A stretch of DNA of 64,000 bases from Aquiluna borgnonia (GTDB lineage: Bacteria > Actinomycetota > Actinomycetes > Actinomycetales > Microbacteriaceae). Under the pieces are notes generated by a model, which had not been told where the DNA came from, made no database searches, and worked only from the letters and a program-made list of their open reading frames with translations. Position 1 is the stretch's first letter. Each line of letters opens with the position of its first letter. The stretch lies in NCBI RefSeq assembly GCF_013283855.1, contig NZ_CP054056.1, positions 1,178,001-1,242,000 of the forward strand, written 5' to 3'. This document shows, piece after piece, positions 1 to 64,000 of the stretch. A program made the translations under genes and the position numbers.

Positions 1-1
1 A

Positions 2-1039
2 GCGCCCCATCCCAATGAATCACTACTTGCTGAATCCATAAGCCAGCGAGTGTCTGCGGCGGAACGAGTCCGATTTGTTTCCTCGGGAACTGAGGCGGTG
101 ATGACCGCAGTTCGATTAGCGAGAGGGGCAACCGGAAGGGCTCTGATTGTGAAGTTTTCCGGCTGCTATCACGGACACTTGGATTCGATGCTGGTTTCGG
201 CTGGTTCGGGAGTTGCAACCTTGGGGCTGCCCAACTCCCCCGGGGTAACAGCGGGTCAAGTGGCCGACACTGTTGTTCTTGAATACAACAACTTTGACGA
301 GCTGAACGAACTTTTTTCGGAGCGCGGATCTGAAGTTGCAGCTGTGATAACAGAGGCCGCTGCTGCAAACATGGGCGTCGTTCCCCCTCTGGATGGCTTC
401 AATGAGCAGATTGCGAAGTTGTGCGCAATGCACGGAGCGCTGATGATTCTTGATGAGGTGATGACGGGATTTCGAGTTTCACGAGCTGGGTGGTGGGGAA
501 AGTACGGATCAGGATGGCAACCGGATTTGATCACAATGGGCAAGGTAATCGGTGGCGGCCTACCACTGGCTGCGGTTGCTGGTCGTGCTGAAATTATGGA
601 CCTGCTTGCCCCCTTGGGTTCTGTTTATCAGGCAGGCACACTCAGTGGAAACCCGGTGGCGACGAGTGCCGGGTTAGCAACATTGGAGCTGCTCGACCAA
701 GATGCATACGACCTTCTTGATAAGCGTGCTGGAGAAATTGGCGATGCAATTTCTGGTGCCCTCAACGGACACGTCGTTCAGCACAGCTACCAGGTTGCAG
801 GCAACCTGTTCTCTTTTTTCCTTGGCTGCTCTAGAGTGACAAACTACGCTCAAGCCAGCACTCAAGACCAGACGGCGTTCAAGATTTTCTTCAACAGCAT
901 GCTCGACAACGGAGTGTCCATACCGCCCTCAGCCTTCGAAGCCTGGTTCGTCTCAACGGCCATAACAGACAGTGATGTGGAGACTATTGCGCTGGCGGCG
1001 GACAGAGCGGCCCGGTCAGTTGCGCAAGCTTTGAATTAG
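2..1039 (+). CDS. hemL: glutamate-1-semialdehyde 2,1-aminomutase, 5' end outside window
   Basis: Class III PLP-dependent aminotransferase fold. It converts glutamate-1-semialdehyde to 5-aminolevulinate, the first committed tetrapyrrole precursor of the C5 pathway, in the cytosol. The frame is open from base 2, and codons before the in-frame GTG at 50 already read as family sequence, so the gene begins before the window. About 345 of the usual ~430 residues are present. Visible landmarks are the PLP-phosphate loop SSGTEA, YHGH, the cofactor aspartate in LDEVMTGFR, and the Schiff-base lysine in TMGKVIGGGLP (AAG at 542-544). The C-terminus is intact. A TetR gene follows on the same strand after 29 bp. 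Confidence 0.95.
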   Translation, partial: APHPNESLLAESISQRVSAAERVRFVSSGTEAVMTAVRLARGATGRALIVKFSGCYHGHLDSMLVSAGSGVATLGLPNSPGVTAGQVADTVVLEYNNFDELNELFSERGSEVAAVITEAAAANMGVVPPLDGFNEQIAKLCAMHGALMILDEVMTGFRVSRAGWWGKYGSGWQPDLITMGKVIGGGLPLAAVAGRAEIMDLLAPLGSVYQAGTLSGNPVATSAGLATLELLDQDAYDLLDKRAGEIGDAISGALNGHVVQHSYQVAGNLFSFFLGCSRVTNYAQASTQDQTAFKIFFNSMLDNGVSIPPSAFEAWFVSTAITDSDVETIALAADRAARSVAQALN

Positions 1040-1053
1040 CCACCCGGGCAAAT

Positions 1054-1059
1054 TATGCT
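1054..1059 (+). promoter_or_regulatory. candidate -10 box (TATGCT) for the TetR gene
   Basis: TATGCT lies 9 nt before the ATG at 1069, and no Shine-Dalgarno sequence is seen. The mRNA would be leaderless or have only a 1-3 nt leader. This is an inference from spacing alone. Confidence 0.4.
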
Positions 1060-1068
1060 TAGAGTGCT

Positions 1069-1635
1069 ATGGCAACCGACACCAAAAGAGACCTCATAAT
1101 TCAGGCCGCCTCTGAAATAATTCAGGAGCAGGGCCTGGAGGCTCTTACCATGAGGGCCCTAGCCCTCAAGCTAAAGATATCTCGGCCGGCGCTCTACCAG
1201 TACGTTGCATCTCGAGAGCACGTCCTATCGGAAATATTGCTCGACGAAATGGCAGATCTTTCTAATGAGCTAGACCGACTGCTGCGTGATCTGAAAGATC
1301 CAATGGAGCAAATTAGAGTTTGGCTCCATTTCTCCTTGGCATTTATGGCGTCCGACCGGCACCGATTTGTCTCCGATATTCCACAGGGTGTCATTCCGGA
1401 GGATCAGCGCGGAATGTTTAGGGCCATGCACGGCTTCTACACATCAAGCCTGATCAGCCCTCTAGCCGAAGTGGGAGTTGAAGACCCCGCTACGACAGCC
1501 AACCTGATTCTTGGCCTCATAGGTGCAACAGCAAAGAAAATTGAATTAGGTGCTGATTTCAGCGCTCAGGCCAAGGCTCTTGAAGATTTCGTCATGGCCG
1601 GTATTGAGGCAGCGCTCTCTAATTTAGCTGACTAG
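1069..1635 (+). CDS. TetR/AcrR family transcriptional regulator
   Basis: 188 residues, the usual TetR length. The N-terminal helix-turn-helix spans about residues 8-50, with the typical LTMRALALKLKISRPALYQY stretch, and is followed by an all-helical ligand-binding domain with no recognisable specificity. It presumably represses a nearby or distant target on ligand release. The gene is convergent with the Bcr/CflA-like exporter (16 bp between stops), which is a plausible but unproven target. The start rests on the ATG after a TATGCT box; there is no SD. Confidence 0.85.
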   Translation: MATDTKRDLIIQAASEIIQEQGLEALTMRALALKLKISRPALYQYVASREHVLSEILLDEMADLSNELDRLLRDLKDPMEQIRVWLHFSLAFMASDRHRFVSDIPQGVIPEDQRGMFRAMHGFYTSSLISPLAEVGVEDPATTANLILGLIGATAKKIELGADFSAQAKALEDFVMAGIEAALSNLAD

Positions 1636-1651
1636 CTGTATCCCCAAATTC

Positions 1652-2923
1652 CTAATGAGCCTCAGCCTGTAAGTCCCGCCGCAGGTCCGGAATAGTCCAA
1701 GGCCTCACAACAAAAATCATCACCGCCGTGGAGATACCGAATAGCAAAAGGGCCAGCCAGCCAACATCAGCCGTTGAGGTTGTGGAGAGCTGCGAGTAAA
1801 CAAGCGCAAAAATTGAAGTTGCAATGAAGTTTGCCGAACCCATTAGGGAGGCGGCGGTACCGGCCTCAGTTCCGTGATTCAAAAGGGCAATGGTTGGGAT
1901 CGCTGTCGCCGGGGCCCCAAAGGACACAATCAGCAGGATAAAACCAATCTCAGCCAACCAGATATCTCCCCCGCTGGTGACCACCAGGAAAATTCCTGCC
2001 AGCGTTCCAAGCACCATGTAGATAACCAGCATCCACTGCGCCTTGAAGTACTTGGCAATAAAACCACCAAACTGCACGGCCAAATACAGAGCCACCGAGT
2101 TGACCGCAAAAAGCGCCCCAAACTCTGGGGCAGAGAGCCCATAGTGATCCTGGTAGAGGTAACTCACCACGTTCAGGTAACCAAACAGCGCGCTGATCTG
2201 CAGTGCGCTGACAATCAACAGCCCCACGTAGATTCGATCCCGCAGCACTGAGCGAAAGCCGCGCAAAAGCCCCATCGCACTCTGCGAGCGCCGCTGCGCA
2301 ACCGGCAGGGTCTCGCGCAGGAAAAACAGCACAATGACACTCAGCACCAAACCAAAAAAGCCAAAGGCTAAAAAGATGCTCTGCCAAGGCCCAACCCCAA
2401 CCAGCTGGCTACCCACGATTGGGCCCAAAATTGGCGATAGCGACTGAATCAGGAAAATTCTCGAGAGCATCCGAAGCATTGGCTGCCCGCGGTAAAGATC
2501 TCGCACAATGGCCCTTGCCACCACATCGCCGCAGGCGGCAAACAGTGCCATGGAAAATCTCAGCAGAGTGAAAATTTCAATGCTCGGAGCAAAGAAGACC
2601 GCGAGCGCCGAGAGCGTGAAACCAACGCTGGCTAAGAGCAGCATCGGCCGGCGGCCGATGGCATCAGAAATTGGCCCAGAGACAATCTGGCCAATCGCCA
2701 ACCCGATCGTGACTCCCGCAAGCGATGCCTGAATGGTGTTGGAGTCAACCCCGTAGAAGGTTCCGATAGCCGGAAATGCCGGAAGGTATGGGTCAATCGT
2801 GTAAGGGATCAGGCTCATGGAGAAAGCTAGCATCACGATGTAGATGAGGAAGGTTTTGCGATTTAGCTGATCGCCGGATTCGTAGACCAAACCTCTCGCT
2901 GACTTGGAGAAGGCAAAGGACAC
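1652..2923 (-). CDS. MFS multidrug exporter, Bcr/CflA type
   Basis: Twelve-helix major facilitator, about 423 residues from the GTG at 2923. The first periplasmic loop and helix 2 carry the Bcr/CflA features (YLPAFPAIGTFYG; QIVSGPISDAIGRRPMLL, the MFS motif A between helices 2 and 3). It probably exports drugs or small metabolites across the membrane by proton antiport; the substrate cannot be read from sequence. The open frame extends to 3094, but that part overlaps the DyP gene and does not look like an MFS N-terminus, so I start it just past the DyP stop. An ATG start at VMLAF would cut into helix 1. The start is uncertain. Confidence 0.8.
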   Translation of the reverse strand: MSFAFSKSARGLVYESGDQLNRKTFLIYIVMLAFSMSLIPYTIDPYLPAFPAIGTFYGVDSNTIQASLAGVTIGLAIGQIVSGPISDAIGRRPMLLLASVGFTLSALAVFFAPSIEIFTLLRFSMALFAACGDVVARAIVRDLYRGQPMLRMLSRIFLIQSLSPILGPIVGSQLVGVGPWQSIFLAFGFFGLVLSVIVLFFLRETLPVAQRRSQSAMGLLRGFRSVLRDRIYVGLLIVSALQISALFGYLNVVSYLYQDHYGLSAPEFGALFAVNSVALYLAVQFGGFIAKYFKAQWMLVIYMVLGTLAGIFLVVTSGGDIWLAEIGFILLIVSFGAPATAIPTIALLNHGTEAGTAASLMGSANFIATSIFALVYSQLSTTSTADVGWLALLLFGISTAVMIFVVRPWTIPDLRRDLQAEAH

Positions 2924-2925
2924 GA

Positions 2926-4113
2926 CTAAGAGAATAGCGCCTGGGCGATAACTTCCCCCGGCGCTACACCCCTTGGGATTGCGAAAGTGGCAGAGCCGAT
3001 TGGCAGGGTCCAGCGGTTCAGCAGGTCCAGCTCGTCGAGCCTCTGCTGCATCGGTAGGTACTGAGTGGCGATGTCGCGCTGGTAAGCGCACCAAAGCAAA
3101 CCAACATCCATAGAGCCCTCAGCTGTGATCTGCTCCTCGTAGCTAAATGGTCTGCGGAATATTGGGGCTGCCGTTCCAGAATCCGAGGCCCTACGAATGT
3201 GTGCGAAGTCAGGAATGACCTTTAGGCCCGCAGCGGTCCTTGCCTCATAGTCTGGGAGATCCGATTCCTTTTCTCCGGTGAGCGGAGCACCACTTGCGAG
3301 CCTTCTGCCCACCGACTCTTCTTTACTGGCGGTGCCCAGCTGGTCCCAGCTATCAAGGTTCATGGCGATGCGCCTGAATACCAGGTAGGTGCCGCCAACC
3401 ATCCACTCAGGTCCGCCGTCTGCCCATACCGTTAAGTCGAATTCGTTGGAGCCAAGCACCGGGTTGGCGGTGCCGTCAACCTGACCCATCAGATTTCGGT
3501 GGGTCACTCCCGAGGGAACCATGCCTGGGGTGTGAGAAAAACCAGCCTGATTCCACCGCACCTTGGCAAAGGGCAGCGAGTCTCGAACCAGCGAGCGAAC
3601 CCCGTGACTGAGAACAACTGGATCATCAGCGGCAGCGTGAATCAACACATCTCCCCCAGAGAATTCCGAGCGCAGCGCATCGATAGAAAAAGCCGGGAGT
3701 TCAATTAGCCCCGGCGGCATTGGCAGGTTGAGCTTTTGAAACAGGCTTGGCCCAAACCCGACATAGGCACTGAAGCTTGCAGCGCCCATAGAGAGCTCTG
3801 GGGATGGGTCTGCCAATACCGGTTCACCCTTGGCAAGGCGCTCAATGTCATCGGTAATCAACCCCATCCAGCGCAGCATGTCTGCGAGGTTGGTTCCCTC
3901 GAGCAAATCAAACGCCACCATGTTGGTGACTGCCTGGATAGGAACCTCAATGCCCATCTGGTGCTCACCGAAAAACTCCAGTGAGCGCTTGGCCGTTGCG
4001 CTCTCGGCCGATTCGGCCGCCACCTGAGCCGCAGCCACCGAGCCGGCCGTAGCTGAAACGGCAGCGGTAGCGGCTACGGCAGACCCGGTTAGGAAGCCTC
4101 TGCGGGAAACCAA
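2926..4113 (-). CDS. Tat-exported DyP-type peroxidase (EfeB-like)
   Basis: 395 residues. The N-terminus SRRGFLT followed by an Ala-rich segment is a twin-arginine signal, so the folded haem protein is exported. DyP landmarks are GQVDGTANP (the GxxDG motif with the catalytic Asp) and the proximal haem histidine in FAHIRRA, followed by RRPFSYEE. The family covers dye-decolourising peroxidases and EfeB deferrochelatase. No efeU or efeO is adjacent; the upstream partner is a PCu(A)C copper chaperone, so the job is more likely linked to copper or peroxide stress. Translation starts at TTG (4113), directly after the TAA of the chaperone gene (TAATTG), suggesting translational coupling. Confidence 0.88.
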   Translation of the reverse strand: MVSRRGFLTGSAVAATAAVSATAGSVAAAQVAAESAESATAKRSLEFFGEHQMGIEVPIQAVTNMVAFDLLEGTNLADMLRWMGLITDDIERLAKGEPVLADPSPELSMGAASFSAYVGFGPSLFQKLNLPMPPGLIELPAFSIDALRSEFSGGDVLIHAAADDPVVLSHGVRSLVRDSLPFAKVRWNQAGFSHTPGMVPSGVTHRNLMGQVDGTANPVLGSNEFDLTVWADGGPEWMVGGTYLVFRRIAMNLDSWDQLGTASKEESVGRRLASGAPLTGEKESDLPDYEARTAAGLKVIPDFAHIRRASDSGTAAPIFRRPFSYEEQITAEGSMDVGLLWCAYQRDIATQYLPMQQRLDELDLLNRWTLPIGSATFAIPRGVAPGEVIAQALFS

Positions 4114-4608
4114 TTAGTGATCCATGCCCTCTTCTGAGTGGTAGTCCTCATCGCCACCGACGGTTGGTTTTGCAACGACCGACTCAATTGTCAGGTCAAC
4201 TGTCCCAAAATCAAAAGTGACAGCAATTTCGTCACCGGCAACAACATCTGTCTTTAGGTCCATCAGCATCATGTGGTTGCCACCCGGCTCCAGGGTCGCG
4301 CTCTCGCCAGCTGGAATCACCAAGCCACCTTCAATTGCCTGCATCACCATTTCTCCGCCGGACATCGCCATCTCGTGAATCTCAACCACGCCGGCAACCT
4401 CGGTGGCACCGCCCACCAGGACAATCTCCTGGTCGGTGTTGTTGGTTATGGTGCCAAAGACTGCGGTCATTCCGCCGGTAACCGAGGTCTCTGAAGACTT
4501 GATCCAGACATCTGTCACTTCAATCTCCGGCTTTGCCATTTCTTGGCTATTCGCGGTGCAACCGGTAAGAGCCAGTGCAGCGGCCAAAAGTAACGCAATT
4601 TTCTTCAT
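4114..4608 (-). CDS. PCu(A)C copper chaperone lipoprotein
   Basis: 164 residues. A lipoprotein signal with lipobox LTGC (Cys at about 17) tethers it to the outer face of the membrane. The PCu(A)C copper-binding pattern is visible as HEMAMSGGEM and, further on, NHMMLMDL (H-x-M ... M ... H-x-M type). The C-terminal tail is His/Met/acid-rich. Proteins of this family deliver Cu(I) to cytochrome oxidase or buffer periplasmic copper. SD AGGA lies 10 nt before the ATG. The gene probably forms an operon with the DyP gene, and a palindromic operator candidate overlaps its promoter at 4666-4682. Confidence 0.9.
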   Translation of the reverse strand: MKKIALLLAAALALTGCTANSQEMAKPEIEVTDVWIKSSETSVTGGMTAVFGTITNNTDQEIVLVGGATEVAGVVEIHEMAMSGGEMVMQAIEGGLVIPAGESATLEPGGNHMMLMDLKTDVVAGDEIAVTFDFGTVDLTIESVVAKPTVGGDEDYHSEEGMDH

Positions 4609-4664
4609 GAATTCAGATCCTTGTCAGGGGGTCAGGAGAGACTTTTCCGGCTCTCGATGGGCTA

Positions 4665-4682
4665 ATTCTACAACGAGTAGAA
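4665..4682 (-). promoter_or_regulatory. promoter and palindromic operator candidate of the copper chaperone operon
   Basis: Perfect 6-bp inverted repeat TTCTAC-N5-GTAGAA at 4666-4682. Read on the minus strand, its right part includes TAGAAT (4670-4665), a good -10 hexamer 57 nt before the ATG of the PCu(A)C gene. A bound repressor would occlude the promoter. The half-site CTAC-N5-GTAG also occurs in the nrdH upstream region. Confidence 0.5.
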
Positions 4683-4801
4683 ATTACTTTTTGGCAAATT
4701 AGGTGAACATCCCGCGACACGCGGGAGTTGCTACGGCCTTAAAGTTCAAGTTGTGGGTTAATGTTCGAGAAATAACTAAATAAGAGAAAAAAATCACGTG
4801 T

Positions 4802-4818
4802 CACTACTAGATGTAGTG
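4802..4818. promoter_or_regulatory. palindromic operator candidate upstream of nrdH
   Basis: CACTAC-TAGAT-GTAGTG is a perfect 6-bp inverted repeat with a 5-nt centre. It lies just before an extended -10 element TGCTAATGT (4825-4833), so it covers the -35 region of the likely nrdHIEF promoter. Position suits an NrdR-type repressor site, but the 17-bp odd spacing and the lack of a clear second box differ from the classic tandem 16-bp NrdR boxes. Confidence 0.45.
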
Positions 4819-4854
4819 GTTAAGTGCTAATGTAGTAAATCCGCGATTTGCGAA

Positions 4855-4871
4855 AAATTTGTCTCAAATTT
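4855..4871. repeat. inverted repeat in the nrdH leader
   Basis: AAATTTG-TCT-CAAATTT, 7-bp perfect arms with a 3-nt loop, lies in the presumed 5' leader of nrdH. It could be a protein site or a weak RNA hairpin. No T-run follows, so it is not a terminator. Confidence 0.4.
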
Positions 4872-4917
4872 GATAAAAACCGGGGTTTTCGGACCCCTCG
4901 AACCAGGAGGAACACCA

Positions 4918-5142
4918 ATGGCGGTGACCGTTTACACGCTCCCAGCCTGCGTACAGTGCGACAGCACCAAGCGCATGCTGCAGCGTAACCAGATTGAGTA
5001 TGCCGAAGTCGACATGTCTCAAGACCCAGTGGCCTTGGAAATGGTCAAGACCATGGGTTACACCGCTGCCCCAGTTGTAGTCGCAGGCGACGAGCACTGG
5101 AGTGGTTTCCGCATGGACAAGATCCAAGCAATCTCCGCCTAG
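4918..5142 (+). CDS. nrdH: glutaredoxin-like redoxin NrdH
   Basis: 74 residues, the usual NrdH length. Small cytosolic thiol redoxin that reduces the active-site disulfide of class Ib ribonucleotide reductase, using thioredoxin reductase as electron source. The redox motif CVQC sits at about residues 11-14 (YTLPACVQCDSTKR), and the C-terminal GDEHWSGFRMDKI is the NrdH-specific WSGFRPD-like signature. The start is the ATG at 4918, preceded at 7 nt by the near-perfect SD AGGAGG; the longer in-frame extension to 4870 has no SD. It is the first gene of nrdHIEF. Confidence 0.95.
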   Translation: MAVTVYTLPACVQCDSTKRMLQRNQIEYAEVDMSQDPVALEMVKTMGYTAAPVVVAGDEHWSGFRMDKIQAISA

Positions 5143-5157
5143 CTAAGGACTCCTGAG

Positions 5158-5546
5158 ATGTTCGATTTGGTTTATTTCTCGAGCGTCTCAGAAAACACCA
5201 AGCGGTTCGTCGACAAGCTAGGGGCAAATGCGGTTCGGATCCCACTGAGGTCCGAAGAGGCAGCAAAGTTTGAACACGATCGGGACAGTGTCTTGGTAGT
5301 GCCCACCTACGGTGGCGGGAACGATGAATCAACTGTTCCAAAACAGGTAATCAAATTCTTGAACAATCCGGAAAACCGGAAACACATCAAGGCGGTTATT
5401 GCCGGGGGAAACACCAATTTTGGTTCTCACTTCTGCAAGGCCGGCGACATAGTCGCCAGCAAACTCGGGGTTCCGGTGCTCTACCGGTTCGAGGTCACTG
5501 GCACCCCAGAAGACGTAATTGAAGTAAAAGAAAGGCTGGTCACGCT

Positions 5547-5565
<19 letters not shown>
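5158..5565 (+). CDS. nrdI: flavodoxin-like class Ib RNR maturation protein NrdI
   Basis: 135 residues. NrdI is an FMN flavodoxin that supplies oxidant to assemble the dimanganese-tyrosyl radical cofactor of NrdF. The N-terminal phosphate loop [12 protein letters not shown] and the FMN-contact stretch [15 protein letters not shown] are present. SD (AAGGACTCCTGAG) is fair. It lies 15 bp after nrdH and overlaps nrdE by 19 bp, so translation of the two is coupled. Confidence 0.95.
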
Positions 5566-8703
<3,138 letters not shown>

Positions 8704-8715
8704 AAAGGAAGCAAC

Positions 8716-8766
8716 ATGGACTGCAATTGCGGTAAAGACACTTGCGGCTGCGGCGGCAAGCACTAA
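8716..8766 (+). CDS. 16-residue cysteine-rich microprotein at the end of the nrd operon
   Basis: Reads MDCNCGKDTCGCGGKH and then TAA. Four cysteines form two CxC pairs (C3/C5, C10/C12; CxC-x4-CxC), with a C-terminal His; five of the 16 residues are Gly or Asn. A good SD (AAAGGAAG) stands 5 nt before the ATG, the gene starts 12 nt after the nrdF stop, and the operon terminator begins 21 nt after its stop, so it is placed as a true last cistron. The composition fits a metallothionein-like or metal-delivery peptide. I do not recognise a family. It is too short for most gene callers. The function is unknown; a metal or redox role beside NrdF/NrdI is inference. Confidence 0.7.
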   Translation: MDCNCGKDTCGCGGKH

Positions 8767-8787
8767 CTAGACAAAACAACTAACTAG

Positions 8788-8815
8788 GCCGGCTAAGCGA
8801 TTAGCCGGCTTTTTT
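8788..8815 (+). terminator. rho-independent terminator of the nrd operon
   Basis: 9-bp GC-rich perfect stem GCCGGCTAA / TTAGCCGGC with a GCGA tetraloop, followed by six T (8810-8815). Confidence 0.95.
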
Positions 8816-8833
8816 AGCCCCGAGAGGAGTGAA

Positions 8834-9655
8834 GTGGATAGCGCACTGATACTGGCGTTTGCCGTCACCCTCGGGGCTGGCCTTGCAACCGGAATCGGTT
8901 CGGCCCTGGCATTTTTCACCAAGACCACAAACAAGTCTTTTTTTGCCGTTGCGATGGGCTTTTCCGCCGGCGTAATGCTGTATCTGTCGTTTGTTGAGAT
9001 CCTCCCGAAATCAACCAAATACATTCAAGAAACGACCGGGGAAACCGCGGCCATGGGGATTGCCGCGGCCGCTTTGGTAGCAGGCATGATTGTGATGGCC
9101 GTGATCGATGCACTGGTTCCCTCTGGAGCCAACCCCCATGAGAACACTGAGGTCGAACTGCTGGGTGAGTCTCAGGCCAAGAGCGAAAACCGAGCTAACA
9201 AAGCGCTTCTGCGCACCGGACTGTTTGTCGCCCTAGCCATCGCCATCCACAACTTCCCTGAGGGCCTTGCAACCTTCCTTTTGGTGCTGGATGACCCAGA
9301 GATAGGTATCGCACTCGCGATTGCAGTTGCCATGCACAACATTCCCGAGGGCATCGCGGTCTCGGTTCCCGTCTACTACGCCACCAAATCCCGCGCCAAA
9401 GCCTTTCGGCTCAGCTTTCTCTCCGGCCTTGCCGAACCCGTGGGTGCTGTGATTGGCTATCTGCTTTTGGCCCAGTTTCTGAATTCATTCTCGCTGGGAG
9501 TCATCTTTGCCATGGTGGGCGGGGTGATGGTGTTTCTCGCCATCGACACCCTGCTCCCAACCGCAAGAAACTCGGCCCGCGGACACCTAACCGTCTACGG
9601 TTTCATCGCCGGTGTTGCAGTGATGGCTGCAAGCTTGGTGTTGCTTAGGCTCTAG
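8834..9655 (+). CDS. ZIP family divalent metal transporter (ZupT-like)
   Basis: 273 residues, about eight membrane helices, with a His-poor acidic cytoplasmic loop around residues 95-120. The two ZIP metal-site motifs are clear: HNFPEGLATF in helix 4 and HNIPEGIAVS in helix 5, the layout of the bacterial ZupT group. It imports Zn(II), and in this group often Mn(II) or Fe(II). Translation starts at a GTG (8834) behind a good SD (GAGAGGAG). It has its own region after the nrd terminator. The closeness to a Mn/Fe-dependent RNR is suggestive, but the metal cannot be told from sequence. Confidence 0.9.
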   Translation: MDSALILAFAVTLGAGLATGIGSALAFFTKTTNKSFFAVAMGFSAGVMLYLSFVEILPKSTKYIQETTGETAAMGIAAAALVAGMIVMAVIDALVPSGANPHENTEVELLGESQAKSENRANKALLRTGLFVALAIAIHNFPEGLATFLLVLDDPEIGIALAIAVAMHNIPEGIAVSVPVYYATKSRAKAFRLSFLSGLAEPVGAVIGYLLLAQFLNSFSLGVIFAMVGGVMVFLAIDTLLPTARNSARGHLTVYGFIAGVAVMAASLVLLRL

Positions 9656-9656
9656 A

Positions 9657-9672
9657 GCATTCCGTTGAATGC
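9657..9672. repeat. small hairpin between convergent genes
   Basis: GCATTC-CGTT-GAATGC, perfect 6-bp stem starting just past the stop of the ZIP transporter. No T-run follows, so it is at most a weak or factor-dependent terminator. Confidence 0.35.
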
Positions 9673-9731
9673 GAAGATCCGATGAGCCAGAGCTGGGCCA
9701 GGTGAGGTGATTAGGCACGAAAAGCCACCAA

Positions 9732-10301
9732 CTACCGGACCTGGATTTGTTGAACCCTCACGAGTTCTCTGTCGATGTAGACGGTGACGGTAACGGTGGT
9801 TCCGGAGCCGACCCTAGTGAGGTTGGCAGTGAAGTTGTCAGGCAGTTTTTCAACTACTCGCCAAGTTGAGCCGATCTTGAATGAAAGCCGTCTGGACTGG
9901 TAGTTCTTTGTGTAGAGGGCGGCGTAGCCGGAGAAACTCCCCACTGTGATCTTGGCATCCGGTGGGAGATCAAAAGCGGTGATCTCAAATAGGTTGCCGA
10001 GACTGGTCTTGCCGAAACCCCCCTCCAGGGTGATGCTGGCATCACCTGGTTCAACCCCCATGGGGACTCTGATGGTTATGAGGTTCTGGGAGTTTGCAAT
10101 GAAACTTGCCGGAACACCGTCTATCAAAACTTTTCTGACCTGAGAAAGTTCTGGGCCTGCAAGTTTGACCAGGCCGTTAATTGGAATCTGGTTAGAACCG
10201 GAGACCGAAATGGATTCAGGTGTGGGTTGGGCGGCTGCGGGCTGGGCCGGCATAACCAGTGCGATGCAGATCAGTAGCGGGCTAAGACGTTTGAGCATCA
10301 C
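9732..10301 (-). CDS. secreted protein with IPT/TIG-like domain
   Basis: 189 residues. A signal peptide ends near AAAQ (about residue 25). Residues ~30-110 look like an IPT/TIG immunoglobulin-like fold (VKLAGPELSQVRKVLIDG ... ITIRVP ... GDASITLEGGFG). The C-terminal ~80 residues are beta-rich with repeated VTV/VRV strands and end without a cell-wall anchor. The same type of domain occurs near the C-terminus of the large leucine-rich-repeat protein at 41.5-44.3 kb. It may bind surface polymers or other secreted proteins; no catalytic motif is seen. The start is GTG at 10301, 6 nt after TAATCT; the adjacent ATG is an alternative. Confidence 0.6.
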   Translation of the reverse strand: MMLKRLSPLLICIALVMPAQPAAAQPTPESISVSGSNQIPINGLVKLAGPELSQVRKVLIDGVPASFIANSQNLITIRVPMGVEPGDASITLEGGFGKTSLGNLFEITAFDLPPDAKITVGSFSGYAALYTKNYQSRRLSFKIGSTWRVVEKLPDNFTANLTRVGSGTTVTVTVYIDRELVRVQQIQVR

Positions 10302-10307
10302 AGCATC

Positions 10308-10313
10308 AGATTA
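10308..10313 (-). promoter_or_regulatory. -10 box TAATCT of a leaderless gene
   Basis: Read on the minus strand TAATCT stands exactly 6 nt before the GTG at 10301, with no SD between them. Confidence 0.5.
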
Positions 10314-10355
10314 GGCGGTTGGTCCATTTGGGGTGTGGTGCAACGAGGGAAAAGG

Positions 10356-10382
10356 AAAAACCCCGCAGATTGCTCTGCGGGG
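10356..10382 (-). terminator. rho-independent terminator after rplL
   Basis: On the minus strand a perfect 9-bp stem CCCCGCAGA / TCTGCGGGG with a GCAA tetraloop, followed by TTTTT. It ends the rplJ-rplL transcript 18 bp after rplL. Confidence 0.93.
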
Positions 10383-10400
10383 TTCAATCTTTTGGGGAAG

Positions 10401-10778
10401 TTACTTCAGGGTAACCTTGCCACCGGCAGCCTCAAGCTTTGCCTTGGCGTCCTCAGCGGCTTCCTTCTTTACACCCTCGAGGATGGTTGCAGGTGCACCA
10501 TCAACTAGAGCCTTAGCCTCACCTAGGCCGAGGTTGGTGATTGCACGAACCTCCTTGATGACCTGGATCTTCTGGTCGCCAGCAGCCTCTAGGACTACGT
10601 CGAACTCAGTCTTCTCCTCAGCTGCCTCAGCAGGAGCTGCAGCTGCGGCTGCTACTGCTACTGGAGCGGCGGCGGAAACCTCGAAGACCTCTTCGAACTT
10701 CTTGACGAACTCGGAAAGCTCGATCAGGGTTAGCTCCTTGAATGCCTCAATGAGCTGGTCGGCAGTTAGCTTTGCCAT
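10401..10778 (-). CDS. rplL: 50S ribosomal protein L7/L12
   Basis: 125 residues. Flexible stalk protein that binds translation GTPases; two dimers sit on L10. The N-terminal dimerisation helix ([24 protein letters not shown]), the Ala-rich hinge (residues ~38-55) and the C-terminal domain with [28 protein letters not shown] are all standard. SD TAGGAG lies upstream, 27 bp after rplJ, and a strong terminator follows. Confidence 0.98.
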
Positions 10779-10805
10779 TTGTTTCTCCTAATGGGTTTGT
10801 ACGTT

Positions 10806-11318
10806 TTAGTTGGACTCTTGCTTTTGACGCAGCGCGTCTACAACGCGAACCGTTCCCGAAGGAAGGGCGTTGAAGGTGTAGGCAGCCTTGAACAGCGAGG
10901 CCTTTAGAGCACCAGCGGCCTTGGCCAGTAGTACTTCGCGGGACTCGAGGTCTGCAAGCTTCTTAACATCTGCCTCGGAAAGAGCAATGCCATCCATGAC
11001 ACCGGTCTTTACCACTAGCAGCGGGTTAGCCTTTGCGAAATCCTTCAGTGCTTTTGCAACGGAGACTGGGTCACCGTGAACAAAAGCCATTGCGGATGGA
11101 CCAGCAAGCTGGCCATCAAATGCGGAAACTCCCGCATCCTTTGCTGCAATGGTTAGAAGGGTGTTCTTTGCAACTACGTAGGTTGCGTCATTGGCCAATG
11201 AGCGACGCAGCTCTTTGAGCTGAGTCACCGAGAGTCCGCGGTATTCAGTAAGGATGATTGCGTTTGAGCTTGCGAACGAGGTCGTAAGCTCGGCAACCTT
11301 AGCCTTCTTGTCTGCCAT
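10806..11318 (-). CDS. rplJ: 50S ribosomal protein L10
   Basis: 170 residues from the ATG at 11318 (MADKKAKVAEL), preceded by SD AAGGAG. The open frame runs on to 11408, but that part is the structured leader. L10 anchors the L7/L12 stalk to 23S rRNA and represses its own operon by binding the leader. The N-terminal globular domain (AIILTEYRGLSVTQLKELRRSL) and the C-terminal L12-binding helix are present. It is separated from rplKA by 6.7 kb, unlike the usual rplKAJL order. Confidence 0.97.
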   Translation of the reverse strand: MADKKAKVAELTTSFASSNAIILTEYRGLSVTQLKELRRSLANDATYVVAKNTLLTIAAKDAGVSAFDGQLAGPSAMAFVHGDPVSVAKALKDFAKANPLLVVKTGVMDGIALSEADVKKLADLESREVLLAKAAGALKASLFKAAYTFNALPSGTVRVVDALRQKQESN

Positions 11319-11357
11319 GGCACTCCTTGTTGTTTGGTGCCGGTTGAAACCGAAAAT

Positions 11358-11389
11358 AAAAAACTCCGAACGCAAGTAAACGTTCGGAG
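11358..11389 (-). terminator. attenuator hairpin in the rplJ leader
   Basis: On the minus strand a perfect 9-bp stem CTCCGAACG / CGTTCGGAG with an 8-nt loop, followed by six T (11363-11358). It is a full intrinsic terminator placed 40 nt before the rplJ ATG and directly after the L10-binding hairpin, hence a likely transcription attenuator. Confidence 0.85.
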
Positions 11390-11407
11390 CTAAGAAAGCT
11401 TCATACA

Positions 11408-11457
11408 TTCACCTGCGCGGGCCTTCACTTTCGTGAACCTTAGTCAGCGCAGGTGAA
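11408..11457 (-). ncRNA. L10 leader (ribosomal protein autoregulatory RNA)
   Basis: Long hairpin with a perfect 11-bp base (TTCACCTGCGC / GCGCAGGTGAA, 11408-11418 with 11447-11457), asymmetric internal loops, and an apical TTCAC-loop-GTGAA helix (11424-11437). The architecture and position, upstream of an attenuator and rplJ, match the L10 leader family known from several phyla. A covariance-model search (Rfam L10_leader) would settle it. Confidence 0.75.
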
Positions 11458-11475
11458 CCTAGAAGTTATCTGGGA

Positions 11476-13227
11476 TTACCTTTGCCGAAACCGGCGGTCT
11501 TTGGCTGCGTATAGCTTATTTCCGCTGTGGCGCTCGCGCAAGTTCTTTTTCACCGCGGACTTGTTGGTGCTCTCAAAGCGAGAGTCTCCAAAGTCCAGAG
11601 AGTCCACTACCGGTGGCGGGGCAATTGGGCCAGCTAGATCGGCAACAAACTTGTCACCTGCGGTGACGTGAACATACTTGGCTTCGCGGTCGGCACGCTC
11701 CAGAAGACCCTCAACCTTGCGGGTGCGGCCCAGTGGAACCAGAGAGACCACGGTTCCGGAGCGACCGGCACGGCCGGTGCGGCCGGCACGGTGCAGGTAG
11801 GTCTTGTACTCCTCTGGGAGGTCAAGCTGAATTACTAGCTTGACATCGTCAACGTGAATACCGCGAGCTGCTAAGTCAGTGGCGATCATGACCCTGGCTG
11901 CGCCGTGGGTGAAGCGCTCTAGGTTTCTGGTGCGCTGTGCTTGGTTTAGATCTCCGTGCAAACGAGCGGTAGAGACTCCGGCATCGTTTAGCGACTGAGA
12001 AAGTGCCTCGGCGGTGGCCTTGGTGCGAACGAACACGATGCTCTTTCCCTCACCCTGAACTAGGCGGTGGAAAACCTGTGAGCGGTCCTTTGGCTCCATG
12101 GTTAGCACAATGTGATCGATGTCAGAAGACTCGTTTACCTCACCCGGTACCTCGTAGACGTATGGGTTTGGCATGAAGCGCTTGACCAGGCTGGCAACCT
12201 GCTTGTCCAAAGTGGCGGAGAACAGCAGCTTCTGAGAGTCTCCGGTGGCCTCCAGGATGCGGGTTACCGGCTCAACAAAGCCCAGCTCACACATGTGGTC
12301 AGCCTCATCCAAAACAATGCGCTCACACTCAGACAGATCAACTAAGCCCTGAGCCATTAGGTCTTCAAGTCTGCCCGGGGTGGCGATCGCGATGTCAACA
12401 CCGCGCTTAAGCGCCTGCTCCTGACGGAACTGAGGCACACCACCGTAGATGGTAGTGGTGTAGAAGCCAACGCTCTTTGCAAGCTGGGAGAGCGTGCGAT
12501 CAATCTGGTCTGCTAGCTCACGGGTTGGTGCTAGGACCAGGGCCTTTGGCTTTAGTGGCTTGCGAGGCTGGTTGCCCTGGGCAGCCAGCATGGCAATCAG
12601 CGGAACGCCGAAGGCAATGGTCTTGCCCGAACCGGTCTTACCTCGGCCCAGCACATCTCTTCCAGCCATGGCAACCGGGATGGTTGCGGCCTGGATTGGG
12701 AAAGGTGCTGCAGCACCCATCTTGGCAAGCTCCTGGGTCAGTCGCTCTGGAAGATCCATCTCCTGGAAGGTTGCGAAGCTAGCTGCCTCAGTGGCGCTCT
12801 CGAGCTTCTCAAGCTTGACGTCCTGAGAGAAGGTCTTGCCGGTAGAGCTCTTGGCGCGAGCGCCTTCGAAGCTGCGGTTGCGGTCATTGTCCCTGGCAAC
12901 TCGGTCTGGGCGCTCACTCGAGTAGCTCTTGCGGCTTGGGTCAAAATCGCGCGTGGTGCGTGGCTTGCGATCTGCCTCAAACTCGCGGCTTGCCCTTGGC
13001 TTGCGCTCTGGGTCGAAGTCTTTGGCAGCTCTTGGCTTGCGCTCTGGGTCAAAGCTGCGCTCTGCCTTAGGGACATAGTCACCCTTGTTGGAGGCGTAGC
13101 CCTTGCGGCCATCGCGCTTGGCTGGAGCTTCCGAGCGGGAAGACTCCCACTTGGGAGCAACAGCTCGTTTTTTACCAGCAGCTGCTGGCCTGGACGCGCG
13201 CGAAGGCGCGGAAAAATCTTTTGGCAT
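11476..13227 (-). CDS. DEAD-box ATP-dependent RNA helicase
   Basis: 583 residues from the ATG at 13227 (MPKDFSAPSR, SD AAGGA); the frame extends to 13275 without an SD. The helicase core begins near residue 150 with the Q-motif (PFPIQAATIP), Walker A GKTGSGKT, PTRELA, DEAD in VLDEADHM, SAT, and HRAGRTGRAG. The basic N-terminal tail contains four 12-residue tandem repeats (58-105; (D/S/E)F(D/E)xxRKPR-type), likely disordered RNA-binding sequence. It probably unwinds structured RNA in ribosome assembly or at low temperature. It lies directly upstream of the rplJ leader, so read-through from it could feed rplJL. Confidence 0.95.
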   Translation of the reverse strand: MPKDFSAPSRASRPAAAGKKRAVAPKWESSRSEAPAKRDGRKGYASNKGDYVPKAERSFDPERKPRAAKDFDPERKPRASREFEADRKPRTTRDFDPSRKSYSSERPDRVARDNDRNRSFEGARAKSSTGKTFSQDVKLEKLESATEAASFATFQEMDLPERLTQELAKMGAAAPFPIQAATIPVAMAGRDVLGRGKTGSGKTIAFGVPLIAMLAAQGNQPRKPLKPKALVLAPTRELADQIDRTLSQLAKSVGFYTTTIYGGVPQFRQEQALKRGVDIAIATPGRLEDLMAQGLVDLSECERIVLDEADHMCELGFVEPVTRILEATGDSQKLLFSATLDKQVASLVKRFMPNPYVYEVPGEVNESSDIDHIVLTMEPKDRSQVFHRLVQGEGKSIVFVRTKATAEALSQSLNDAGVSTARLHGDLNQAQRTRNLERFTHGAARVMIATDLAARGIHVDDVKLVIQLDLPEEYKTYLHRAGRTGRAGRSGTVVSLVPLGRTRKVEGLLERADREAKYVHVTAGDKFVADLAGPIAPPPVVDSLDFGDSRFESTNKSAVKKNLRERHSGNKLYAAKDRRFRQR

Positions 13228-13325
13228 TTTTGAGGATTCCTTAGGGGCGTGCCCAAGGACGGTTTCCTCTAGCACTACGAGGTTCTTAGCCTAGGGGCTC
13301 AGGGAATAAAAAGATAGGACCAAAT

Positions 13326-13577
13326 TTAGGCAATGATGCCGCGGAGCTTGAGCTCTGCGTGCAGCACTGCGTCAGATGGCTCCACAAGGTGAGTGCCATC
13401 GGCAAATTTAATTACAGGAATGTTGGTTCGGCCGGAGATGGCCTTGGCCTTCTCGGCTTCCTCGGCACTTTGCTCAACGTCGTGCATTTCAAACTCAACC
13501 CCGAGGGTGTTCAGCAAGGCTTTTGACCTTCTGCAGTCGCCGCACCAGTCTGCTCCGTAGAACTCGATTTCTGCCAT
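13326..13577 (-). CDS. glutaredoxin-like / mycoredoxin-type protein
   Basis: 83 residues, a single glutaredoxin fold. The redox motif is WCGDC at residues 11-15 (strand EIEFYGADW before it); the cis-Pro motif NIPVIKF and a C-terminal helix follow. Actinobacterial mycoredoxins use mycothiol and usually carry CxYC, so the CGDC sequence points to a sister group. It reduces protein or mixed disulfides in the cytosol. SD TGAGG is 8-9 nt from the ATG. It sits 4 bp after the HAD gene, in one transcription unit with it. Confidence 0.85.
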   Translation of the reverse strand: MAEIEFYGADWCGDCRRSKALLNTLGVEFEMHDVEQSAEEAEKAKAISGRTNIPVIKFADGTHLVEPSDAVLHAELKLRGIIA

Positions 13578-13581
13578 TTGA

Positions 13582-14223
13582 TTACCTCAATCTGATGTTG
13601 TCTGGAATTACTAATTCGCCGTCCTGAAAGGTTATTCCTGCAAGGCTGCGAACCACAATGTCCGCCTTGGTGTCTAAGGCGTGCTCGGTGACTCCAACCA
13701 GAAGCCCGGCACCGGCATCCAGACCGGCTTGGATGCCGGAGGCCGCGTCCTCGAAAACAACGCAATCGGCGATATCAAAACCAAGGTTGCTAGCGCCCTT
13801 GAGATAGGGCTCCGGATCCGGCTTGCCCTTTTCAACATCCCAAGCCGTGACAATCTCAGCTGGAATTGGAATTCCAGCTGCGGTGAGCCTGGCCCTGGCA
13901 AGGTTTGGGTTGGCACTTGTGACCACGGTCCAAGTTCCTGGTTTCATGGAGGTGGTTAGTTCAACCGAACCGGCCAAGGGAATCGTTAGGTGAGCGAGTT
14001 CCTGCTCGAGTGAATTGATGTAGTCATCGGCCTCTTTGAATAGCTCTGCGCCCATCATGGATAGCACGAGATCCTGGGCTCGCTTTCCGTGGTGGTCGGA
14101 AGTGAGCTCAAAACCCGGGTGGTACTTTTCACCCCAGGTGCGCCAAGCACTAATGGCACCGGGCATGGAATCAACTAGGACTCCGTCGTTATCAAACAGC
14201 AGTCCCTTGAAGTAACTACGCAT
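13582..14223 (-). CDS. HAD-superfamily phosphatase, sugar-phosphatase/beta-phosphoglucomutase type
   Basis: 213 residues from the ATG at 14223; the longer frame to 14322 lies in the upstream gene. HAD motif I is FDNDGVLVDS (the nucleophile is the first Asp), motif II is the Thr/Ser in VVTSANP, motif III the Lys in GKPDPEPYLKGA, and motif IV VVFEDAASGIQAG. A small alpha-helical cap lies between motifs I and II. The E-D-S/A-x-G signature with GKPxPEP is typical of sugar-phosphate phosphatases such as YfbT/GPP, so a hexose- or glycerol-phosphate substrate is likely. It overlaps the upstream membrane gene by 8 bp (ATGCGTAG). Confidence 0.88.
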   Translation of the reverse strand: MRSYFKGLLFDNDGVLVDSMPGAISAWRTWGEKYHPGFELTSDHHGKRAQDLVLSMMGAELFKEADDYINSLEQELAHLTIPLAGSVELTTSMKPGTWTVVTSANPNLARARLTAAGIPIPAEIVTAWDVEKGKPDPEPYLKGASNLGFDIADCVVFEDAASGIQAGLDAGAGLLVGVTEHALDTKADIVVRSLAGITFQDGELVIPDNIRLR

Positions 14224-15241
14224 TTGTCTCCCGGTGGCGGGTAATGACCATGCGGTAAATACCGATGGTGGCAAGTAGCAGCAGCACAACCGCGGGTAGG
14301 AAGTCCTGCACCAGCCACTCAACTGAGACAGCTTCGATGTAAGGCTGCTGCTGCTCGGGGGTCATGTCCTCTCGCCACTCGGGCCAGATTCTGAGGTTCT
14401 CAATGGCGCTAAAACCGAATGTGAATGCCATCACGGACACCACGCTGCCGAACAGAATTGAGAGCACCAGGTTTAGATTCACGGCAGCGGTTCCAGTTTT
14501 GCGCTCCTTGGGTGGCAGGGGTCTGGATGACTTTGCCCTGGAGGCAAAGGTGGTGCCGATGGTGATTGAGACGGCGATGATGGCCTGAATGATTACCCAA
14601 ATCCAAACGTCCAGCGTGGTTCTGGTGGTGTCGTAAACCACCAGCCCAAAGATGATTGCGATGGCAGTTCCAATGATTGGCACCGCATAGGCGAGGCCAA
14701 CGTAGCGCTGCAGCTTAGCCCGCTCCTCATCGCGCTCCTCGCCCTGCAAATCGGGTGCATCCTTGCGGAACACAAAGGCGCTCAGTAGCACGTAGACCAC
14801 CAGTGCGGTGGCAAGGATGATTGGGACGTAGACCCCCACAATCCTGATCCACGGGCTGGCATCGCGAGAGTCGTAGTCGTTGAATGCCCCGAGGAAGTTG
14901 CCGATGGCAAAAATTGCACCTGCCACCAGCGAGAGAATCACAAACAGGTTGGTAAAGCGGTGCGCGCTCAGGGCTAGGGCCGAATCGTTTTCGGCACGCT
15001 CCGATAGCGCGACCTTCTGACCCAGCAGGGACAGCAGGGCTGCTCCAGTGATTCCGATCAAAGTGGTATAGACGCTCCACTGCAGCTGGACTTCCGGGAA
15101 GATGGCCTTGCCGTCTTCGGTATACAAGGTCTGCTGAATGTAGAGGTCCAGGTACTGGGAGAGCATCAGCATGGCCCAGGCAAAACCTAGCCCGATCAGT
15201 GGCAGTTGGATTGCAGTCTTTGGTGCTTGAGAGTTGCTCAT
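14216..15241 (-). CDS. multi-pass membrane protein of unknown function
   Basis: 341 residues with about eight predicted hydrophobic helices in two groups, and polar loops near residues 170-185 (DLQGEERDEERAKLQR) and 240-250 (RPLPPKERKTG). The C-terminal region has a conserved-looking loop LRIWPEWREDMTPEQQQPY before the last helix. I see no transporter or enzyme signature and do not recognise the family. The start is the ATG at 15241, 6 nt after TAGGCT, with no SD. It is divergent from pfkB (22 bp) and overlaps the HAD gene, suggesting a three-gene unit membrane protein-HAD-glutaredoxin. Confidence 0.7.
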   Translation of the reverse strand: MSNSQAPKTAIQLPLIGLGFAWAMLMLSQYLDLYIQQTLYTEDGKAIFPEVQLQWSVYTTLIGITGAALLSLLGQKVALSERAENDSALALSAHRFTNLFVILSLVAGAIFAIGNFLGAFNDYDSRDASPWIRIVGVYVPIILATALVVYVLLSAFVFRKDAPDLQGEERDEERAKLQRYVGLAYAVPIIGTAIAIIFGLVVYDTTRTTLDVWIWVIIQAIIAVSITIGTTFASRAKSSRPLPPKERKTGTAAVNLNLVLSILFGSVVSVMAFTFGFSAIENLRIWPEWREDMTPEQQQPYIEAVSVEWLVQDFLPAVVLLLLATIGIYRMVITRHRETNA

Positions 15242-15247
15242 GCTCTA

Positions 15248-15257
15248 AGCCTAGACT
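15248..15257. promoter_or_regulatory. overlapping divergent -10 boxes of two leaderless genes
   Basis: Plus strand TAGACT (15252-15257) lies 6 nt before the pfkB ATG (15264). Minus strand TAGGCT (15253-15248) lies 6 nt before the ATG of the membrane gene (15241). The two hexamers share 2 bp, so only one polymerase can open this site at a time. Confidence 0.65.
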
Positions 15258-15263
15258 TAGCGC

Positions 15264-16241
15264 ATGATTCTGGTAATTGGTGAGGCCCTGATTGACCTGA
15301 TTGGCACCGAGGGTGAAGCAGGTCAGTATGTCGCGGTGGTTGGCGGAGCCAATGCCAATGTCGCGCTGGCTTTGGCCCGCAGGGGCGAACCGCAGCAGTT
15401 TCTGGGACGAATATCAAGCGATGGTTTTGGAAAGCAAATCAGAAACCACCTGGCTTCCAACTCTGTTGGCCTCGGCCTCAGCGTTGCAGCCAGCGAGCAA
15501 ACCAGCCTTGCGGTTGCGACAATTGACCGCCAAGGGGTTGCCTCCTACAGCTTCTATGTTGACGGAACCGCCGATTGGGGCTGGACCGAGCAGGAGCTGC
15601 CAACCCAGGCAAAAGTCTCAGAGCTTGGGGCAAAAGCGGTTCAGTACGGCTGCCTGGGTATGGCCATTGGTCCCGGGAACCTAGTAATCGAAAACTGGCT
15701 CAAGGGTCTCGCTGATGCTGGGTCCGTCACTCTTAGTCATGATCTGAACATTCGCTCGGCACTGGGTTTTGATCGAGAAGTTGAGCTTGAGCGAGTGCTT
15801 CGAATCAACAGCTTCAGCCACATCATCAAGGCCTCGGATGCCGACATCGAGTGGCTATACGATCTCCCGGAGGGCAGCAATTTGGATGAGATTGCATTCT
15901 CCTGGGCGGAAAATAGCAAGTTGGTTTTGATCACCAGAGGCTCGGAGGGTGCGGATATTTTTCACCACGGCAACAAGGTGAGGGTTCCAGCGCCAAAGAT
16001 TTCTCTGGTCGACACCGTGGGTGCAGGTGACACCTTCATGGCTAATTTCCTTGCCGAGCTTTCACAAAGAGACGGACTGGGTTCTAACCCCAGCATGCGC
16101 ATTGAGCGGCTGAGCGCAGAGGACCTCAGGGCCTCGGCAGCCGTGGCAGTTGTGGCTGCCGGCATAGTCTGTGAGCGCAAAGGCTGCGAGCCCCCCTCGC
16201 TGCGGGAGACTACTGCTCGACTGCAAGGCTCCTTGGAATGA
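15264..16241 (+). CDS. PfkB-family sugar kinase (fructokinase/ribokinase type)
   Basis: 325 residues. Phosphorylates a sugar or sugar phosphate with ATP in the cytosol. PfkB signature 1 is GGANANVALALARRG (residues ~29-43) and signature 2 is DTVGAGDTFMANFL, which contains the catalytic base aspartate in the GAGD anion hole. The N-terminal MILVIGEALIDLIG is typical of fructokinases, but the exact substrate cannot be fixed. Leaderless start at ATG 15264. It stands alone on the plus strand between minus-strand units. Confidence 0.88.
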   Translation: MILVIGEALIDLIGTEGEAGQYVAVVGGANANVALALARRGEPQQFLGRISSDGFGKQIRNHLASNSVGLGLSVAASEQTSLAVATIDRQGVASYSFYVDGTADWGWTEQELPTQAKVSELGAKAVQYGCLGMAIGPGNLVIENWLKGLADAGSVTLSHDLNIRSALGFDREVELERVLRINSFSHIIKASDADIEWLYDLPEGSNLDEIAFSWAENSKLVLITRGSEGADIFHHGNKVRVPAPKISLVDTVGAGDTFMANFLAELSQRDGLGSNPSMRIERLSAEDLRASAAVAVVAAGIVCERKGCEPPSLRETTARLQGSLE

Positions 16242-16334
16242 AGCCGACTTGCAACCCAATTAGATCGCACAGGATTTTTATTTTTGAAAACTGAAAACCA
16301 AAGCCTGAAAAAACTGGCATCGCTCATTTTGCAT

Positions 16335-16348
16335 GCCTCACCCGAGGC
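16335..16348 (+). terminator. weak terminator-like hairpin after pfkB
   Basis: GCCTC-ACCC-GAGGC, a 5-bp stem followed by TGTTTAG. The T-run is poor. The rest of the 161-bp gap (16242-16402) shows A/T-rich sequence and nothing else recognisable. Confidence 0.3.
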
Positions 16349-16402
16349 TGTTTAGCAAAAAATCTAGCTCGACTTGAGCAATCACAGATCCTTGGGGTTC
16401 AG

Positions 16403-18031
16403 GTGCGTTCCTTTTCCACGATCTCTGGTGTTGCAGGGTTCCAGCTGTCAGGGCTAAGCGCCAGACTAGGAAGCGTGAAAAAGCGCGGCAGGGAAATCTG
16501 GTTTGATTCAAGAGATTTGATGCGCGCCCAGTGCTCGCACTGCACCGCACTTTCGGTTGCTCGCGAGCTTGAGGTGCCGGAGCTTGGGGCACTTCTCGCA
16601 CAGTTTTATCAAAAGCCCCAGAACCTAGCCATCACCTACGGCATGAGATTTGAGGCCGACCTGGAGCGAGAACTGGTTGCAAACCTTGGAGATTTGGTGG
16701 CAGCACCCAAGGAGCAAACCATGGAGGCGACCCTGGATCTGATAGGTGCAGGCGTTCCAGTGATTTACCAGGGTGTGCTCAAGGGAGGTTCTGGCTCCAT
16801 GCCCTTTTCTGGAAGACCGGACTTTTTAGTTCGTGGCGACTACCAGCTGGTCTTCACCGACTCTGGGCTTACCGCAGTTCAACTGGGCACAGACTCAGAC
16901 CGCTACAGCGCCTGGGATGCCAAGCTGTCCCAGAGCCCAAAACCCGAGTACCAGGTGCAGGTCGGACTCTATGCGGATGTGCTCAGGAGCTTGAATCTGG
17001 CTTCATCAAGTGAGCACGGCTTGATTCTCGGTTCGCGCGAGCTAGCTGGATTTTCCTCAGAGGTCCTAATCGCTCAAATGGTGGCGCAACGCGAGAAATT
17101 CATAGCCGCCTGCGAAGAGGTAATAGATTCGCCTCCCCAGCGGATCGAAGACATCGGCTCCCTGATTTGCGATGCCTCGAGCTACTGCGACATCTGCGAA
17201 TACCCGGCACTGTGTGACTTCCAGCGCAGGCAAACCAACCACCTGCAGTTGGTGGCTGGCATCACCAGAGCTGCGGTCGAGTCCCTGCACCGCAGCGGGG
17301 TGAAGAGCGTTGCTGCGCTAGCGGGCTTTTCAGAGCCAACAGACAAGTTGAGCCAAGAGCAGGTTGAGAAATTAGCCAGGCAGGCAAGGCTGCAGCAAAA
17401 GACCTATGACACCGGTGAGGTTTACTGCGAGGTGCTGGATCGAAGCGGCTTGGAGCTGCTGCGGGAACTAAACCCGGGAGATTTGTTTTTTGACCTGGAG
17501 GGATTCACCTTCTTTGGTGAGCCGGGTGGGCTTGAGTATCTGTGGGGCTGGACTTCAGCCGATGAGAGCTTCAACTATCGCTGGGCGGACACCCGCGTAG
17601 AGGAGAGGCTGGCTTTTGAGGCCTTTATGAATCATGCACTTTCGCTACAGCAGCAATTCCCCGGTTGCCGGATCTACCACTACGCGAACTACGAGCAGGT
17701 CGCGCTTAGGAAATTGGCAGCCAGATTTAGAAGCTTCGAGGCCGAGGTTGAGGAACTCCTTGGAAAAGGGGTGCTGGTTGATCTCTACAAGGTGGTGAAG
17801 CAGTCTTTAGTCATCTCTCAGGAGAGCTACAGCATCAAAAAGCTCGAGGCTTTTTACAGCTTTGGTAGAAGTAGCGATGTCAAAGAGGCCATGGGCTCCA
17901 TGGAGTATTACGACCAGTACCTGAACTCCAGCGAGGTTGAGCGGGAAAAGCTAAAGCGCCAGGTGATTGCATACAACCAAGATGATTGCGCAAGCACACT
18001 GGCGCTTTATAAGTGGCTAAAAACTCTTTAG
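16403..18031 (+). CDS. TM0106-family RecB-like putative nuclease, stand-alone form
   Basis: Up to 542 residues. A RecB-like PD-(D/E)xK nuclease half with an iron-sulfur type Cys cluster (C44/C47 region and [16 protein letters not shown] around 255-270) is followed by an RNase H-like domain ([10 protein letters not shown] near 360; HYANYE near 430; [16 protein letters not shown] at the end). Many actinobacterial members continue into a C-terminal helicase; this one stops at the end of the RNase H-like domain. It may process nucleic acid in repair. The GTG at 16475 (AGGA just before) is an alternative start that removes an unconserved leader. The stop overlaps the rplA stop by 4 bp on the opposite strand. 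Confidence 0.8.
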
Positions 18032-18720
18032 CTGAAAGTTGCCATGTCCAATGGGATTCCAGGACCGAAGGTGGTCGCTACCGAACCCTTGAGCAGGTAC
18101 TTACCCTTCGAGGTGGAAGGCTTTAGTCGCACAACCTCGTCCATGGCAGCGTTCAGGTTCTCAGCTAGCTGAGTCTGGGTGAAGCTGGCCTTGCCGATGA
18201 TGAAGTGCAGGTTGGACTGCTTGTCAATGCGGAAGTCAATCTTTCCACCCTTGATGTCAGTCACGGCCTTGCCGGTGTCCATGGTTACGGTTCCGGTCTT
18301 TGGGTTTGGCATCAGGTTACGAGGACCCAGCACCTTACCTAGGCGACCGACCTTACCCATCAGGTCAGGGGTTGCAACCGCGTAATCGAAGTCGACCCAT
18401 CCAGCCTCAACCTTGGCGATTAGGTCGTCACTGCCGACCTCTTCGGCTCCAGCCTCACGAGCTGCGTCTGCTGCGGCACCGTTTGCAAACACAATAACTC
18501 GGGCTACCTTTCCAGTTCCGTGTGGAAGGGATACCGTTCCACGGATCATCTGGTCTGCCTTACGAGGGTCCACTCCAAGCTTGAGGGCAACCTCGATGGT
18601 TGAGTTGGTCTTCTTTCCTGCGGTTTCGATCGCTAGGGCTGCGGCCTCTTCGGCGTTGTGCAGCTTTCCTGCTTCGATCTTTGCTGCGGCCTCCTGATAG
18701 GCCTTTGAGCGCTTTGGCAT
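18028..18720 (-). CDS. rplA: 50S ribosomal protein L1
   Basis: 230 residues. Binds 23S rRNA at the L1 stalk and gates release of deacylated tRNA. The family signature region ([21 protein letters not shown]) is intact. The N-terminal helix [20 protein letters not shown] and SD (AGGAAAAGCAGA region) support the ATG at 18720. It lies 83 bp after rplK. The 3' end overlaps the convergent nuclease gene by 4 bp (TTAG shared by both stops), so no terminator fits between them. Confidence 0.98.
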
Positions 18721-18803
18721 TCTGCTTTTCCTTTTTCTTGGTCACAGTTCGTGGTTCTAAGGGGCGCTAACCCCTCCCACGACTTCTATTTGTTTAGTTG
18801 GGT

Positions 18804-19235
18804 TTAGAGCTCGGTGGTGATGCCCATGGAGCGGGCGGTTCCAGCGATGATCTTGGCTGCTGCGTCGACGTCGTTGGCGTTTAGGTCGCTCATCTTGGTC
18901 TCGGCAATCTTGTACAGCTGCTCCTTCGATAGCTTGGCAACCTTCACGGTGTGAGGGGTTGAGCTGCCCTTTGGAACTCCAGCTGCCTTCTTGATTAGCT
19001 CAGCGGCAGGAGGGGTCTTCAGGACGAAGGTGAATGAACGGTCTTCATACACGGTGATCTCAACCGGTACAACGTTGCCGCGCTGGTCAGCGGTGGCTGC
19101 GTTGTACTGGGTGCAGAACTCCATGATGTTTACACCGTGCTGACCTAGGGCAGGTCCGATAGGTGGTGCTGGGTTAGCAGCGCCAGCCTGGATCTGAAGC
19201 TTGATCAGACCGGTGACTTTCTTCTTGGGTGCCAT
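18804..19235 (-). CDS. rplK: 50S ribosomal protein L11
   Basis: 143 residues. Part of the GTPase-associated centre of the large subunit; also the thiostrepton site and the stringent-response sensor. The N-terminal Pro-rich linker ([20 protein letters not shown]) and the C-terminal RNA-binding domain ([13 protein letters not shown]) are typical. It starts 21 bp after nusG with SD AGAGAGAAAAG. Confidence 0.98.
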
Positions 19236-19256
19236 GTTGTTTTCTTTTCTCTCTTA

Positions 19257-20069
19257 TTAGTTCAGCGGGCCGACCTGGTCAAAGGACAGCTCCACTGGAG
19301 TCTCACGCTCGAATAGCGAAACTAGAACGGTGACCTTGCCAGACTCTGGCTTGATCTCCGAGATGGTGCCTGGAAGGCCGGCGAATGAGCCGTCCTTGAT
19401 CATGATGCTCTCGCCAACCGAGAAGTCGATCTTGACCGGAATGCTCTTGCCCTTGGCCTTGCCGCCGGAGATTGAAGCCTTGGCGCTCTTGACCTCTTCG
19501 GTCTCCTCCGGGGTGAATAGTGGCTTGAGCATCTCAAATGCCTCGTTTGGGCGAAGCGGAGTTGGGTGCTGGCTGTTGCCAACGAAACCGGTCACCGCAG
19601 GGGTGTGGCGAACCAGCGACCAGCTGTCCTCGGTCATTTCCATGCGGATTAGAACGTAACCGGGGATGCGAACCTTGGAGACAAGCTTGCGCTGACCGTT
19701 TTTGATCTCAATGGATTCCTCCATTGGAACTTCGATCTGGTAGACCTGGTCCCCACCGGCAAGGGCTGCGCGACGAACCTCAATGTTCTGCTTCACGCGG
19801 CGCTCATAGCCGGCGTAGGAGTGAATCACGTACCACTTGCCTGGCATCTCGCGAAGCTCCTGGCGGAACTTGCGATATGGGTCCTCGGACTCAGCCTCTT
19901 CAGCCTTGGCGGCTGGGGCCTCCTCAATCTGGAAACCGTCGAGCTCGTGCTCGGCTTCAACCTCTGCCTCGTCAAGGTCAACGGCATCTAGATCAATGTT
20001 CTCGTTCAAAGCGTCCTCGGCCAGTGCGATTGGCTCGCCCTGGGAGTCGCTGAAGTTTAGGTCTGACAC
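19257..20069 (-). CDS. nusG: transcription termination/antitermination factor NusG
   Basis: 270 residues. An acidic N-terminal extension of ~75 residues (rich in Asp/Glu/Ala, with DLDAVDLDEAEVEAEHELDG) is typical of actinobacteria. The NGN domain follows (GKWYVIHSYAGYERRVKQNI), then a C-terminal KOW domain (VGESIMIKDGSFAGLPGTI). It binds RNA polymerase and couples it to Rho or the ribosome. It lies 12 bp after secE. Confidence 0.97.
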   Translation of the reverse strand: MSDLNFSDSQGEPIALAEDALNENIDLDAVDLDEAEVEAEHELDGFQIEEAPAAKAEEAESEDPYRKFRQELREMPGKWYVIHSYAGYERRVKQNIEVRRAALAGGDQVYQIEVPMEESIEIKNGQRKLVSKVRIPGYVLIRMEMTEDSWSLVRHTPAVTGFVGNSQHPTPLRPNEAFEMLKPLFTPEETEEVKSAKASISGGKAKGKSIPVKIDFSVGESIMIKDGSFAGLPGTISEIKPESGKVTVLVSLFERETPVELSFDQVGPLN

Positions 20070-20081
20070 AAAATTCCTTTT

Positions 20082-20345
20082 TTATCCGGCAAATACGAAG
20101 GTGACTAGGTTGTAGAAGATCCAGTCCAGCGCCGAGATGATTGCCATCACCACGGCCACGAAACCGAGAACGACTCCGGTGTAGTTGATCAGTTCCTTGC
20201 GGGTCGGCTTAGTGACCTTGCTAAGTTCCTGAACTACCTGGCGGAAAAACAGCGAAGCGCGCTGAATCGGGTTCTTAGCCTTGGCCTGCTCTGCCTTCGC
20301 AGTTTCGACCAAGTCTTCAGAGGCGTTCTGTGTCTCTTCTGACAT
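20082..20345 (-). CDS. secE: preprotein translocase subunit SecE
   Basis: 87 residues. Short single-helix actinobacterial form: a charged N-terminus, the amphipathic segment RASLFFRQVVQELSKVTKPTRKEL and one transmembrane helix (YTGVVLGFVAVVMAIISALDW). Clamps SecY in the translocon. First protein gene after tRNA-Trp in the conserved tRNA-Trp-secE-nusG-rplKA block. Confidence 0.96.
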   Translation of the reverse strand: MSEETQNASEDLVETAKAEQAKAKNPIQRASLFFRQVVQELSKVTKPTRKELINYTGVVLGFVAVVMAIISALDWIFYNLVTFVFAG

Positions 20346-20366
20346 TCTCTTCCTTCACTAATTACG

Positions 20367-20439
20367 CAGGGCGGACAGGACTCGAACCTGCAACTTGCGG
20401 TTTTGGAGACCGCTGCTCTACCAATTGAACTACCGCCCT
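20367..20439 (-). tRNA. trpT: tRNA-Trp (CCA anticodon)
   Basis: 73-nt cloverleaf on the minus strand. 7-bp acceptor AGGGCGG/CCGCCCT, D-arm with GTTCAATTGGTAGAGC, anticodon loop CTCCAAA (CCA), T-arm GCAGGTTCGAGTCCTGT, discriminator G. The 3' CCA is not encoded. Confidence 0.97.
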
Positions 20440-20510
20440 AAAGTTGCCATCGCCATCAACCGTGAACAGGCACGAGGCTTGGTTTCAAGTGCCACCTGGG
20501 AAAGACAGAC

Positions 20511-20530
20511 TTCTAGATTGGAATCTAAGA
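20511..20530. repeat. inverted repeat between tRNA-Trp and aspC
   Basis: TAGATT-GG-AATCTA (20514-20527) is a perfect 6-bp inverted repeat, with TTC / AGAA flanks that extend it imperfectly. It lies in the 214-bp gap (20440-20653) shared by the divergent tRNA-Trp and aspC units, a plausible regulator site or part of the tRNA promoter region. No gene is seen in this gap. Confidence 0.35.
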
Positions 20531-20640
20531 ATTCGATTTTTCGCCAGATTAGTTTTCGGCAGATGTCAACTCCCAAAAGTTTAGGGGGTTTGGTCTTATT
20601 GTGCAACGACAGATTTGGTTGCCCGTGGGCTGCCAAGAAG

Positions 20641-20646
20641 TATCCT
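20641..20646 (+). promoter_or_regulatory. -10 box TATCCT of leaderless aspC
   Basis: TATCCT is 7 nt before the ATG at 20654, with TTGCCC (20619-20624) 16 bp upstream as a fair -35. There is no SD. Confidence 0.6.
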
Positions 20647-20653
20647 TGTAGCC

Positions 20654-21853
20654 ATGTCCGCTAACCGAATTTCCCAGCGCATCGCTGCAATTGCCGAGTC
20701 TGCCACACTGAAGGTAGACGCTAAAGCCAAGGCCTTGAAGGCCGAGGGCAAAGATGTCATCAGTTTTGCCGCTGGAGAACCTGATTTCGCAACTCCCGCA
20801 CACATCGTTGAGGCCGCGGTCAAGGCGGTTATGGACCCCAAGAACCACAGATACACACCGGCAGCTGGACTTCCAGAGCTCAAAGAGGCGATTGCGGAAA
20901 AGACCCTCCGCGACTCGGGAACCAAGGTTTCTGCGTCCCAGGTGATCGTGACTAACGGCGGTAAGCAAGCGGTTTATCAGGCCTTTGCAGTAATTCTTGA
21001 CCCGCAAGACGAGGTTTTGGTTCCAACCCCCTACTGGACCACCTATCCCGAGGTAATCAAGCTGGCAGGCGGCAAGCAGGTTGATGTGTTTGCCGGAAGT
21101 GACCAGGACTACAAAGTGACTGTTGAGCAGCTCGAGGCTCACTACACCCCTAAAACCAAGGCGCTGCTGATGTGCTCGCCATCCAACCCAACCGGTTCGG
21201 TCTACACCAGGGAAGAGGTCCTCGCCATTGGTGAGTGGGTGGCTTCAAAGCCAAACCTCTGGGTGGTTTCGGACGAGATTTATCAGAACCTCACCTACGA
21301 CGGTCTTTACGCTCACTCCATCACCGAACTGGTTCCAGAGCTTGCGGATCGAACCATCATGGTGAACGGTGTTGCAAAGACCTACGCCATGACGGGTTGG
21401 CGATTGGGCTGGATGATTGCACCGGCCGATGCCGCTAAGGCAGCCTCAAACCTGCAGTCTCACCTCTCTTCAAACGTCTCCAACATTTCGCAGCGCGCAG
21501 GACTTGCTGCGCTAACGGGAGACCAGCAGCCGGTGGCTGAAATGCTTGCTGCATTTGACCGCAGGAGAAAGTTGGCGGTAGCCGAGATGAACAAGGTTCC
21601 CTCGGTAATCACCCCAACCCCAAAGGGCGCCTTCTACATCTACAGCGATGTTTCGGGCCTCTTGGGAAAAACCTGGGGTGGAAAAGAAATTAACAGCTCG
21701 CTCGAACTTTGTGACTACGCGCTGGATGCTGCCGAAGTTGCCATGGTGCCGGGAGAAGCCTTTGGTCCCAGCGGATACGTCCGTCTCAGCTATGCGCTAG
21801 GAGATGACCAGCTAGTGGCCGGCATTAGGCGACTACAAACCCTGTTTAGCTAA
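20654..21853 (+). CDS. aspC: pyridoxal-phosphate aspartate aminotransferase (class I)
   Basis: 399 residues from the ATG at 20654 ([16 protein letters not shown]). Transfers the amino group of aspartate to 2-oxoglutarate. Fold-type I features: [21 protein letters not shown] with the substrate Asn, [10 protein letters not shown], and the Schiff-base lysine in [28 protein letters not shown] holds the C-terminal carboxylate-binding Arg. The longer frame to 20615 is ignored because the leaderless promoter lies inside it. The 3' end overlaps the convergent yhaV-like toxin by 21 bp. Confidence 0.93.
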
Positions 21854-22279
21854 ATAGCTCAATAGTTCGCCAAAATCAGTGGGCGGCTTTCCTGCCTGCA
21901 ACATTAGGCAAAAGACTGAGTATGGGTCGTTCTTGCTTCCTGCCTTTCGTAAATTGTCCTGTGAATTGAACCAGCTGTAGACAACAACCTTGAAGTTTGA
22001 GTTGTAGCGAAAAAACAATCGGTAACGCTGATGGAACTTGGCCCGGCACCAAGATCTAAACCGTGGCCCCAAAGCATCGCCAAGTCTGAATTTTGCATCG
22101 GTCGGATCTGAGGGGATGTGTTCGTGAACCAGTCGCAGGACAGCTGCCAAAAGCTTTGAGTTTTTGCCAACGATTTCTCTTTCATACTCAGCCGTGGCTC
22201 TAGCTTCGAGTTCAAGATAGGCGGCAACAAAGTGACGGTCAGCCACCAAAGTCCAGCCGTTAGCTGCGCCAACCTGCAA
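21833..22279 (-). CDS. yhaV: YhaV-family type II toxin (mRNA endoribonuclease)
   Basis: 148 residues, close to the 154 of E. coli YhaV. RelE-like fold; the family cleaves mRNA, partly at the ribosome. Conserved-looking stretches include [46 protein letters not shown] and [26 protein letters not shown], followed by [11 protein letters not shown]. The start is a TTG (22279), immediately after the antitoxin TAA (TAATTG) and behind a strong SD (AGGAGGAC), which gives tight coupling and keeps toxin below antitoxin. It looks intact. The 3' end overlaps aspC antisense by 21 bp. Confidence 0.88.
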
Positions 22280-22621
22280 TTAGTCCTCCTCCAGGGGCGA
22301 GTCCAAATCGACAGCCAAGTGCCCAACCATCTCTTTGGCCTTTGCGAAGAAATCATCATCGAGGCGAACCAGCTCATTGGGATGCTTGGAGTGATCTGTG
22401 GAGAGAAAATCCAGCCAGGCGAGAAGTTCCGTCGGAAATTCCTCGGAATCGAGTGTTTCCGCTTGTCTTTTGCGAAGGATTAGGTGGCCGTCTTCGGATT
22501 TTAGAAATTCGATCATGTCACGCTTTTCGAGCCCCAACTCGGCTCTGACGTGTGAGGGAATGGTGGTTTGGTAGCGATCGGTCAGCGTTGACTCAGCCAG
22601 CTTTTTCCAAAGTTTTTTCAT
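22280..22621 (-). CDS. prlF: PrlF/SohA-type antitoxin, AbrB-like
   Basis: 113 residues from the ATG at 22621 (MKKLWKKLAES), near the 111 of E. coli PrlF. The N-terminal swapped-hairpin AbrB/MazE DNA-binding domain is visible (STLTDRYQTTIPSHVRAELGLEKRDMIEF). The acidic C-terminus (LDDDFFAKAKEMVGHLAVDLDSPLEED) should wrap the toxin. The frame runs to 22702, but the upstream part crosses the operator and murB. It binds YhaV and represses its own promoter. Confidence 0.87.
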   Translation of the reverse strand: MKKLWKKLAESTLTDRYQTTIPSHVRAELGLEKRDMIEFLKSEDGHLILRKRQAETLDSEEFPTELLAWLDFLSTDHSKHPNELVRLDDDFFAKAKEMVGHLAVDLDSPLEED

Positions 22622-22629
22622 GCCACCAA

Positions 22630-22649
22630 TGTAATGCAAATGCATTACA
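22630..22649. promoter_or_regulatory. autoregulatory operator of the prlF-yhaV pair
   Basis: TGTAATGC-AAAT-GCATTACA, 8-bp perfect arms, 9 bp before the antitoxin ATG and between murB's stop and the antitoxin. Position and symmetry fit an AbrB-type antitoxin site. Confidence 0.65.
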
Positions 22650-22656
22650 TAATCAG

Positions 22657-23697
22657 CTAAAACCCAATCAGATTTGGCTCTGGAATCAAGTTGATTCCCC
22701 ATCTCGCTGCCACCCGCTCCTGGATGTAGCGGGCAAGCTCGATAATCTCCTGGGCTGAGGCTCCCCCTGCGTTTGTAATTGCCAGTGCGTGTTTGGGGCT
22801 CACTCTCGCTTTAGAGCCGGGAAGTGCGTAACCCTTGGGAATGCCGGCATTCTCGATTAGCCAGCCGGCCGAGAGTTTGACCCGCTCACCCTCGTCCATT
22901 TCCCACTTCTGCATCTGCTCCGGAAAGTCCATTGCCTTTAGCCTGCTGACCACCGGGTTTGTAAAGAAGCTGCCGCAGCTTACGCTTGCCGGATCATCGG
23001 GTCTAACCACCATGCCCTTGCCGGACCGAAGCTCAATGACCGTGTCCCTGACAGTCTGAAGCGGAAGCTGAGAGCCGTAGGGGGCGCCAAGGTGGTTGGT
23101 GATTTGGCCGGAGGCCATGTGGACACTCAGGCCACCTAGTTTTTGAAGCCTAAATTCAACCCAGCCAATAACTCCCTCAAGGCCGTGCTTGAGAGCGCTG
23201 TCCCGATACTCAAACCTAAAAAACTCCGCTGGCTTTATTTCTACCTCTTGACTCTCGCGCTCAAGAAATTCGATTTGCGTGATGACCTGGGATACCTCTT
23301 GGCCATAGCCACCAACGTTTTGAACCGGGGTCGCCCCAACCGTTCCAGGGATGCCGCTCATCGCCTCAACTCCCGCGTAGCCGTGCTCAACCGCCCAGGC
23401 GACAAATTCGTCCCAGCCCTCACCGGCTTGAACTCTTACCAAGACCGAGTCCTGCTCTTCGGCGACGATCTCGATACCTCTGTTTGCAACCAAAATCACG
23501 TTCAGGTCTGAAACCTCATCGGCAAAGACGGTGTTGGATCCCCCGCCGAGAATTTGAAATGGCTCGTCCTGTTCCCAAGCTGCCAGAGCAGCTTGGTAGA
23601 GCTCGGAGGTTGATTCACACTTCAGAATGGCCTTTGGGACTCCCCCAACCTGCATGGTGGTGAAAGAAGCCAGTGGTGCCGGTTTAATCAGGCTCAA
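22657..23697 (-). CDS. murB: UDP-N-acetylenolpyruvoylglucosamine reductase
   Basis: 346 residues. FAD enzyme that makes UDP-N-acetylmuramic acid for peptidoglycan. The FAD-binding stretch (FQILGGGSNTVFAD), GIPGTVGATPVQNVGGYGQEV, and the catalytic serine in SVSCGSFFTNPVV are present; the long C-terminal domain is of the type I, E. coli-like form. The start overlaps the end of the MaoC gene by 4 bp (ATGA), so the three genes upstream form one unit. Confidence 0.96.
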   Translation of the reverse strand: MSLIKPAPLASFTTMQVGGVPKAILKCESTSELYQAALAAWEQDEPFQILGGGSNTVFADEVSDLNVILVANRGIEIVAEEQDSVLVRVQAGEGWDEFVAWAVEHGYAGVEAMSGIPGTVGATPVQNVGGYGQEVSQVITQIEFLERESQEVEIKPAEFFRFEYRDSALKHGLEGVIGWVEFRLQKLGGLSVHMASGQITNHLGAPYGSQLPLQTVRDTVIELRSGKGMVVRPDDPASVSCGSFFTNPVVSRLKAMDFPEQMQKWEMDEGERVKLSAGWLIENAGIPKGYALPGSKARVSPKHALAITNAGGASAQEIIELARYIQERVAARWGINLIPEPNLIGF

Positions 23698-24113
23698 AGC
23701 TGCACCCAGACCTGGGCTTTTCCGAGCACGGTGGTCTCTTCAAATGTCGTGGTCAAATCCACGCGAACTCGCTTGGTTTCCGAATCCAGTTGAGCGACTG
23801 CAGCGGTGACCAACAGCTCAGCAAATCCACTTGCGGGCACTACCACGGGCTTGGTGAATCTAACCCCGAAGTCAACGATGCGGGCTGAGTCTTGAGCCCA
23901 TTCGACCACCGGTTGAACCGAAATGCCCATGGTGAGCATGCCGTGGGCCAGCACTCCCGGCAGACCAACGCTGAGGGCAATGTCGTCTCGGTAGTGAATT
24001 GTGTTGAAATCTCCTGAGGCGCCTGCGTACCGAACTAGCGAGTCTCGAGTTAGCTGGTAGCTCTTCTTTGCAACAACTTGCCCTACCTCAAGCTCTGAGA
24101 AATTTGGCATCAC
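23694..24113 (-). CDS. MaoC-like (R)-hydratase/dehydratase subunit
   Basis: 139 residues, single hot-dog fold. The hydratase 2 motif YAGASGDFNTIHYRDDIA with catalytic Asp and His, followed by LPGVLAHGMLTMG, is intact. Together with the upstream catalytically silent partner it should form an HadAB/HadBC-like dehydratase of fatty-acid elongation or a related (3R)-hydroxyacyl-thioester pathway. It overlaps its partner by 4 bp and murB by 4 bp. This MaoC-MaoC-murB order is familiar from actinobacteria. Confidence 0.88.
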   Translation of the reverse strand: MMPNFSELEVGQVVAKKSYQLTRDSLVRYAGASGDFNTIHYRDDIALSVGLPGVLAHGMLTMGISVQPVVEWAQDSARIVDFGVRFTKPVVVPASGFAELLVTAAVAQLDSETKRVRVDLTTTFEETTVLGKAQVWVQL

Positions 24114-24547
24114 TCACCCCTCACAACCAGTGTCGAAATGGCAGTGCAAACCAGCTGATCTTCGTTGTCATAAATTGCGGTTTCAAAGCTCACCATGTGA
24201 TTTCCACCGAGTGACTTAACGCTTGCGACAGTCAGTTCACTCGTGAGTTCGTCACCGGCAACAATTGGCCGCTGGTAGATAAAACGCTGATCACCGTGAA
24301 CCACACGGGAGAAGTCAATTTGAGACTGCGGATCTGAGAGCACAAGGGCCAGGCTCTGCTCCTGAATTACCACTGGAAAGGTTGGCGGCACAACCAGGTC
24401 AGTGTGACCGTTGGCCTTCGCGTAATCCAGATCTAACGATTCAGGGCCAGCCATAACCGCCCTGGCAAATTCGCGAACCTTTTCCCGGCCAACCAAATAG
24501 TTCGGTGTGCGAGGATAGCGCTTTCCTTGGATCTCTGGGTTAACCAT
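24110..24547 (-). CDS. FAS1-like/HadA-type dehydratase partner subunit
   Basis: 145 residues. Hot-dog fold of the MaoC N-terminal type (YLVGREKVREFARAV; VVPPTFPVVI; VVHGDQRFIYQRPIVAGDEL). It lacks the D-x4-H hydratase motif, so it serves as the non-catalytic half of a heterodimer with the next gene. I start at the ATG at 24547 because TACCCT (24560-24555) stands 7 nt before it; a GTG two codons upstream is the alternative. Confidence 0.85.
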   Translation of the reverse strand: MVNPEIQGKRYPRTPNYLVGREKVREFARAVMAGPESLDLDYAKANGHTDLVVPPTFPVVIQEQSLALVLSDPQSQIDFSRVVHGDQRFIYQRPIVAGDELTSELTVASVKSLGGNHMVSFETAIYDNEDQLVCTAISTLVVRGE

Positions 24548-24554
24548 GCCCACA

Positions 24555-24560
24555 AGGGTA
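24555..24560 (-). promoter_or_regulatory. -10 box TACCCT of the leaderless HadA-like gene
   Basis: On the minus strand TACCCT is 7 nt before the ATG at 24547; no SD is visible. Confidence 0.45.
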
Positions 24561-24665
24561 GTCCAAGCTCGATTGGTAGGAGCGGGAACTCTCGGCTCAA
24601 TTACTTGAAAATGTCAGCCGCTGAAGCTAGCCTTTAAAAATCAAGGGCAAGAGCCTGCGGTAGTG

Positions 24666-24703
24666 AGCCCAGAGGGACTTCCGGACGGTCGTCGTTCTGG
24701 GCT
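24666..24703 (-). other. RNA hairpin just after the DUF3800-like gene
   Basis: 8-bp perfect arms AGCCCAGA / TCTGGGCT enclose a second small hairpin (GGAC..GTCC-like). It lies 8 nt past the stop at 24711. No T-run follows directly; it may be a factor-dependent terminator or a structured 3' UTR. The remaining gap to 24548 shows nothing else clear. Confidence 0.4.
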
Positions 24704-24710
24704 TGCGACT

Positions 24711-25235
24711 TTAAAGGTCAATCACATCAATCTGGAAACCGTCTAGCTCCTTGGTCCAATTTCCGCCGCGGTTGTATGTCCAAACAATTGCGTCAGGAAT
24801 CCACAGCAGGGGGAGTTTGCGCGACTCCTCATGGTGAAAGTCGACATGGAGCTTGAAGCCCCTGGCCTGCAATTGTTGGGTAAGCACCACTTGATCTTGC
24901 CGTAGATGGTTGGCGTCAGGCTCGATCCATATTTGATAGTGCTTTTCAGGATTTAGGCCATCAACCAAAGCAGTCAGACACTTTTTTCTATCCTCTCTGT
25001 CGGAACCAAGATTGGAAGAGTAGATCTTCACCGAGATGGGGAAGCGGCGAAATTCAGTCAAAATCTTTCTGCGACGCGACGGGCTCTCTGAAACAAAGTG
25101 AATTCGGCTTTGCCCCTTTAGCCGCAACGCATAGAGAGCCCGCCGAAGAACCGGAGTTTCACCCAACTCGACAAAAACCGCGCAGACAAGGTATCGCTTG
25201 GATTTACTTTCATCTATAAAAACTGCTTTCATCAC
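24711..25235 (-). CDS. DUF3800-like protein of unknown function
   Basis: 174 residues. The N-terminus VFIDESKSKRYLVCAVFVE has the D-E-S pattern of DUF3800 proteins (RNase H-like fold), and the later LLWIPDAIVWTYNRGGNW matches their second acidic motif (xxAD-x3-xY). A basic segment (SPSRRRKILTEFRR) follows the first strand pair. Members occur as solitary genes, often in defence islands or on mobile elements; no activity is established. It lies 36 nt after tRNA-Met on the same strand and looks like an accessory insertion beside tRNAs. The start is GTG followed by ATG (MMKAV); either may be used. Confidence 0.7.
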   Translation of the reverse strand: MMKAVFIDESKSKRYLVCAVFVELGETPVLRRALYALRLKGQSRIHFVSESPSRRRKILTEFRRFPISVKIYSSNLGSDREDRKKCLTALVDGLNPEKHYQIWIEPDANHLRQDQVVLTQQLQARGFKLHVDFHHEESRKLPLLWIPDAIVWTYNRGGNWTKELDGFQIDVIDL

Positions 25236-25271
25236 AAAAGCATGGATGAAGGGTCTGACATTTTATGGAAG

Positions 25272-25348
25272 TGGTAGCTGAGGCGGGGCTCGATCCCGCG
25301 ACCTCACGATTATGAGTCGTGCGCTCTAACCAACTGAGCTACTCAGCC
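25272..25348 (-). tRNA. tRNA-Met (CAT anticodon, elongator type)
   Basis: Cloverleaf on the minus strand with acceptor GGCTGAG/CTCAGCT (terminal G-U pair), D-arm TAGCTCAGTTGGTTAGAGC, anticodon loop CTCATAA (CAT), T-arm GCGGGATCGAGCCCCGC and an encoded CCA. Sequence resembles actinobacterial elongator tRNA-Met rather than the initiator (no CGCGGGG start). A tRNA-Ile2 with modified CAT is less likely. Confidence 0.92.
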
Positions 25349-25376
25349 ACGAACTACAGTGAGTCACTGTGGCTCG

Positions 25377-25448
<72 letters not shown>

Positions 25449-25482
25449 ATGTGCCCAAAAAGGCAACCGCAAAAGATTAGCA

Positions 25483-27330
25483 CTAGCGATGCGCGCTAGG
25501 CAAACGCCAAATTTGGAAATCTAACTTCACTGATTCGTAGCGAATTTTGTTTCCCACAACTCTCAACTCACCATTGCCAAATAGGTTCTTGGCCTGCTCG
25601 GGTTGGGCAAGGGCGTCTCTTGGAAACTCAATGTGACGATCCTTGCCCCGTGTGGCAATTACCAAAATGGTCTCAGTTTTGTTTTCCCGCGCAAATGCCA
25701 TGGCCTCCTCCGAGGCAAAGAGCCAGCGCATCGATCCATCTACCAAAGCCCGATGAGACTTGCGCAGTCTGGAGAGTCTCGCATAGGTCTCAATCATGCT
25801 CGCATCAAACTCTCGCTCGCCGTTCCAAGGAATTGGAGTCCTCGAGTTTTCGCCGTTGTAGCCATCCAGGCCAAACTCATCGCCAGCAAAGATCATTGGA
25901 ATGCCTGGGAAGGTGAACTGCAAACCTGCTGCCACCCGTTGCGACCCAGGGATGCTAAAGCTCTTGAACCTTCCAGTGTCGTGGGTATCGAGTGCGTTTA
26001 GGTTGTGCATGCGAAGCTGCCAGGGAAAGGTGCCAGCAAACTTGGAGTGCAACTCCAGCAGCTGCTTGGCTGTGATTTGCTTTCGGCCTCTGCCAAGCTG
26101 CGGCTCCTCGCGCTTTTCGCTGGGATTCCAGAGCCAGCGCCACAGCGGCCTGGTGAAATTGGCATAGGTCATGGTGGATTGGTAACTGTCACCCTCAACG
26201 TGATTTGCAGCATCCGAGGTAAATTCTCCGATCAGGAAGGTGTTCGGATTCACTTGATCCATGGTCTCTCGAATGGTTGTGGCAACCTCACGATTGAAGT
26301 TATCCTCGCGAATCAGACCGGTCATGTTGGCAACGTCTATGCGCCAACCATCCAAGCCAAAGGGCGCCTTGAGCCACTTGGCAACCACAGAGCTTTTGCC
26401 CTGGATAAACCTTCTTCTGAGCTCACCGCTGGACCAGTTGAACTTGGGAAGCGATGGAACCCCCCACCAACTGTCGTAAGTTTTGTTCCCCTCGCCAAAG
26501 TAGTAAAACTCGCTCTCTGGAGCCTTTGGATTTCCATGCGCCGACACGAACCACTCGTGTTTGTCTCCCGAGTGATTAGCGGTCAGATCCCCCATGACCT
26601 TTAGGCCCTTGTCATGCGCGGCGCGAACCAAGGAGCTCAAAGCTGCGTTGCCCCCGAGAAGTGGATCAACAGCATCAAAGCTTGAAGCGTCATAGCGATG
26701 GTTCGAGCCCGCAGGGAAAAAGGGGGTCAGATAAAGAATCGTTGCGCCCAAACGCTTTAGGTGATCAAGGTGGAGCTCAATGCCCTTTAGGTCTCCTCCG
26801 AAGAACTGCTCCGAAGTACCAGGACCTGTACCAATTACCTCGTCAGACCAACCCTGGGCAATGGCCCAATCCGGCAGCTTTCTTGAATCTGCCGCCTGGC
26901 TCCTGGCGAACCGATCGGGAAACACCTGATACATCACAGCACCGCTCGCCCAGCTCGGGGGCCGGCGGTGAGTGTTGATCTTAAAGTCATCCCGGTCTGG
27001 TTGATCAAGTTCAAAAAGCCCAATGCCGTTGAGCCAATAGCTCTCGGTGTTGGAAATCTCAATCAGGAACCGATAGTGGACCTCGGGGTTGAACATGATG
27101 ATGAAGCCCTCATACCAATCCCAACCGTGCCGGGTGTGAAGACGCTTCAGAGGAGCGGAAAGAAATCCCTCCCCGGAGTCACTCTGGCGGATCGAGACCC
27201 GCTCAATCTTCCCCATGCTCTGGTGAATGCGGATCTTGAGCTTGACCCTGCCCTCGAGGATGGGAGTTTGAGGAGAAACGTAGAGAGCAGAGCCGTCGTG
27301 ATGTGGCCACAGTGCAAGCGGGAGCTTCAC
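25483..27330 (-). CDS. GH13 maltodextrin hydrolase (neopullulanase/cyclomaltodextrinase type)
   Basis: 615 residues, no signal peptide, so cytosolic. Residues 1-~125 form a beta-rich N-terminal domain like CBM34, then the (beta/alpha)8 barrel (MYQVFPDRFARS). Region I is DLTANHSG, region II DGWRIDVAN with the nucleophile Asp, region III IGEF with the acid/base Glu, region IV LDTHDT with the third Asp. It should cut imported maltodextrins to maltose and glucose. It overlaps the upstream binding-protein gene by 4 bp and ends the operon. A CTAGCG/CGCTAG hairpin (25483-25499) around the stop may help end transcription before tRNA-Thr. Confidence 0.92.
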   Translation of the reverse strand: MKLPLALWPHHDGSALYVSPQTPILEGRVKLKIRIHQSMGKIERVSIRQSDSGEGFLSAPLKRLHTRHGWDWYEGFIIMFNPEVHYRFLIEISNTESYWLNGIGLFELDQPDRDDFKINTHRRPPSWASGAVMYQVFPDRFARSQAADSRKLPDWAIAQGWSDEVIGTGPGTSEQFFGGDLKGIELHLDHLKRLGATILYLTPFFPAGSNHRYDASSFDAVDPLLGGNAALSSLVRAAHDKGLKVMGDLTANHSGDKHEWFVSAHGNPKAPESEFYYFGEGNKTYDSWWGVPSLPKFNWSSGELRRRFIQGKSSVVAKWLKAPFGLDGWRIDVANMTGLIREDNFNREVATTIRETMDQVNPNTFLIGEFTSDAANHVEGDSYQSTMTYANFTRPLWRWLWNPSEKREEPQLGRGRKQITAKQLLELHSKFAGTFPWQLRMHNLNALDTHDTGRFKSFSIPGSQRVAAGLQFTFPGIPMIFAGDEFGLDGYNGENSRTPIPWNGEREFDASMIETYARLSRLRKSHRALVDGSMRWLFASEEAMAFARENKTETILVIATRGKDRHIEFPRDALAQPEQAKNLFGNGELRVVGNKIRYESVKLDFQIWRLPSAHR

Positions 27331-28502
27331 TGCGAGGCCTCAGCCAACTTTGAGATCATGCTGCTCCAGCTCTCGGTGGGGTCGGCCCCTTCAAACAGAA
27401 TGGACCGTAACGTAAGGCCCCAGGGAGCCCAAACCTGCTGCATCATTGAGGAGGCCGGGATAGGAATTGAGTTTTTCGCAGCCTTGGCAAAGCCCTCGAT
27501 GGCGGAATCTTCAACCGACTCAATGACCGAATTCTCAACCGGAACGCGACCGGTCTGCAGCTGAATGAGCTGCTGGGTTGAGCTATCTGCAAAGTAAGAG
27601 GCCAGCAGCTTTGCCTGCTCAGGGTTTTGCGATCCGCTACTTACGAACAATCCCTTGACGGTTGATAAAGACCTAGCGGGGAACTCCCCAACGGCGGGAA
27701 ACTCGAAGACTTTAGGGGTAAAGGTGTCAGTCTGCAGAGATCCCAGAGCCCAGGGGCCCGATAGCAAACAGGGTTGATTTCCCGACAAGACCGCCTCGAT
27801 GGCTGAGCCATAGTCAAGCTCGGTAAAAGCTTCGCGCTCAGACCCCAACCAGTCGGTGAAAAGCTTTGAGTTTGGATTATTGAATCCCGTCTCAGGAGTC
27901 CAGTCCCCAAACTCATCGGTGGCTAACGGCATCACATCGAAGGATGACTGCAGGGTGAAGAGTGTGTAAGGATCACTTCCCGGACTTAGCGCAATTTTGT
28001 AACCGATGTCATTTAGATCTGTGAGCGATGCCGGTTGAGTCGGCACGCGGTTCTCGTCGCAGATTAGCGCCAGAGACTCAATGGCGTAGGGGATCCCGTA
28101 GCTCTCACCCCGATATTGAAAACCAAGGCTTGCAGCCTGAGTCATGTCAGAGTTCAAACCAGAGTCAAGCTTGGCAACCTGACCTGCTTGAGCCAATTCG
28201 TCGGTCCATTCGTGCGAACCAACAAACAGGTCTGGCACCGAAACCTGCAGTTCGGAGCGAATATCGGAGAAACGCTTTTCAACCACAATCACCCGATTAC
28301 CGGTGTCGACCAGGAACTGCTCGGCAACCACGTTGGCGACCTCGGTCAGTTCCTGATCGACCCACATCTCCAGGGCAACCGGAGAGTTGGCCCCAGAATC
28401 AGACGCGTCAGCAGAAGTGCTTGACTGGCTTTCACTACTTGAGCAGCCAGAAAGGAGTAGCACACTTGCGAGAGCGAGTGAGACGGAGCGCAAAGGAATC
28501 AC
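27327..28502 (-). CDS. maltose-type extracellular solute-binding lipoprotein
   Basis: 391 residues. Lipoprotein signal with lipobox LLSGC (Cys at about 20) and a Ser-rich linker. Family 1 solute-binding fold: VALEMWVDQELTEV at the first strand, YGIPYAIESLALICDENR as the hinge/ligand region. It has several tyrosine and tryptophan contacts expected for a maltodextrin binder. It sits between malG and the amylase. It is the second binding protein of the locus; the other at 31 kb lacks a lipobox. Start GTG at 28502 is weakly supported (GGCAG close by). Confidence 0.88.
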   Translation of the reverse strand: MIPLRSVSLALASVLLLSGCSSSESQSSTSADASDSGANSPVALEMWVDQELTEVANVVAEQFLVDTGNRVIVVEKRFSDIRSELQVSVPDLFVGSHEWTDELAQAGQVAKLDSGLNSDMTQAASLGFQYRGESYGIPYAIESLALICDENRVPTQPASLTDLNDIGYKIALSPGSDPYTLFTLQSSFDVMPLATDEFGDWTPETGFNNPNSKLFTDWLGSEREAFTELDYGSAIEAVLSGNQPCLLSGPWALGSLQTDTFTPKVFEFPAVGEFPARSLSTVKGLFVSSGSQNPEQAKLLASYFADSSTQQLIQLQTGRVPVENSVIESVEDSAIEGFAKAAKNSIPIPASSMMQQVWAPWGLTLRSILFEGADPTESWSSMISKLAEASQ

Positions 28503-28537
28503 CTGCCAATGCTCTCAGATTCTTTGATCTAGGTCTG

Positions 28538-29392
28538 CTAACCCTTCACAGATCCGGACACGAGTCCTCCTATGATGTAGCGCTGGGCGAAGAGGAACAG
28601 TGCGACAAGAGGCACCGAGGCCAGAATCGATCCGGCCGCGAATGGACCCCAGTTAGCGCCAAACTGCGCACCTACGAAGGACTGCAGTCCAACCGCAACG
28701 GTTCGCAATTGAACATCCTGCAGGAACAGGCTCGCCAGCACGAACTCATTGAAGGTTCCAATAAAAGACAGCAGCGCCGTGACGGCGAGCACCGGTGCGG
28801 AGAGCGGAACAAAGATTTGCCAGAAGATTTGGAACGGAGTTGCCCCGTCAATCTTTGCCGCCTCATCCAACTCCATGGGAATTGAGTCGATGAAACCCTT
28901 GAGCAGCCAAGCGTTCACTCCCATGGAGCCGCCGAGGTAAATCAGCAGCAGTCCACCGTGACTACCAAGACCAATCCCGGGGAAGATTGTGTAAACCCGC
29001 TCCATCATCACGTAGATGGCGGCCAGGGCCAAAAACGCTGGAAATACCTGGACCAAAAGCAGAGCCTGAAGGCCGGCCTTGCGTCCTTTGAATCTAAGCC
29101 TCGAGAATGCAAAAGCCGAGAAGGCTCCGATCACTATTGAAAGTATTGCGTTGAGCACGGCTATGTAGCTGGAATTCAAAATCCAGGTCATGAACGGAAT
29201 GGTCGGGGAGCTAAAAAGAATTTCGTAGTTCTCCCAACTAAAGCGCTGCGGCAAAAGCGACGATGAGGCCAAACCACCGGTTGGGTCAAATGAGCTCACA
29301 ATCACCACGTAGATGGGGAACACGGAGAACAGGATCAGGACCCAGGCGTAAGCATGCTTCCAAAGTGAAGATAGGAAATTAGCTCGCTTCAT
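28538..29392 (-). CDS. malG: maltodextrin ABC transporter permease MalG
   Basis: 284 residues, six membrane helices. The EAA loop that docks the ATPase is MELDEAAKIDGATPFQIFWQIFVPL. The C-terminal VSGSVKG is typical of MalG-like subunits. It starts one base after the malF stop, so the pair is made together. No ATPase gene is in this cluster; a shared MsmX/MalK-type ATPase elsewhere must energise it. Confidence 0.95.
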   Translation of the reverse strand: MKRANFLSSLWKHAYAWVLILFSVFPIYVVIVSSFDPTGGLASSSLLPQRFSWENYEILFSSPTIPFMTWILNSSYIAVLNAILSIVIGAFSAFAFSRLRFKGRKAGLQALLLVQVFPAFLALAAIYVMMERVYTIFPGIGLGSHGGLLLIYLGGSMGVNAWLLKGFIDSIPMELDEAAKIDGATPFQIFWQIFVPLSAPVLAVTALLSFIGTFNEFVLASLFLQDVQLRTVAVGLQSFVGAQFGANWGPFAAGSILASVPLVALFLFAQRYIIGGLVSGSVKG

Positions 29393-30946
29393 TTACATCA
29401 CCGACTCTAGGACTTTGGAACGGCGCAAACTCCAAAGTGAAAGTGCGCCAACTATCAAGAACATGATCACGCTGATTGCCGAGGCTAGACCCAGGTTCTG
29501 CTCTGCTGAGCCGAATGCGGTCTTGTAAGCGTAGGTAATCAAGATGTCCGTTGCTCCCGCCGTTTCACCCTTGAGCACATCAACCGGCCCACCATTGGTT
29601 AGTAGATAGACGATGTTGAAGTTATTGAAGTTAAACGCGAACGAGGCAATCAAAAGCGGTGAGAGGATTTGCAGCAAAAGGGGCAGCTTGATCCGAGCCA
29701 TGATTTGGGTTGGGCTTGCGCCATCGATGGCGGCAGCCTCCTCAAGCTCTCCCGGTAGGGCCTGAAGGGCACCCGAGGAAATCAGGTAGAAGTAGGGGAA
29801 GCCGAGCCAGAGGTTCACGATGATAATCACCAGCTTGGCAAGCAGTGCATCGTTGTACCAGTCGATATTCACGCCGATCAACTGATTGACGGCACCGAAG
29901 TCTCGGTTGAACATGCCGTTCCAAATCAGGATCGACATGAAGCTTGGGATGGCATAGGGCAGGATCAAAATCGACTTGTAGAAATTGCGAAGCGGGATTT
30001 TTTTATCAAGCGCAATGGCTAGAGCCAGACCGGCTGCAAACATTGTTGTGACAGATATCAGGGCAAAGCTGAAGGTCCAGATGAACACATTTATGAACGG
30101 CCCCCTGATGACCGGATCGGTCAGCAGCGAGACGTAGTTCTCTAGCGGGTTGAAGGCTCTCCAGCCCGGGTAGAGCTTGGACTGCGGATCCGCCTCGTTG
30201 ACGAAGTTTCCATTGCCGTTGTCCACATACGTTATGCCATTTACTGAATCGACGAGCTTTCCAGTCGCAACATCAAATTTGAAGGCCTGAACCGTAAGGC
30301 TTGCAGCATCCAGCGACTCGGGGCGGATGAAGCTGCCGTCATCAAATGCAAACCTCAGGTCAATAATCGAAGCCTCATCCGCAGCGGCCTCTTCGAAGGA
30401 AACCGGGGTGAAACCCTCAAGGCCAACAGCGGATCCGTATTCATCCAACTCAACCTGGCCATCTTCAAGAACAGTTGCCAGGCCATTCGCCCCGAGGTAG
30501 TTCACACCGGTGCTGGCATCAGTTAGCAGCGCTGCATACTCCCCCTCGTATTTACCGAGGGTCATGTAGTAGGCGGTGAAGTTTTCATCCGGAACATAAC
30601 CGGTTTCATAAATTTGAAGCAGCGCCTCTTCGCGCGTGATTTCATTTCCGGTTTTATAGACAAAGCCGGACATCAGAACCGTGTAGAGAATCGGTGTTAC
30701 AACAAACACTGCGAGAAGCACGATTCCGGGAAACAGGAACTTGAGCGGGATCATTTTTCGAGATCCGTAGACCACAAACGATCCCAGCATGACCAGCGCC
30801 AAAACCGATCCGATGACCGTTTCACCAGCCAAAAAGGCCACGTAGGTCATGTATCCGAGGATGGATGCAATCAAACTCAGAATCAGAATTTTGAGAACTA
30901 TCGGCAAGAGTCTGACTCGAAGGTTTGGTTGTGTGAGGGAGGACAT
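29393..30946 (-). CDS. malF: maltodextrin ABC transporter permease MalF
   Basis: 517 residues, nearly the 514 of E. coli MalF. Helices 1-3 lie at the N-terminus, then a large extracytoplasmic loop (about residues 95-275) like the P2 domain that contacts the binding protein, then the permease core with EAA motif LEEAAAIDGASPTQIMARIKLPL. The long P2-like loop separates it from typical ~300-residue sugar permeases and supports a maltose-type system. Confidence 0.94.
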   Translation of the reverse strand: MSSLTQPNLRVRLLPIVLKILILSLIASILGYMTYVAFLAGETVIGSVLALVMLGSFVVYGSRKMIPLKFLFPGIVLLAVFVVTPILYTVLMSGFVYKTGNEITREEALLQIYETGYVPDENFTAYYMTLGKYEGEYAALLTDASTGVNYLGANGLATVLEDGQVELDEYGSAVGLEGFTPVSFEEAAADEASIIDLRFAFDDGSFIRPESLDAASLTVQAFKFDVATGKLVDSVNGITYVDNGNGNFVNEADPQSKLYPGWRAFNPLENYVSLLTDPVIRGPFINVFIWTFSFALISVTTMFAAGLALAIALDKKIPLRNFYKSILILPYAIPSFMSILIWNGMFNRDFGAVNQLIGVNIDWYNDALLAKLVIIIVNLWLGFPYFYLISSGALQALPGELEEAAAIDGASPTQIMARIKLPLLLQILSPLLIASFAFNFNNFNIVYLLTNGGPVDVLKGETAGATDILITYAYKTAFGSAEQNLGLASAISVIMFLIVGALSLWSLRRSKVLESVM

Positions 30947-30964
30947 GTTCCTGCTTTCAGAGTA

Positions 30965-30992
30965 ATGGGGGCCAGCTGACGCCAGCCCCCAT
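30965..30992 (-). other. intercistronic hairpin between the binding-protein gene and malF
   Basis: ATGGGGGC / GCCCCCAT, 8-bp perfect stem with a 12-nt loop, in the 64-bp gap. There is no T-run after it on the minus strand. Such hairpins protect the 3' end of the upstream cistron and let the binding protein be made in excess over the permease. Confidence 0.6.
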
Positions 30993-31010
30993 CACCTTTG
31001 TGACTAGTTA

Positions 31011-32249
31011 CTACTTAGCTGCGTTTGCGAAGTTCTTCTTCAGAATCGCAGCGGCTGCGTCCAGGGTCGAGTCCACTGGCTCACCCTTGACCAAGATGTT
31101 GGTCAGAGTTGAACCTAGGGTGTCGTACCAGTTGGATCCACCAGTCTTGTCGTCCAGCCAGGTGCTGAACTGTGGCATACCGGTAGCGGCAGCCTTGGCG
31201 AACGACTTGGTGTTGGTGCTCTTTACTGCAGCAGCAGCCTTTACGTTGGCTGGTGGGCGGTCGGAAGCTGCGTACATAGCAATCTGGCCGTCCTGCGATG
31301 CCATCCAGTCGATAACCAGCTTCTTGGCGCCTAGCTCAACACCGTGGGTGCGTGCGTAGGAAGTTACCCAAGCGCCTGAGTAGTTAACCCACTGCTGACC
31401 CTTTGATCCAGCGGTCAGGCCAGGAACTGCCTGCAGGGTGAACTTGATTCCAGCGGTGGTGATGCCATCTAGGTTCCAAGCACCGGTGTTAGCAGCAAGC
31501 ATCTTGCCAGCCTTGAACTCATCGCCACAGCCATCCCACTTCAGGAAGCCGGTGCTCTTGCCGTCAGCGCCAACCAGGTACTTCTTCATGTTGGCCTTGA
31601 ATGCGGCTGAGTTGATTAGAACCTTGCCTGCATCGGGAGAGTTGTTGGTGAAGCCGTAAGCTCCGCCGCCTAGGGCCGTGAGCACTGGCTGAGCACCCCA
31701 GGTGCCGTCAAATGCACAGATTCCACCGGTGACCTTACCGGCGGCCTTCTGAGCCTGGTAGGTCTTGAACATCTCGTCCATGGTCTTTGGAGCCGCACCA
31801 AAAGCGGTGTTCCAGTACATGGCGGTGGTGTCAACGTCAAGCGCTACACCGTAGGTGCGACCCTTGTAGGACAGTGCCTGCTTGGAAGCTGCTGGCATCT
31901 GAACCTGAGCAGTCTTGCTGTATAGCAGTGGCAGCAGGCGGCCGCTCTTGGCGCCCGAGGTGAACGATGCAGGGCCGGTCAGCACGTCTGGACCACCAGC
32001 TGCAGTTGCCTTATCCCAAGCGCTCTGAAGAGCGGTTAGGGAGGAGAAGAACTTAACTTTGATTACGTATCCAGGAGCGATGGTGGTGTTTCCATCGATC
32101 AAGGACTTTAGCTGAGGACCGCGAGTCTCATCTGCCCAAACCGTGATGGTTTTTGGAGCAGCCTGAGCTGGGAGCAGTCCAGCACCGAGAAGCGATGCAG
32201 TAGCGAAAACCGCAGCGGCGGCCTTTAGGCCACGTGAGCTGAATTTCAT
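31011..32249 (-). CDS. malE: secreted maltose/maltodextrin-binding protein without lipobox
   Basis: 412 residues. MalE-type fold (ITVWADETRGPQLKSL; YGVALDVDTTAMYWN; GAWNLDGITTAGIKF). The signal peptide ends in LLPAQAAP, a signal peptidase I site; there is no lipobox cysteine, unusual for a Gram-positive binding protein, so it would be released or held by other means. SD AAAGG precedes the ATG. It is the first gene of the minus-strand operon, followed by a stabilising hairpin. Two cre-like operators lie 83-163 bp upstream. Confidence 0.9.
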   Translation of the reverse strand: MKFSSRGLKAAAAVFATASLLGAGLLPAQAAPKTITVWADETRGPQLKSLIDGNTTIAPGYVIKVKFFSSLTALQSAWDKATAAGGPDVLTGPASFTSGAKSGRLLPLLYSKTAQVQMPAASKQALSYKGRTYGVALDVDTTAMYWNTAFGAAPKTMDEMFKTYQAQKAAGKVTGGICAFDGTWGAQPVLTALGGGAYGFTNNSPDAGKVLINSAAFKANMKKYLVGADGKSTGFLKWDGCGDEFKAGKMLAANTGAWNLDGITTAGIKFTLQAVPGLTAGSKGQQWVNYSGAWVTSYARTHGVELGAKKLVIDWMASQDGQIAMYAASDRPPANVKAAAAVKSTNTKSFAKAAATGMPQFSTWLDDKTGGSNWYDTLGSTLTNILVKGEPVDSTLDAAAAILKKNFANAAK

Positions 32250-32331
32250 TGGATGCCTTTCAATTGAAAATGCGCCTGCCGTCGTTGGCAGACTTCACAA
32301 GTTCACGCCAGATTTACTGACTGGTCAAATC

Positions 32332-32345
32332 TGTAAACGCTTGCA
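32332..32345. promoter_or_regulatory. cre-like LacI-family operator 1 of the maltodextrin locus
   Basis: TGTAAACGCTTGCA, one mismatch from a symmetric TGTAA..TTACA site. On the minus strand it follows a TTGACT (32360-32355) and covers the expected -10 region of the binding-protein promoter. Confidence 0.65.
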
Positions 32346-32398
32346 TAGATAACAAGTCAATAACGTGGCGGGTTGTTGGCATGGAGTTCAGACAATGC

Positions 32399-32412
32399 TG
32401 TAAGCGTTTACA
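32399..32412. promoter_or_regulatory. cre-like LacI-family operator 2 of the maltodextrin locus
   Basis: TGTAAGCGTTTACA fits the cre consensus TGWAANCGNTNWCA exactly and continues with GT like the site over the LacI gene. It lies 67 bp from operator 1 in the divergent region, about 60 bp upstream of the alpha-glucosidase -35. Confidence 0.75.
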
Positions 32413-32473
32413 GTCAAGATTTACAAGGGCACAACCCGTCTGGGACTAATTGCGTACCGCTGCGAGGCGTTGG

Positions 32474-32501
32474 TTGACTAGTGGTTTTGGCGTTCTAAAA
32501 T
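32474..32501 (+). promoter_or_regulatory. promoter of the leaderless alpha-glucosidase gene
   Basis: TTGACT (32474-32479), 16-bp spacer, TAAAAT (32496-32501), then 7 nt to the ATG at 32509. No SD. One of the best sigma-70-type promoters in the window. Confidence 0.75.
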
Positions 32502-32508
32502 TCGGCTC

Positions 32509-34167
32509 ATGTCTGAAAATCTTTTGCTTGATTCCGAAATCGGTAGGGAGTGGTGGCGCTCTGCCGTTATTTACCAGATCTACCCACGTTCCTTCGCCGA
32601 TGGCGATGGCGATGGCATGGGTGACCTCAAGGGCATCACCCAGCGCATGGGCGAGCTTCAAGAGCTTGGTATTGACGCCATCTGGTTCTCTCCGTTTTTT
32701 AAGTCTCCGCAGAAGGACGCCGGTTACGACGTCTCCGACTACAAGGACATTGACCCACTATTTGGAACCCTGGCCGACTTTGACGTGATGTTGGCTAAGG
32801 CCACCTCGATGGGGATTCGAGTAATCGTTGACCTGGTTCCAAACCACTCCTCCGATCAGCACCCGCTTTTCCAGGCAGCCCTTGCGGCAGGCAAGGGCTC
32901 AGAGGAGCGCGAGATGTATATGTTCCGCGAGGGCACCGGGATAAAAGGTGAGCTGCCTCCAAACAACTGGGAATCAGTATTCGGCGGCCCTGCCTGGACC
33001 CAGATCGAAGACGGTCAGTGGTATTTACACATCTTCGATTCTTCCCAGCCGGACTTTAACTGGGACAACCCAAAGGTCATTGAAGAGTTTGAGTCGGTGC
33101 TTCGCTTTTGGCTAGACCGCGGTGTCGCAGGTTTCCGAATTGACGTTGCCCACGGCATGGCCAAGGAAGCTGGCCTTCCGGATGTGGTTGAGAACAACTC
33201 GACCATGACCGGTGTGAGCGAAGAGCTGAAGGACTACCAGCACCCATTCTGGGGTCAGCCTGGAGTGCACGAGATTAACAGGCGCTTCCGCAAAGTGCTA
33301 GACGAATACCAAGACCGCGCAATGTGTGGCGAAGCCTGGCTTTCGACCATCCCAAAGATGGCGCAGTGGGTTCGACCTGGCGAATATCACCAGACCTTCA
33401 ACTTTGGTTACCTTGCCTGCCCTTGGGATAAGGCAGAACTTCGCAAGGTAGTTGACGAGTCCATCAAGGAGTTCGGTGGCGTTGGTGCTCCAAGCACCTG
33501 GGTGCTTTCAAACCACGACACCATTCGCCACGCCACTCGCATGGCCTACGACGAGATTCCAAAGCAAGGCGATGGAATCGGACCTGACTACCCGCAACCA
33601 GATGAGGCTCTCGGGCAGCGCTTAGCTCGAGCAGCGAGCGCATTCATGCTCGGATTACCTGGTGGCGCATATATCTACCAGGGTGAAGAACTTGGACTTC
33701 CAGAGCACACCACCCTGGAGGGTAAGTACCGTCAAGACCCAACCTACTTCCGCACCAAGGGTGAGCGAGTTGGTCGCGACGGTTGCCGAGTTCCAATTCC
33801 TTGGGAGGCAGATGCTCCAGCAATGGGATTCAACACCACCGGTGAGGCTTGGTTGCCGCAGCCAAATAGCTACAAGATCTATGCCCGAGCATCGCAGCGC
33901 GGTGTCGCAGGTTCCACTCTTGAGCTATACAAGCGACTTATCAAGGTTCGCAAGGACCACCAGATGGGCCACGGTTCACTCGAATGGGCTGATGAGTACG
34001 CTGGTAAAAACTCACTTGCCTACATCAACAACGGCGTCTTGGTTTTGGCTAACTTCACCGGAAGTGCAATCTCACTTCCAAAGGGTGAGCTACTTGCCAC
34101 CACTCAGCACGACCTCACCATCGAGGAGGTACTAGAGCACGACCAGGTTGCCTGGATTAAGCTCTAG
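32509..34167 (+). CDS. GH13 alpha-glucosidase (oligo-1,6/alpha-1,4-glucosidase type)
   Basis: 552 residues, cytosolic. Starts with the barrel (WWRSAVIYQIYPRSFADGDGDGMGDLKGIT), with region I DLVPNHSS, region II GFRIDVAHG (nucleophile Asp), region III CGEAW (acid/base Glu), region IV LSNHD. The compact C-terminal beta domain ends with VLEHDQVAWIKL. It releases glucose from the ends of maltodextrins. It is followed after 2 bp by a paralogue of the same length class. Leaderless start at ATG 32509. Confidence 0.93.
   Translation: MSENLLLDSEIGREWWRSAVIYQIYPRSFADGDGDGMGDLKGITQRMGELQELGIDAIWFSPFFKSPQKDAGYDVSDYKDIDPLFGTLADFDVMLAKATSMGIRVIVDLVPNHSSDQHPLFQAALAAGKGSEEREMYMFREGTGIKGELPPNNWESVFGGPAWTQIEDGQWYLHIFDSSQPDFNWDNPKVIEEFESVLRFWLDRGVAGFRIDVAHGMAKEAGLPDVVENNSTMTGVSEELKDYQHPFWGQPGVHEINRRFRKVLDEYQDRAMCGEAWLSTIPKMAQWVRPGEYHQTFNFGYLACPWDKAELRKVVDESIKEFGGVGAPSTWVLSNHDTIRHATRMAYDEIPKQGDGIGPDYPQPDEALGQRLARAASAFMLGLPGGAYIYQGEELGLPEHTTLEGKYRQDPTYFRTKGERVGRDGCRVPIPWEADAPAMGFNTTGEAWLPQPNSYKIYARASQRGVAGSTLELYKRLIKVRKDHQMGHGSLEWADEYAGKNSLAYINNGVLVLANFTGSAISLPKGELLATTQHDLTIEEVLEHDQVAWIKL
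34158..34163 (+). promoter_or_regulatory. possible internal -10 box before the second alpha-glucosidase
   Basis: TAAGCT inside the last codons of the first glucosidase lies 6 nt before the ATG at 34170, which has no SD. It may provide a separate leaderless start. The alternative is reinitiation after the nearby stop. Confidence 0.35.
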
Positions 34168-34169
34168 TC

Positions 34170-35804
34170 ATGCCTTTGCATGAAGCAGTTGAAGGAGCCC
34201 AGTGGTGGCGCTCCGGAGCGATCTACCAGATTTATCCACGCTCATTTGCGGATGCAAATGGCGATGGCATGGGGGATCTCAAGGGCATCACCCAAAGGCT
34301 GTCTTCCCTGGCGGCTCTTGGTATCGATGCGATTTGGCTGAGCCCTTTTTACCGCTCCCCACAAAAGGATGCCGGTTACGACGTCTCAGACTATGTAAGC
34401 GTTGACCCGCTTTTTGGAACGCTTGAAGACTTCGACGAGATGGTCACCGAGGCCCATCGACTTTCCCTTCGCGTGATGATCGATTTGGTGCCGAACCACT
34501 CTTCGAGCGAACACGAGTGGTTCCAAAAAGCCCTAAAGGCAGGACCGGGATCCAGGGAACGTTCTTACTATCACTTCAAAGATGGCAAGGGCGATGACGG
34601 TGAGCTGCCTCCAAATAACTGGCAGTCCATGTTTGGTGGACCTGCCTGGACAAGGGTCGAAGATGGCCAGTGGTATGCGCATCTCTTTGACTCTTCGCAG
34701 CCAGATTTGAACTGGGAGAACCCGCAAGTTCGAGAAGAGTTTGAAAAGATTCTGCGCTTTTGGCTAGATCGCGGTGTTGATGGATTCCGCGTGGATCAAC
34801 CTCACGCCATGGCCAAGGCCGAGGGTCTTCCAGATCACCCATACGTTGATGAAGCTGGGGCTGGGTTTATTGAGGGTCGCGAGAATCCTCCAATGTGGTT
34901 CCAAGATTCAGTGCACGAAATCTTTAGAGACTGGCGCAAGATTCTCGATAGCTACCCTGGCGATCGAGCAATGTGCGGGGAAGCATATGTTTTGCCATTG
35001 AGCTTCATGGCGCTTTGGGTAAGACCGGATGAATTCCATCAGACCTTCAACTTCCGATTCTTGGATGCCGGTTGGGATAGGCAGGCACTAGTTTCTGCCA
35101 TCGATGAATCCTTCGAGGCCTTTGATGCGGTGGGTGCTCCCAGCACCTGGGTGCTCAATAACCACGATGTGCTTCGACACGTATCTCGCTTCGGTGGTGA
35201 CTACGGCCGCACCACCGCCTCCGATGGCGTGGGCCCAAACAATCCGCAACCAGACAACGTGCTTGGGTTGCAAAAAGCCAGAGCAGCGACCTTGTTCATG
35301 CTTGGGCTTCCAGGAGCCAGCTACCTCTACCAGGGCGAAGAACTTGGTCTTCCAGACCACACCACGATTGCCGAGGAGCACCGCCAAGACCCGACCTTCT
35401 TTAGAACCAGTGGCCAAAGAGTTGGTCGCGATGGCTGCCGCGTGCCGCTGCCCTGGGAAATGGGCAATGCATCAAATGGCTTCAACCAAACCGGCAAGGC
35501 CTGGTTGCCTCAGCCAGATAGTTACGCAGCTTTGTCAAGAGACCAGCAGCAGGATAAAGATGGCTCAACGCTCACCCTCTATCAGCTTGCTCTAAAACTT
35601 CGCAAGCAGTTCCAGCTCGGCGAAGGGTCCTTTGACTGGGTTTCTAAAACCGAGGCTCTGAGCTATCAAAACGGGAAAGTCCAAATAGTCCACAACTTCT
35701 CCAGTGAACCTAAAAAGCTCACCGGAGAAGTTGTGATTAGTTCTATGCCGCTTTCAAAAGACGGAAGTCTTTTGCCTAATGACACCGCTTGGGTTTTGGT
35801 TTAG
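34170..35804 (+). CDS. second tandem GH13 alpha-glucosidase
   Basis: 544 residues, clear paralogue of the preceding gene (same N-terminal WWRSGAIYQIYPRSFAD). All three carboxylates remain: region II GFRVDQPHA, region III CGEAY, region IV LNNHD. The region II context DQPHA differs from the DVAHG of its neighbour, and the loop after it carries an insertion (HPYVDEAGAGFIEGRENPP), so linkage or chain-length preference has probably changed. The stop overlaps the convergent MMPL gene by 4 bp (TTAG). Confidence 0.92.
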   Translation: MPLHEAVEGAQWWRSGAIYQIYPRSFADANGDGMGDLKGITQRLSSLAALGIDAIWLSPFYRSPQKDAGYDVSDYVSVDPLFGTLEDFDEMVTEAHRLSLRVMIDLVPNHSSSEHEWFQKALKAGPGSRERSYYHFKDGKGDDGELPPNNWQSMFGGPAWTRVEDGQWYAHLFDSSQPDLNWENPQVREEFEKILRFWLDRGVDGFRVDQPHAMAKAEGLPDHPYVDEAGAGFIEGRENPPMWFQDSVHEIFRDWRKILDSYPGDRAMCGEAYVLPLSFMALWVRPDEFHQTFNFRFLDAGWDRQALVSAIDESFEAFDAVGAPSTWVLNNHDVLRHVSRFGGDYGRTTASDGVGPNNPQPDNVLGLQKARAATLFMLGLPGASYLYQGEELGLPDHTTIAEEHRQDPTFFRTSGQRVGRDGCRVPLPWEMGNASNGFNQTGKAWLPQPDSYAALSRDQQQDKDGSTLTLYQLALKLRKQFQLGEGSFDWVSKTEALSYQNGKVQIVHNFSSEPKKLTGEVVISSMPLSKDGSLLPNDTAWVLV

Positions 35805-37903
35805 CCAAATTTAGGAGCGGTTAGCTTCTTTCTTGGCCACCAGAACTTGTCGCCGGTCATAAATGCGAGCGCCGGCACCACAACGGTTCGCACCAGCAAG
35901 GTGTCAAGTAGCACACCGATGCAGACGATGATTCCGATCTGGTAAAGCGCGATAAGGGGCAATACTCCAAGCACTGCGAATACCGCCGCTAGCAAGATAC
36001 CTGCCGAGGTAATGACACCACCGGTAGCGCTCAGCGCACGAACCATGCCCTCACGAGTACCGTGCTTCACGGCCTCCTCCTGCGCTCTGGAGACCAAGAA
36101 GATGTTGTAGTCAACACCCAGGGCCACCAAGAACAAGAACGAGTACAGGAACACGCTTAGGTCAAGCGCTGGGAGTCCCAGTAACTGCTCGAAGATCAAC
36201 CAGCTGGCACCCATCGATGCGAAGAACGATGCCACCACGGTGGTGAGCAGCATGATTGGTGCAAGTAGTGAGCGAAGTAGCAAAACCAAGACCAGGAACA
36301 CCAAGATCAAGATCAGTGGAATCACTAGCAGCTGGTCGCGCTCATAGGTTGACTTCACATCCAAGGTCTCGGCATCCAAACCACCAACTAGTGCGTTAGC
36401 GGATTCCAAGGTTGCAAGCTCGGCTCGTAGGTCGCGAATCGACTGGTAGGCCTCATCCGACCCTGCGGTGGCATCAAGCACAACGCTCAATGCCACGATC
36501 TCACCATCGGTGTCGCCGATGGTTACCTCTGCAACACCTGGAACGCTCTCAGCCAAAGCGGCAGCATCCGCCTCGGTCCCCTTGTCCACGATCACCGTTG
36601 TCGGGGTAGTGGCACCGGCCGGGAAAGCATCGGCCAAAATCTCCTGTCCGTAAACGGCTTCCGGCTTCTCGCGGAACTGCTCGGTTGAAGACAGTCCAAC
36701 CTGGATTCCGCTGGCACCAATGGCAAGACCAGCAAGAATCAAAACACCAACCGAGGAGATGATCGCTGGGCGCTTGCTAACAGCGCGACCAAGCTTGCCC
36801 CAAAGACCATTGAGGCTCTTGTTTACTCCACCAAAGCGTGGCACGAATGGCCAGAACAAACCGCGACCAAAGACCACCAAAGCTGCAGGTAGAACTACCA
36901 GCGCAGAGATCATCGCGATGATGATTCCCGAGGCACAAACCAAACCAAGGGTTCGGTTTCCACCAAGCTCGGCAAGGGTAAGAGTAAGAAGCGCAAGTGT
37001 TACCGTCGAACCAGAAGCGATGATCGCAGGACCGGCACCCTTGAGCGCCTTGGCCATTGCTACATGGCGGTTCTCCTCAAGCAAAAGCTCTTCTCGGTAG
37101 CGAGCGATTAGCAACAGTGCGTAGTTGGTGCCGGCACCAAACACCAGCACAGACAAAATTCCGGTTACCGACCCATCTGGCACCATGCCAAAGAAGGTGG
37201 CAACCTGACGGCCAATTTGACCGGCCATGCCATCTGCAGTTCCCACCACAATCAGTGGAACCAGCCAGAGCACTGGGGATCGGTAGGTAATCAAAAGTAG
37301 AACCGCAACCACGATCACGGTTGAGAGCAAGAGCGTGAAGTCAGCACCTGCGAAAACGTTGTTCAAATCAGCCTGGAAACCCTCTGGACCGGTTAGGTAA
37401 ACCTCGAAGGTAGTCGGCATGCCATCGGCAGCAAGTTCACGAAGTTCAGCAACGCGCTCGGTTACAACCTCAACCTCGTCAGACTTCTCAAGTGGGACGG
37501 TAACAACGGCAACCTTGCCGTCTTCGGAGATCTGAGCCGGTGGCACAAACGGCTCACCCATGACCTCAAGGTTTGTGATATCCAAGAACTTCTCGTTCAC
37601 GCCACCTGCAAGCATCTGGGTGGTTGGGTCAAAACTGCCCTGCAGCCACAAAATCTCAGCTTCGGTGAACTTTGCATCGGACTTGTAGACCAATACCGCT
37701 GCGGTGGCATCGGATCCCGGAAGGTTCTCAAGTGCCTTGTTGACCAGGGCAGTCTCAGAGGTCTCTGGCAACCCATTGGTGGGGGCAGTCTCTGTAGTGG
37801 CGGCTCGAAGTGGGCCAAATGCCAAGCCAGCAAAGATGAGACCGATTAGCAATGTGACCCATGCGGTCTTTTTGCCGGTGATGAAATTAATAAGAGCGTT
37901 CAT
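35801..37903 (-). CDS. MMPL-family RND transporter
   Basis: 700 residues. Two repeats, each with one N-terminal helix, an extracytoplasmic domain and a five-helix bundle. Characteristic segments are FGAGTNYALLLIARYREEL in the first half and LGVDYNIFLVSRAQEEA in the second, with the Asp/Tyr pairs of the proton relay. Actinobacterial members export lipids, siderophores or drugs; there is no linked biosynthetic gene, so the substrate is open. SD TGGAG supports the ATG at 37903. An MFS gene follows 69 bp upstream on the same strand. Confidence 0.9.
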   Translation of the reverse strand: MNALINFITGKKTAWVTLLIGLIFAGLAFGPLRAATTETAPTNGLPETSETALVNKALENLPGSDATAAVLVYKSDAKFTEAEILWLQGSFDPTTQMLAGGVNEKFLDITNLEVMGEPFVPPAQISEDGKVAVVTVPLEKSDEVEVVTERVAELRELAADGMPTTFEVYLTGPEGFQADLNNVFAGADFTLLLSTVIVVAVLLLITYRSPVLWLVPLIVVGTADGMAGQIGRQVATFFGMVPDGSVTGILSVLVFGAGTNYALLLIARYREELLLEENRHVAMAKALKGAGPAIIASGSTVTLALLTLTLAELGGNRTLGLVCASGIIIAMISALVVLPAALVVFGRGLFWPFVPRFGGVNKSLNGLWGKLGRAVSKRPAIISSVGVLILAGLAIGASGIQVGLSSTEQFREKPEAVYGQEILADAFPAGATTPTTVIVDKGTEADAAALAESVPGVAEVTIGDTDGEIVALSVVLDATAGSDEAYQSIRDLRAELATLESANALVGGLDAETLDVKSTYERDQLLVIPLILILVFLVLVLLLRSLLAPIMLLTTVVASFFASMGASWLIFEQLLGLPALDLSVFLYSFLFLVALGVDYNIFLVSRAQEEAVKHGTREGMVRALSATGGVITSAGILLAAVFAVLGVLPLIALYQIGIIVCIGVLLDTLLVRTVVVPALAFMTGDKFWWPRKKLTAPKFG

Positions 37904-37972
37904 GTTTTCTCCAGACGTAACCCTGGGTAAAACCTAGTGGCACTGAAAAAAGTTCCCGCCGAATTGTGCTCT

Positions 37973-39271
37973 TTAGTCTTGAGCTTCGGCTTGCTCGGGT
38001 GCAAGGCTCTGGCCGGTCGATGCGTGAGCGGCTGCAATAGCCCGCTTACCCGAGGGCAGCAGCACCGCAACCGCTGCGATAACAACGGTTAGAGCACCGG
38101 TTGCAATCAAGATCGATTCCACAGACACCACATCGGCCAGTGGGCCCAGAATTGCCATGCCAAGCGGCATTGCCACCGCCATAACGATTCCCACAAAGCC
38201 GAAGACTCGGCCCTGGCGCTCCGGCTCAACTGTCTCCTGCAGCAAGGTCATTGCCGAGGTAGAGAAGGCCGGAACAATTAGTCCGATCAGGAAGAACAGG
38301 CTGTAGAACAAAATCAAGTTTGTTGAAAAGCCCATCACGATTGCAAGGACGCCAAACGCCGCGGAGGTTGAAATTATCGTGGTGATGCGATCCAACTTAT
38401 TGGCGAACACGGCCATCAGGGCTCCACCTAGAACCATGCCAACTCCGAAAGAAATCTCCAGCACTGTTAGCTTCCAGACTTCGTCACCGAAGTTTCTAAC
38501 CAGCATCAAAGGCGAAAGGTTTGACGGGGCAACAATCAAAAGAAAAACAATGCCGAAGATTGCAATCACCCAGCGCACCAGTTCATGAGTGAAGGTGTAG
38601 TTGATGCCCTCTTTCAGATCGGCCAGGTAAGAAGGCTTGTCCAAGTTGGCTACCCGAGCCAGAGTTGGAACTGCGATGGTCGCCAAGAGCGAGACACCGA
38701 TGATTGCGGTCACAACATCGATAAACAGGATTCCCACCAGTGAGAAGTTTGCGTAAACGGCAGCTGCCGCAATTGGAGCGAGCAGGGTCAGCGATGACTG
38801 AACGCTGCTGTTGATTCCATTCACTCGCATCAACTTTTCGGTCGGAACAATCTGGGGCAATAGCGCTGAGACAGCCGGGCTTTGCACGCCAGCACCAAGG
38901 GACCTAACCGCCATCACCAAGAAGATCAACCAAAGCTGATCTACCCCAGAGAGCATCAGAAGAGCAAGCCCAAAGGTTGCCAACGCGATCGACAGGTCAG
39001 CAGCGATGATCATGAACTTGCGGTTGATGCGGTCAGCCCAGACTCCAGCAAACACGGAGACGATTGCCTGTGGCAGGAAGCCAAAGACTGCTGACAGCGC
39101 CAAAACTGTTCCGGACTTGGTGGTCAGAGTTAGGTGCCACATGATCGCGTACTGCACCAACATCGAACCGAAGACTGTGACTGTTTGACCAACCAGAAAA
39201 ACAGCAACCCTCTTCTTCCAGCCCTGGAGTGAGGTTTCTTGCGCTTGAGATTCTGAGCTGTTAGAAGTCAT
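37973..39271 (-). CDS. MFS efflux protein (MFS_3/TetA-like)
   Basis: 432 residues from the ATG at 39271 (MTSNSSESQAQ), with a polar N-terminus and a twelve-helix core. Loop 2-3 carries GVWADRINRKFMIIAADL (motif A), and the GVQSPAVSALLPQIV and PERQGRVFGFVGIVMAVAMPLG stretches are typical of the enterobactin-exporter/macrolide-efflux group. The frame extends to 39343, but without an SD. It is probably cotranscribed with the MMPL gene and likely exports a hydrophobic compound. Confidence 0.88.
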   Translation of the reverse strand: MTSNSSESQAQETSLQGWKKRVAVFLVGQTVTVFGSMLVQYAIMWHLTLTTKSGTVLALSAVFGFLPQAIVSVFAGVWADRINRKFMIIAADLSIALATFGLALLMLSGVDQLWLIFLVMAVRSLGAGVQSPAVSALLPQIVPTEKLMRVNGINSSVQSSLTLLAPIAAAAVYANFSLVGILFIDVVTAIIGVSLLATIAVPTLARVANLDKPSYLADLKEGINYTFTHELVRWVIAIFGIVFLLIVAPSNLSPLMLVRNFGDEVWKLTVLEISFGVGMVLGGALMAVFANKLDRITTIISTSAAFGVLAIVMGFSTNLILFYSLFFLIGLIVPAFSTSAMTLLQETVEPERQGRVFGFVGIVMAVAMPLGMAILGPLADVVSVESILIATGALTVVIAAVAVLLPSGKRAIAAAHASTGQSLAPEQAEAQD

Positions 39272-39433
39272 GGGTTTCTTTCTTTGAGCAACAGCAAATG
39301 TTACCGCCGTAAGAGGGTTGAGCCGAGAACCCCTGATTTGCAAAGAATAGCCTCACAGGCAATTGCCCAGAATCCAATACCTTATTCACAGGGTCTATCG
39401 ACAGCATGTAGCTGTTCGCTCGAAAGGTGAGGC

Positions 39434-40969
39434 ATGACGTCATTCAAATTGGCCAAACCAATATCTTGGAGTCTTGGCCTGGCGGTCCTTGCCGCCCTAA
39501 TCGCAGTAGCGGCAAAACTGTCGTTGACTGGCGGAGAGCTATTGCCAGGTGTTGACGGCGCCTATTACTGGGTGCAGGTGCGCTCCCTACTAGAAGATTT
39601 CACTTTGGCTTTTGATGACGTGCCATTGGTTCTTTGGATCCAAGCGCTCATTTCGGTATTGGTTGGAGATATAGAACTTGGTGTTCGAATATCAGATGCG
39701 CTTCTGCCAGCGCTCTCTGCAATTCCGATTTACCTAATTCTGAGAACTGCGAAGTCGATCTGGGTCCCAGCCCTGGGAATCCTGGCAGTGCTATTGCATC
39801 CGACTCAGCTGTATTTCTTCACCGGGGATTTCATTAAGAACTCAGCTGCTATTCCGCTAGTTTTCTGTGTTGGTTGGCTATTACTCACCTGGTCTTCGAG
39901 GTCAAAGCTCAAGACCACTGTCTATTTGCTTATATGCCTCTCAGCGCTTGCCTTATCTCACTTCGGCACATTGCTGCTCGCTGTGATGCTCATCGCCATT
40001 TGGCTGGTTTTCATCATAAGGAACAAGCCACGAGTGTTTTGGATCAAGAGTGTTGCGGTGGTTCTGGCGTCTCTTGGCGGCGTATTACTTGCCCTGGCGT
40101 TGCTAGTGCCCGCAAGATACGAGCGACTTGTGGAGTTTGTCACTCAGCCCTCGACTATTTTCGCTAACCCCGCCTGGGAAATGTTGTTTGGTCCAGGCTT
40201 GGGAGTGGTCTTTGGCGGCAGAACCGATGTAGTGATGATCTTCAGCCTGGTGGTGGGTCAAATTGGATCAATCGCGTTGGGCTTTGTGCTTTGGAAGATT
40301 CGCAAGACACTGAGCGACTCGTCCTTAGGTCTAGCTAGCGCTGGGCTGATTTCAGCATTCCTACTCTCTTCACCGCTGATTGGCATGGAGTGGGCAAATA
40401 GATTGATGGCACTCTCATTTGTTCCGCTAGCCATAGCGGCAATGGTCATTTGGCTTGCAGCAGAGCGTCCAGCCATGAAACTTGTGCCTGCGTTGCTAGC
40501 AATCGCAAGCTTGATCACCTCTTCGGTTCTAATGTTCGCTGGGCTGAGGCAGCCGATCATGACCGATGAGGCTTACAAGGACCTTAAGGTCGTCGCCGAA
40601 GAGTTTGACTTTCCAGAAAACTCCATCGTTGTTGCCAGACATGGCGTGGAGTTTTTAGTGGCGTGGAAAATGGAAGTACATGTGGTGCAAGAGACCTCAT
40701 ATCAGGATGTAAATCTGGATAACTACGATGCCGTTTACTACCTCGAGCAGGTCGGTTCTAGTCAAGGTGCTGGCGTGCCGTATGAGCCCTACATCAGTGG
40801 CTCAAAGCCCTCAACGGGAGAAGCACTAGGAAAACCTCCTACCGGGAAACCACCGATCGGTCCTAAGCCGACCGGCTACTCACCCATGGACCCTAAAGTC
40901 AGTGACTTTAGCCTGCAGGGCGATTTGGTTTATGAGAACCAAAGCTTCACCCTGACCCAATTGCGCTAG
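39434..40969 (+). CDS. GT-C-like polytopic membrane protein with Pro-rich tail
   Basis: 511 residues, about eleven hydrophobic helices. The first outer loop reads LLPGVDGAYYWVQVRSLLED, resembling the acidic first loop of GT-C glycosyltransferases (oligosaccharyl/mannosyl transferase fold), followed by a small soluble C-terminal domain (EEFDFPENSIVVARHGVEFLVAWKMEVHVVQE). A Pro/Gly/Lys low-complexity stretch (residues ~450-480, with repeated GKPP and PTG) lies near the end. I suspect lipid-linked sugar transfer at the outer face, but the family is not certain. SD AAAGGTGAGG precedes the ATG. Confidence 0.65.
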   Translation: MTSFKLAKPISWSLGLAVLAALIAVAAKLSLTGGELLPGVDGAYYWVQVRSLLEDFTLAFDDVPLVLWIQALISVLVGDIELGVRISDALLPALSAIPIYLILRTAKSIWVPALGILAVLLHPTQLYFFTGDFIKNSAAIPLVFCVGWLLLTWSSRSKLKTTVYLLICLSALALSHFGTLLLAVMLIAIWLVFIIRNKPRVFWIKSVAVVLASLGGVLLALALLVPARYERLVEFVTQPSTIFANPAWEMLFGPGLGVVFGGRTDVVMIFSLVVGQIGSIALGFVLWKIRKTLSDSSLGLASAGLISAFLLSSPLIGMEWANRLMALSFVPLAIAAMVIWLAAERPAMKLVPALLAIASLITSSVLMFAGLRQPIMTDEAYKDLKVVAEEFDFPENSIVVARHGVEFLVAWKMEVHVVQETSYQDVNLDNYDAVYYLEQVGSSQGAGVPYEPYISGSKPSTGEALGKPPTGKPPIGPKPTGYSPMDPKVSDFSLQGDLVYENQSFTLTQLR

Positions 40970-40978
40970 TTGAAGGCG

Positions 40979-41416
40979 CTACGGCTTCTTTGGCAAAGAA
41001 GACCAGAGTGCGATTAAGCACAGTGGCAAAAGAATGTAGCTGCCGATTTCACCCGGTGGTGGGGACGCGACTTCTATTGGCTTCATTTGACCCACCAAGA
41101 TTCGACCACCCCAGTCCAAGGTCTGCACCAACAGGGCAAATGGCACCAGACTTCTAGCAAAGATGAGGATCCCCCACATCATCACCGAAAGCAGCAGCTG
41201 CGTATAGCCCCACTGCGCAAACATGGCGATCAGGTTAGACCCACCAGCAACGGACACATCTAGCCCTGCAATGCTGTTTGCACCGCCATCCGGTAAAAAG
41301 ACATGCGCCAAGCTTCGGAGAGTCGTGATTGAGGTCAGCAGGACCAGAAAGATCAGCGAGAATCGACTCCCCTGGTAGCCAGGCTTCATCTCAAATTTGG
41401 TAGTTAGTTTTCGCAT
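40979..41416 (-). CDS. small membrane protein of unknown function
   Basis: 145 residues with four predicted helices, a short basic N-terminus and a cytosolic C-terminus ending SSLPKKP. The loop VGQMKPIEVASPPPGEIG precedes the last helix. No family is recognised. ATG at 41416 with TAGTTT 6 nt before it and no SD. It converges on the GT-C-like gene with a 9-bp gap. Confidence 0.6.
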   Translation of the reverse strand: MRKLTTKFEMKPGYQGSRFSLIFLVLLTSITTLRSLAHVFLPDGGANSIAGLDVSVAGGSNLIAMFAQWGYTQLLLSVMMWGILIFARSLVPFALLVQTLDWGGRILVGQMKPIEVASPPPGEIGSYILLPLCLIALWSSLPKKP

Positions 41417-41422
41417 GACTTC

Positions 41423-41428
41423 AAACTA
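41423..41428 (-). promoter_or_regulatory. -10 box TAGTTT of a leaderless gene
   Basis: On the minus strand TAGTTT (41428-41423) is 6 nt before the ATG at 41416. Confidence 0.5.
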
Positions 41429-41508
41429 TTCGGTTCGATTCGACAAGACAAACGTCATCACAGACTCCTGTGGAAAACTCATAGACCCAAAGTTCGATTT
41501 CTGGCTTC

Positions 41509-44313
41509 TCAACGCCTAGCTGCTTCCAAAGTGCGATCAAAGGTGATCTCCAAAACTGGCTTTGAACCAGCCAGCCCAACCTTCTTGATCTGAACATTCG
41601 CACTCTTTATGTATTTCGAGTACTTGAGTACCCGCTGACAAGTTGATTTGGCAAGAGTTTCTGCCTTTATTACTTCTTTGGCGGAGGCGTTTGAGGCTAC
41701 TTTGCCAACACAGCTCAACAGATTTGCCGAGGTGTCGGCGCGATAAACCTTCTGCAACGCTGAGAGGCCAGCGAGAGTTGGGCGATTGCCGACAAACTTA
41801 GTCAGCTTGATTGAGCGGGTCAGCGCATAGGGCTTTACTACCTCAATGAAACCGTTGTAGGTCATTTTTCCACTCGTGTAAGAAGTTAGTTCCAGTTCAG
41901 GAAAACCTTCTTCTTTGGCTGGTAGCTCGATGACAATTTCATTGTCGGTTTGCTGAAGCACCTTGATGTCTCTACCGTCAAGTGTGACGCTAGCGACCTC
42001 GTTCAAGAGCACGCCCTTCAACGCTAAGGTCTGGCCTTTAGATGACACTAGAAGTCGAGAGACAACCGAAAGTCTTGGACCTAAAGGTGAGCTCCGCGCT
42101 TCTGATACTGGTGCGCGAGTTTGGGCTGCAGTGAATGGTGAGAAGCTTTCGGTCACCCCACACACCTGCCCATTCACATAACTGCGCTGTGGTAGTGCAA
42201 CCCACGCTCCTGCGGTGTAGTGGAAAATGTCGTCAGTCGGCAATCCGTCCAAACACACAGTCACTGGTCCGCTAATCCCCGAGACCTGAATATCGACAAC
42301 CTTTGTCGCTCCGGTAATTAGAAACGGTGTGGCGGTGGCGGTGGCGGGGTTGTCTATTGGAACCAAGGTCACCACTGCGGAACTGCTGGTTGGTGTAAAG
42401 GCCAAACGAACCCTCGGGAGCGTCGATGTGGCAGGAACCTCTGCAGCGGTTAGACCTGACGGGATGCTGACGACTTGAGAATTGGTAACTGAACCCGCCT
42501 CTATTGTCGGAATAGCGTTCCAAATTGCATACACGGTCAGGTTTGCATTTGTTGACGGTTGGTATGGGAAGGTGACAGCTTCGCCACCACTAGTCAGTGA
42601 CCATCCCGCGAAGTTGAACCCGGTTCGCGTTGGTTCATTTGGTGCGTCAATCGATTCACCCGGAGCAAAGGTCACGTTTGGCACGGCCGAACCCAAGGTC
42701 GAGTCGAAAGTCACAGTTGGGTGAGGTTGATAAATTGCATAAAGCGCTGAACGGGCAATTACAGATGCTGACGCCGATGTTGGATCCAGAATAACGCTTC
42801 CATCGTCTGTATTTGACCATCCCCTGAGCGTGTATCCACTTCTGGTGGGCAAGGTCGGCAAAGTGAGCGAAGTAACGCGGGTGTCTCTAAAAACAGAACT
42901 GCCCAACTGACGAAGGCTTGAGCCAGTGGCGAAAGTTACACTCGTCAAATTAGGGTTGTCGTAGAAGGCCTCCCTGCCAATAGTGTGCACGCTTGCAGGG
43001 ATTTGGATTGAGGCACCGAGCCTCGCACTACCGAACGCATTTTCCTGAATTTCCCCAAGGGCCGAGTTTGGTGCAAAAGTTATCTGAGTCGAGACCGCGC
43101 TGGCGCCAGGGGCACGTTGAAGGTTTTGGAAGGCATATTGCTGAATCATGGTTACGCTAGCGGGGATCTCAATTGACTCCAGGCGCGTTGATTGGAACGC
43201 TGCGTTCGGAATTGTTGCGATGCTCGAGTCTGCTGAAAAAGTCAGTATGGTCAGCTGGTTCGAGCGCGCAAATGCGTAGCCGCCGATTGTTGAAACTGTT
43301 GAGGGAATGTTTACTGTCTGTAGCCGACTCTCAGCAAACGCCCCTGGTCCAATTGCTGTAACAGATGCTGGAATCGCGTAAGTTACGTCTTGTAACCAAG
43401 CAGCGTAAGCGATCAAAGTGGTTCGAGTCTTATTGAAGAGCACCCCGTTTTCAATAGAAAAATGCTGGTTTGCATCTGAGATGGTCAAGTTGACGTTTGA
43501 GCCAAACGGGGAAAGCCCGATGGTCGTCACGGTCGAAGGCAGGGCGATTGTAGGACGCGGATCCGGGGGGTTGATTGTGCCAATACCGTTGAATACGTAG
43601 TCACCAATAGTGGTTAGTTGCGATCCTTCCTCGAACGTGACCGAGTTCAAAGACGCAACGTTTTCGAAAACTTGATTCCCCAAAGTCGTCAAGCTTGGTG
43701 GAAGATTAATCGCGCTCAGAGTCGTTCCCTTGAATGCTCCTCGTTCGATGGTCTGAAGTTGAGAGTTGACCTGAAAACTTACAGATGTGAGTGACGATGT
43801 ATTTTCGAACGCGAAGCTTCCGATAGAAGTGACTCTCGCTGGAACCCTAAATGCAGTCAGCCTGGTGTAGCCGAATGCAGCTTCCGGAATCCTGGTGAGA
43901 AGAGAATTGTCTGCGATTGAAACTGCAGCCAAATTTCTGCTTTGGGCAAATGCGTAAGGCGCTATTTCGGTCACACTTGCCGGGATAACGACTTCCAACA
44001 AATCATAGTTCCACTGAAACAGGCCGATTTTGGTGACGCCCTCCGGAATGACCGCCGTGCCCTTACAGCCATCCACCGGGGGTCCGGGGACAGTTACTAG
44101 GTCCCTGGCGATTACATGACCGTCTTCGTAAGAGACCGTAAAAGCTCCCGCAGTGCTGCAAGGATAGGTTCCAGGGGCAACGCCGGAAGGGGTGGTAGCC
44201 TCCGCCTCAATAGGCCCGAAACCAAAAGTCAGCACTGCAACGAGAGCTGTAGTGGCGGTCAACTGTCGGCTAAGTGTCGGAAGTTGGATCAGAGAGAGAT
44301 TCAGGCTACGCAT
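41509..44313 (-). CDS. large secreted BspA-type leucine-rich-repeat protein
   Basis: About 934 residues from the ATG at 44313; an ATG at 44355 adds 14. A signal peptide ends near EAEATTP. Roughly residues 80-500 are BspA/LRR_5 repeats (recurring IPASVTxIGxxAF, LTSVTFxxxSxL). Two InlB/Listeria-Bacteroides type beta-repeats follow (RSGYTLRGWSNTDDG; RTGFNFAGWSLTSGG), then a Ser/Thr-rich beta region, an IPT-like domain (LALKGVLLNEVASVTLDG) and a C-terminal domain with two cysteines (LLSCVGKV, STCQRVL) and OmpA-like alternation. There is no sortase motif. It is likely an adhesive surface or secreted protein. It is divergent from a two-component system that may control it. Confidence 0.82.
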   Translation of the reverse strand: MRSLNLSLIQLPTLSRQLTATTALVAVLTFGFGPIEAEATTPSGVAPGTYPCSTAGAFTVSYEDGHVIARDLVTVPGPPVDGCKGTAVIPEGVTKIGLFQWNYDLLEVVIPASVTEIAPYAFAQSRNLAAVSIADNSLLTRIPEAAFGYTRLTAFRVPARVTSIGSFAFENTSSLTSVSFQVNSQLQTIERGAFKGTTLSAINLPPSLTTLGNQVFENVASLNSVTFEEGSQLTTIGDYVFNGIGTINPPDPRPTIALPSTVTTIGLSPFGSNVNLTISDANQHFSIENGVLFNKTRTTLIAYAAWLQDVTYAIPASVTAIGPGAFAESRLQTVNIPSTVSTIGGYAFARSNQLTILTFSADSSIATIPNAAFQSTRLESIEIPASVTMIQQYAFQNLQRAPGASAVSTQITFAPNSALGEIQENAFGSARLGASIQIPASVHTIGREAFYDNPNLTSVTFATGSSLRQLGSSVFRDTRVTSLTLPTLPTRSGYTLRGWSNTDDGSVILDPTSASASVIARSALYAIYQPHPTVTFDSTLGSAVPNVTFAPGESIDAPNEPTRTGFNFAGWSLTSGGEAVTFPYQPSTNANLTVYAIWNAIPTIEAGSVTNSQVVSIPSGLTAAEVPATSTLPRVRLAFTPTSSSAVVTLVPIDNPATATATPFLITGATKVVDIQVSGISGPVTVCLDGLPTDDIFHYTAGAWVALPQRSYVNGQVCGVTESFSPFTAAQTRAPVSEARSSPLGPRLSVVSRLLVSSKGQTLALKGVLLNEVASVTLDGRDIKVLQQTDNEIVIELPAKEEGFPELELTSYTSGKMTYNGFIEVVKPYALTRSIKLTKFVGNRPTLAGLSALQKVYRADTSANLLSCVGKVASNASAKEVIKAETLAKSTCQRVLKYSKYIKSANVQIKKVGLAGSKPVLEITFDRTLEAARR

Positions 44314-44505
44314 AAGTTTTCCATCAGTTGAAACGGGCCCCTTGAGAGCGCTCATCGGCGCCTCAACGGCAGGGTGGGATTACCCATACCTGAATCGTAA
44401 AAACCTCCGCAGTGCCACATTGAAAAGTGAGCAGTGATAACGATTTATGAGAACATCTGTGACAACTATCTGGCGAGGTTTTTTGCTCGCGTGAGAACAT
44501 TAGTT

Positions 44506-45171
44506 ATGCGACCTATTCGTGTTCTCTATGTAGAAAATGACTCTGCACTAAGGCGCATCCTTGGCGAAATGCTTGCGAAGTCCGACAAATTGCAACTTGT
44601 CGGCTCATATGCGAATGCAAACGAAGTGCTTGACCGCGCCACTGTAAGGGGCGCCGATGTAGCCTTAGTCGACTTTTCTCTCGACCAGAATGGTCTCAAC
44701 GGTATTGAGCTCGGCATCGCTCTGAGAAACATCAACGAATACATCGGCATAGTGGTTTATTCGCAACATTCGGTTTCAAAGATGGTGAATCGTGTTCCCA
44801 AGGCAATGCGTCACGGTTGGTCTTTCTTTGACAAGTCGGCCGAAATGTCGCTTTCTGACTATGTGAGGATCATCCACTCAACTGCAGCAGGCAATGGCAA
44901 CTGGGAGGCAGTTTCGGAGCGCGACGTGCAGGGAGTTGAGGCTCGAACTTCAATCTTTTTTCAACTGTCCCCTCAACAGCGAGCGATTATGTCTCTTAGT
45001 GCACAGGGCAAAGGAGCAAAGGAAATTGCCGCGCAGCTAGGCCTTAGCTACTCATACGTGCGCAAACAGCTATCGCGCTCTTACTCCGTATTACTTCCCG
45101 GCGCCTCGCCAAGAGATGATCTCAAAACGGCTGCCGTGCTCAAATACATTGAACTGACGAGACAGAACTGA
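44506..45171 (+). CDS. LuxR/NarL-type response regulator
   Basis: 221 residues from the ATG at 44506 (MRPIRVLYVEND); the frame extends to 44434. The receiver domain has the acidic pair as E-N-D instead of D-D, the phosphoacceptor Asp in VALVDFSLD, and the conserved Lys in FFDKSA. The C-terminal HTH is LSPQQRAIMSLSAQGKGAKEIAAQLGLSYSYVRKQL. The stop shares one base with the kinase start (TGATG). No SD and no clear -10 box is found, so the start is less certain than the gene. Confidence 0.85.
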   Translation: MRPIRVLYVENDSALRRILGEMLAKSDKLQLVGSYANANEVLDRATVRGADVALVDFSLDQNGLNGIELGIALRNINEYIGIVVYSQHSVSKMVNRVPKAMRHGWSFFDKSAEMSLSDYVRIIHSTAAGNGNWEAVSERDVQGVEARTSIFFQLSPQQRAIMSLSAQGKGAKEIAAQLGLSYSYVRKQLSRSYSVLLPGASPRDDLKTAAVLKYIELTRQN

Positions 45172-46286
45172 TGCTTAGTGCCTTCAAAAAGTATTGGTCT
45201 TGGCTAGGCCCATATCCATACAACCCGTGGTTGATTTTCATTTTCTTTGCGTCAATTTATTTCTCAAGATTTCTACCGGGCATCAATCAGCAACCAGAAG
45301 GCGGCGCTCGTTGGATTGGCGGACTTGTCATCTTGCTTCTGGCGGCCTTTCCCAGTGGAATATTCGCTCTCCTCGCCTACTTTGTTCAGCGGTATCGGAT
45401 CTGGCCATTCAACCTATTTACTTATGTGCTAGAGGTTGCGATTGGTCAGGCATTGTTGCTTCCAGTTTCCCCGATCATTGCTCTAGTGCTAAAAAATCAA
45501 CTGAACTTAGAATTCGACGCACCCGTTGCCCTTAACTTTTCGCTTTTTATAGCCTCGCTCGGGTTGGTATTAGGGATGCTTGCGATCATGCATCACGCTG
45601 AACGGACAATTCTTGATCGACTTAAATCAGCCGCAAAACTAGTGGCCAAGCTGGAGCTCGAACGCGAAGGGCTGATTCGAGCCGATGAGGAACTTCGCCA
45701 ACAAACCTCTAGCTTTCTACACGACCGCGTGCAGTCTGATCTGATGATTGCCAGCCTGAAACTTAAAAGCATTGCTGGAAGTGCTTCTGCAGAGGTAAAC
45801 GAGGTTATTGACCGAGTTATTGCAAGGCTAGAGCAAACGCGCACCATAGACATCAAAGACCTCGTACAAGTGTTAGCCCCGAACTTTGAAGTAGCCGGTT
45901 TCGAGCAATCGGTCCAAGTTCTTGCGCAGACTTATCGAACCAGCATGAATATAGGCATCTGGGTCGATGAGACTTCAGAGAATCTGAATAAAGCGAAGCT
46001 GCTTGGGGTCTTTCGCATTATCGAACAAGCTTTGCTAAACGCTTTGATTCATGGCCCGGCCAAGAATGTAAACGTCTCTTTCGAAACCGACAAAGAAGGA
46101 GATTCGCGTCTTGAAATCTCTGATGACGGACCCGGCTGTTCGGTTGAGGAAATTGAGTCTGGAGTGGGTACCGCCGTGATTGATTCGTGGGTTGGCATCT
46201 TAAACGGCACCAAAACCATCGACACTATGCCAGACCACGGATACCGGCTGACCGTCGAGTTTGGCTCAAGCAAAGACCACGGGTAA
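45171..46286 (+). CDS. sensor histidine kinase of the NarX/DesK type
   Basis: 371 residues. Five hydrophobic helices fill residues ~15-145 with almost no extracytoplasmic domain, pointing to membrane-state or small-molecule sensing. A coiled coil (KLELEREGLIRADEELRQQ) leads to the phosphoacceptor helix SSFLHDRVQSDLMIASLKL (His followed by Asp, HisKA_3-like). The ATPase domain has EQALLNALIHG (N box) and ISDDGPGC (G1 box). It pairs with the regulator upstream through a one-base overlap. Confidence 0.87.
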   Translation: MLSAFKKYWSWLGPYPYNPWLIFIFFASIYFSRFLPGINQQPEGGARWIGGLVILLLAAFPSGIFALLAYFVQRYRIWPFNLFTYVLEVAIGQALLLPVSPIIALVLKNQLNLEFDAPVALNFSLFIASLGLVLGMLAIMHHAERTILDRLKSAAKLVAKLELEREGLIRADEELRQQTSSFLHDRVQSDLMIASLKLKSIAGSASAEVNEVIDRVIARLEQTRTIDIKDLVQVLAPNFEVAGFEQSVQVLAQTYRTSMNIGIWVDETSENLNKAKLLGVFRIIEQALLNALIHGPAKNVNVSFETDKEGDSRLEISDDGPGCSVEEIESGVGTAVIDSWVGILNGTKTIDTMPDHGYRLTVEFGSSKDHG

Positions 46287-46327
46287 ACCTAAAACCGAAT
46301 TCATAACTTGAACTAGGGTCCAAAGCA

Positions 46328-46355
46328 AAAACCCACCCGTGGAGGGGTGGGTTTT
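46328..46355. terminator. bidirectional rho-independent terminator
   Basis: 11-bp stem AAAACCCACCC / GGGTGGGTTTT with loop GTGGAG. The T-runs lie in the stem arms, so it can end the kinase operon on the plus strand and tRNA-Tyr on the minus strand. Confidence 0.9.
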
Positions 46356-46357
46356 CG

Positions 46358-46439
46358 TGGCTAGTGAGGGATTCGAACCCCCGAAGGCTGAGCCGGCTGA
46401 TTTACAGTCAGATCCCTTTGGCCGCTTGGGTAACTAGCC
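46358..46439 (-). tRNA. tRNA-Tyr (GTA anticodon)
   Basis: 82-nt class II tRNA with a long variable arm. Acceptor GGCTAGT/ACTAGCC, D-loop CCAAGCGGCCAAAGG, anticodon loop CTGTAAA (GTA), T-arm GGGGGTTCGAATCCCTC, discriminator A. CCA is not encoded. Confidence 0.96.
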
Positions 46440-46504
46440 GGGTGCGTTTTGGACGCGAGTGAAAAGAATAGCCGATTTTCCTGGCGCAAACTAGCGGCGA
46501 GGAA

Positions 46505-46518
46505 TGTAAAGCTTTACA
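46505..46518. promoter_or_regulatory. autoregulatory cre-like operator over the LacI-family start
   Basis: TGTAAAGCTTTACA, a perfect 14-bp palindrome, ends 10 bp before the ATG. TACAGT at 46515-46520, 8 nt before the ATG, could be the -10 box of a leaderless mRNA, so the operator would sit on the promoter. Confidence 0.75.
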
Positions 46519-46528
46519 GTTTTTCTTT

Positions 46529-47557
46529 ATGGTCGGAATTATCGAGGTTGCGGAGCGAGCTGGAGTCTCCACGGCAACCGTCTCTAGGGCGCTGAATGGC
46601 AAGAGCCACGTCTCTGCGCGAGCTCGGGAAAAGGTGCTGAAGGCCGCACAGGAACTGGGCTACGTTGCTTCGTCCTCGGCATACACCCTGGCAACTGGCC
46701 GCTCTAAAAACATTGGTGTCGTGATGCCCTACATTGACCGCTGGTTTTTCTCCGCGGTACTGGACGGGGCTGTAAACGCACTTGTAAACCGCGGTTACGA
46801 TGTAACGCTTTACAGTCTTTCTGGTGGCCAGGCCGCCAGAAAGCGAGTCTTTGAAGACTTAGTTTTGCGCAAGCGCGTAGATGGTGTGCTGACGGTTGCG
46901 GTGAAGCTTTCCGACTCGGAGCTATCTCGCCTGAGCGAACTGAAGAAGCCGATTGTTGGAATTGGCGGACCCATTCCTGGGGCTCGATCAATCTCTATAG
47001 ACGATGAGGGCGCAGGGCGCTTGGCCACCCAGCACTTGATTTCACTGGGCCACACCAAGATTGGTCTGATCTCTGGAACTCCGGCTATGGAAATGGACTT
47101 TCACCAGCCCTACCTGCGCCGCACCGGTTATCAGGAAGCACTGCTGGATGCCAACCTAGACTTTCACCCGGCCTGGGTAGCCGAGGCCGACTTCACCACC
47201 GGTGGCGGCTACTTTGCAGCCAAGCAAATGCTCGGAGACCCGAGAAGTGCGCCAACGGCCATCTACTGCGCCTCCGATGAGATGGGTTTTGGTGCCATTC
47301 AGGCTGCTCGTGACCTGGGCCTTCGGGTGCCGCAAGACATAAGTGTGATCGCAATGGATGGGCACCCGATGGGCGAGTTCTACGGGCTGTCCACTATCGA
47401 CCAAAACCCTCACGACCAGGGTGCCAAGGGAGCTGACATGCTGGTTGACATTTTGGAGGCCGGGGATGAGAGACTCTTGGAAAATCGCGAGCAGCTAACC
47501 AACTGGGAAATTGAACTGGTGGTTCGCTCTTCCACCGCTCGCCAGGCTACTAGCTAG
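46529..47557 (+). CDS. LacI-family repressor, likely regulator of the maltodextrin locus
   Basis: 342 residues. N-terminal [36 protein letters not shown] with the hinge helix, then a periplasmic-binding-like sugar domain ([53 protein letters not shown]). It starts at the ATG at 46529 without an SD. The palindrome over its promoter matches those at 32332 and 32399 in the divergent maltodextrin promoters, so I infer that it controls both itself and that locus. The stop TAG doubles as the start of the next -10 box. Confidence 0.9.
46801..46814. promoter_or_regulatory. possible intragenic auxiliary operator in the LacI-family gene
   Basis: TGTAACGCTTTACA followed by GT, the same outer bases and flank as the promoter operators, 296 bp downstream of the first. 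TGTAAACGC at 46771-46779 adds a half-site. It could serve looping or a transcription roadblock; coincidence within coding sequence cannot be excluded. Confidence 0.4.
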
Positions 47558-47560
47558 AAT
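47555..47560 (+). promoter_or_regulatory. -10 box TAGAAT of leaderless yajQ, containing the upstream stop codon
   Basis: TAGAAT is 7 nt before the yajQ ATG (47568). Its first three bases are the stop codon of the LacI-family gene. Confidence 0.65.
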
Positions 47561-47567
47561 TTGGCAC

Positions 47568-48056
47568 ATGGCTGATTCATCATTTGACGTAGTTTCCAAG
47601 GTAGACCACCAAGAGGCGGACAACGCCCTAAACCAAGCGGTTAAGGAAGTTGAGCAGCGCTACGACTTCAAGGGAACCGATGCCTCCATCGCGTGGAGCG
47701 GTGACAAGGTCATGATCAAGGCCAACAGTGAGGACCGGGCCAAGGCCGTGCTCGATGTATTTGAGACCAAACTGATCAAAAGAGGCATCTCTCTGAAGAG
47801 CCTTGAGAGCGGTGACCCCTACCCTTCTGGCAAGGAATACCGGATTGAGTGCAACTTGAAAAACGGCATTGATCAGGAGCACGCCAAGAAGATTTCTAAG
47901 CTGATTCGCGACGAGGGGCCAAAGAGCGTCAAGGCACAAATACAAGGTGACGAGCTGCGCGTCAGCTCCAAGTCAAGAGACGACCTGCAGGACACCATCG
48001 CCCTCCTGAAGGGTGCCGACCTGGATGTCGATCTGCAGTTCACCAACTTCCGCTAG
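47568..48056 (+). CDS. yajQ: YajQ-family nucleotide-binding protein
   Basis: 162 residues from the ATG at 47568 ([13 protein letters not shown]); the longer frame to 47511 overlaps the repressor gene. Two ferredoxin-like folds with the family stretches [14 protein letters not shown] and NAVxxE-like [51 protein letters not shown]. Some members bind c-di-GMP; the general role is unsettled. Its stop overlaps that of manA by 4 bp (CTAG, both stops TAG). Confidence 0.93.
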
Positions 48057-49132
48057 CCAAGAGCTAGGAAGCCAGTTCCGCTTCCCGAAACTGAGAAGTA
48101 GTTGCTGTCTGCCATGAACGCCGCCTGACCCCGCTTGAGTGTCAGCGCTTCCTCCTGGGAAGTAGAAAGAATAATTTCCCCTTGAGTGCAGACCGCAATT
48201 GCAGACCCGTTCAGCTCGAGGTCAACCAGCAGGTGGTTCACGCTCGGCTCGACTCGATAGACCTGGAAATCCTCGGCCGGGGAGGGATAGTGCCAGAGCC
48301 CCTGAGCCATTTGGCGAGCAAGAATCTTTGGTTCGGCAAGCTCTCGGTAGTCCAAGATCTTGGTTAGCTCCCTGACATCAATTGGCTTTTGAGTCAGTCC
48401 CCCGCGCAGCACATTGTCGCTGGCTGCCATGACCTCTACCCCGAGACCGGACAGGTAGGCGTGAATGTTGCCGGCCGGAAGATACATCGCCTCGTTTGGC
48501 TCCAACGAAACTAAGTTCATCAGCACCGAAACCAAAATGCCACGGTCCTCACCAAACTGCTGGAAGAGCTGCTCCACCAATCTGGCTCGCTTTCGACCGA
48601 GCACGTTAGCGTTCGCTACCAGGGCGAGAATTGGCGGCTCATCCGCCTCGTAGATCCAGCGAATTGCCGCCTCGTAACCGGCTGCATCAAAGCTTTCTGA
48701 AAGCTCAGTGAATTGTGGGCTGGCTTCAGCCAGCATCTTTAGCTCCTGAGCCAATTCCGACTTTGGTCGAAAGCCGCAGAGGGCACGAAACTCGGTGATG
48801 GCGATGATCATCTCGGGTTTGTGATTGGCATCCGAATAAGACTTGTGTCCTGCTGCAAATTGCCGCTGCGCCTGCTCCCGGTTTGGGTGAGCTTGAATCG
48901 AAAGTGGCATTGCACTCGAGAGAAACTTCACGAGGTAACCGAGCTCTCCCCTGCGCTCCAGCAGGGTTCCGGCTGAAGGGTCCAAGACCTCGGAGGGGGC
49001 AGTTGGGTGGGTTCCAAACCACTGCTCGGCAATTGGATACTCGGGGGTTGGGACCCCCAGCAGATCAGCCAGTAGTTCCGAGTTTCCCCATGCGTAGCGC
49101 ATGGGCTGATTGCCGATTCTCAGCAGGGTCAT
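48053..49132 (-). CDS. manA: mannose-6-phosphate isomerase, class I
   Basis: 359 residues. Interconverts mannose-6-phosphate and fructose-6-phosphate; Zn enzyme of the cupin fold. Zn ligands are visible as Gln/His in [12 protein letters not shown], Glu in [10 protein letters not shown] and His in [13 protein letters not shown]. The start overlaps the upstream MFS gene by 4 bp (ATGA). Confidence 0.94.
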
Positions 49133-50403
49133 CGGTCTCGATCCTCGTCCAAGACAATGATGGAAATCGGGGCAGTGTTGGGTGCAACAGCGTCCAGCTC
49201 AGCCTGCTTAGCCCGCTGGGCAAAACCGTAGGCGATGAATGAGGAGCCGATGGCAAGTGCAATTGGGAAGAACATTGCGTAGCTAACGCCAACTCCCTCA
49301 ACCAAAGCGCCCATGAGGGTCTTGGCCATTATGGACATGATCGAGCTCATGAGCGAAAGTCGGCTTACCGCCCAGGCGGTTGAGACCCCTGGGACATGGC
49401 CGGCGGCTGCGGTGAAAATGGGTGATCCCGCCGACAGCCCAAGACCGGCAACGGCCCAGAGAACCATCGTGACGATAAGGCCAAGTATTGGATTTAGGTC
49501 CGCTAAAACAGGGGCCAAAATCGCTGCCAGAGCCAGAACAATCGCTGCCATGGCAGCCCCTCGGGAGGCAATTAGGTGCGGATGGTAACGCTCGGCGAGT
49601 TTTGAAAGAGAGAGCCGTCCCGCAATCATCCCTGTCATAAATGCCGCAAAAGGCAAGGACCTCAGCGCGACCTCAACGTTAAGGATGTCCCTCGCGAACA
49701 CCGCTGCCCAGTCAATAACGGAGACCTCTGGGTAGACAGCGCCGAAAGATCCCAGGGTCAGCAGAATCAGCTGAGCGGGAACCTGGTAGAACTTGCGCTT
49801 TACGGTCTGGGCTTTTTCCTCAAGATGTCCGTCTTCGGTGGCCGAGAGCAGCCTGGGCAGTGAGAACTCGTAAACCAAGATATTCAAGATTGCAACGGCG
49901 ATTAGAAAGTGCTCCAGCTGAAAGTAAACGGTAGAAATTCCACCCGTGATTGCGGCTCCGACTGCGCCGATGGACCAGCCCGCGTGGAAGCGGCCCATCA
50001 CGTTTTTTGAAATCTGTTTCTGCAGCAAAACCGCGTGCGAGTTGATTGCAACTCCGGTTAGCGAAAGGAAGAAGTTGAAGCCCATGTTCAGAAAGAACCA
50101 GACGCCGGCAACGTTAGTAAGACCCAAAGAGATCAAAAATGCAGCGGCAAAGTAGTTACCGAATCGAATTATTGTTCTCGGGCCAAAACGCATCATCAAC
50201 CGCGAGACAAAAAATAGTGGCGCCAGCGAACCGACCACCCCAAAACCGATTATGGTTCCCCACTGGGCGAAGCTGACATCTAGCCGATCAATGAACTCTG
50301 GCACCCATGCCACCGAAGCCAGCGCCATGTGGCCTATGAAGGCAAAAGTGAGCAGCATTCCAATCTGCGCACTGCGCAGTCTGGAAGCCGGCAATTTCTC
50401 CAC
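49129..50403 (-). CDS. MFS transporter (FucP/YbjJ-like)
   Basis: 424 residues, twelve helices. Starts with QIGMLLTFAFIGHMALASVAWVPEFIDRLDVSFAQWGT and contains NMGFNFFLSLTGVAINSHAVLLQ and GRFHAGWSIGAVGAAI, patterns of the YbjJ-like group of sugar-transporter relatives. The substrate is unknown. It starts at a GTG that shares one base with the stop of the flavoprotein gene (TAGTG) and overlaps manA by 4 bp; a sugar role fits manA but is not shown. Confidence 0.85.
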   Translation of the reverse strand: MEKLPASRLRSAQIGMLLTFAFIGHMALASVAWVPEFIDRLDVSFAQWGTIIGFGVVGSLAPLFFVSRLMMRFGPRTIIRFGNYFAAAFLISLGLTNVAGVWFFLNMGFNFFLSLTGVAINSHAVLLQKQISKNVMGRFHAGWSIGAVGAAITGGISTVYFQLEHFLIAVAILNILVYEFSLPRLLSATEDGHLEEKAQTVKRKFYQVPAQLILLTLGSFGAVYPEVSVIDWAAVFARDILNVEVALRSLPFAAFMTGMIAGRLSLSKLAERYHPHLIASRGAAMAAIVLALAAILAPVLADLNPILGLIVTMVLWAVAGLGLSAGSPIFTAAAGHVPGVSTAWAVSRLSLMSSIMSIMAKTLMGALVEGVGVSYAMFFPIALAIGSSFIAYGFAQRAKQAELDAVAPNTAPISIIVLDEDRDR

Positions 50404-51755
50404 TACTGACCGCCAGCGATTTCCATCATCTGGTCGCGATCAAAAAGCTTCTTGCGCTCGCGACCCTCGGTTTCACCAAGTGCTCGCTCGGTGGCATCAA
50501 GCTTGAGCCAGGCAGCCCAGTCAACAAACTGAACCCCCTTTGACTCAAGGGTTTGAATGATTTCACCCTCGCCTGAACGCTCCGGTTGCCACCAGCTCTC
50601 GCGGTCAGCAATTACGTGGGAGATGGTCTCAATCGCATCCGCCTTGGTGTGGCCGATCAGGCCAACTGGCCCGCGCTTAATCCAACCGGTGCAGTAAAGG
50701 CCCGGGATATGATGACCGTCCTCGCCCAGCACTCGACCCTCAGCGTTTGAGATCACTCCGAAGCGGGAGTCAAAGGGAATTTCATCCAGCGCCGAACCGA
50801 AGTACCCAACTGCGCGATAGAGGGCCTGGACCGGATAGGTTTCAAACTCATCTACCAGCGTCACGTTGCCGGTGCCATCAAGCTTTGTCTTCTGGACCCG
50901 CAGCCCCGAAACTTTGCCGTCTTCCCCCAGCACCTCCACCGGTGAGGCAAAGAAGTGCAGGTGCAGCCTGCGCTCCTGGTGCTCTTGAGGGTTCTCCCTG
51001 AGATCCTCGAGGGTTTTGACCATCACCCTCACCTGATTGTTTGAGTCGATCGCAGCCTGCGAACCCTCGTCGTATTGAAAGTCTTCGTCATAGACGATTG
51101 CCTGGACGCCCTCTATGTGCAGTGCTTCGCGAAGCTCCAGCGGGCTGAACTTAACCTGGGCGGGACCCCGGCGTCCAAAGACGTGAACATCAGTCACCGG
51201 GGAATCTTTTAGCCCCTGGTAGACGTGGTCGGGGATGTCGGTGGAGAGTAAATCATCAGGGCGCTTGATGAGCATGCGAGCAACATCCAGTGCCACGTTT
51301 CCATTTCCGATAACCGCTATCTCCCTGGCGTTCAGTGGCCAGGTCCTTGGGAAATCCGGGTGAGCGTCATACCAGTTCACAAAATCCGCGGCACCGTATG
51401 AGCCATCTAGGTCAATCCCTGGAATCCTCAGGTCGGCATCCGCGATCGCGCCGGTGGCAAAGATCACCGCGTTGTAGTGCTGCTTTAGTTCATCCAGAGT
51501 TATGTCGGTCCCGTATTTCACGTTTCCAAAAAAGCGAATATCGCCGCGATCCAAGACCTCGTAGAGGGCTCGGATGATTCCCTTGATTCGCGGATGGTCA
51601 GGCGCAACACCGTAGCGAACTAGGCCGTAGGGTGCTGGCAAAAGATCAAAGAGGTCAATAGAGACCTCAAAGTCTCGCTCGGCTTTGAGAATTAGATCGG
51701 ATGCGTAGATTCCAGCAGGGCCGGCACCAATCACCGCGAGTCTGAGTTTTGACAC
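50403..51755 (-). CDS. ferredoxin/adrenodoxin-NADP+ reductase-like flavoprotein (FprA type)
   Basis: 450 residues. N-terminal FAD Rossmann motif VIGAGPAGIYASDLI, then FDLLPAPYGLVRYGVAPDHPRIKGI, the hallmark of the adrenodoxin-reductase group, and a NADP-binding IGNGNVALDVARML. The C-terminal CTGWIKRGPVGLIGHTKADA closes the FAD site. It passes electrons between NADPH and ferredoxin. GTG start at 51755 with SD AAAGG. Confidence 0.94.
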   Translation of the reverse strand: MSKLRLAVIGAGPAGIYASDLILKAERDFEVSIDLFDLLPAPYGLVRYGVAPDHPRIKGIIRALYEVLDRGDIRFFGNVKYGTDITLDELKQHYNAVIFATGAIADADLRIPGIDLDGSYGAADFVNWYDAHPDFPRTWPLNAREIAVIGNGNVALDVARMLIKRPDDLLSTDIPDHVYQGLKDSPVTDVHVFGRRGPAQVKFSPLELREALHIEGVQAIVYDEDFQYDEGSQAAIDSNNQVRVMVKTLEDLRENPQEHQERRLHLHFFASPVEVLGEDGKVSGLRVQKTKLDGTGNVTLVDEFETYPVQALYRAVGYFGSALDEIPFDSRFGVISNAEGRVLGEDGHHIPGLYCTGWIKRGPVGLIGHTKADAIETISHVIADRESWWQPERSGEGEIIQTLESKGVQFVDWAAWLKLDATERALGETEGRERKKLFDRDQMMEIAGGQ

Positions 51756-51766
51756 TGTTACCTTTT

Positions 51767-52765
51767 CTATCCCTTGCGGTCCACAACTGCCTGCGCAAAG
51801 GCAATCAGGGCCGACTTCACACTTGACTGCGGCAAGACTTCTATGGCCACAATCGCACTCTGGGCCCAGCCGTTAGTTATCTCCAGTGCCTCGTCCATTA
51901 CCGGGTGAACGCGCAAACTTGCGAGCACAGAGGGCAAACTCTCTTCATCCAGTCCGTTGGCGATCTGTGCGGCCAGGGCTACAGAGTCAGCATCACTGTG
52001 GTTTTTCAACAGCAGCACCGGCAGGGTTGGAACACCCGCTAGCAAATCTGTGCCGGCAACTTTGCCGGACTGCTCCTTGGTGCTTTGGATGTCGATGATG
52101 TCGTCAATTAACTGGAAGGCGATTCCGATGCGCTCCCCAAACTGTTTCAAAGGCTCTTGGAAACTGGCGTCGGCTCCCGAGACCAAAGCGCCAATCTGAG
52201 CCGAGAGCGCAATCAGCGATCCGGTCTTATCCTTCAAAACTTCAATGTAGTGATCAATCGGATCCTGGTCCTCGAGCGGCCCAATAGTTTCGTGCAGCTG
52301 CCCCAACACCAGCTGCTCAAAAACCTTGGCCTGAAGCTGAAGAGCTTCCTGGCCAAGAGTGGAAACGATGTTGGAGGCTCTGGCGAACAGCAGATCTCCA
52401 GTCAGAATCGCAATGTTGTTGCCCCAAACCATGTGGGCGGTGTCCACGCCGCGACGCTTGGCGGCCTGGTCCATAACATCATCGTGATACAGGGTTGCGA
52501 GGTGAGTGATCTCCATCACAACGGCTGCATCCAAAACCTGCTGATTCTCTGAGTCACCCAGGTGAGCAGTTAGCAGGGTCAGCACGGGGCGCATTCGCTT
52601 GCCGCCAGCCTTGGCAAGGTGGGATGACATGGCATCAACGACCGACTCGGCGTGCCGAGTGGCATCTTGAATGCGTCGTTCGACCTCGGTCATGCTGGAC
52701 TCGAGAGCCGAGATTAGTTTGCGATCTGTGACGAGCCTTAGCTGGCTGGGGAGTGAGACTTTCAC
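51767..52765 (-). CDS. polyprenyl diphosphate synthase (trans, long chain)
   Basis: 332 residues. Extends isoprenoid diphosphates to the long chain used as menaquinone side chain. First Asp-rich motif DDVMD in LYHDDVMDQAAKRRG, second DDIID in QLIDDIIDIQ, with GGKRMRP upstream. Neighbouring menG and the men genes support menaquinone use. GTG start overlaps the menG stop (GTGA). Confidence 0.95.
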   Translation of the reverse strand: MKVSLPSQLRLVTDRKLISALESSMTEVERRIQDATRHAESVVDAMSSHLAKAGGKRMRPVLTLLTAHLGDSENQQVLDAAVVMEITHLATLYHDDVMDQAAKRRGVDTAHMVWGNNIAILTGDLLFARASNIVSTLGQEALQLQAKVFEQLVLGQLHETIGPLEDQDPIDHYIEVLKDKTGSLIALSAQIGALVSGADASFQEPLKQFGERIGIAFQLIDDIIDIQSTKEQSGKVAGTDLLAGVPTLPVLLLKNHSDADSVALAAQIANGLDEESLPSVLASLRVHPVMDEALEITNGWAQSAIVAIEVLPQSSVKSALIAFAQAVVDRKG

Positions 52766-53451
52766 TGCTTAACCGCCGTGTGCAGGGCAACAACGCCCAG
52801 CGTTAGGTTCTTGAAACCCACCCCTGAAAAGCCCGCGTTAGCGATGTCTTGCGCCAGTTGCTTTTGGTTTGGCCAGGCCGCTATGGACTCGGCAAGGTAG
52901 TCATAGGCCTCTGGACTCTTTGAGAACAGGGCTGAAAATTTAGGCAAAAAATTCCTCAGGTAGAAACGGTATAGAACGCCTAAGAGACCTGGCACATGCG
53001 AAAACTCACAAATAACCAGACGCCCGCCTGGCTTCAAAACCCGAAGAAACTCTCCGAGCGCAACCCGGTGATCGCTTACGTTCCGCAATCCAAAACTCAT
53101 CGTGACGACGTCAAATTCCTGATCCTTGAAAGGAAGCCTCATGGCGTCAGCGAATACAAACTCGAGCTGAGGGTAACGCTTACGGCCTTCATTGAGCATT
53201 CCGTTAGAGAAATCTGCTGCCACAACCGATATGCCCGGCCCCACAAAAGCCATTGAACTGGTTCCGGTTCCGGCCGCAATATCTAGAATTCGCTCTCCAG
53301 ATTTTGCCGCCACAGCCTTCGCCACTTTGCCGCGCCAAAAGCGGGACTGCCCAAAGGACAGTAGGTCATTTGTTTTGTCGTAGGAGTGAGCAACCGAATC
53401 GAACATGGCCGAAACAGCTTCGGGTTTCTTTGACAGGTCGGCCTTACTCAC
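52762..53451 (-). CDS. menG: demethylmenaquinone methyltransferase
   Basis: 229 residues. SAM-dependent C-methylation as the last step of menaquinone synthesis (UbiE/MenG). SAM motif I is ILDIAAGTGTSSMAF; YDKTNDLLSFGQSRFWRG, SFGLRNVSDH and KPGGRLVICEFSHV are family signatures. Translation starts at GTG 53451, 6 nt after TAGACT, with no SD. Confidence 0.95.
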   Translation of the reverse strand: MSKADLSKKPEAVSAMFDSVAHSYDKTNDLLSFGQSRFWRGKVAKAVAAKSGERILDIAAGTGTSSMAFVGPGISVVAADFSNGMLNEGRKRYPQLEFVFADAMRLPFKDQEFDVVTMSFGLRNVSDHRVALGEFLRVLKPGGRLVICEFSHVPGLLGVLYRFYLRNFLPKFSALFSKSPEAYDYLAESIAAWPNQKQLAQDIANAGFSGVGFKNLTLGVVALHTAVKQ

Positions 53452-53457
53452 CAGACA

Positions 53458-53463
53458 AGTCTA
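53458..53463 (-). promoter_or_regulatory. -10 box TAGACT of leaderless menG, containing the upstream stop codon
   Basis: On the minus strand TAGACT (53463-53458) is 6 nt before the GTG of menG. Its TAG is the stop of the small membrane protein gene. Confidence 0.65.
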
Positions 53464-53784
53464 ATCTTTATCCGCGTTCTCCGAACTGCGAATCAAGGTG
53501 TAGATGACTAAGCCCAGGGAACCAAGGCCAAGAGCGAGCACCAAAGGTGTCGTGGCATTCACGAAGTGGTCTGCCGGAGTGAGATTTGAGATTCGAATGT
53601 TTTCCACACTTATGGGTTCCGACATCTGAGGCACGTTCATCTCTTCAACATTGGAGGGCCCAATGATGTGCTCGCTCTCCTGACTTTCATCAGGCCCCGT
53701 GTCATATGCCAGTGCTGCGACGGGAGTCATGAGTGCAGGAGCAATCATTAGCAGAGCAACAAACTTCCGCAAGATTCTCCTCAC
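53461..53784 (-). CDS. small exported membrane-anchored protein, unknown
   Basis: 107 residues. A signal peptide (RRILRKFVALLMIAPALMTPVAALA) is followed by an acidic linker (DTGPDESQESEH), a central region with EMNVPQMSEPISVENIRISNLTP and one C-terminal helix (LVLALGLGSLGLVIYTLI), so the middle faces outward. I do not recognise it. It starts at a GTG and lies divergent from menF. Its position among menaquinone genes suggests a respiratory partner, but this is only context. Confidence 0.65.
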   Translation of the reverse strand: MRRILRKFVALLMIAPALMTPVAALAYDTGPDESQESEHIIGPSNVEEMNVPQMSEPISVENIRISNLTPADHFVNATTPLVLALGLGSLGLVIYTLIRSSENADKD

Positions 53785-53871
53785 CTAGACTTGCCTCAAG
53801 AATAAATTGAGAACTTTCTGGTTGTCATCAATTCAAGACTTTTTTCAGGCAACTAGTAGCTAAGGAACCCG

Positions 53872-55074
53872 ATGTCGCTGAAGGTAACCATCAGGCGAAC
53901 ATCACCTCAGGCTCCCGAAAACTTTGATCAATTATTTGCCAGGAAATCCAAAGCGCTCTTTGGTCAGGGAGAAGCTCTAAGGCTGAGCGCCAGGGGCGAA
54001 AACCGAATTCTTGAACTCAACAATGCGTGGCGGGAAGTCTGCGAGACAGCCCAAATTGACGACCAGGTGCTTCTTGCTGGCGTTGGGCTAACTGCTTTTG
54101 CCACGATTACCTTCTCCGAAGCATCGAGTTTCGAGAGTGTTTTGATTGTCCCTCGACGCCTGGTGATTATTTCTGAGGATCAGGGCTTCGAGGTTTTGGT
54201 GGCGGCAGAGGGCTCTGAATCCGAGGAAACCACCGTGCTCCCAGGAGAATTTGGAAGTGGCAGCCGTTCGGCCGAACGCTTCAAGCTGGGAGTAGAGCAG
54301 GCTGTTGCAAAAATCTCAGAGCATGAGCTCGAAAAGGTAGTGCTATCGCGTGAACTCGTAATGCTGGTTCCAGGAAAACCAGACTTGCGGCCAGCGCTTT
54401 CAAGGCTTCGCTCTCGCTACCCGGACTGCTGGACCTACCAGGTTGATTCCGTGTTTGGGGCCTCCCCAGAACTTTTGCTGCGTGCTGATCGGGGAGAGGT
54501 TTCCGCTCGGGTGCTGGCTGGGACAGCCGGCAGGGGAACTGACCCGGATGTCGATAGAGCAATCTCGTCAAGCCTGACCCACTCGCACAAAAACATTCAC
54601 GAGCACCAGTTTGCGGTTTCCTCAATGCTTGAAGAACTCTCTCCATTTTGCGACTGGGTCGAGGCTGACAGCGAGCCATTCTCGCTGGCGCTGCCAGACC
54701 TTTGGCACCTTGCCACTGATGTCCGCGGGAAGCTCAAGCCAGGGGTGACCCTGCTAGATGTGGTTGCCAAACTCCACCCAACTGCAGCCGTTGCCGGCAC
54801 ACCGAGAGACAAGGCCATGGCGCTGATTTCTGAGATCGAACAGCACGACCGTGGTGGCTATGCCGGCCCGGTTGGTTGGTTGGCCCAGGATGGTTCTGGG
54901 GAGTTGGCTATTGCACTTCGGGGCGGGGTTGTCGAAGGTTCTGGGGATGAGTACCGAGTTCGGGCACTAGCCGGCTGCGGGATTGTTGCGGAGTCCGAAC
55001 CAGAGGCCGAGCTTGCAGAGACCGAGTTGAAATTCCGCGCGGTTCGCTACGCCTTTGAGGGCGAAAGCAAGTAG
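53872..55074 (+). CDS. menF: isochorismate synthase
   Basis: 400 residues. Converts chorismate to isochorismate, the entry to menaquinone. Chorismate-binding fold, with KVVLSRELVM, FGASPELLLRADRGEVSARVLAGTAGRG, SSLTHSHKNIHEHQF, HPTAAVAGTPRDKAM and AGPVGWLAQDGSGELAIALR. The HPTAAVAG string marks it as isochorismate rather than anthranilate synthase. SD AAGGA, 6 nt from the ATG. The last 28 bp overlap menD on the other strand. Confidence 0.94.
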   Translation: MSLKVTIRRTSPQAPENFDQLFARKSKALFGQGEALRLSARGENRILELNNAWREVCETAQIDDQVLLAGVGLTAFATITFSEASSFESVLIVPRRLVIISEDQGFEVLVAAEGSESEETTVLPGEFGSGSRSAERFKLGVEQAVAKISEHELEKVVLSRELVMLVPGKPDLRPALSRLRSRYPDCWTYQVDSVFGASPELLLRADRGEVSARVLAGTAGRGTDPDVDRAISSSLTHSHKNIHEHQFAVSSMLEELSPFCDWVEADSEPFSLALPDLWHLATDVRGKLKPGVTLLDVVAKLHPTAAVAGTPRDKAMALISEIEQHDRGGYAGPVGWLAQDGSGELAIALRGGVVEGSGDEYRVRALAGCGIVAESEPEAELAETELKFRAVRYAFEGESK

Positions 55075-56576
55075 TCAATCAGCCACAGCCCTTGCTCACT
55101 AAGCAAGGATTGCAACTCCCCCAAGTTTGTAACCATTCGATAATTCCAGCCGTAGGCAGCGGCGAGCTGCTCGAGATTTACCTGCTGCGGAGTCAGAAAC
55201 AGCTTCTCCAAAACCTCCGGACTCAAACTCTGAGCGACCTCGAGGTGTCGAAAGATTTCCCCACCGCCGTCATTTCCGACAATCAACTGCAGGTCTAGAG
55301 CACCGAGCGTTGAAACATTTAGAGCAGAGGCGTCGTGAAGCAGGGTTAGGTCACCAATGAGCGCTCTGGTCCTGCTGCCCCCCTGAGCCAAACCGATTGC
55401 AGTCGAAACAGTTCCGTCAATTCCGGCCAGACCTCGGTTGGCATAGGCGTTTACCTGCCTTGGGCTAAGCCCAGCTTCGGCCTCGCGAATTATCTGCGAT
55501 GCTCCAAACAGCAGATTCTCATCCGGCTTAGTGCTCTCCCAAATCAGGTTCGCGAGCTCGGCCCTGCCAGTCGAGGAGGCTGGAAAACTCTTCCAGCTCT
55601 CAAGCCAGTCGCTGCTGCTTTGCCCCCGCGGGACAAGCTGGTCGGCGAAACCCATAGCGTTTCCAAAGGGGTCAAAAACGCCGTGCTGGGGGCTGTTGCA
55701 AACCCATACCTCAGCCTTTGAAATCAACCTCATGATTGCCCTGGAAAGGGTTGGCTTTCCATAAACAAAAACCTGAGTTACCTGCTCAGCAAGCTCGGTT
55801 TTCAACGCGGCCGCATAGTTCACCACTGCCTGCTCTGAATACCGGGCTCCGGAGGGTGGTTCAGCCAGTAGGGGGAGATTGGCCAGTTTGGCAAATTCCA
55901 CAGCCTGTGGTCCAGCCAGCGAACCGGCTACCACCACGGCGCCCTGATGAACCTCAACACTCAACTCAGAAGGTGACTGGGGTTGAGAGGGTGATACCTC
56001 AACAGGTTTGAAGAACTCGAGGGCGCTTGGTTCGTTGGCACTGAGCGGTTCTTGAAATTGCAGGTTCAGCTGCACTGGACCAGGGCTGTTGGTTGCCGTA
56101 CCAATGGCACTGGCAACCGCATCGAGGGCAAGTGATGCCGGATCAAACTCACCCATTTCCGGAACGCTGACATCCACCATTTGCCTCAGAGCGTCAGCAA
56201 ATATGCCCACCTGGTTGGTGGTTTGATTGGCGCCCTTTCCGCGGAGCCTTGCTGGGCGATCGGCGCTCAACACAATCAAAGGCACGCCCGAGTGATGAGC
56301 CTCAAGGACTGCCGGATGAAGATTGGCAACCGCGGTTCCGCTGGTGGTAATCAAAACCGATGGGGATCCGGAGGACATCGCCCTGCCCAGTGCCACAAAT
56401 CCCATTGACCGCTCATCTAGCCGAACGCTCAGCTGGATTTTGCCCGCCTGGGCAAGCTGGCCGGCTGCAATGGCGAGGGACTGGGACCTAGCGCCCGGGG
56501 CAAGATAGAAGTTTGTAGCGCCTGCGCCAGCCAACTGAGCGATTAGACGTGCGGCGAATTCTTGCGATGAGCTCAC
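55047..56576 (-). CDS. menD: SEPHCHC synthase MenD
   Basis: 509 residues. ThDP enzyme that joins isochorismate and 2-oxoglutarate to form SEPHCHC. N-terminal Pyr domain (FYLAPGARSQSLAIAAGQL, LDERSMGFVALG with the ThDP glutamate), LITTSGTAVANLHPAVLEAHHS, and C-terminal PP domain with GDLTLLHDASAL and NDGGGEIFRHL. It overlaps menF by 28 bp and the upstream small gene by 4 bp (GTGA). Confidence 0.94.
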   Translation of the reverse strand: MSSSQEFAARLIAQLAGAGATNFYLAPGARSQSLAIAAGQLAQAGKIQLSVRLDERSMGFVALGRAMSSGSPSVLITTSGTAVANLHPAVLEAHHSGVPLIVLSADRPARLRGKGANQTTNQVGIFADALRQMVDVSVPEMGEFDPASLALDAVASAIGTATNSPGPVQLNLQFQEPLSANEPSALEFFKPVEVSPSQPQSPSELSVEVHQGAVVVAGSLAGPQAVEFAKLANLPLLAEPPSGARYSEQAVVNYAAALKTELAEQVTQVFVYGKPTLSRAIMRLISKAEVWVCNSPQHGVFDPFGNAMGFADQLVPRGQSSSDWLESWKSFPASSTGRAELANLIWESTKPDENLLFGASQIIREAEAGLSPRQVNAYANRGLAGIDGTVSTAIGLAQGGSRTRALIGDLTLLHDASALNVSTLGALDLQLIVGNDGGGEIFRHLEVAQSLSPEVLEKLFLTPQQVNLEQLAAAYGWNYRMVTNLGELQSLLSEQGLWLIDYLLSPSKA

Positions 56577-56893
56577 TTGAGGTCTTCGTCTTTGTCTTCG
56601 TCCTTTTTCTTCTCTTCGTCCTTTTTGAGTTTCTTATCAAGGTCGTAGAGGAAGTTAGGGTCGTCATCTGGCGCCACGGTTTTGGTTTTGCCAGCGCGAG
56701 GTTTGCCCTTACCGAGCGGCCTACCCGCCATCAGGTAGAGCAGGCCACCGAAGAACGGAATGAAGCAAATCAGCACCCAGACCCACTTGGGTAGCAGCCT
56801 GACCTCGTTCTTGTCCGCGGCTGCCGCAAACACCGCCGTAAACACCGTAAAGATCACCAGGAAGGCGATGGTGGCAACTGCCAATCTCGTCAT
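56573..56893 (-). CDS. small PLDc_N-type membrane protein
   Basis: 106 residues. Two helices: a signal-like first one and WVLICFIPFFGGLLYLMAG, which with PKW before and GRP after is the PLDc_N motif (the N-terminal piece of cardiolipin synthases, also found alone). The C-terminal tail is a highly charged Lys/Asp/Glu run, probably cytosolic and disordered. Leaderless ATG at 56893, 6 nt after TAGGGT. It overlaps menD by 4 bp; common beside men genes in actinobacteria, role unknown. Confidence 0.75.
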   Translation of the reverse strand: MTRLAVATIAFLVIFTVFTAVFAAAADKNEVRLLPKWVWVLICFIPFFGGLLYLMAGRPLGKGKPRAGKTKTVAPDDDPNFLYDLDKKLKKDEEKKKDEDKDEDLK

Positions 56894-56899
56894 GTTTAT

Positions 56900-56905
56900 A
56901 CCCTA
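56900..56905 (-). promoter_or_regulatory. -10 box TAGGGT of the leaderless PLDc_N gene
   Basis: On the minus strand TAGGGT (56905-56900) is 6 nt before the ATG at 56893. Confidence 0.55.
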
Positions 56906-56918
56906 TTTCAGACTCGCC

Positions 56919-56924
56919 TAGACT
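56919..56924 (+). promoter_or_regulatory. -10 box TAGACT of the leaderless DUF4229 gene
   Basis: TAGACT is 6 nt before the GTG at 56931. The divergent TAGGGT box lies 14 bp away. Confidence 0.6.
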
Positions 56925-56930
56925 TAACGC

Positions 56931-57224
56931 GTGAAGAACCCTTGGCTTAGCTACACCCTTATTCGACTCGGAATGTTTTTTGGCATCTTCGGGCTCTTCC
57001 TACTGCTTCAGTTCAACCCCTACTTCGCGGCAATTATTGCCGCAGTGATTTCTTTTTCACTCTCTCTGCTGTTTTTAGACAAGCAGCGAAATGCGCTTAG
57101 CGAGTCGGTGACCAAGAAACTCTCCAGGGATAACGCCGGTAATTATGCAGACCCAGAAAGCGACCTGGAGAACAACCTGCTAGATGTTGAAGTTGACGAG
57201 AAAAAGCCCGAGTCCGACAAGTAA
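56931..57224 (+). CDS. DUF4229-type small membrane protein
   Basis: 97 residues. Two tight helices (YTLIRLGMFFGIFGLFLLLQF; FAAIIAAVISFSLSLLFL) followed by DKQRNALSESV and an acidic C-terminal tail. This is the DUF4229 pattern known next to menA in actinobacteria; function unknown. GTG start. Its last 45 bp overlap menA antisense. Confidence 0.75.
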   Translation: MKNPWLSYTLIRLGMFFGIFGLFLLLQFNPYFAAIIAAVISFSLSLLFLDKQRNALSESVTKKLSRDNAGNYADPESDLENNLLDVEVDEKKPESDK

Positions 57225-58061
57225 TCCGTAACCCAAACCCGCGAGGCTTATCAGCTTCAGTGAGGTGATTAGCTCCGCAGGGCTCTTTCCCTTGACACCG
57301 GCCATCCAACCCGGGATCAGCACCAGCAGGTTCAACAGGCCAAAAATGGTGGCCGGGTAAATCAACATCAGTAGCAAGTTGAAGACCACTGGGATCCAAA
57401 TCATGAGGCTGAAAAGTAGCTTGGCGGCGGGAGCCCCCAGCTTCACAGCCAGTGTTCGCTTGCCGGCAACCGTGTCAGTTTCGATGTCACGGATGTTGTT
57501 CACCATCAGTACCGCCGCCGGATAGAGTCCAAACACGCTCCCGAGAATCAGGCTGAGCGCATCAAACTGCAGGGTCTGGATGTAGGTGGTTCCCAGGGTT
57601 GCAATCACCCCGAAGAACAAAAAGACCACAACCTCGCCCAAGCCGGCATAGCCGTAAGGGTGCTTGCCGCCGGTGTAGTACCAGGCCGCCAGAATGCAAA
57701 CCACACCCACCAGGACCAACCACCAAGCAGCCGTGATGATCACGATTGCTAGGCCGGCGAGCGCCGCCACACCGAAGCTCATGAAAGCCGCACGCCTAAC
57801 GATGTTAGGCCTAACCAGACCGGAGCCCGTAAGACGCTGCGGTCCAACCCGGTCCTTGTCTGTTCCACGGATGCCATCCGAATAGTCGTTGGCGTAGTTG
57901 ACGCCAACCTGCAGCGCCAGTGCGACTAGTAGAGCCAGCAGCGCCAGTGCAGGGTTGAAACTATCGAGCAGATCTGCGGCGGCAGAGCCCAAAATAATCG
58001 GCGCGACCGCCAGCGGAAGGGTTCGGACTCGGGCGCCGGTGATCCAGTGTTTGATGCTCAC
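57180..58061 (-). CDS. menA: 1,4-dihydroxy-2-naphthoate polyprenyltransferase
   Basis: 293 residues, about eight helices. Attaches the polyprenyl chain to DHNA in the membrane. UbiA-type Asp-rich motifs: VNYANDYSDGIRGTDKD in the first half and NNIRDIETDTVAGKRTL in the second. GTG start at 58061, 6 nt after TAACAT, whose TAA is the menE stop. No SD. Confidence 0.95.
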   Translation of the reverse strand: MSIKHWITGARVRTLPLAVAPIILGSAAADLLDSFNPALALLALLVALALQVGVNYANDYSDGIRGTDKDRVGPQRLTGSGLVRPNIVRRAAFMSFGVAALAGLAIVIITAAWWLVLVGVVCILAAWYYTGGKHPYGYAGLGEVVVFLFFGVIATLGTTYIQTLQFDALSLILGSVFGLYPAAVLMVNNIRDIETDTVAGKRTLAVKLGAPAAKLLFSLMIWIPVVFNLLLMLIYPATIFGLLNLLVLIPGWMAGVKGKSPAELITSLKLISLAGLGYGLLVGLGLFLVNFNI

Positions 58062-58067
58062 CGTTGA

Positions 58068-58073
58068 ATGTTA
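58068..58073 (-). promoter_or_regulatory. -10 box TAACAT of leaderless menA, containing the upstream stop codon
   Basis: On the minus strand TAACAT (58073-58068) lies 6 nt before the menA GTG. Its TAA is the menE stop. Confidence 0.6.
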
Positions 58074-59150
58074 CTCATCAAGCAGTTTTTTGATTGCCTG
58101 CAGGTCGGGCTTTCCCGAGGGCAAGGCAGGGAGATTCGCAACCCTCACAACCTTTGCAACCTTGGCTGCTCTGGAAAGATCTCCGAGTGACTCAAAAGAC
58201 ACCTCGGGTGAGCCGACGTAAACCAGGCCAACGGATTGTCCCCACTCAGAACTCACCCCAGCTGCCGCGACCGCTTCGACCCCGGGGATCTTTAGGGCCT
58301 CAGCCTCAATGCTCTCGAGAGAAACCTTTAGACCCCCCGAGATAATGACGCGGTCCGCTCGGCCGAGGACTTTGAGGTTTCCGTATTCAAACTCCCCAAG
58401 ATCGCTGGTCTCAAACCAGGGGCTGTAACCATTTGCAAGCATCGGACCCGAGATAGAAATCACTCCCGAGCTAACCCGAATTCCAACACCTTCCAGCGGC
58501 GTGCCGTCATAGACGCACCCCCCGCAGGTCTCCGTCATGCCGTAGCTGACAACGATCTTGATGCCCTCGGAGCGAAGGCGTGACACCAAGTCCCAATCCG
58601 GGGCTTGACCCCCGATCAAGATTGCATCAAAGCTGCGCAGCACCCTGTGGAGATCGCTGTCGACCTCCGCTAGCTGCGCCAGCTTTTTCAATTGGGCGGG
58701 GACGAGCGAGGTGAATCGCTTTTCCCCGGTCATGAGCAAAGCTGATCGCGCAAACGCTTCCGCGGTGAAGGGCAGTTGAGTATTCATCATCACCGGCTGG
58801 GTCTCTGCCAGCACTGATCTCACCAGCACGTTCATGCCGGCGATGAAGTTGATGGGAAGCGCCAGTAGCCACTGGCCCGAACCTCCAAGGTGTTTGGCGG
58901 AAGCCTCAGCGGATGAGATCAGCGCTTGAGAGCCAAGTTCAATCCGCTTGGGCTTTCCAGTCGATCCAGAGCTTTCAACAATCAGCGCGACATCATCGTG
59001 CACCTCATCGGGCAAACCGTGAACCTCTGGCATTAGGCCGTTGATTTCCGGAGGCGTAATGAACAGTGCGAGGTTGCCCTGAAGTAACTCAATGGTTTTG
59101 TTCAGCGCACCGAAAGTGTCATTTGCTGCAACGAGTTTGAGCGGTTTCAT
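58071..59150 (-). CDS. menE: o-succinylbenzoate-CoA ligase
   Basis: 359 residues, short for the family (often 400-480). ANL adenylating enzyme that activates o-succinylbenzoate. The AMP motif SSGSTGKPKRIELGS, the YGMTETCGGCVYDG motif and RADRVIISGGLKVSLESIE near the C-terminal domain are intact; the final catalytic Lys lies in PSGKPDLQAIKK. It starts directly after menB with no gap. Confidence 0.93.
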   Translation of the reverse strand: MKPLKLVAANDTFGALNKTIELLQGNLALFITPPEINGLMPEVHGLPDEVHDDVALIVESSGSTGKPKRIELGSQALISSAEASAKHLGGSGQWLLALPINFIAGMNVLVRSVLAETQPVMMNTQLPFTAEAFARSALLMTGEKRFTSLVPAQLKKLAQLAEVDSDLHRVLRSFDAILIGGQAPDWDLVSRLRSEGIKIVVSYGMTETCGGCVYDGTPLEGVGIRVSSGVISISGPMLANGYSPWFETSDLGEFEYGNLKVLGRADRVIISGGLKVSLESIEAEALKIPGVEAVAAAGVSSEWGQSVGLVYVGSPEVSFESLGDLSRAAKVAKVVRVANLPALPSGKPDLQAIKKLLDE

Positions 59151-60035
59151 CTAGAAGTGCCAGGGGTAAGAGGACCAGTCTGGTTTGCGCTTTTCCAGGA
59201 AGGCATTTTTGCCCTCTTGGGCTTCTTGGGTTCCGTAGGCAAGGCGGGTTGCCTCACCCGCAAATAGCTGCTGGCCAACCAGTCCATCATCCGGGGCGTT
59301 GAACGCATACTTCAGCATGCGAATAGCGGTTGGGCTCTTGGCCAAGATGTCTTTTGCCCACTCCAAAGCCGTGCTCTCGAGCTGAGCGTGCGGAACTACC
59401 GCGTTGACAACCCCCATCTCATAGGCACGCTGAGCGTCATACTCTCTGCCCAGGAAAAATATTTCTCTGGCAAATTTCTGACCGGTCTGCCGGGCCAAAT
59501 AGGCCGATCCGTAACCCGCATCAAAAGATCCAACATCGGCATCGGTTTGCTTGAACCTAGCGTGCTCCTTAGAGGCCAAAGACAGATCGCAAACCACATT
59601 CAGGGAGTGGCCACCGCCAGCGGCCCAGCCAGAAACCAGAGCGATTACCACCTTTGGCATAAACCTGATCAGGCGCTGAACCTCGAGGATGTGGAGGCGA
59701 CCCGCCCCACCCTCGCCGTACTCATAACCTGATGCGCCCCTAACCCGCTGGTCTCCACCCGAGCAAAATGCCCAGCCGCCGTCTTTTTCAGAGGGGCCGT
59801 TGCCCGTTATCAGCACAACACCAACCTTGGAGTCGCAGCGCGCGTGATCGAGGGATCGGTAGAGCTCATCGACCGTTTGCGGGCGGAAAGCATTTCTAAC
59901 CTCGGGCCTTGAGAAGCCAACGCGCACCACCCCGAGCTCAACGTGCCGGTGATAGCTGATGTCGCTTAGGTTCTCAAACCCTGGAACTTGCTGCCACTGA
60001 GTCTGATCGAAGGTCTCGGATACCGAATTTGCCAT
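59151..60035 (-). CDS. menB: 1,4-dihydroxy-2-naphthoyl-CoA synthase
   Basis: 294 residues. Crotonase-fold ring closure of o-succinylbenzoyl-CoA. CSGGDQRVRG (oxyanion-hole region with QR), VVIALVSGWAAGGGHSLNVVCDLSLAS and DADVGSFDAGYGSAYLARQTG are the MenB signatures. ATG at 60035, leaderless, 6 nt after TAGTCT. Divergent from menC by 17 bp. Confidence 0.96.
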   Translation of the reverse strand: MANSVSETFDQTQWQQVPGFENLSDISYHRHVELGVVRVGFSRPEVRNAFRPQTVDELYRSLDHARCDSKVGVVLITGNGPSEKDGGWAFCSGGDQRVRGASGYEYGEGGAGRLHILEVQRLIRFMPKVVIALVSGWAAGGGHSLNVVCDLSLASKEHARFKQTDADVGSFDAGYGSAYLARQTGQKFAREIFFLGREYDAQRAYEMGVVNAVVPHAQLESTALEWAKDILAKSPTAIRMLKYAFNAPDDGLVGQQLFAGEATRLAYGTQEAQEGKNAFLEKRKPDWSSYPWHF

Positions 60036-60040
60036 GCATT

Positions 60041-60047
60041 TAGACTA
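60041..60047. promoter_or_regulatory. fused divergent -10 boxes of menB and menC
   Basis: The 7-bp string TAGACTA reads TAGACT on the plus strand (6 nt before the menC GTG at 60053) and TAGTCT on the minus strand (6 nt before the menB ATG at 60035). Two leaderless promoters share five base pairs. Confidence 0.7.
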
Positions 60048-60052
60048 ATCGG

Positions 60053-61027
60053 GTGTTCGGGGACAAAATTACCCAAATCAGCGTTGTGAGCATTCCAATG
60101 CGAGTCGCTTTCCGCGGCCTGCGCCACCGCGAAGCGCTAATTTTCAGAGGTACTGAGCGTTGGGCTGAGTTTTCCCCATTCATCGAATACCGGGATGAGG
60201 AAGCCGCAAGGTGGCTGGCCTCAGCTATCAGTTTTGCCAACGAGCCACTGCCGAAACTAAACCGAACCAAGATCGGCATAAACGCCACCCTTCCCGCCCT
60301 CCCAATTTCAGAGCTAAAAAAGACGCTCGAAAGATTCGGTGAGTTTCAAACCCTGAAGCTAAAGATTGCGGAAGCGGGCCAGTCCTTGGCCGCTGATTTA
60401 GAGCGCATCCACTACCTTGCCGAGCACTACCCGAATGTCAGACTCAGACTGGATGCGAATGGGGCATTGAGCGTTGCCATGGCAAAGCAACTTGTTATGC
60501 AGCTGACTGAATTCAACATCGATTATCTCGAGCAACCGGTTAGTTCAATCGCTGAGATGGTGGAGCTCAGGCGGTTCATTGCCGAAATGAACCTGAACAT
60601 TCTGATCGCCGCCGACGAACTGATTCGTAAAGCCGAGGATCCGCTGCTGGTCTCCCAGCAAAAGGCGGCAGATGTGGTGATGCTAAAGGTTCAGCCGCTG
60701 GGGGGCATTGCCAGCGCCCTGAGAATATCAGAGCAGGCTGGTCTTCCGACTGTGGTGAGCTCGGCGCTTGAGACCAGCATTGGCATCTCTCAGGGTCTCT
60801 ACCTGGCCGCGTCCCTTGAGGAACTCAACTATGACTGCGGACTGGGAACCCTGAACCTTTTAGAAGGCGATGTCTGCGAGAGACCGCTGATTCCAGAGAA
60901 CGGCTTCCTTGAGGTGCGGGAGGTAGAACCCAGCACCCGTCTGCTGTCCGAGTTTGCTGCTGATCCAGCACGAACCAGTTGGTGGCTGGAGCGCCTTGAG
61001 CGCTGCCATCGACTCCTAGAGGCCTGA
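60053..61027 (+). CDS. menC: o-succinylbenzoate synthase
   Basis: 324 residues. Enolase-superfamily dehydratase from SHCHC to o-succinylbenzoate. The KxK base lysines lie in LKLKIAEAG, metal ligands in RLRLDANGA, DYLEQPV and AADELI, and the second Lys in VVMLKVQPLGG. GTG start. The 3' end overlaps ccsB by 12 bp. Confidence 0.92.
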   Translation: MFGDKITQISVVSIPMRVAFRGLRHREALIFRGTERWAEFSPFIEYRDEEAARWLASAISFANEPLPKLNRTKIGINATLPALPISELKKTLERFGEFQTLKLKIAEAGQSLAADLERIHYLAEHYPNVRLRLDANGALSVAMAKQLVMQLTEFNIDYLEQPVSSIAEMVELRRFIAEMNLNILIAADELIRKAEDPLLVSQQKAADVVMLKVQPLGGIASALRISEQAGLPTVVSSALETSIGISQGLYLAASLEELNYDCGLGTLNLLEGDVCERPLIPENGFLEVREVEPSTRLLSEFAADPARTSWWLERLERCHRLLEA

Positions 61028-61891
61028 GTAAACGTGCAGGCCCTTGAAGAACTGGTTCACGATCGTGAAGTTGAAAATAATTGCAAGGAATGCGATTAGG
61101 CCCAGCCAAGCTGCTCGCTTTCCGTTCCAGCCTCTGGTTGCCATGGCGTGCAGGTAACCGGCATAGAGGGTCCAGATGATGAAGGTCCAGACCTCCTTGG
61201 TGTCCCAGCCCCAGTAGCGGTGCCATGCGCGCTCGGCCCAGATGGCACCGGCAATCAGCGTGAAGCTCCAGAGCACAAAACCCACCACGTTGAATCGGTA
61301 GGCCAGGCGCTCCAAAACCTCAAGGGTTGGAAACAGCTCCATCAGCTTCTTGGCGAACCTGCTGGATTTCACCAGGTATGCGATGTGTAAACCGGCTGCG
61401 ATTGAGAAGAATGCTGTGGCCAGAATCGCCACCACCACGTGGATCACCAGCCAGTAGCTCTGCAGGGCCGGCATCAGAGTTTTGACCTCGACGTAGAAAA
61501 GTGACACCGCAGCAAACAGCGTCACCAGAACAAAACCGGTGACAAAGGTCGCGACGAAACGAATGTCCTTGATCTTGAGGGAGCTGAGGTAGACCAAGAG
61601 AATCAAAAACGCAGCGCTGATTGAAAACTCATACATGTTTGCCCAGGGCACTCGGCCGGCAGCAACCCCGCGCAGCACAACGCCGATGCCCAGCACGGCA
61701 GTTCCAATAATGGTTGCGCCAAACCCGAGCTTCTCCAGAGTGGAAACCCTGGTTCTCTCCTCGGCACTCATCCCCAGCAGCTTTGAAAGCTGCAGCGAGA
61801 AGAACACCAGCGCAACCGCAATCAAACCCATGGCCGCGGAGACAAACAGCAGCGAGATTTGAGAGAGTGGCTCGTTGAGGACAACCGTCAT
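61016..61891 (-). CDS. ccsB: cytochrome c biogenesis protein CcsB/CcsA (system II, haem handling)
   Basis: 291 residues, eight helices. The haem-handling WWD-like segment reads GWDTKEVWTFIIWTLYAGYLH, with conserved histidines in LVIHVVVAILATAFFSIAAGLHIAY and TRGW. Works with ResB to export haem and attach it to apocytochrome c. It overlaps resB by 4 bp. Probable operon ccdA-resB-ccsB. Confidence 0.94.
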   Translation of the reverse strand: MTVVLNEPLSQISLLFVSAAMGLIAVALVFFSLQLSKLLGMSAEERTRVSTLEKLGFGATIIGTAVLGIGVVLRGVAAGRVPWANMYEFSISAAFLILLVYLSSLKIKDIRFVATFVTGFVLVTLFAAVSLFYVEVKTLMPALQSYWLVIHVVVAILATAFFSIAAGLHIAYLVKSSRFAKKLMELFPTLEVLERLAYRFNVVGFVLWSFTLIAGAIWAERAWHRYWGWDTKEVWTFIIWTLYAGYLHAMATRGWNGKRAAWLGLIAFLAIIFNFTIVNQFFKGLHVYSGL

Positions 61892-63381
61892 TTAGTTCCA
61901 ACCTTGGATTCGATTTTGTTTACCAGCTCCCGCAACACTTCATCGAGTCGAGGGTCATCGCCGCGAGCCAAAGCAGCGAACTCTATTGTCCCACCATCCA
62001 GTGCCCTCACCCAAACTCGGCGCCTTGGCACCAAAAGTGAAAGACCGAGCGAGAAGAGCGAAAGCAAAGCGAAAAACAGCACCCAGATGCCGCCTGGGTT
62101 ATAGGCAACATCCAGGGATGCGTAGCGCAGTAAACCATCAAATCGAACCGAGCCAAGCCCATCCGGTAGTGCCACGCTCTCACCAACTCGAAGCTCCAAG
62201 GTCGGGTTTGGCCCATCCCTCGAGGCAACTGTCTCGAGGGATGCGACATCCAGGGCAAATACATTTCTCGGGATGCCGGCATCCAAACCAAGATCTCCGG
62301 TGTAGACGTTCATGGTGAGAAGCGGGTCAATAGGATCCGGGTAGATCGAGGTGTATGCCCCAGAGTCCAACTGCTGGGCTGTCGGGTAGAAAAAGGAGAT
62401 CATTCCGATTTGCTTTGGCAGGGCATCTGGAACCTTGATGACACCTAGCGATGTCATGTTGCCGTCCTGAGCCAGGTAAATCGTGGGGCCGGAATAGGCA
62501 ATGTTGCCCTCGCCGTCAAAGACAGTTATAACCGGTGCAAATCCGTTGCCGGTCAAATACAGGTTGCTGCCCGGAGCTTCAAGAGGGTAGTTGACCTTGA
62601 TTTGGGCATCTCCGAAACTCGTCGACACATCGGCAATGAAGTCGATCGGTTGCCCAAGGTTGGCTGGGTTCTTGAGGTCGTAAACCACATCAAAGTTCTC
62701 GAGAGTGACGCTAAACGGCTCAAGGGTGGTCTCATCGAAAAATGGCCCCGGTGAGAACGAGTCGTAGCTTGCGAGGTTGTTGACGAAGGTTTCTCCTTCG
62801 ACCAAAACGCGCTGACCGCTGTAACTCAGCGCACCACCAACCCCCACCGCAATCAGCACGCCAATCAAAGAGAGGTGAAAAACCAGATTGCCGGTTTCTC
62901 GCAGGTAACCCTTTTCCGCTGACACGGAGTTGCCCTGGATTTCTGCCTTATAGCCGGAGGCGCGCAGCACCGCCAAGGCACCCGTAATCACATCGCCGTC
63001 AAGCTCTTTGGTTAGGTGTGCTGGCATGCGCTCGAGATTCTTTGGAGTCTGTACCGGCTTTTCCCGCATGGCCTCAAAATGAACCTTGGTGCGTGGCAGC
63101 ACGCAACCCACCAGCGAAATGAAAAGCAGCAGGTAGATAGAGGAGAACCAGACTGAGGTGTAGACATCAAAAAGCTGGAACGAGTCCATGATCGGTGCCA
63201 GATCTGGGTTGTTTTCAAAAAAGACTCTCACGCCATTGGGGTCAGCGCTGCGCTGCGGATAAACGCTGCCCGGAACCGCTGCGACCGCCAGCAAAAGCAG
63301 CAGGAACAGCGCGGTTCGCATCGAGGTCAACTGCTTCCAGAACCAGCGTGGCCAGAACCACAAATTAGAGGATGAGCTCAT
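61888..63381 (-). CDS. resB: cytochrome c biogenesis protein ResB
   Basis: 497 residues. Helices near residues 15-35, 70-90 and 170-190 and a last one near 435-460, with a large extracytoplasmic beta-rich domain (about 195-430) between. Partner of CcsB in system II. It overlaps ccdA by 17 bp and ccsB by 4 bp. Confidence 0.93.
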   Translation of the reverse strand: MSSSSNLWFWPRWFWKQLTSMRTALFLLLLLAVAAVPGSVYPQRSADPNGVRVFFENNPDLAPIMDSFQLFDVYTSVWFSSIYLLLFISLVGCVLPRTKVHFEAMREKPVQTPKNLERMPAHLTKELDGDVITGALAVLRASGYKAEIQGNSVSAEKGYLRETGNLVFHLSLIGVLIAVGVGGALSYSGQRVLVEGETFVNNLASYDSFSPGPFFDETTLEPFSVTLENFDVVYDLKNPANLGQPIDFIADVSTSFGDAQIKVNYPLEAPGSNLYLTGNGFAPVITVFDGEGNIAYSGPTIYLAQDGNMTSLGVIKVPDALPKQIGMISFFYPTAQQLDSGAYTSIYPDPIDPLLTMNVYTGDLGLDAGIPRNVFALDVASLETVASRDGPNPTLELRVGESVALPDGLGSVRFDGLLRYASLDVAYNPGGIWVLFFALLSLFSLGLSLLVPRRRVWVRALDGGTIEFAALARGDDPRLDEVLRELVNKIESKVGTK

Positions 63382-64000
63382 AGCCAGCGGTCACCTCCTG
63401 GATGAAGGTGACAAAGCGGTTCCAGAGACCGGTTGCAATCAAGACGCCAATCAATATCAACAGCCAACCGCCGATGAGGTTGAAGGTTCTGATGTGCCGC
63501 TTCACAAAACTGACGCTCGCGGTTGCCCAGCTAACGCCCATGGCGATTAGCAGAAACGGGATTCCGATACCCAGTGAGTAGGCAGTGGCGAGAATCCCAC
63601 CGCGCAACGGATCCGAAGAGTCCGAAGCCAGAACCAAAACTGCCGAGAGTGTAGGACCAATGCAGGGGGTCCAGCCAACGGCAAAGACAACGCCCAGAAG
63701 CGGCGCTCCCAAAAGTCCAACCCTGGGGCTGAGGTTCAGCTTTAGCGTCTGTTGCAAAAAGCCGAACTGACCAATCATGGTCAGACCAAATACGACAACC
63801 AGCAGTCCTAAGACCACCTGGATCCAAGGGTTATTAACCAGGAAAATTAGACCTGCTGTGCCAGCCAGGACCCCGAGAGAGACAAATACCGCCGTAAACC
63901 CCAGCACGAACAGCAGTGCCCCCAAGACCACTCGACCGCGTGACCCGGCGGTGCCGGACACATAGCCCAGGTAGCCGGGCACCAGCGGAAGAACGCAGGG
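63365..64000 (-). CDS. ccdA: CcdA/DsbD-like thiol-disulfide transmembrane protein, 5' end outside window
   Basis: 211 residues are visible; the frame is open to the last base and begins in PCVLPL, so the gene continues past the window. It passes reducing power across the membrane to a ResA-like thioredoxin so that apocytochrome c cysteines stay reduced. The two active cysteines lie in the edge PCVLPLVPGYLGYVSG and in VGWTPCIGPTLSAVL. Six helices in two threes, with the inverted repeat of this family. Confidence 0.92.
   Translation of the reverse strand, partial: PCVLPLVPGYLGYVSGTAGSRGRVVLGALLFVLGFTAVFVSLGVLAGTAGLIFLVNNPWIQVVLGLLVVVFGLTMIGQFGFLQQTLKLNLSPRVGLLGAPLLGVVFAVGWTPCIGPTLSAVLVLASDSSDPLRGGILATAYSLGIGIPFLLIAMGVSWATASVSFVKRHIRTFNLIGGWLLILIGVLIATGLWNRFVTFIQEVTAGYELIL

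Follow-up and report, generated by a model that had tools for sequence, protein, structure and literature searches.

A putative four-cysteine microprotein gene conserved as the fifth cistron of nrdHIEF in Luna actinobacteria

The class Ib ribonucleotide reductase (RNR) operon nrdHIEF of Aquiluna borgnonia is followed by a 16-codon open reading frame (ORF), MDCNCGKDTCGCGGKH plus a stop codon, which is the translation of positions 8716–8766 of the window, the whole 64,000-nucleotide stretch of DNA analysed here. Judged by comparison with relatives, this ORF, with its four cysteines, almost certainly encodes a selected peptide and is a real protein gene, and we infer that it is translated. On the same grounds the Luna actinobacteria (Aquiluna/Rhodoluna) are taken to carry it as a fifth cistron of nrdHIEF, Aquiluna and Rhodoluna being the two genera that make up the Luna-1 subcluster (PMC12422013). 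The predicted peptide probably, though far from certainly, acts by binding metal. Neither the microprotein nor any other small ORF after nrdF was reported in the open literature searched.

The identities of nrdH, nrdI, nrdE and nrdF come from Pfam and NCBIfam profile matches, and the features of the region are as follows.

4918–5142, + strand: nrdH, glutaredoxin-like (TIGR02194)
5158–5565, + strand: nrdI, flavoprotein of class Ib cofactor assembly (TIGR00333)
5547–7724, + strand: nrdE, class Ib RNR large subunit (TIGR04170)
7741–8703, + strand: nrdF, class Ib RNR small subunit, directly upstream of the microprotein ORF (PF00268, TIGR04171)
8704–8711, + strand: Shine-Dalgarno-like A/G-rich AAAGGAAG (sequence reading, aligned with relatives)
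8716–8766, + strand: putative microprotein ORF MDCNCGKDTCGCGGKH, CxC-x4-CxC, 16 codons (translation, kept after nrdF in relatives, purifying selection)
8788–8815, + strand: intrinsic terminator with a 9-bp stem, GCGA loop and T6 (sequence reading, fold, conserved position in relatives)
8834–9655, + strand: ZupT, ZIP family metal importer, the usual but not constant next gene (PF02535; NF003243 above cut-off)

The listed nrdH ORF opens at 4870, and since its match to TIGR02194 begins at residue 19, translation probably starts at the ATG of residue 17. The coordinates and spacings of the preliminary description proved exact on re-reading: the nrdF stop codon TAG occupies 8701–8703, 12 nt from the microprotein ATG, and the microprotein stop codon TAA ends at 8766, with the terminator hairpin starting 21 nt on. 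The latter is formed by the stem arms GCCGGCTAA and TTAGCCGGC (hairpin 8788–8809, followed by TTTTTT), has a folding energy of about -18 kcal/mol and is not among the entries of a simple consensus terminator scan. An Rfam search of window 4600–9000 gave no match of note, its one sub-threshold match lying on the opposite strand inside nrdF. Most relatives carry GGAGG as the Shine-Dalgarno sequence in the aligned loci.

Selection on the encoded peptide is evident from the pattern of substitution. Mapped by parsimony on a 23-leaf nrdF tree, about 69 changes fall in codons 2–12, of which 13, 18 and 38 are at codon positions 1, 2 and 3, respectively, and each of the ten changes that fall in one of the four Cys codons of the 23 sequences is silent. 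On this one gene tree and with a simple model ignoring multiple hits, though by a large margin, codons 2–12 show 21 residue changes against ca. 50 under neutral simulation, with none of 20,000 neutral simulations as low as 21 and none keeping all Cys; the pairwise pN/pS is 0.19. Indels within the ORF are of whole codons (L118, L003, L094, L004), giving a microprotein of 15–16 residues. Unlike the ORF interior, the flanking spacers vary by single bases: the 5′ spacer, counted from the first base of the nrdF stop codon, is 12, 13, 15 or 16 nt, and the 3′ spacer ca. 11–22 nt among relatives. An excess of silent changes, in-frame indels and a conserved start codon and Shine-Dalgarno sequence are thus all found, and frame, Shine-Dalgarno and cysteines are conserved in relatives, so that the gene passes the comparative test proposed in the preliminary description.

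Residue conservation is centred on the thiols. The four Cys are invariant in all 24 carrier genomes, while Asp2 (Gly in two) and Asn4 (Ala in one) are nearly so and Lys7 is missing only from L118; besides Met1 and Cys there is no strictly invariant side chain. Within the window's genus the final His is retained, but the two sister genera have Ser or Gln in its place, so this residue, noted in the preliminary description, cannot be an essential or core ligand.

The microprotein has a narrow distribution. The pattern ATG-x-C-x-C-x4-C-x-C is matched only once in the 1.36 Mb genome, by this ORF. Across a family sample of 400 genomes, 11 genomes belonging to three genera match the form of the pattern with Asp2, and the microprotein is present in 3 of the 85 genera sampled in the family. 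None of the 395 other genomes of an order sample has the Asp2 form, and none of the 393 other genomes of a class sample has a related form. These pattern searches outside the family found the microprotein in no genome, and viral contigs gave no match to the pattern. Among 70-odd other actinobacterial loci, the Cys-rich ORFs seen after nrdF were unconvincing and without a clear Shine-Dalgarno. A strict GGAGG search of the genome for other Shine-Dalgarno-preceded CxC ORFs found none, this being a pattern that would also miss a Shine-Dalgarno of the AAAGGAAG type. At the search sensitivity used, the gene is therefore lineage-restricted by pattern occurrence, and the suggestion that it may be common does not hold.

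In the window's genus, nrdF was found in 21 genomes and has the microprotein after it in 20 of them, a count that leaves out two incomplete genomes (G403 and G412) where nrdF was not found. Nineteen have the full-length pattern directly after nrdF, and the twentieth carrier, G406 (L118), has the variant MDCNCGGSCGCGTKH, with one codon fewer between the Cys pairs. The exception is G013 (L113), a complete genome with nrdF, terminator and zupT but without the microprotein ORF. A match elsewhere in G013, MKCSCDCEKCGC (L098), was rejected as a relocated copy because it lies antisense to a long membrane-protein ORF and is attributable to chance; a match in G431 (L109), not near nrdF, is likewise an unrelated chance match. 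Outside the genus, carriers comprise three Rhodoluna-like genomes (G288, G349 and G431) and one genome of a third genus (G144). Where their nrdF is full-length, the Rhodoluna-like carriers have an NrdF 95% identical to that of the window, and non-carriers of their own genus one that is 83–88% identical. Furthermore, the nrdF tree places nrdF of these carriers (L136, L137, L152) within the window's genus, a placement made without a support test. Together this suggests that the nrd operon moved horizontally between genera with the ORF aboard. In the Rhodoluna-like genus g11, about two thirds of the sampled genomes (e.g., G250), including one that is 99% complete, have no NrdF match.

Most genomes of the window's genus have ZupT as the gene following the ORF. 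G410 lacks zupT and has an Nramp gene directly after the microprotein ORF, while in G095 and G400 the ORF and terminator are kept and the long ORF that comes next runs in the opposite orientation; searches of G095 found neither ZupT nor Nramp, and in G400 zupT lies ca. 1.5 kb further on. Conversely, G013 and G205 have nrdF, terminator and zupT in order without the ORF. These two sets of genomes indicate that the ORF tracks nrdF rather than zupT. Nramp also directly follows nrdF in about nine distinct Rhodoluna-like loci lacking the ORF, corresponding to twelve listed rows of which three repeat a region (L005/L141, L008/L146, L009/L148). The position at the end of the nrd operon, as first described, thus stands, with the addition that a metal importer, ZupT or Nramp, usually occupies the slot after the ORF.

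Several other explanations of the ORF have been weighed. With only 16 codons, and absence from one genome (G013), it could be a chance ORF without function, yet the selection statistics, the position and the exclusively silent changes in the Cys codons refute this, leaving it barely credible. It might instead be a Cys tail added to NrdF by read-through or frameshifting, as in the window the ORF happens to share the reading frame of nrdF, starting 15 nt beyond the first base of the nrdF stop codon. In relatives, however, the offset of 12, 13, 15 or 16 nt does not keep the frame, while the ORF's own Shine-Dalgarno and ATG are kept; this drift refutes a fusion as a general explanation, and its chance is close to nil. 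A more elaborate proposal is that of a Cys- or metal-sensing leader peptide, in which ribosome stalling at the Cys codons would control the terminator and read-through into zupT. Mycobacteria have poly-Cys leader ORFs of this kind, whose Cys codons serve to attenuate operons and which resemble the present case in having a short Cys-rich ORF followed by a terminator. The order ORF, terminator, zupT fits, and the ca. 18 nt from the T-run to the zupT start leave little room for a separate promoter. Unlike the mycobacterial leaders, however, the ORF is retained with its terminator where the long ORF that follows runs the other way (G095, G400) and is lost where zupT and terminator persist (G013, G205). 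Pairing of the ORF with the 5′ arm of the terminator is inconsistent (0–9 pairs), and its folding is no stronger than that of synonymous recodings (mean z +0.6), indicating no selected RNA structure. The consensus fold of relatives contains only the terminator and a hairpin in the ORF, the latter not above synonymous controls, with no consistent antiterminator. Residues other than Cys are also conserved. Neither of the two marks of an attenuator, a co-directional regulated gene downstream and a conserved antiterminator, is thus in place, and the double dissociation and RNA structure tests leave a zupT attenuator improbable.

The remaining alternatives accept a peptide product. A very short Cys-rich ORF would suit the precursor of a modified metal-binding peptide (RiPP/methanobactin type) needing a tailoring enzyme, but MbnB/TglH/ChrH (PF05114) was found in 0 of 7 genus genomes searched and no tailoring enzyme is encoded among the immediate neighbours, so that such a precursor is very unlikely. 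The main rival to metal binding is a thiol-redox role, which is possible if rather doubtful, whereby CxC disulfides would shuttle or buffer reducing equivalents for NrdE/NrdH, or shield NrdF/NrdI from oxidation. An operon shared with nrdH, and four invariant Cys with Met1 as the only other strictly invariant residue, are consistent with this; on the other hand, NrdH is already present to serve NrdE, and the next-gene slot holds metal importers rather than redox genes.

Metal binding by the microprotein is the reading given somewhat better than an even chance. Here the four invariant thiols of CxC-x3/4-CxC would enclose a single soft metal ion, whether Zn(II), Cu(I) or Fe(II), or else an Fe-S unit, in the manner of a miniature metallothionein. 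By established coordination chemistry Mn(II) is a poorer partner for thiolates than Zn(II), Cu(I) or Fe, and since it is bound weakly by them, a guard against competitor metals, or a role with Fe or Fe-S, is favoured over a Mn carrier. Co-produced with NrdF, the peptide may keep thiophilic metals out of the Mn site, or hand them around it, while NrdI and oxidant build the cofactor. A more specific and tentative proposal, with rather less than an even chance, is that this peptide of 15–16 residues could be a natural metallopeptide, among the smallest metal-binding proteins encoded by a gene, and a dedicated class Ib RNR accessory factor, encoded at the end of the RNR operon, that guards or assists NrdF metallation. 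Escherichia coli NrdEF is Mn-dependent and is activated with the help of the small protein MntS, for which inhibition of the exporter MntP is the proposed mechanism (PMC4361602). MntS resembles the microprotein in being small and linked to Mn supply and NrdEF activation, and differs in being induced with MntH under Mn scarcity rather than encoded in nrdHIEF (PMC4361602). Size is no obstacle to an Fe-S unit, as designed peptides down to 12 residues hold [4Fe-4S] (PMC12329447). These ferredoxin maquettes and the 12-residue ambidoxin are equally short peptides with Cys ligands, but are not natural, ambidoxin being heterochiral and the maquettes copying the ferredoxin CxxCxxC (PMC10946529, PMC12329447). 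The usual ZupT or Nramp/MntH importer as next gene favours a metal-thiolate peptide near a Mn-dependent NrdF and, along with the Mn-dependence of E. coli NrdEF and the precedent of MntS, makes metal handling the best guess. Against this, importers also follow nrdF without the ORF (G205, G013), so the importer context belongs to nrdF as well as to the ORF, and CxC pairs equally fit thiol-disulfide chemistry beside NrdH and NrdE. The microprotein is, in addition, not essential to the enzyme, as the complete genome G013 has an intact nrdF without it.

Short fungal Cu-metallothioneins and the mycobacterial MymT are very small, about a quarter Cys, with CxC motifs in a background of Gly, Asn, Ser and Lys, and the microprotein is alike in each respect, having 4 Cys in 16 residues and two CxC pairs against a metallothionein range of ca. 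15–35% Cys. It differs in its tie to the RNR operon and in having only four Cys in 15–16 residues, for probably one metal or a small cluster, where most metallothionein families have seven or more and a polynuclear cluster. It is not filed as a metallothionein for this reason, the likeness shown being one of composition. The A-type Fe-S carriers IscA/ErpA carry a C-terminal CGCG motif, which the TCGCG stretch of the microprotein resembles, although this likeness, a lead only, covers five residues without fold or homology.

Selection of Mn over iron, zinc and copper in class Ib RNR is only partly understood mechanistically, with NrdI supplying the oxidant, and we know of no dedicated metal-handling partner of this enzyme. 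A co-operonic tetrathiolate peptide would provide a concrete and easily synthesised candidate. Within the Luna clade, genome editing has been reported in Rhodoluna lacicola (PMC11577799). More generally, the streamlined genomes of abundant aquatic bacteria keep selected genes of 15–16 codons. Genes this short fall under the length cut-offs that gene finders usually apply, so that standard programs would be expected to miss the microprotein, and comparative evidence can certify them.

The surroundings of the operon also bear on metals. Divergent to nrdHIEF, on the - strand at window 2926–4608, are genes for a PCu(A)C copper chaperone and a Dyp-type peroxidase (deferrochelatase-like), so that the RNR operon is flanked by copper/iron genes on one side and the ZIP importer on the other. 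The importer beside class Ib RNR seems to have been exchanged between unrelated families, being ZupT in the window (8834–9655) and Nramp in G410 (L104/L154) and in many Rhodoluna-like genomes. An in-frame TAG interrupts the ZupT homologue at G323:C26:4625-5452, through decay or assembly error, next to an intact microprotein ORF.
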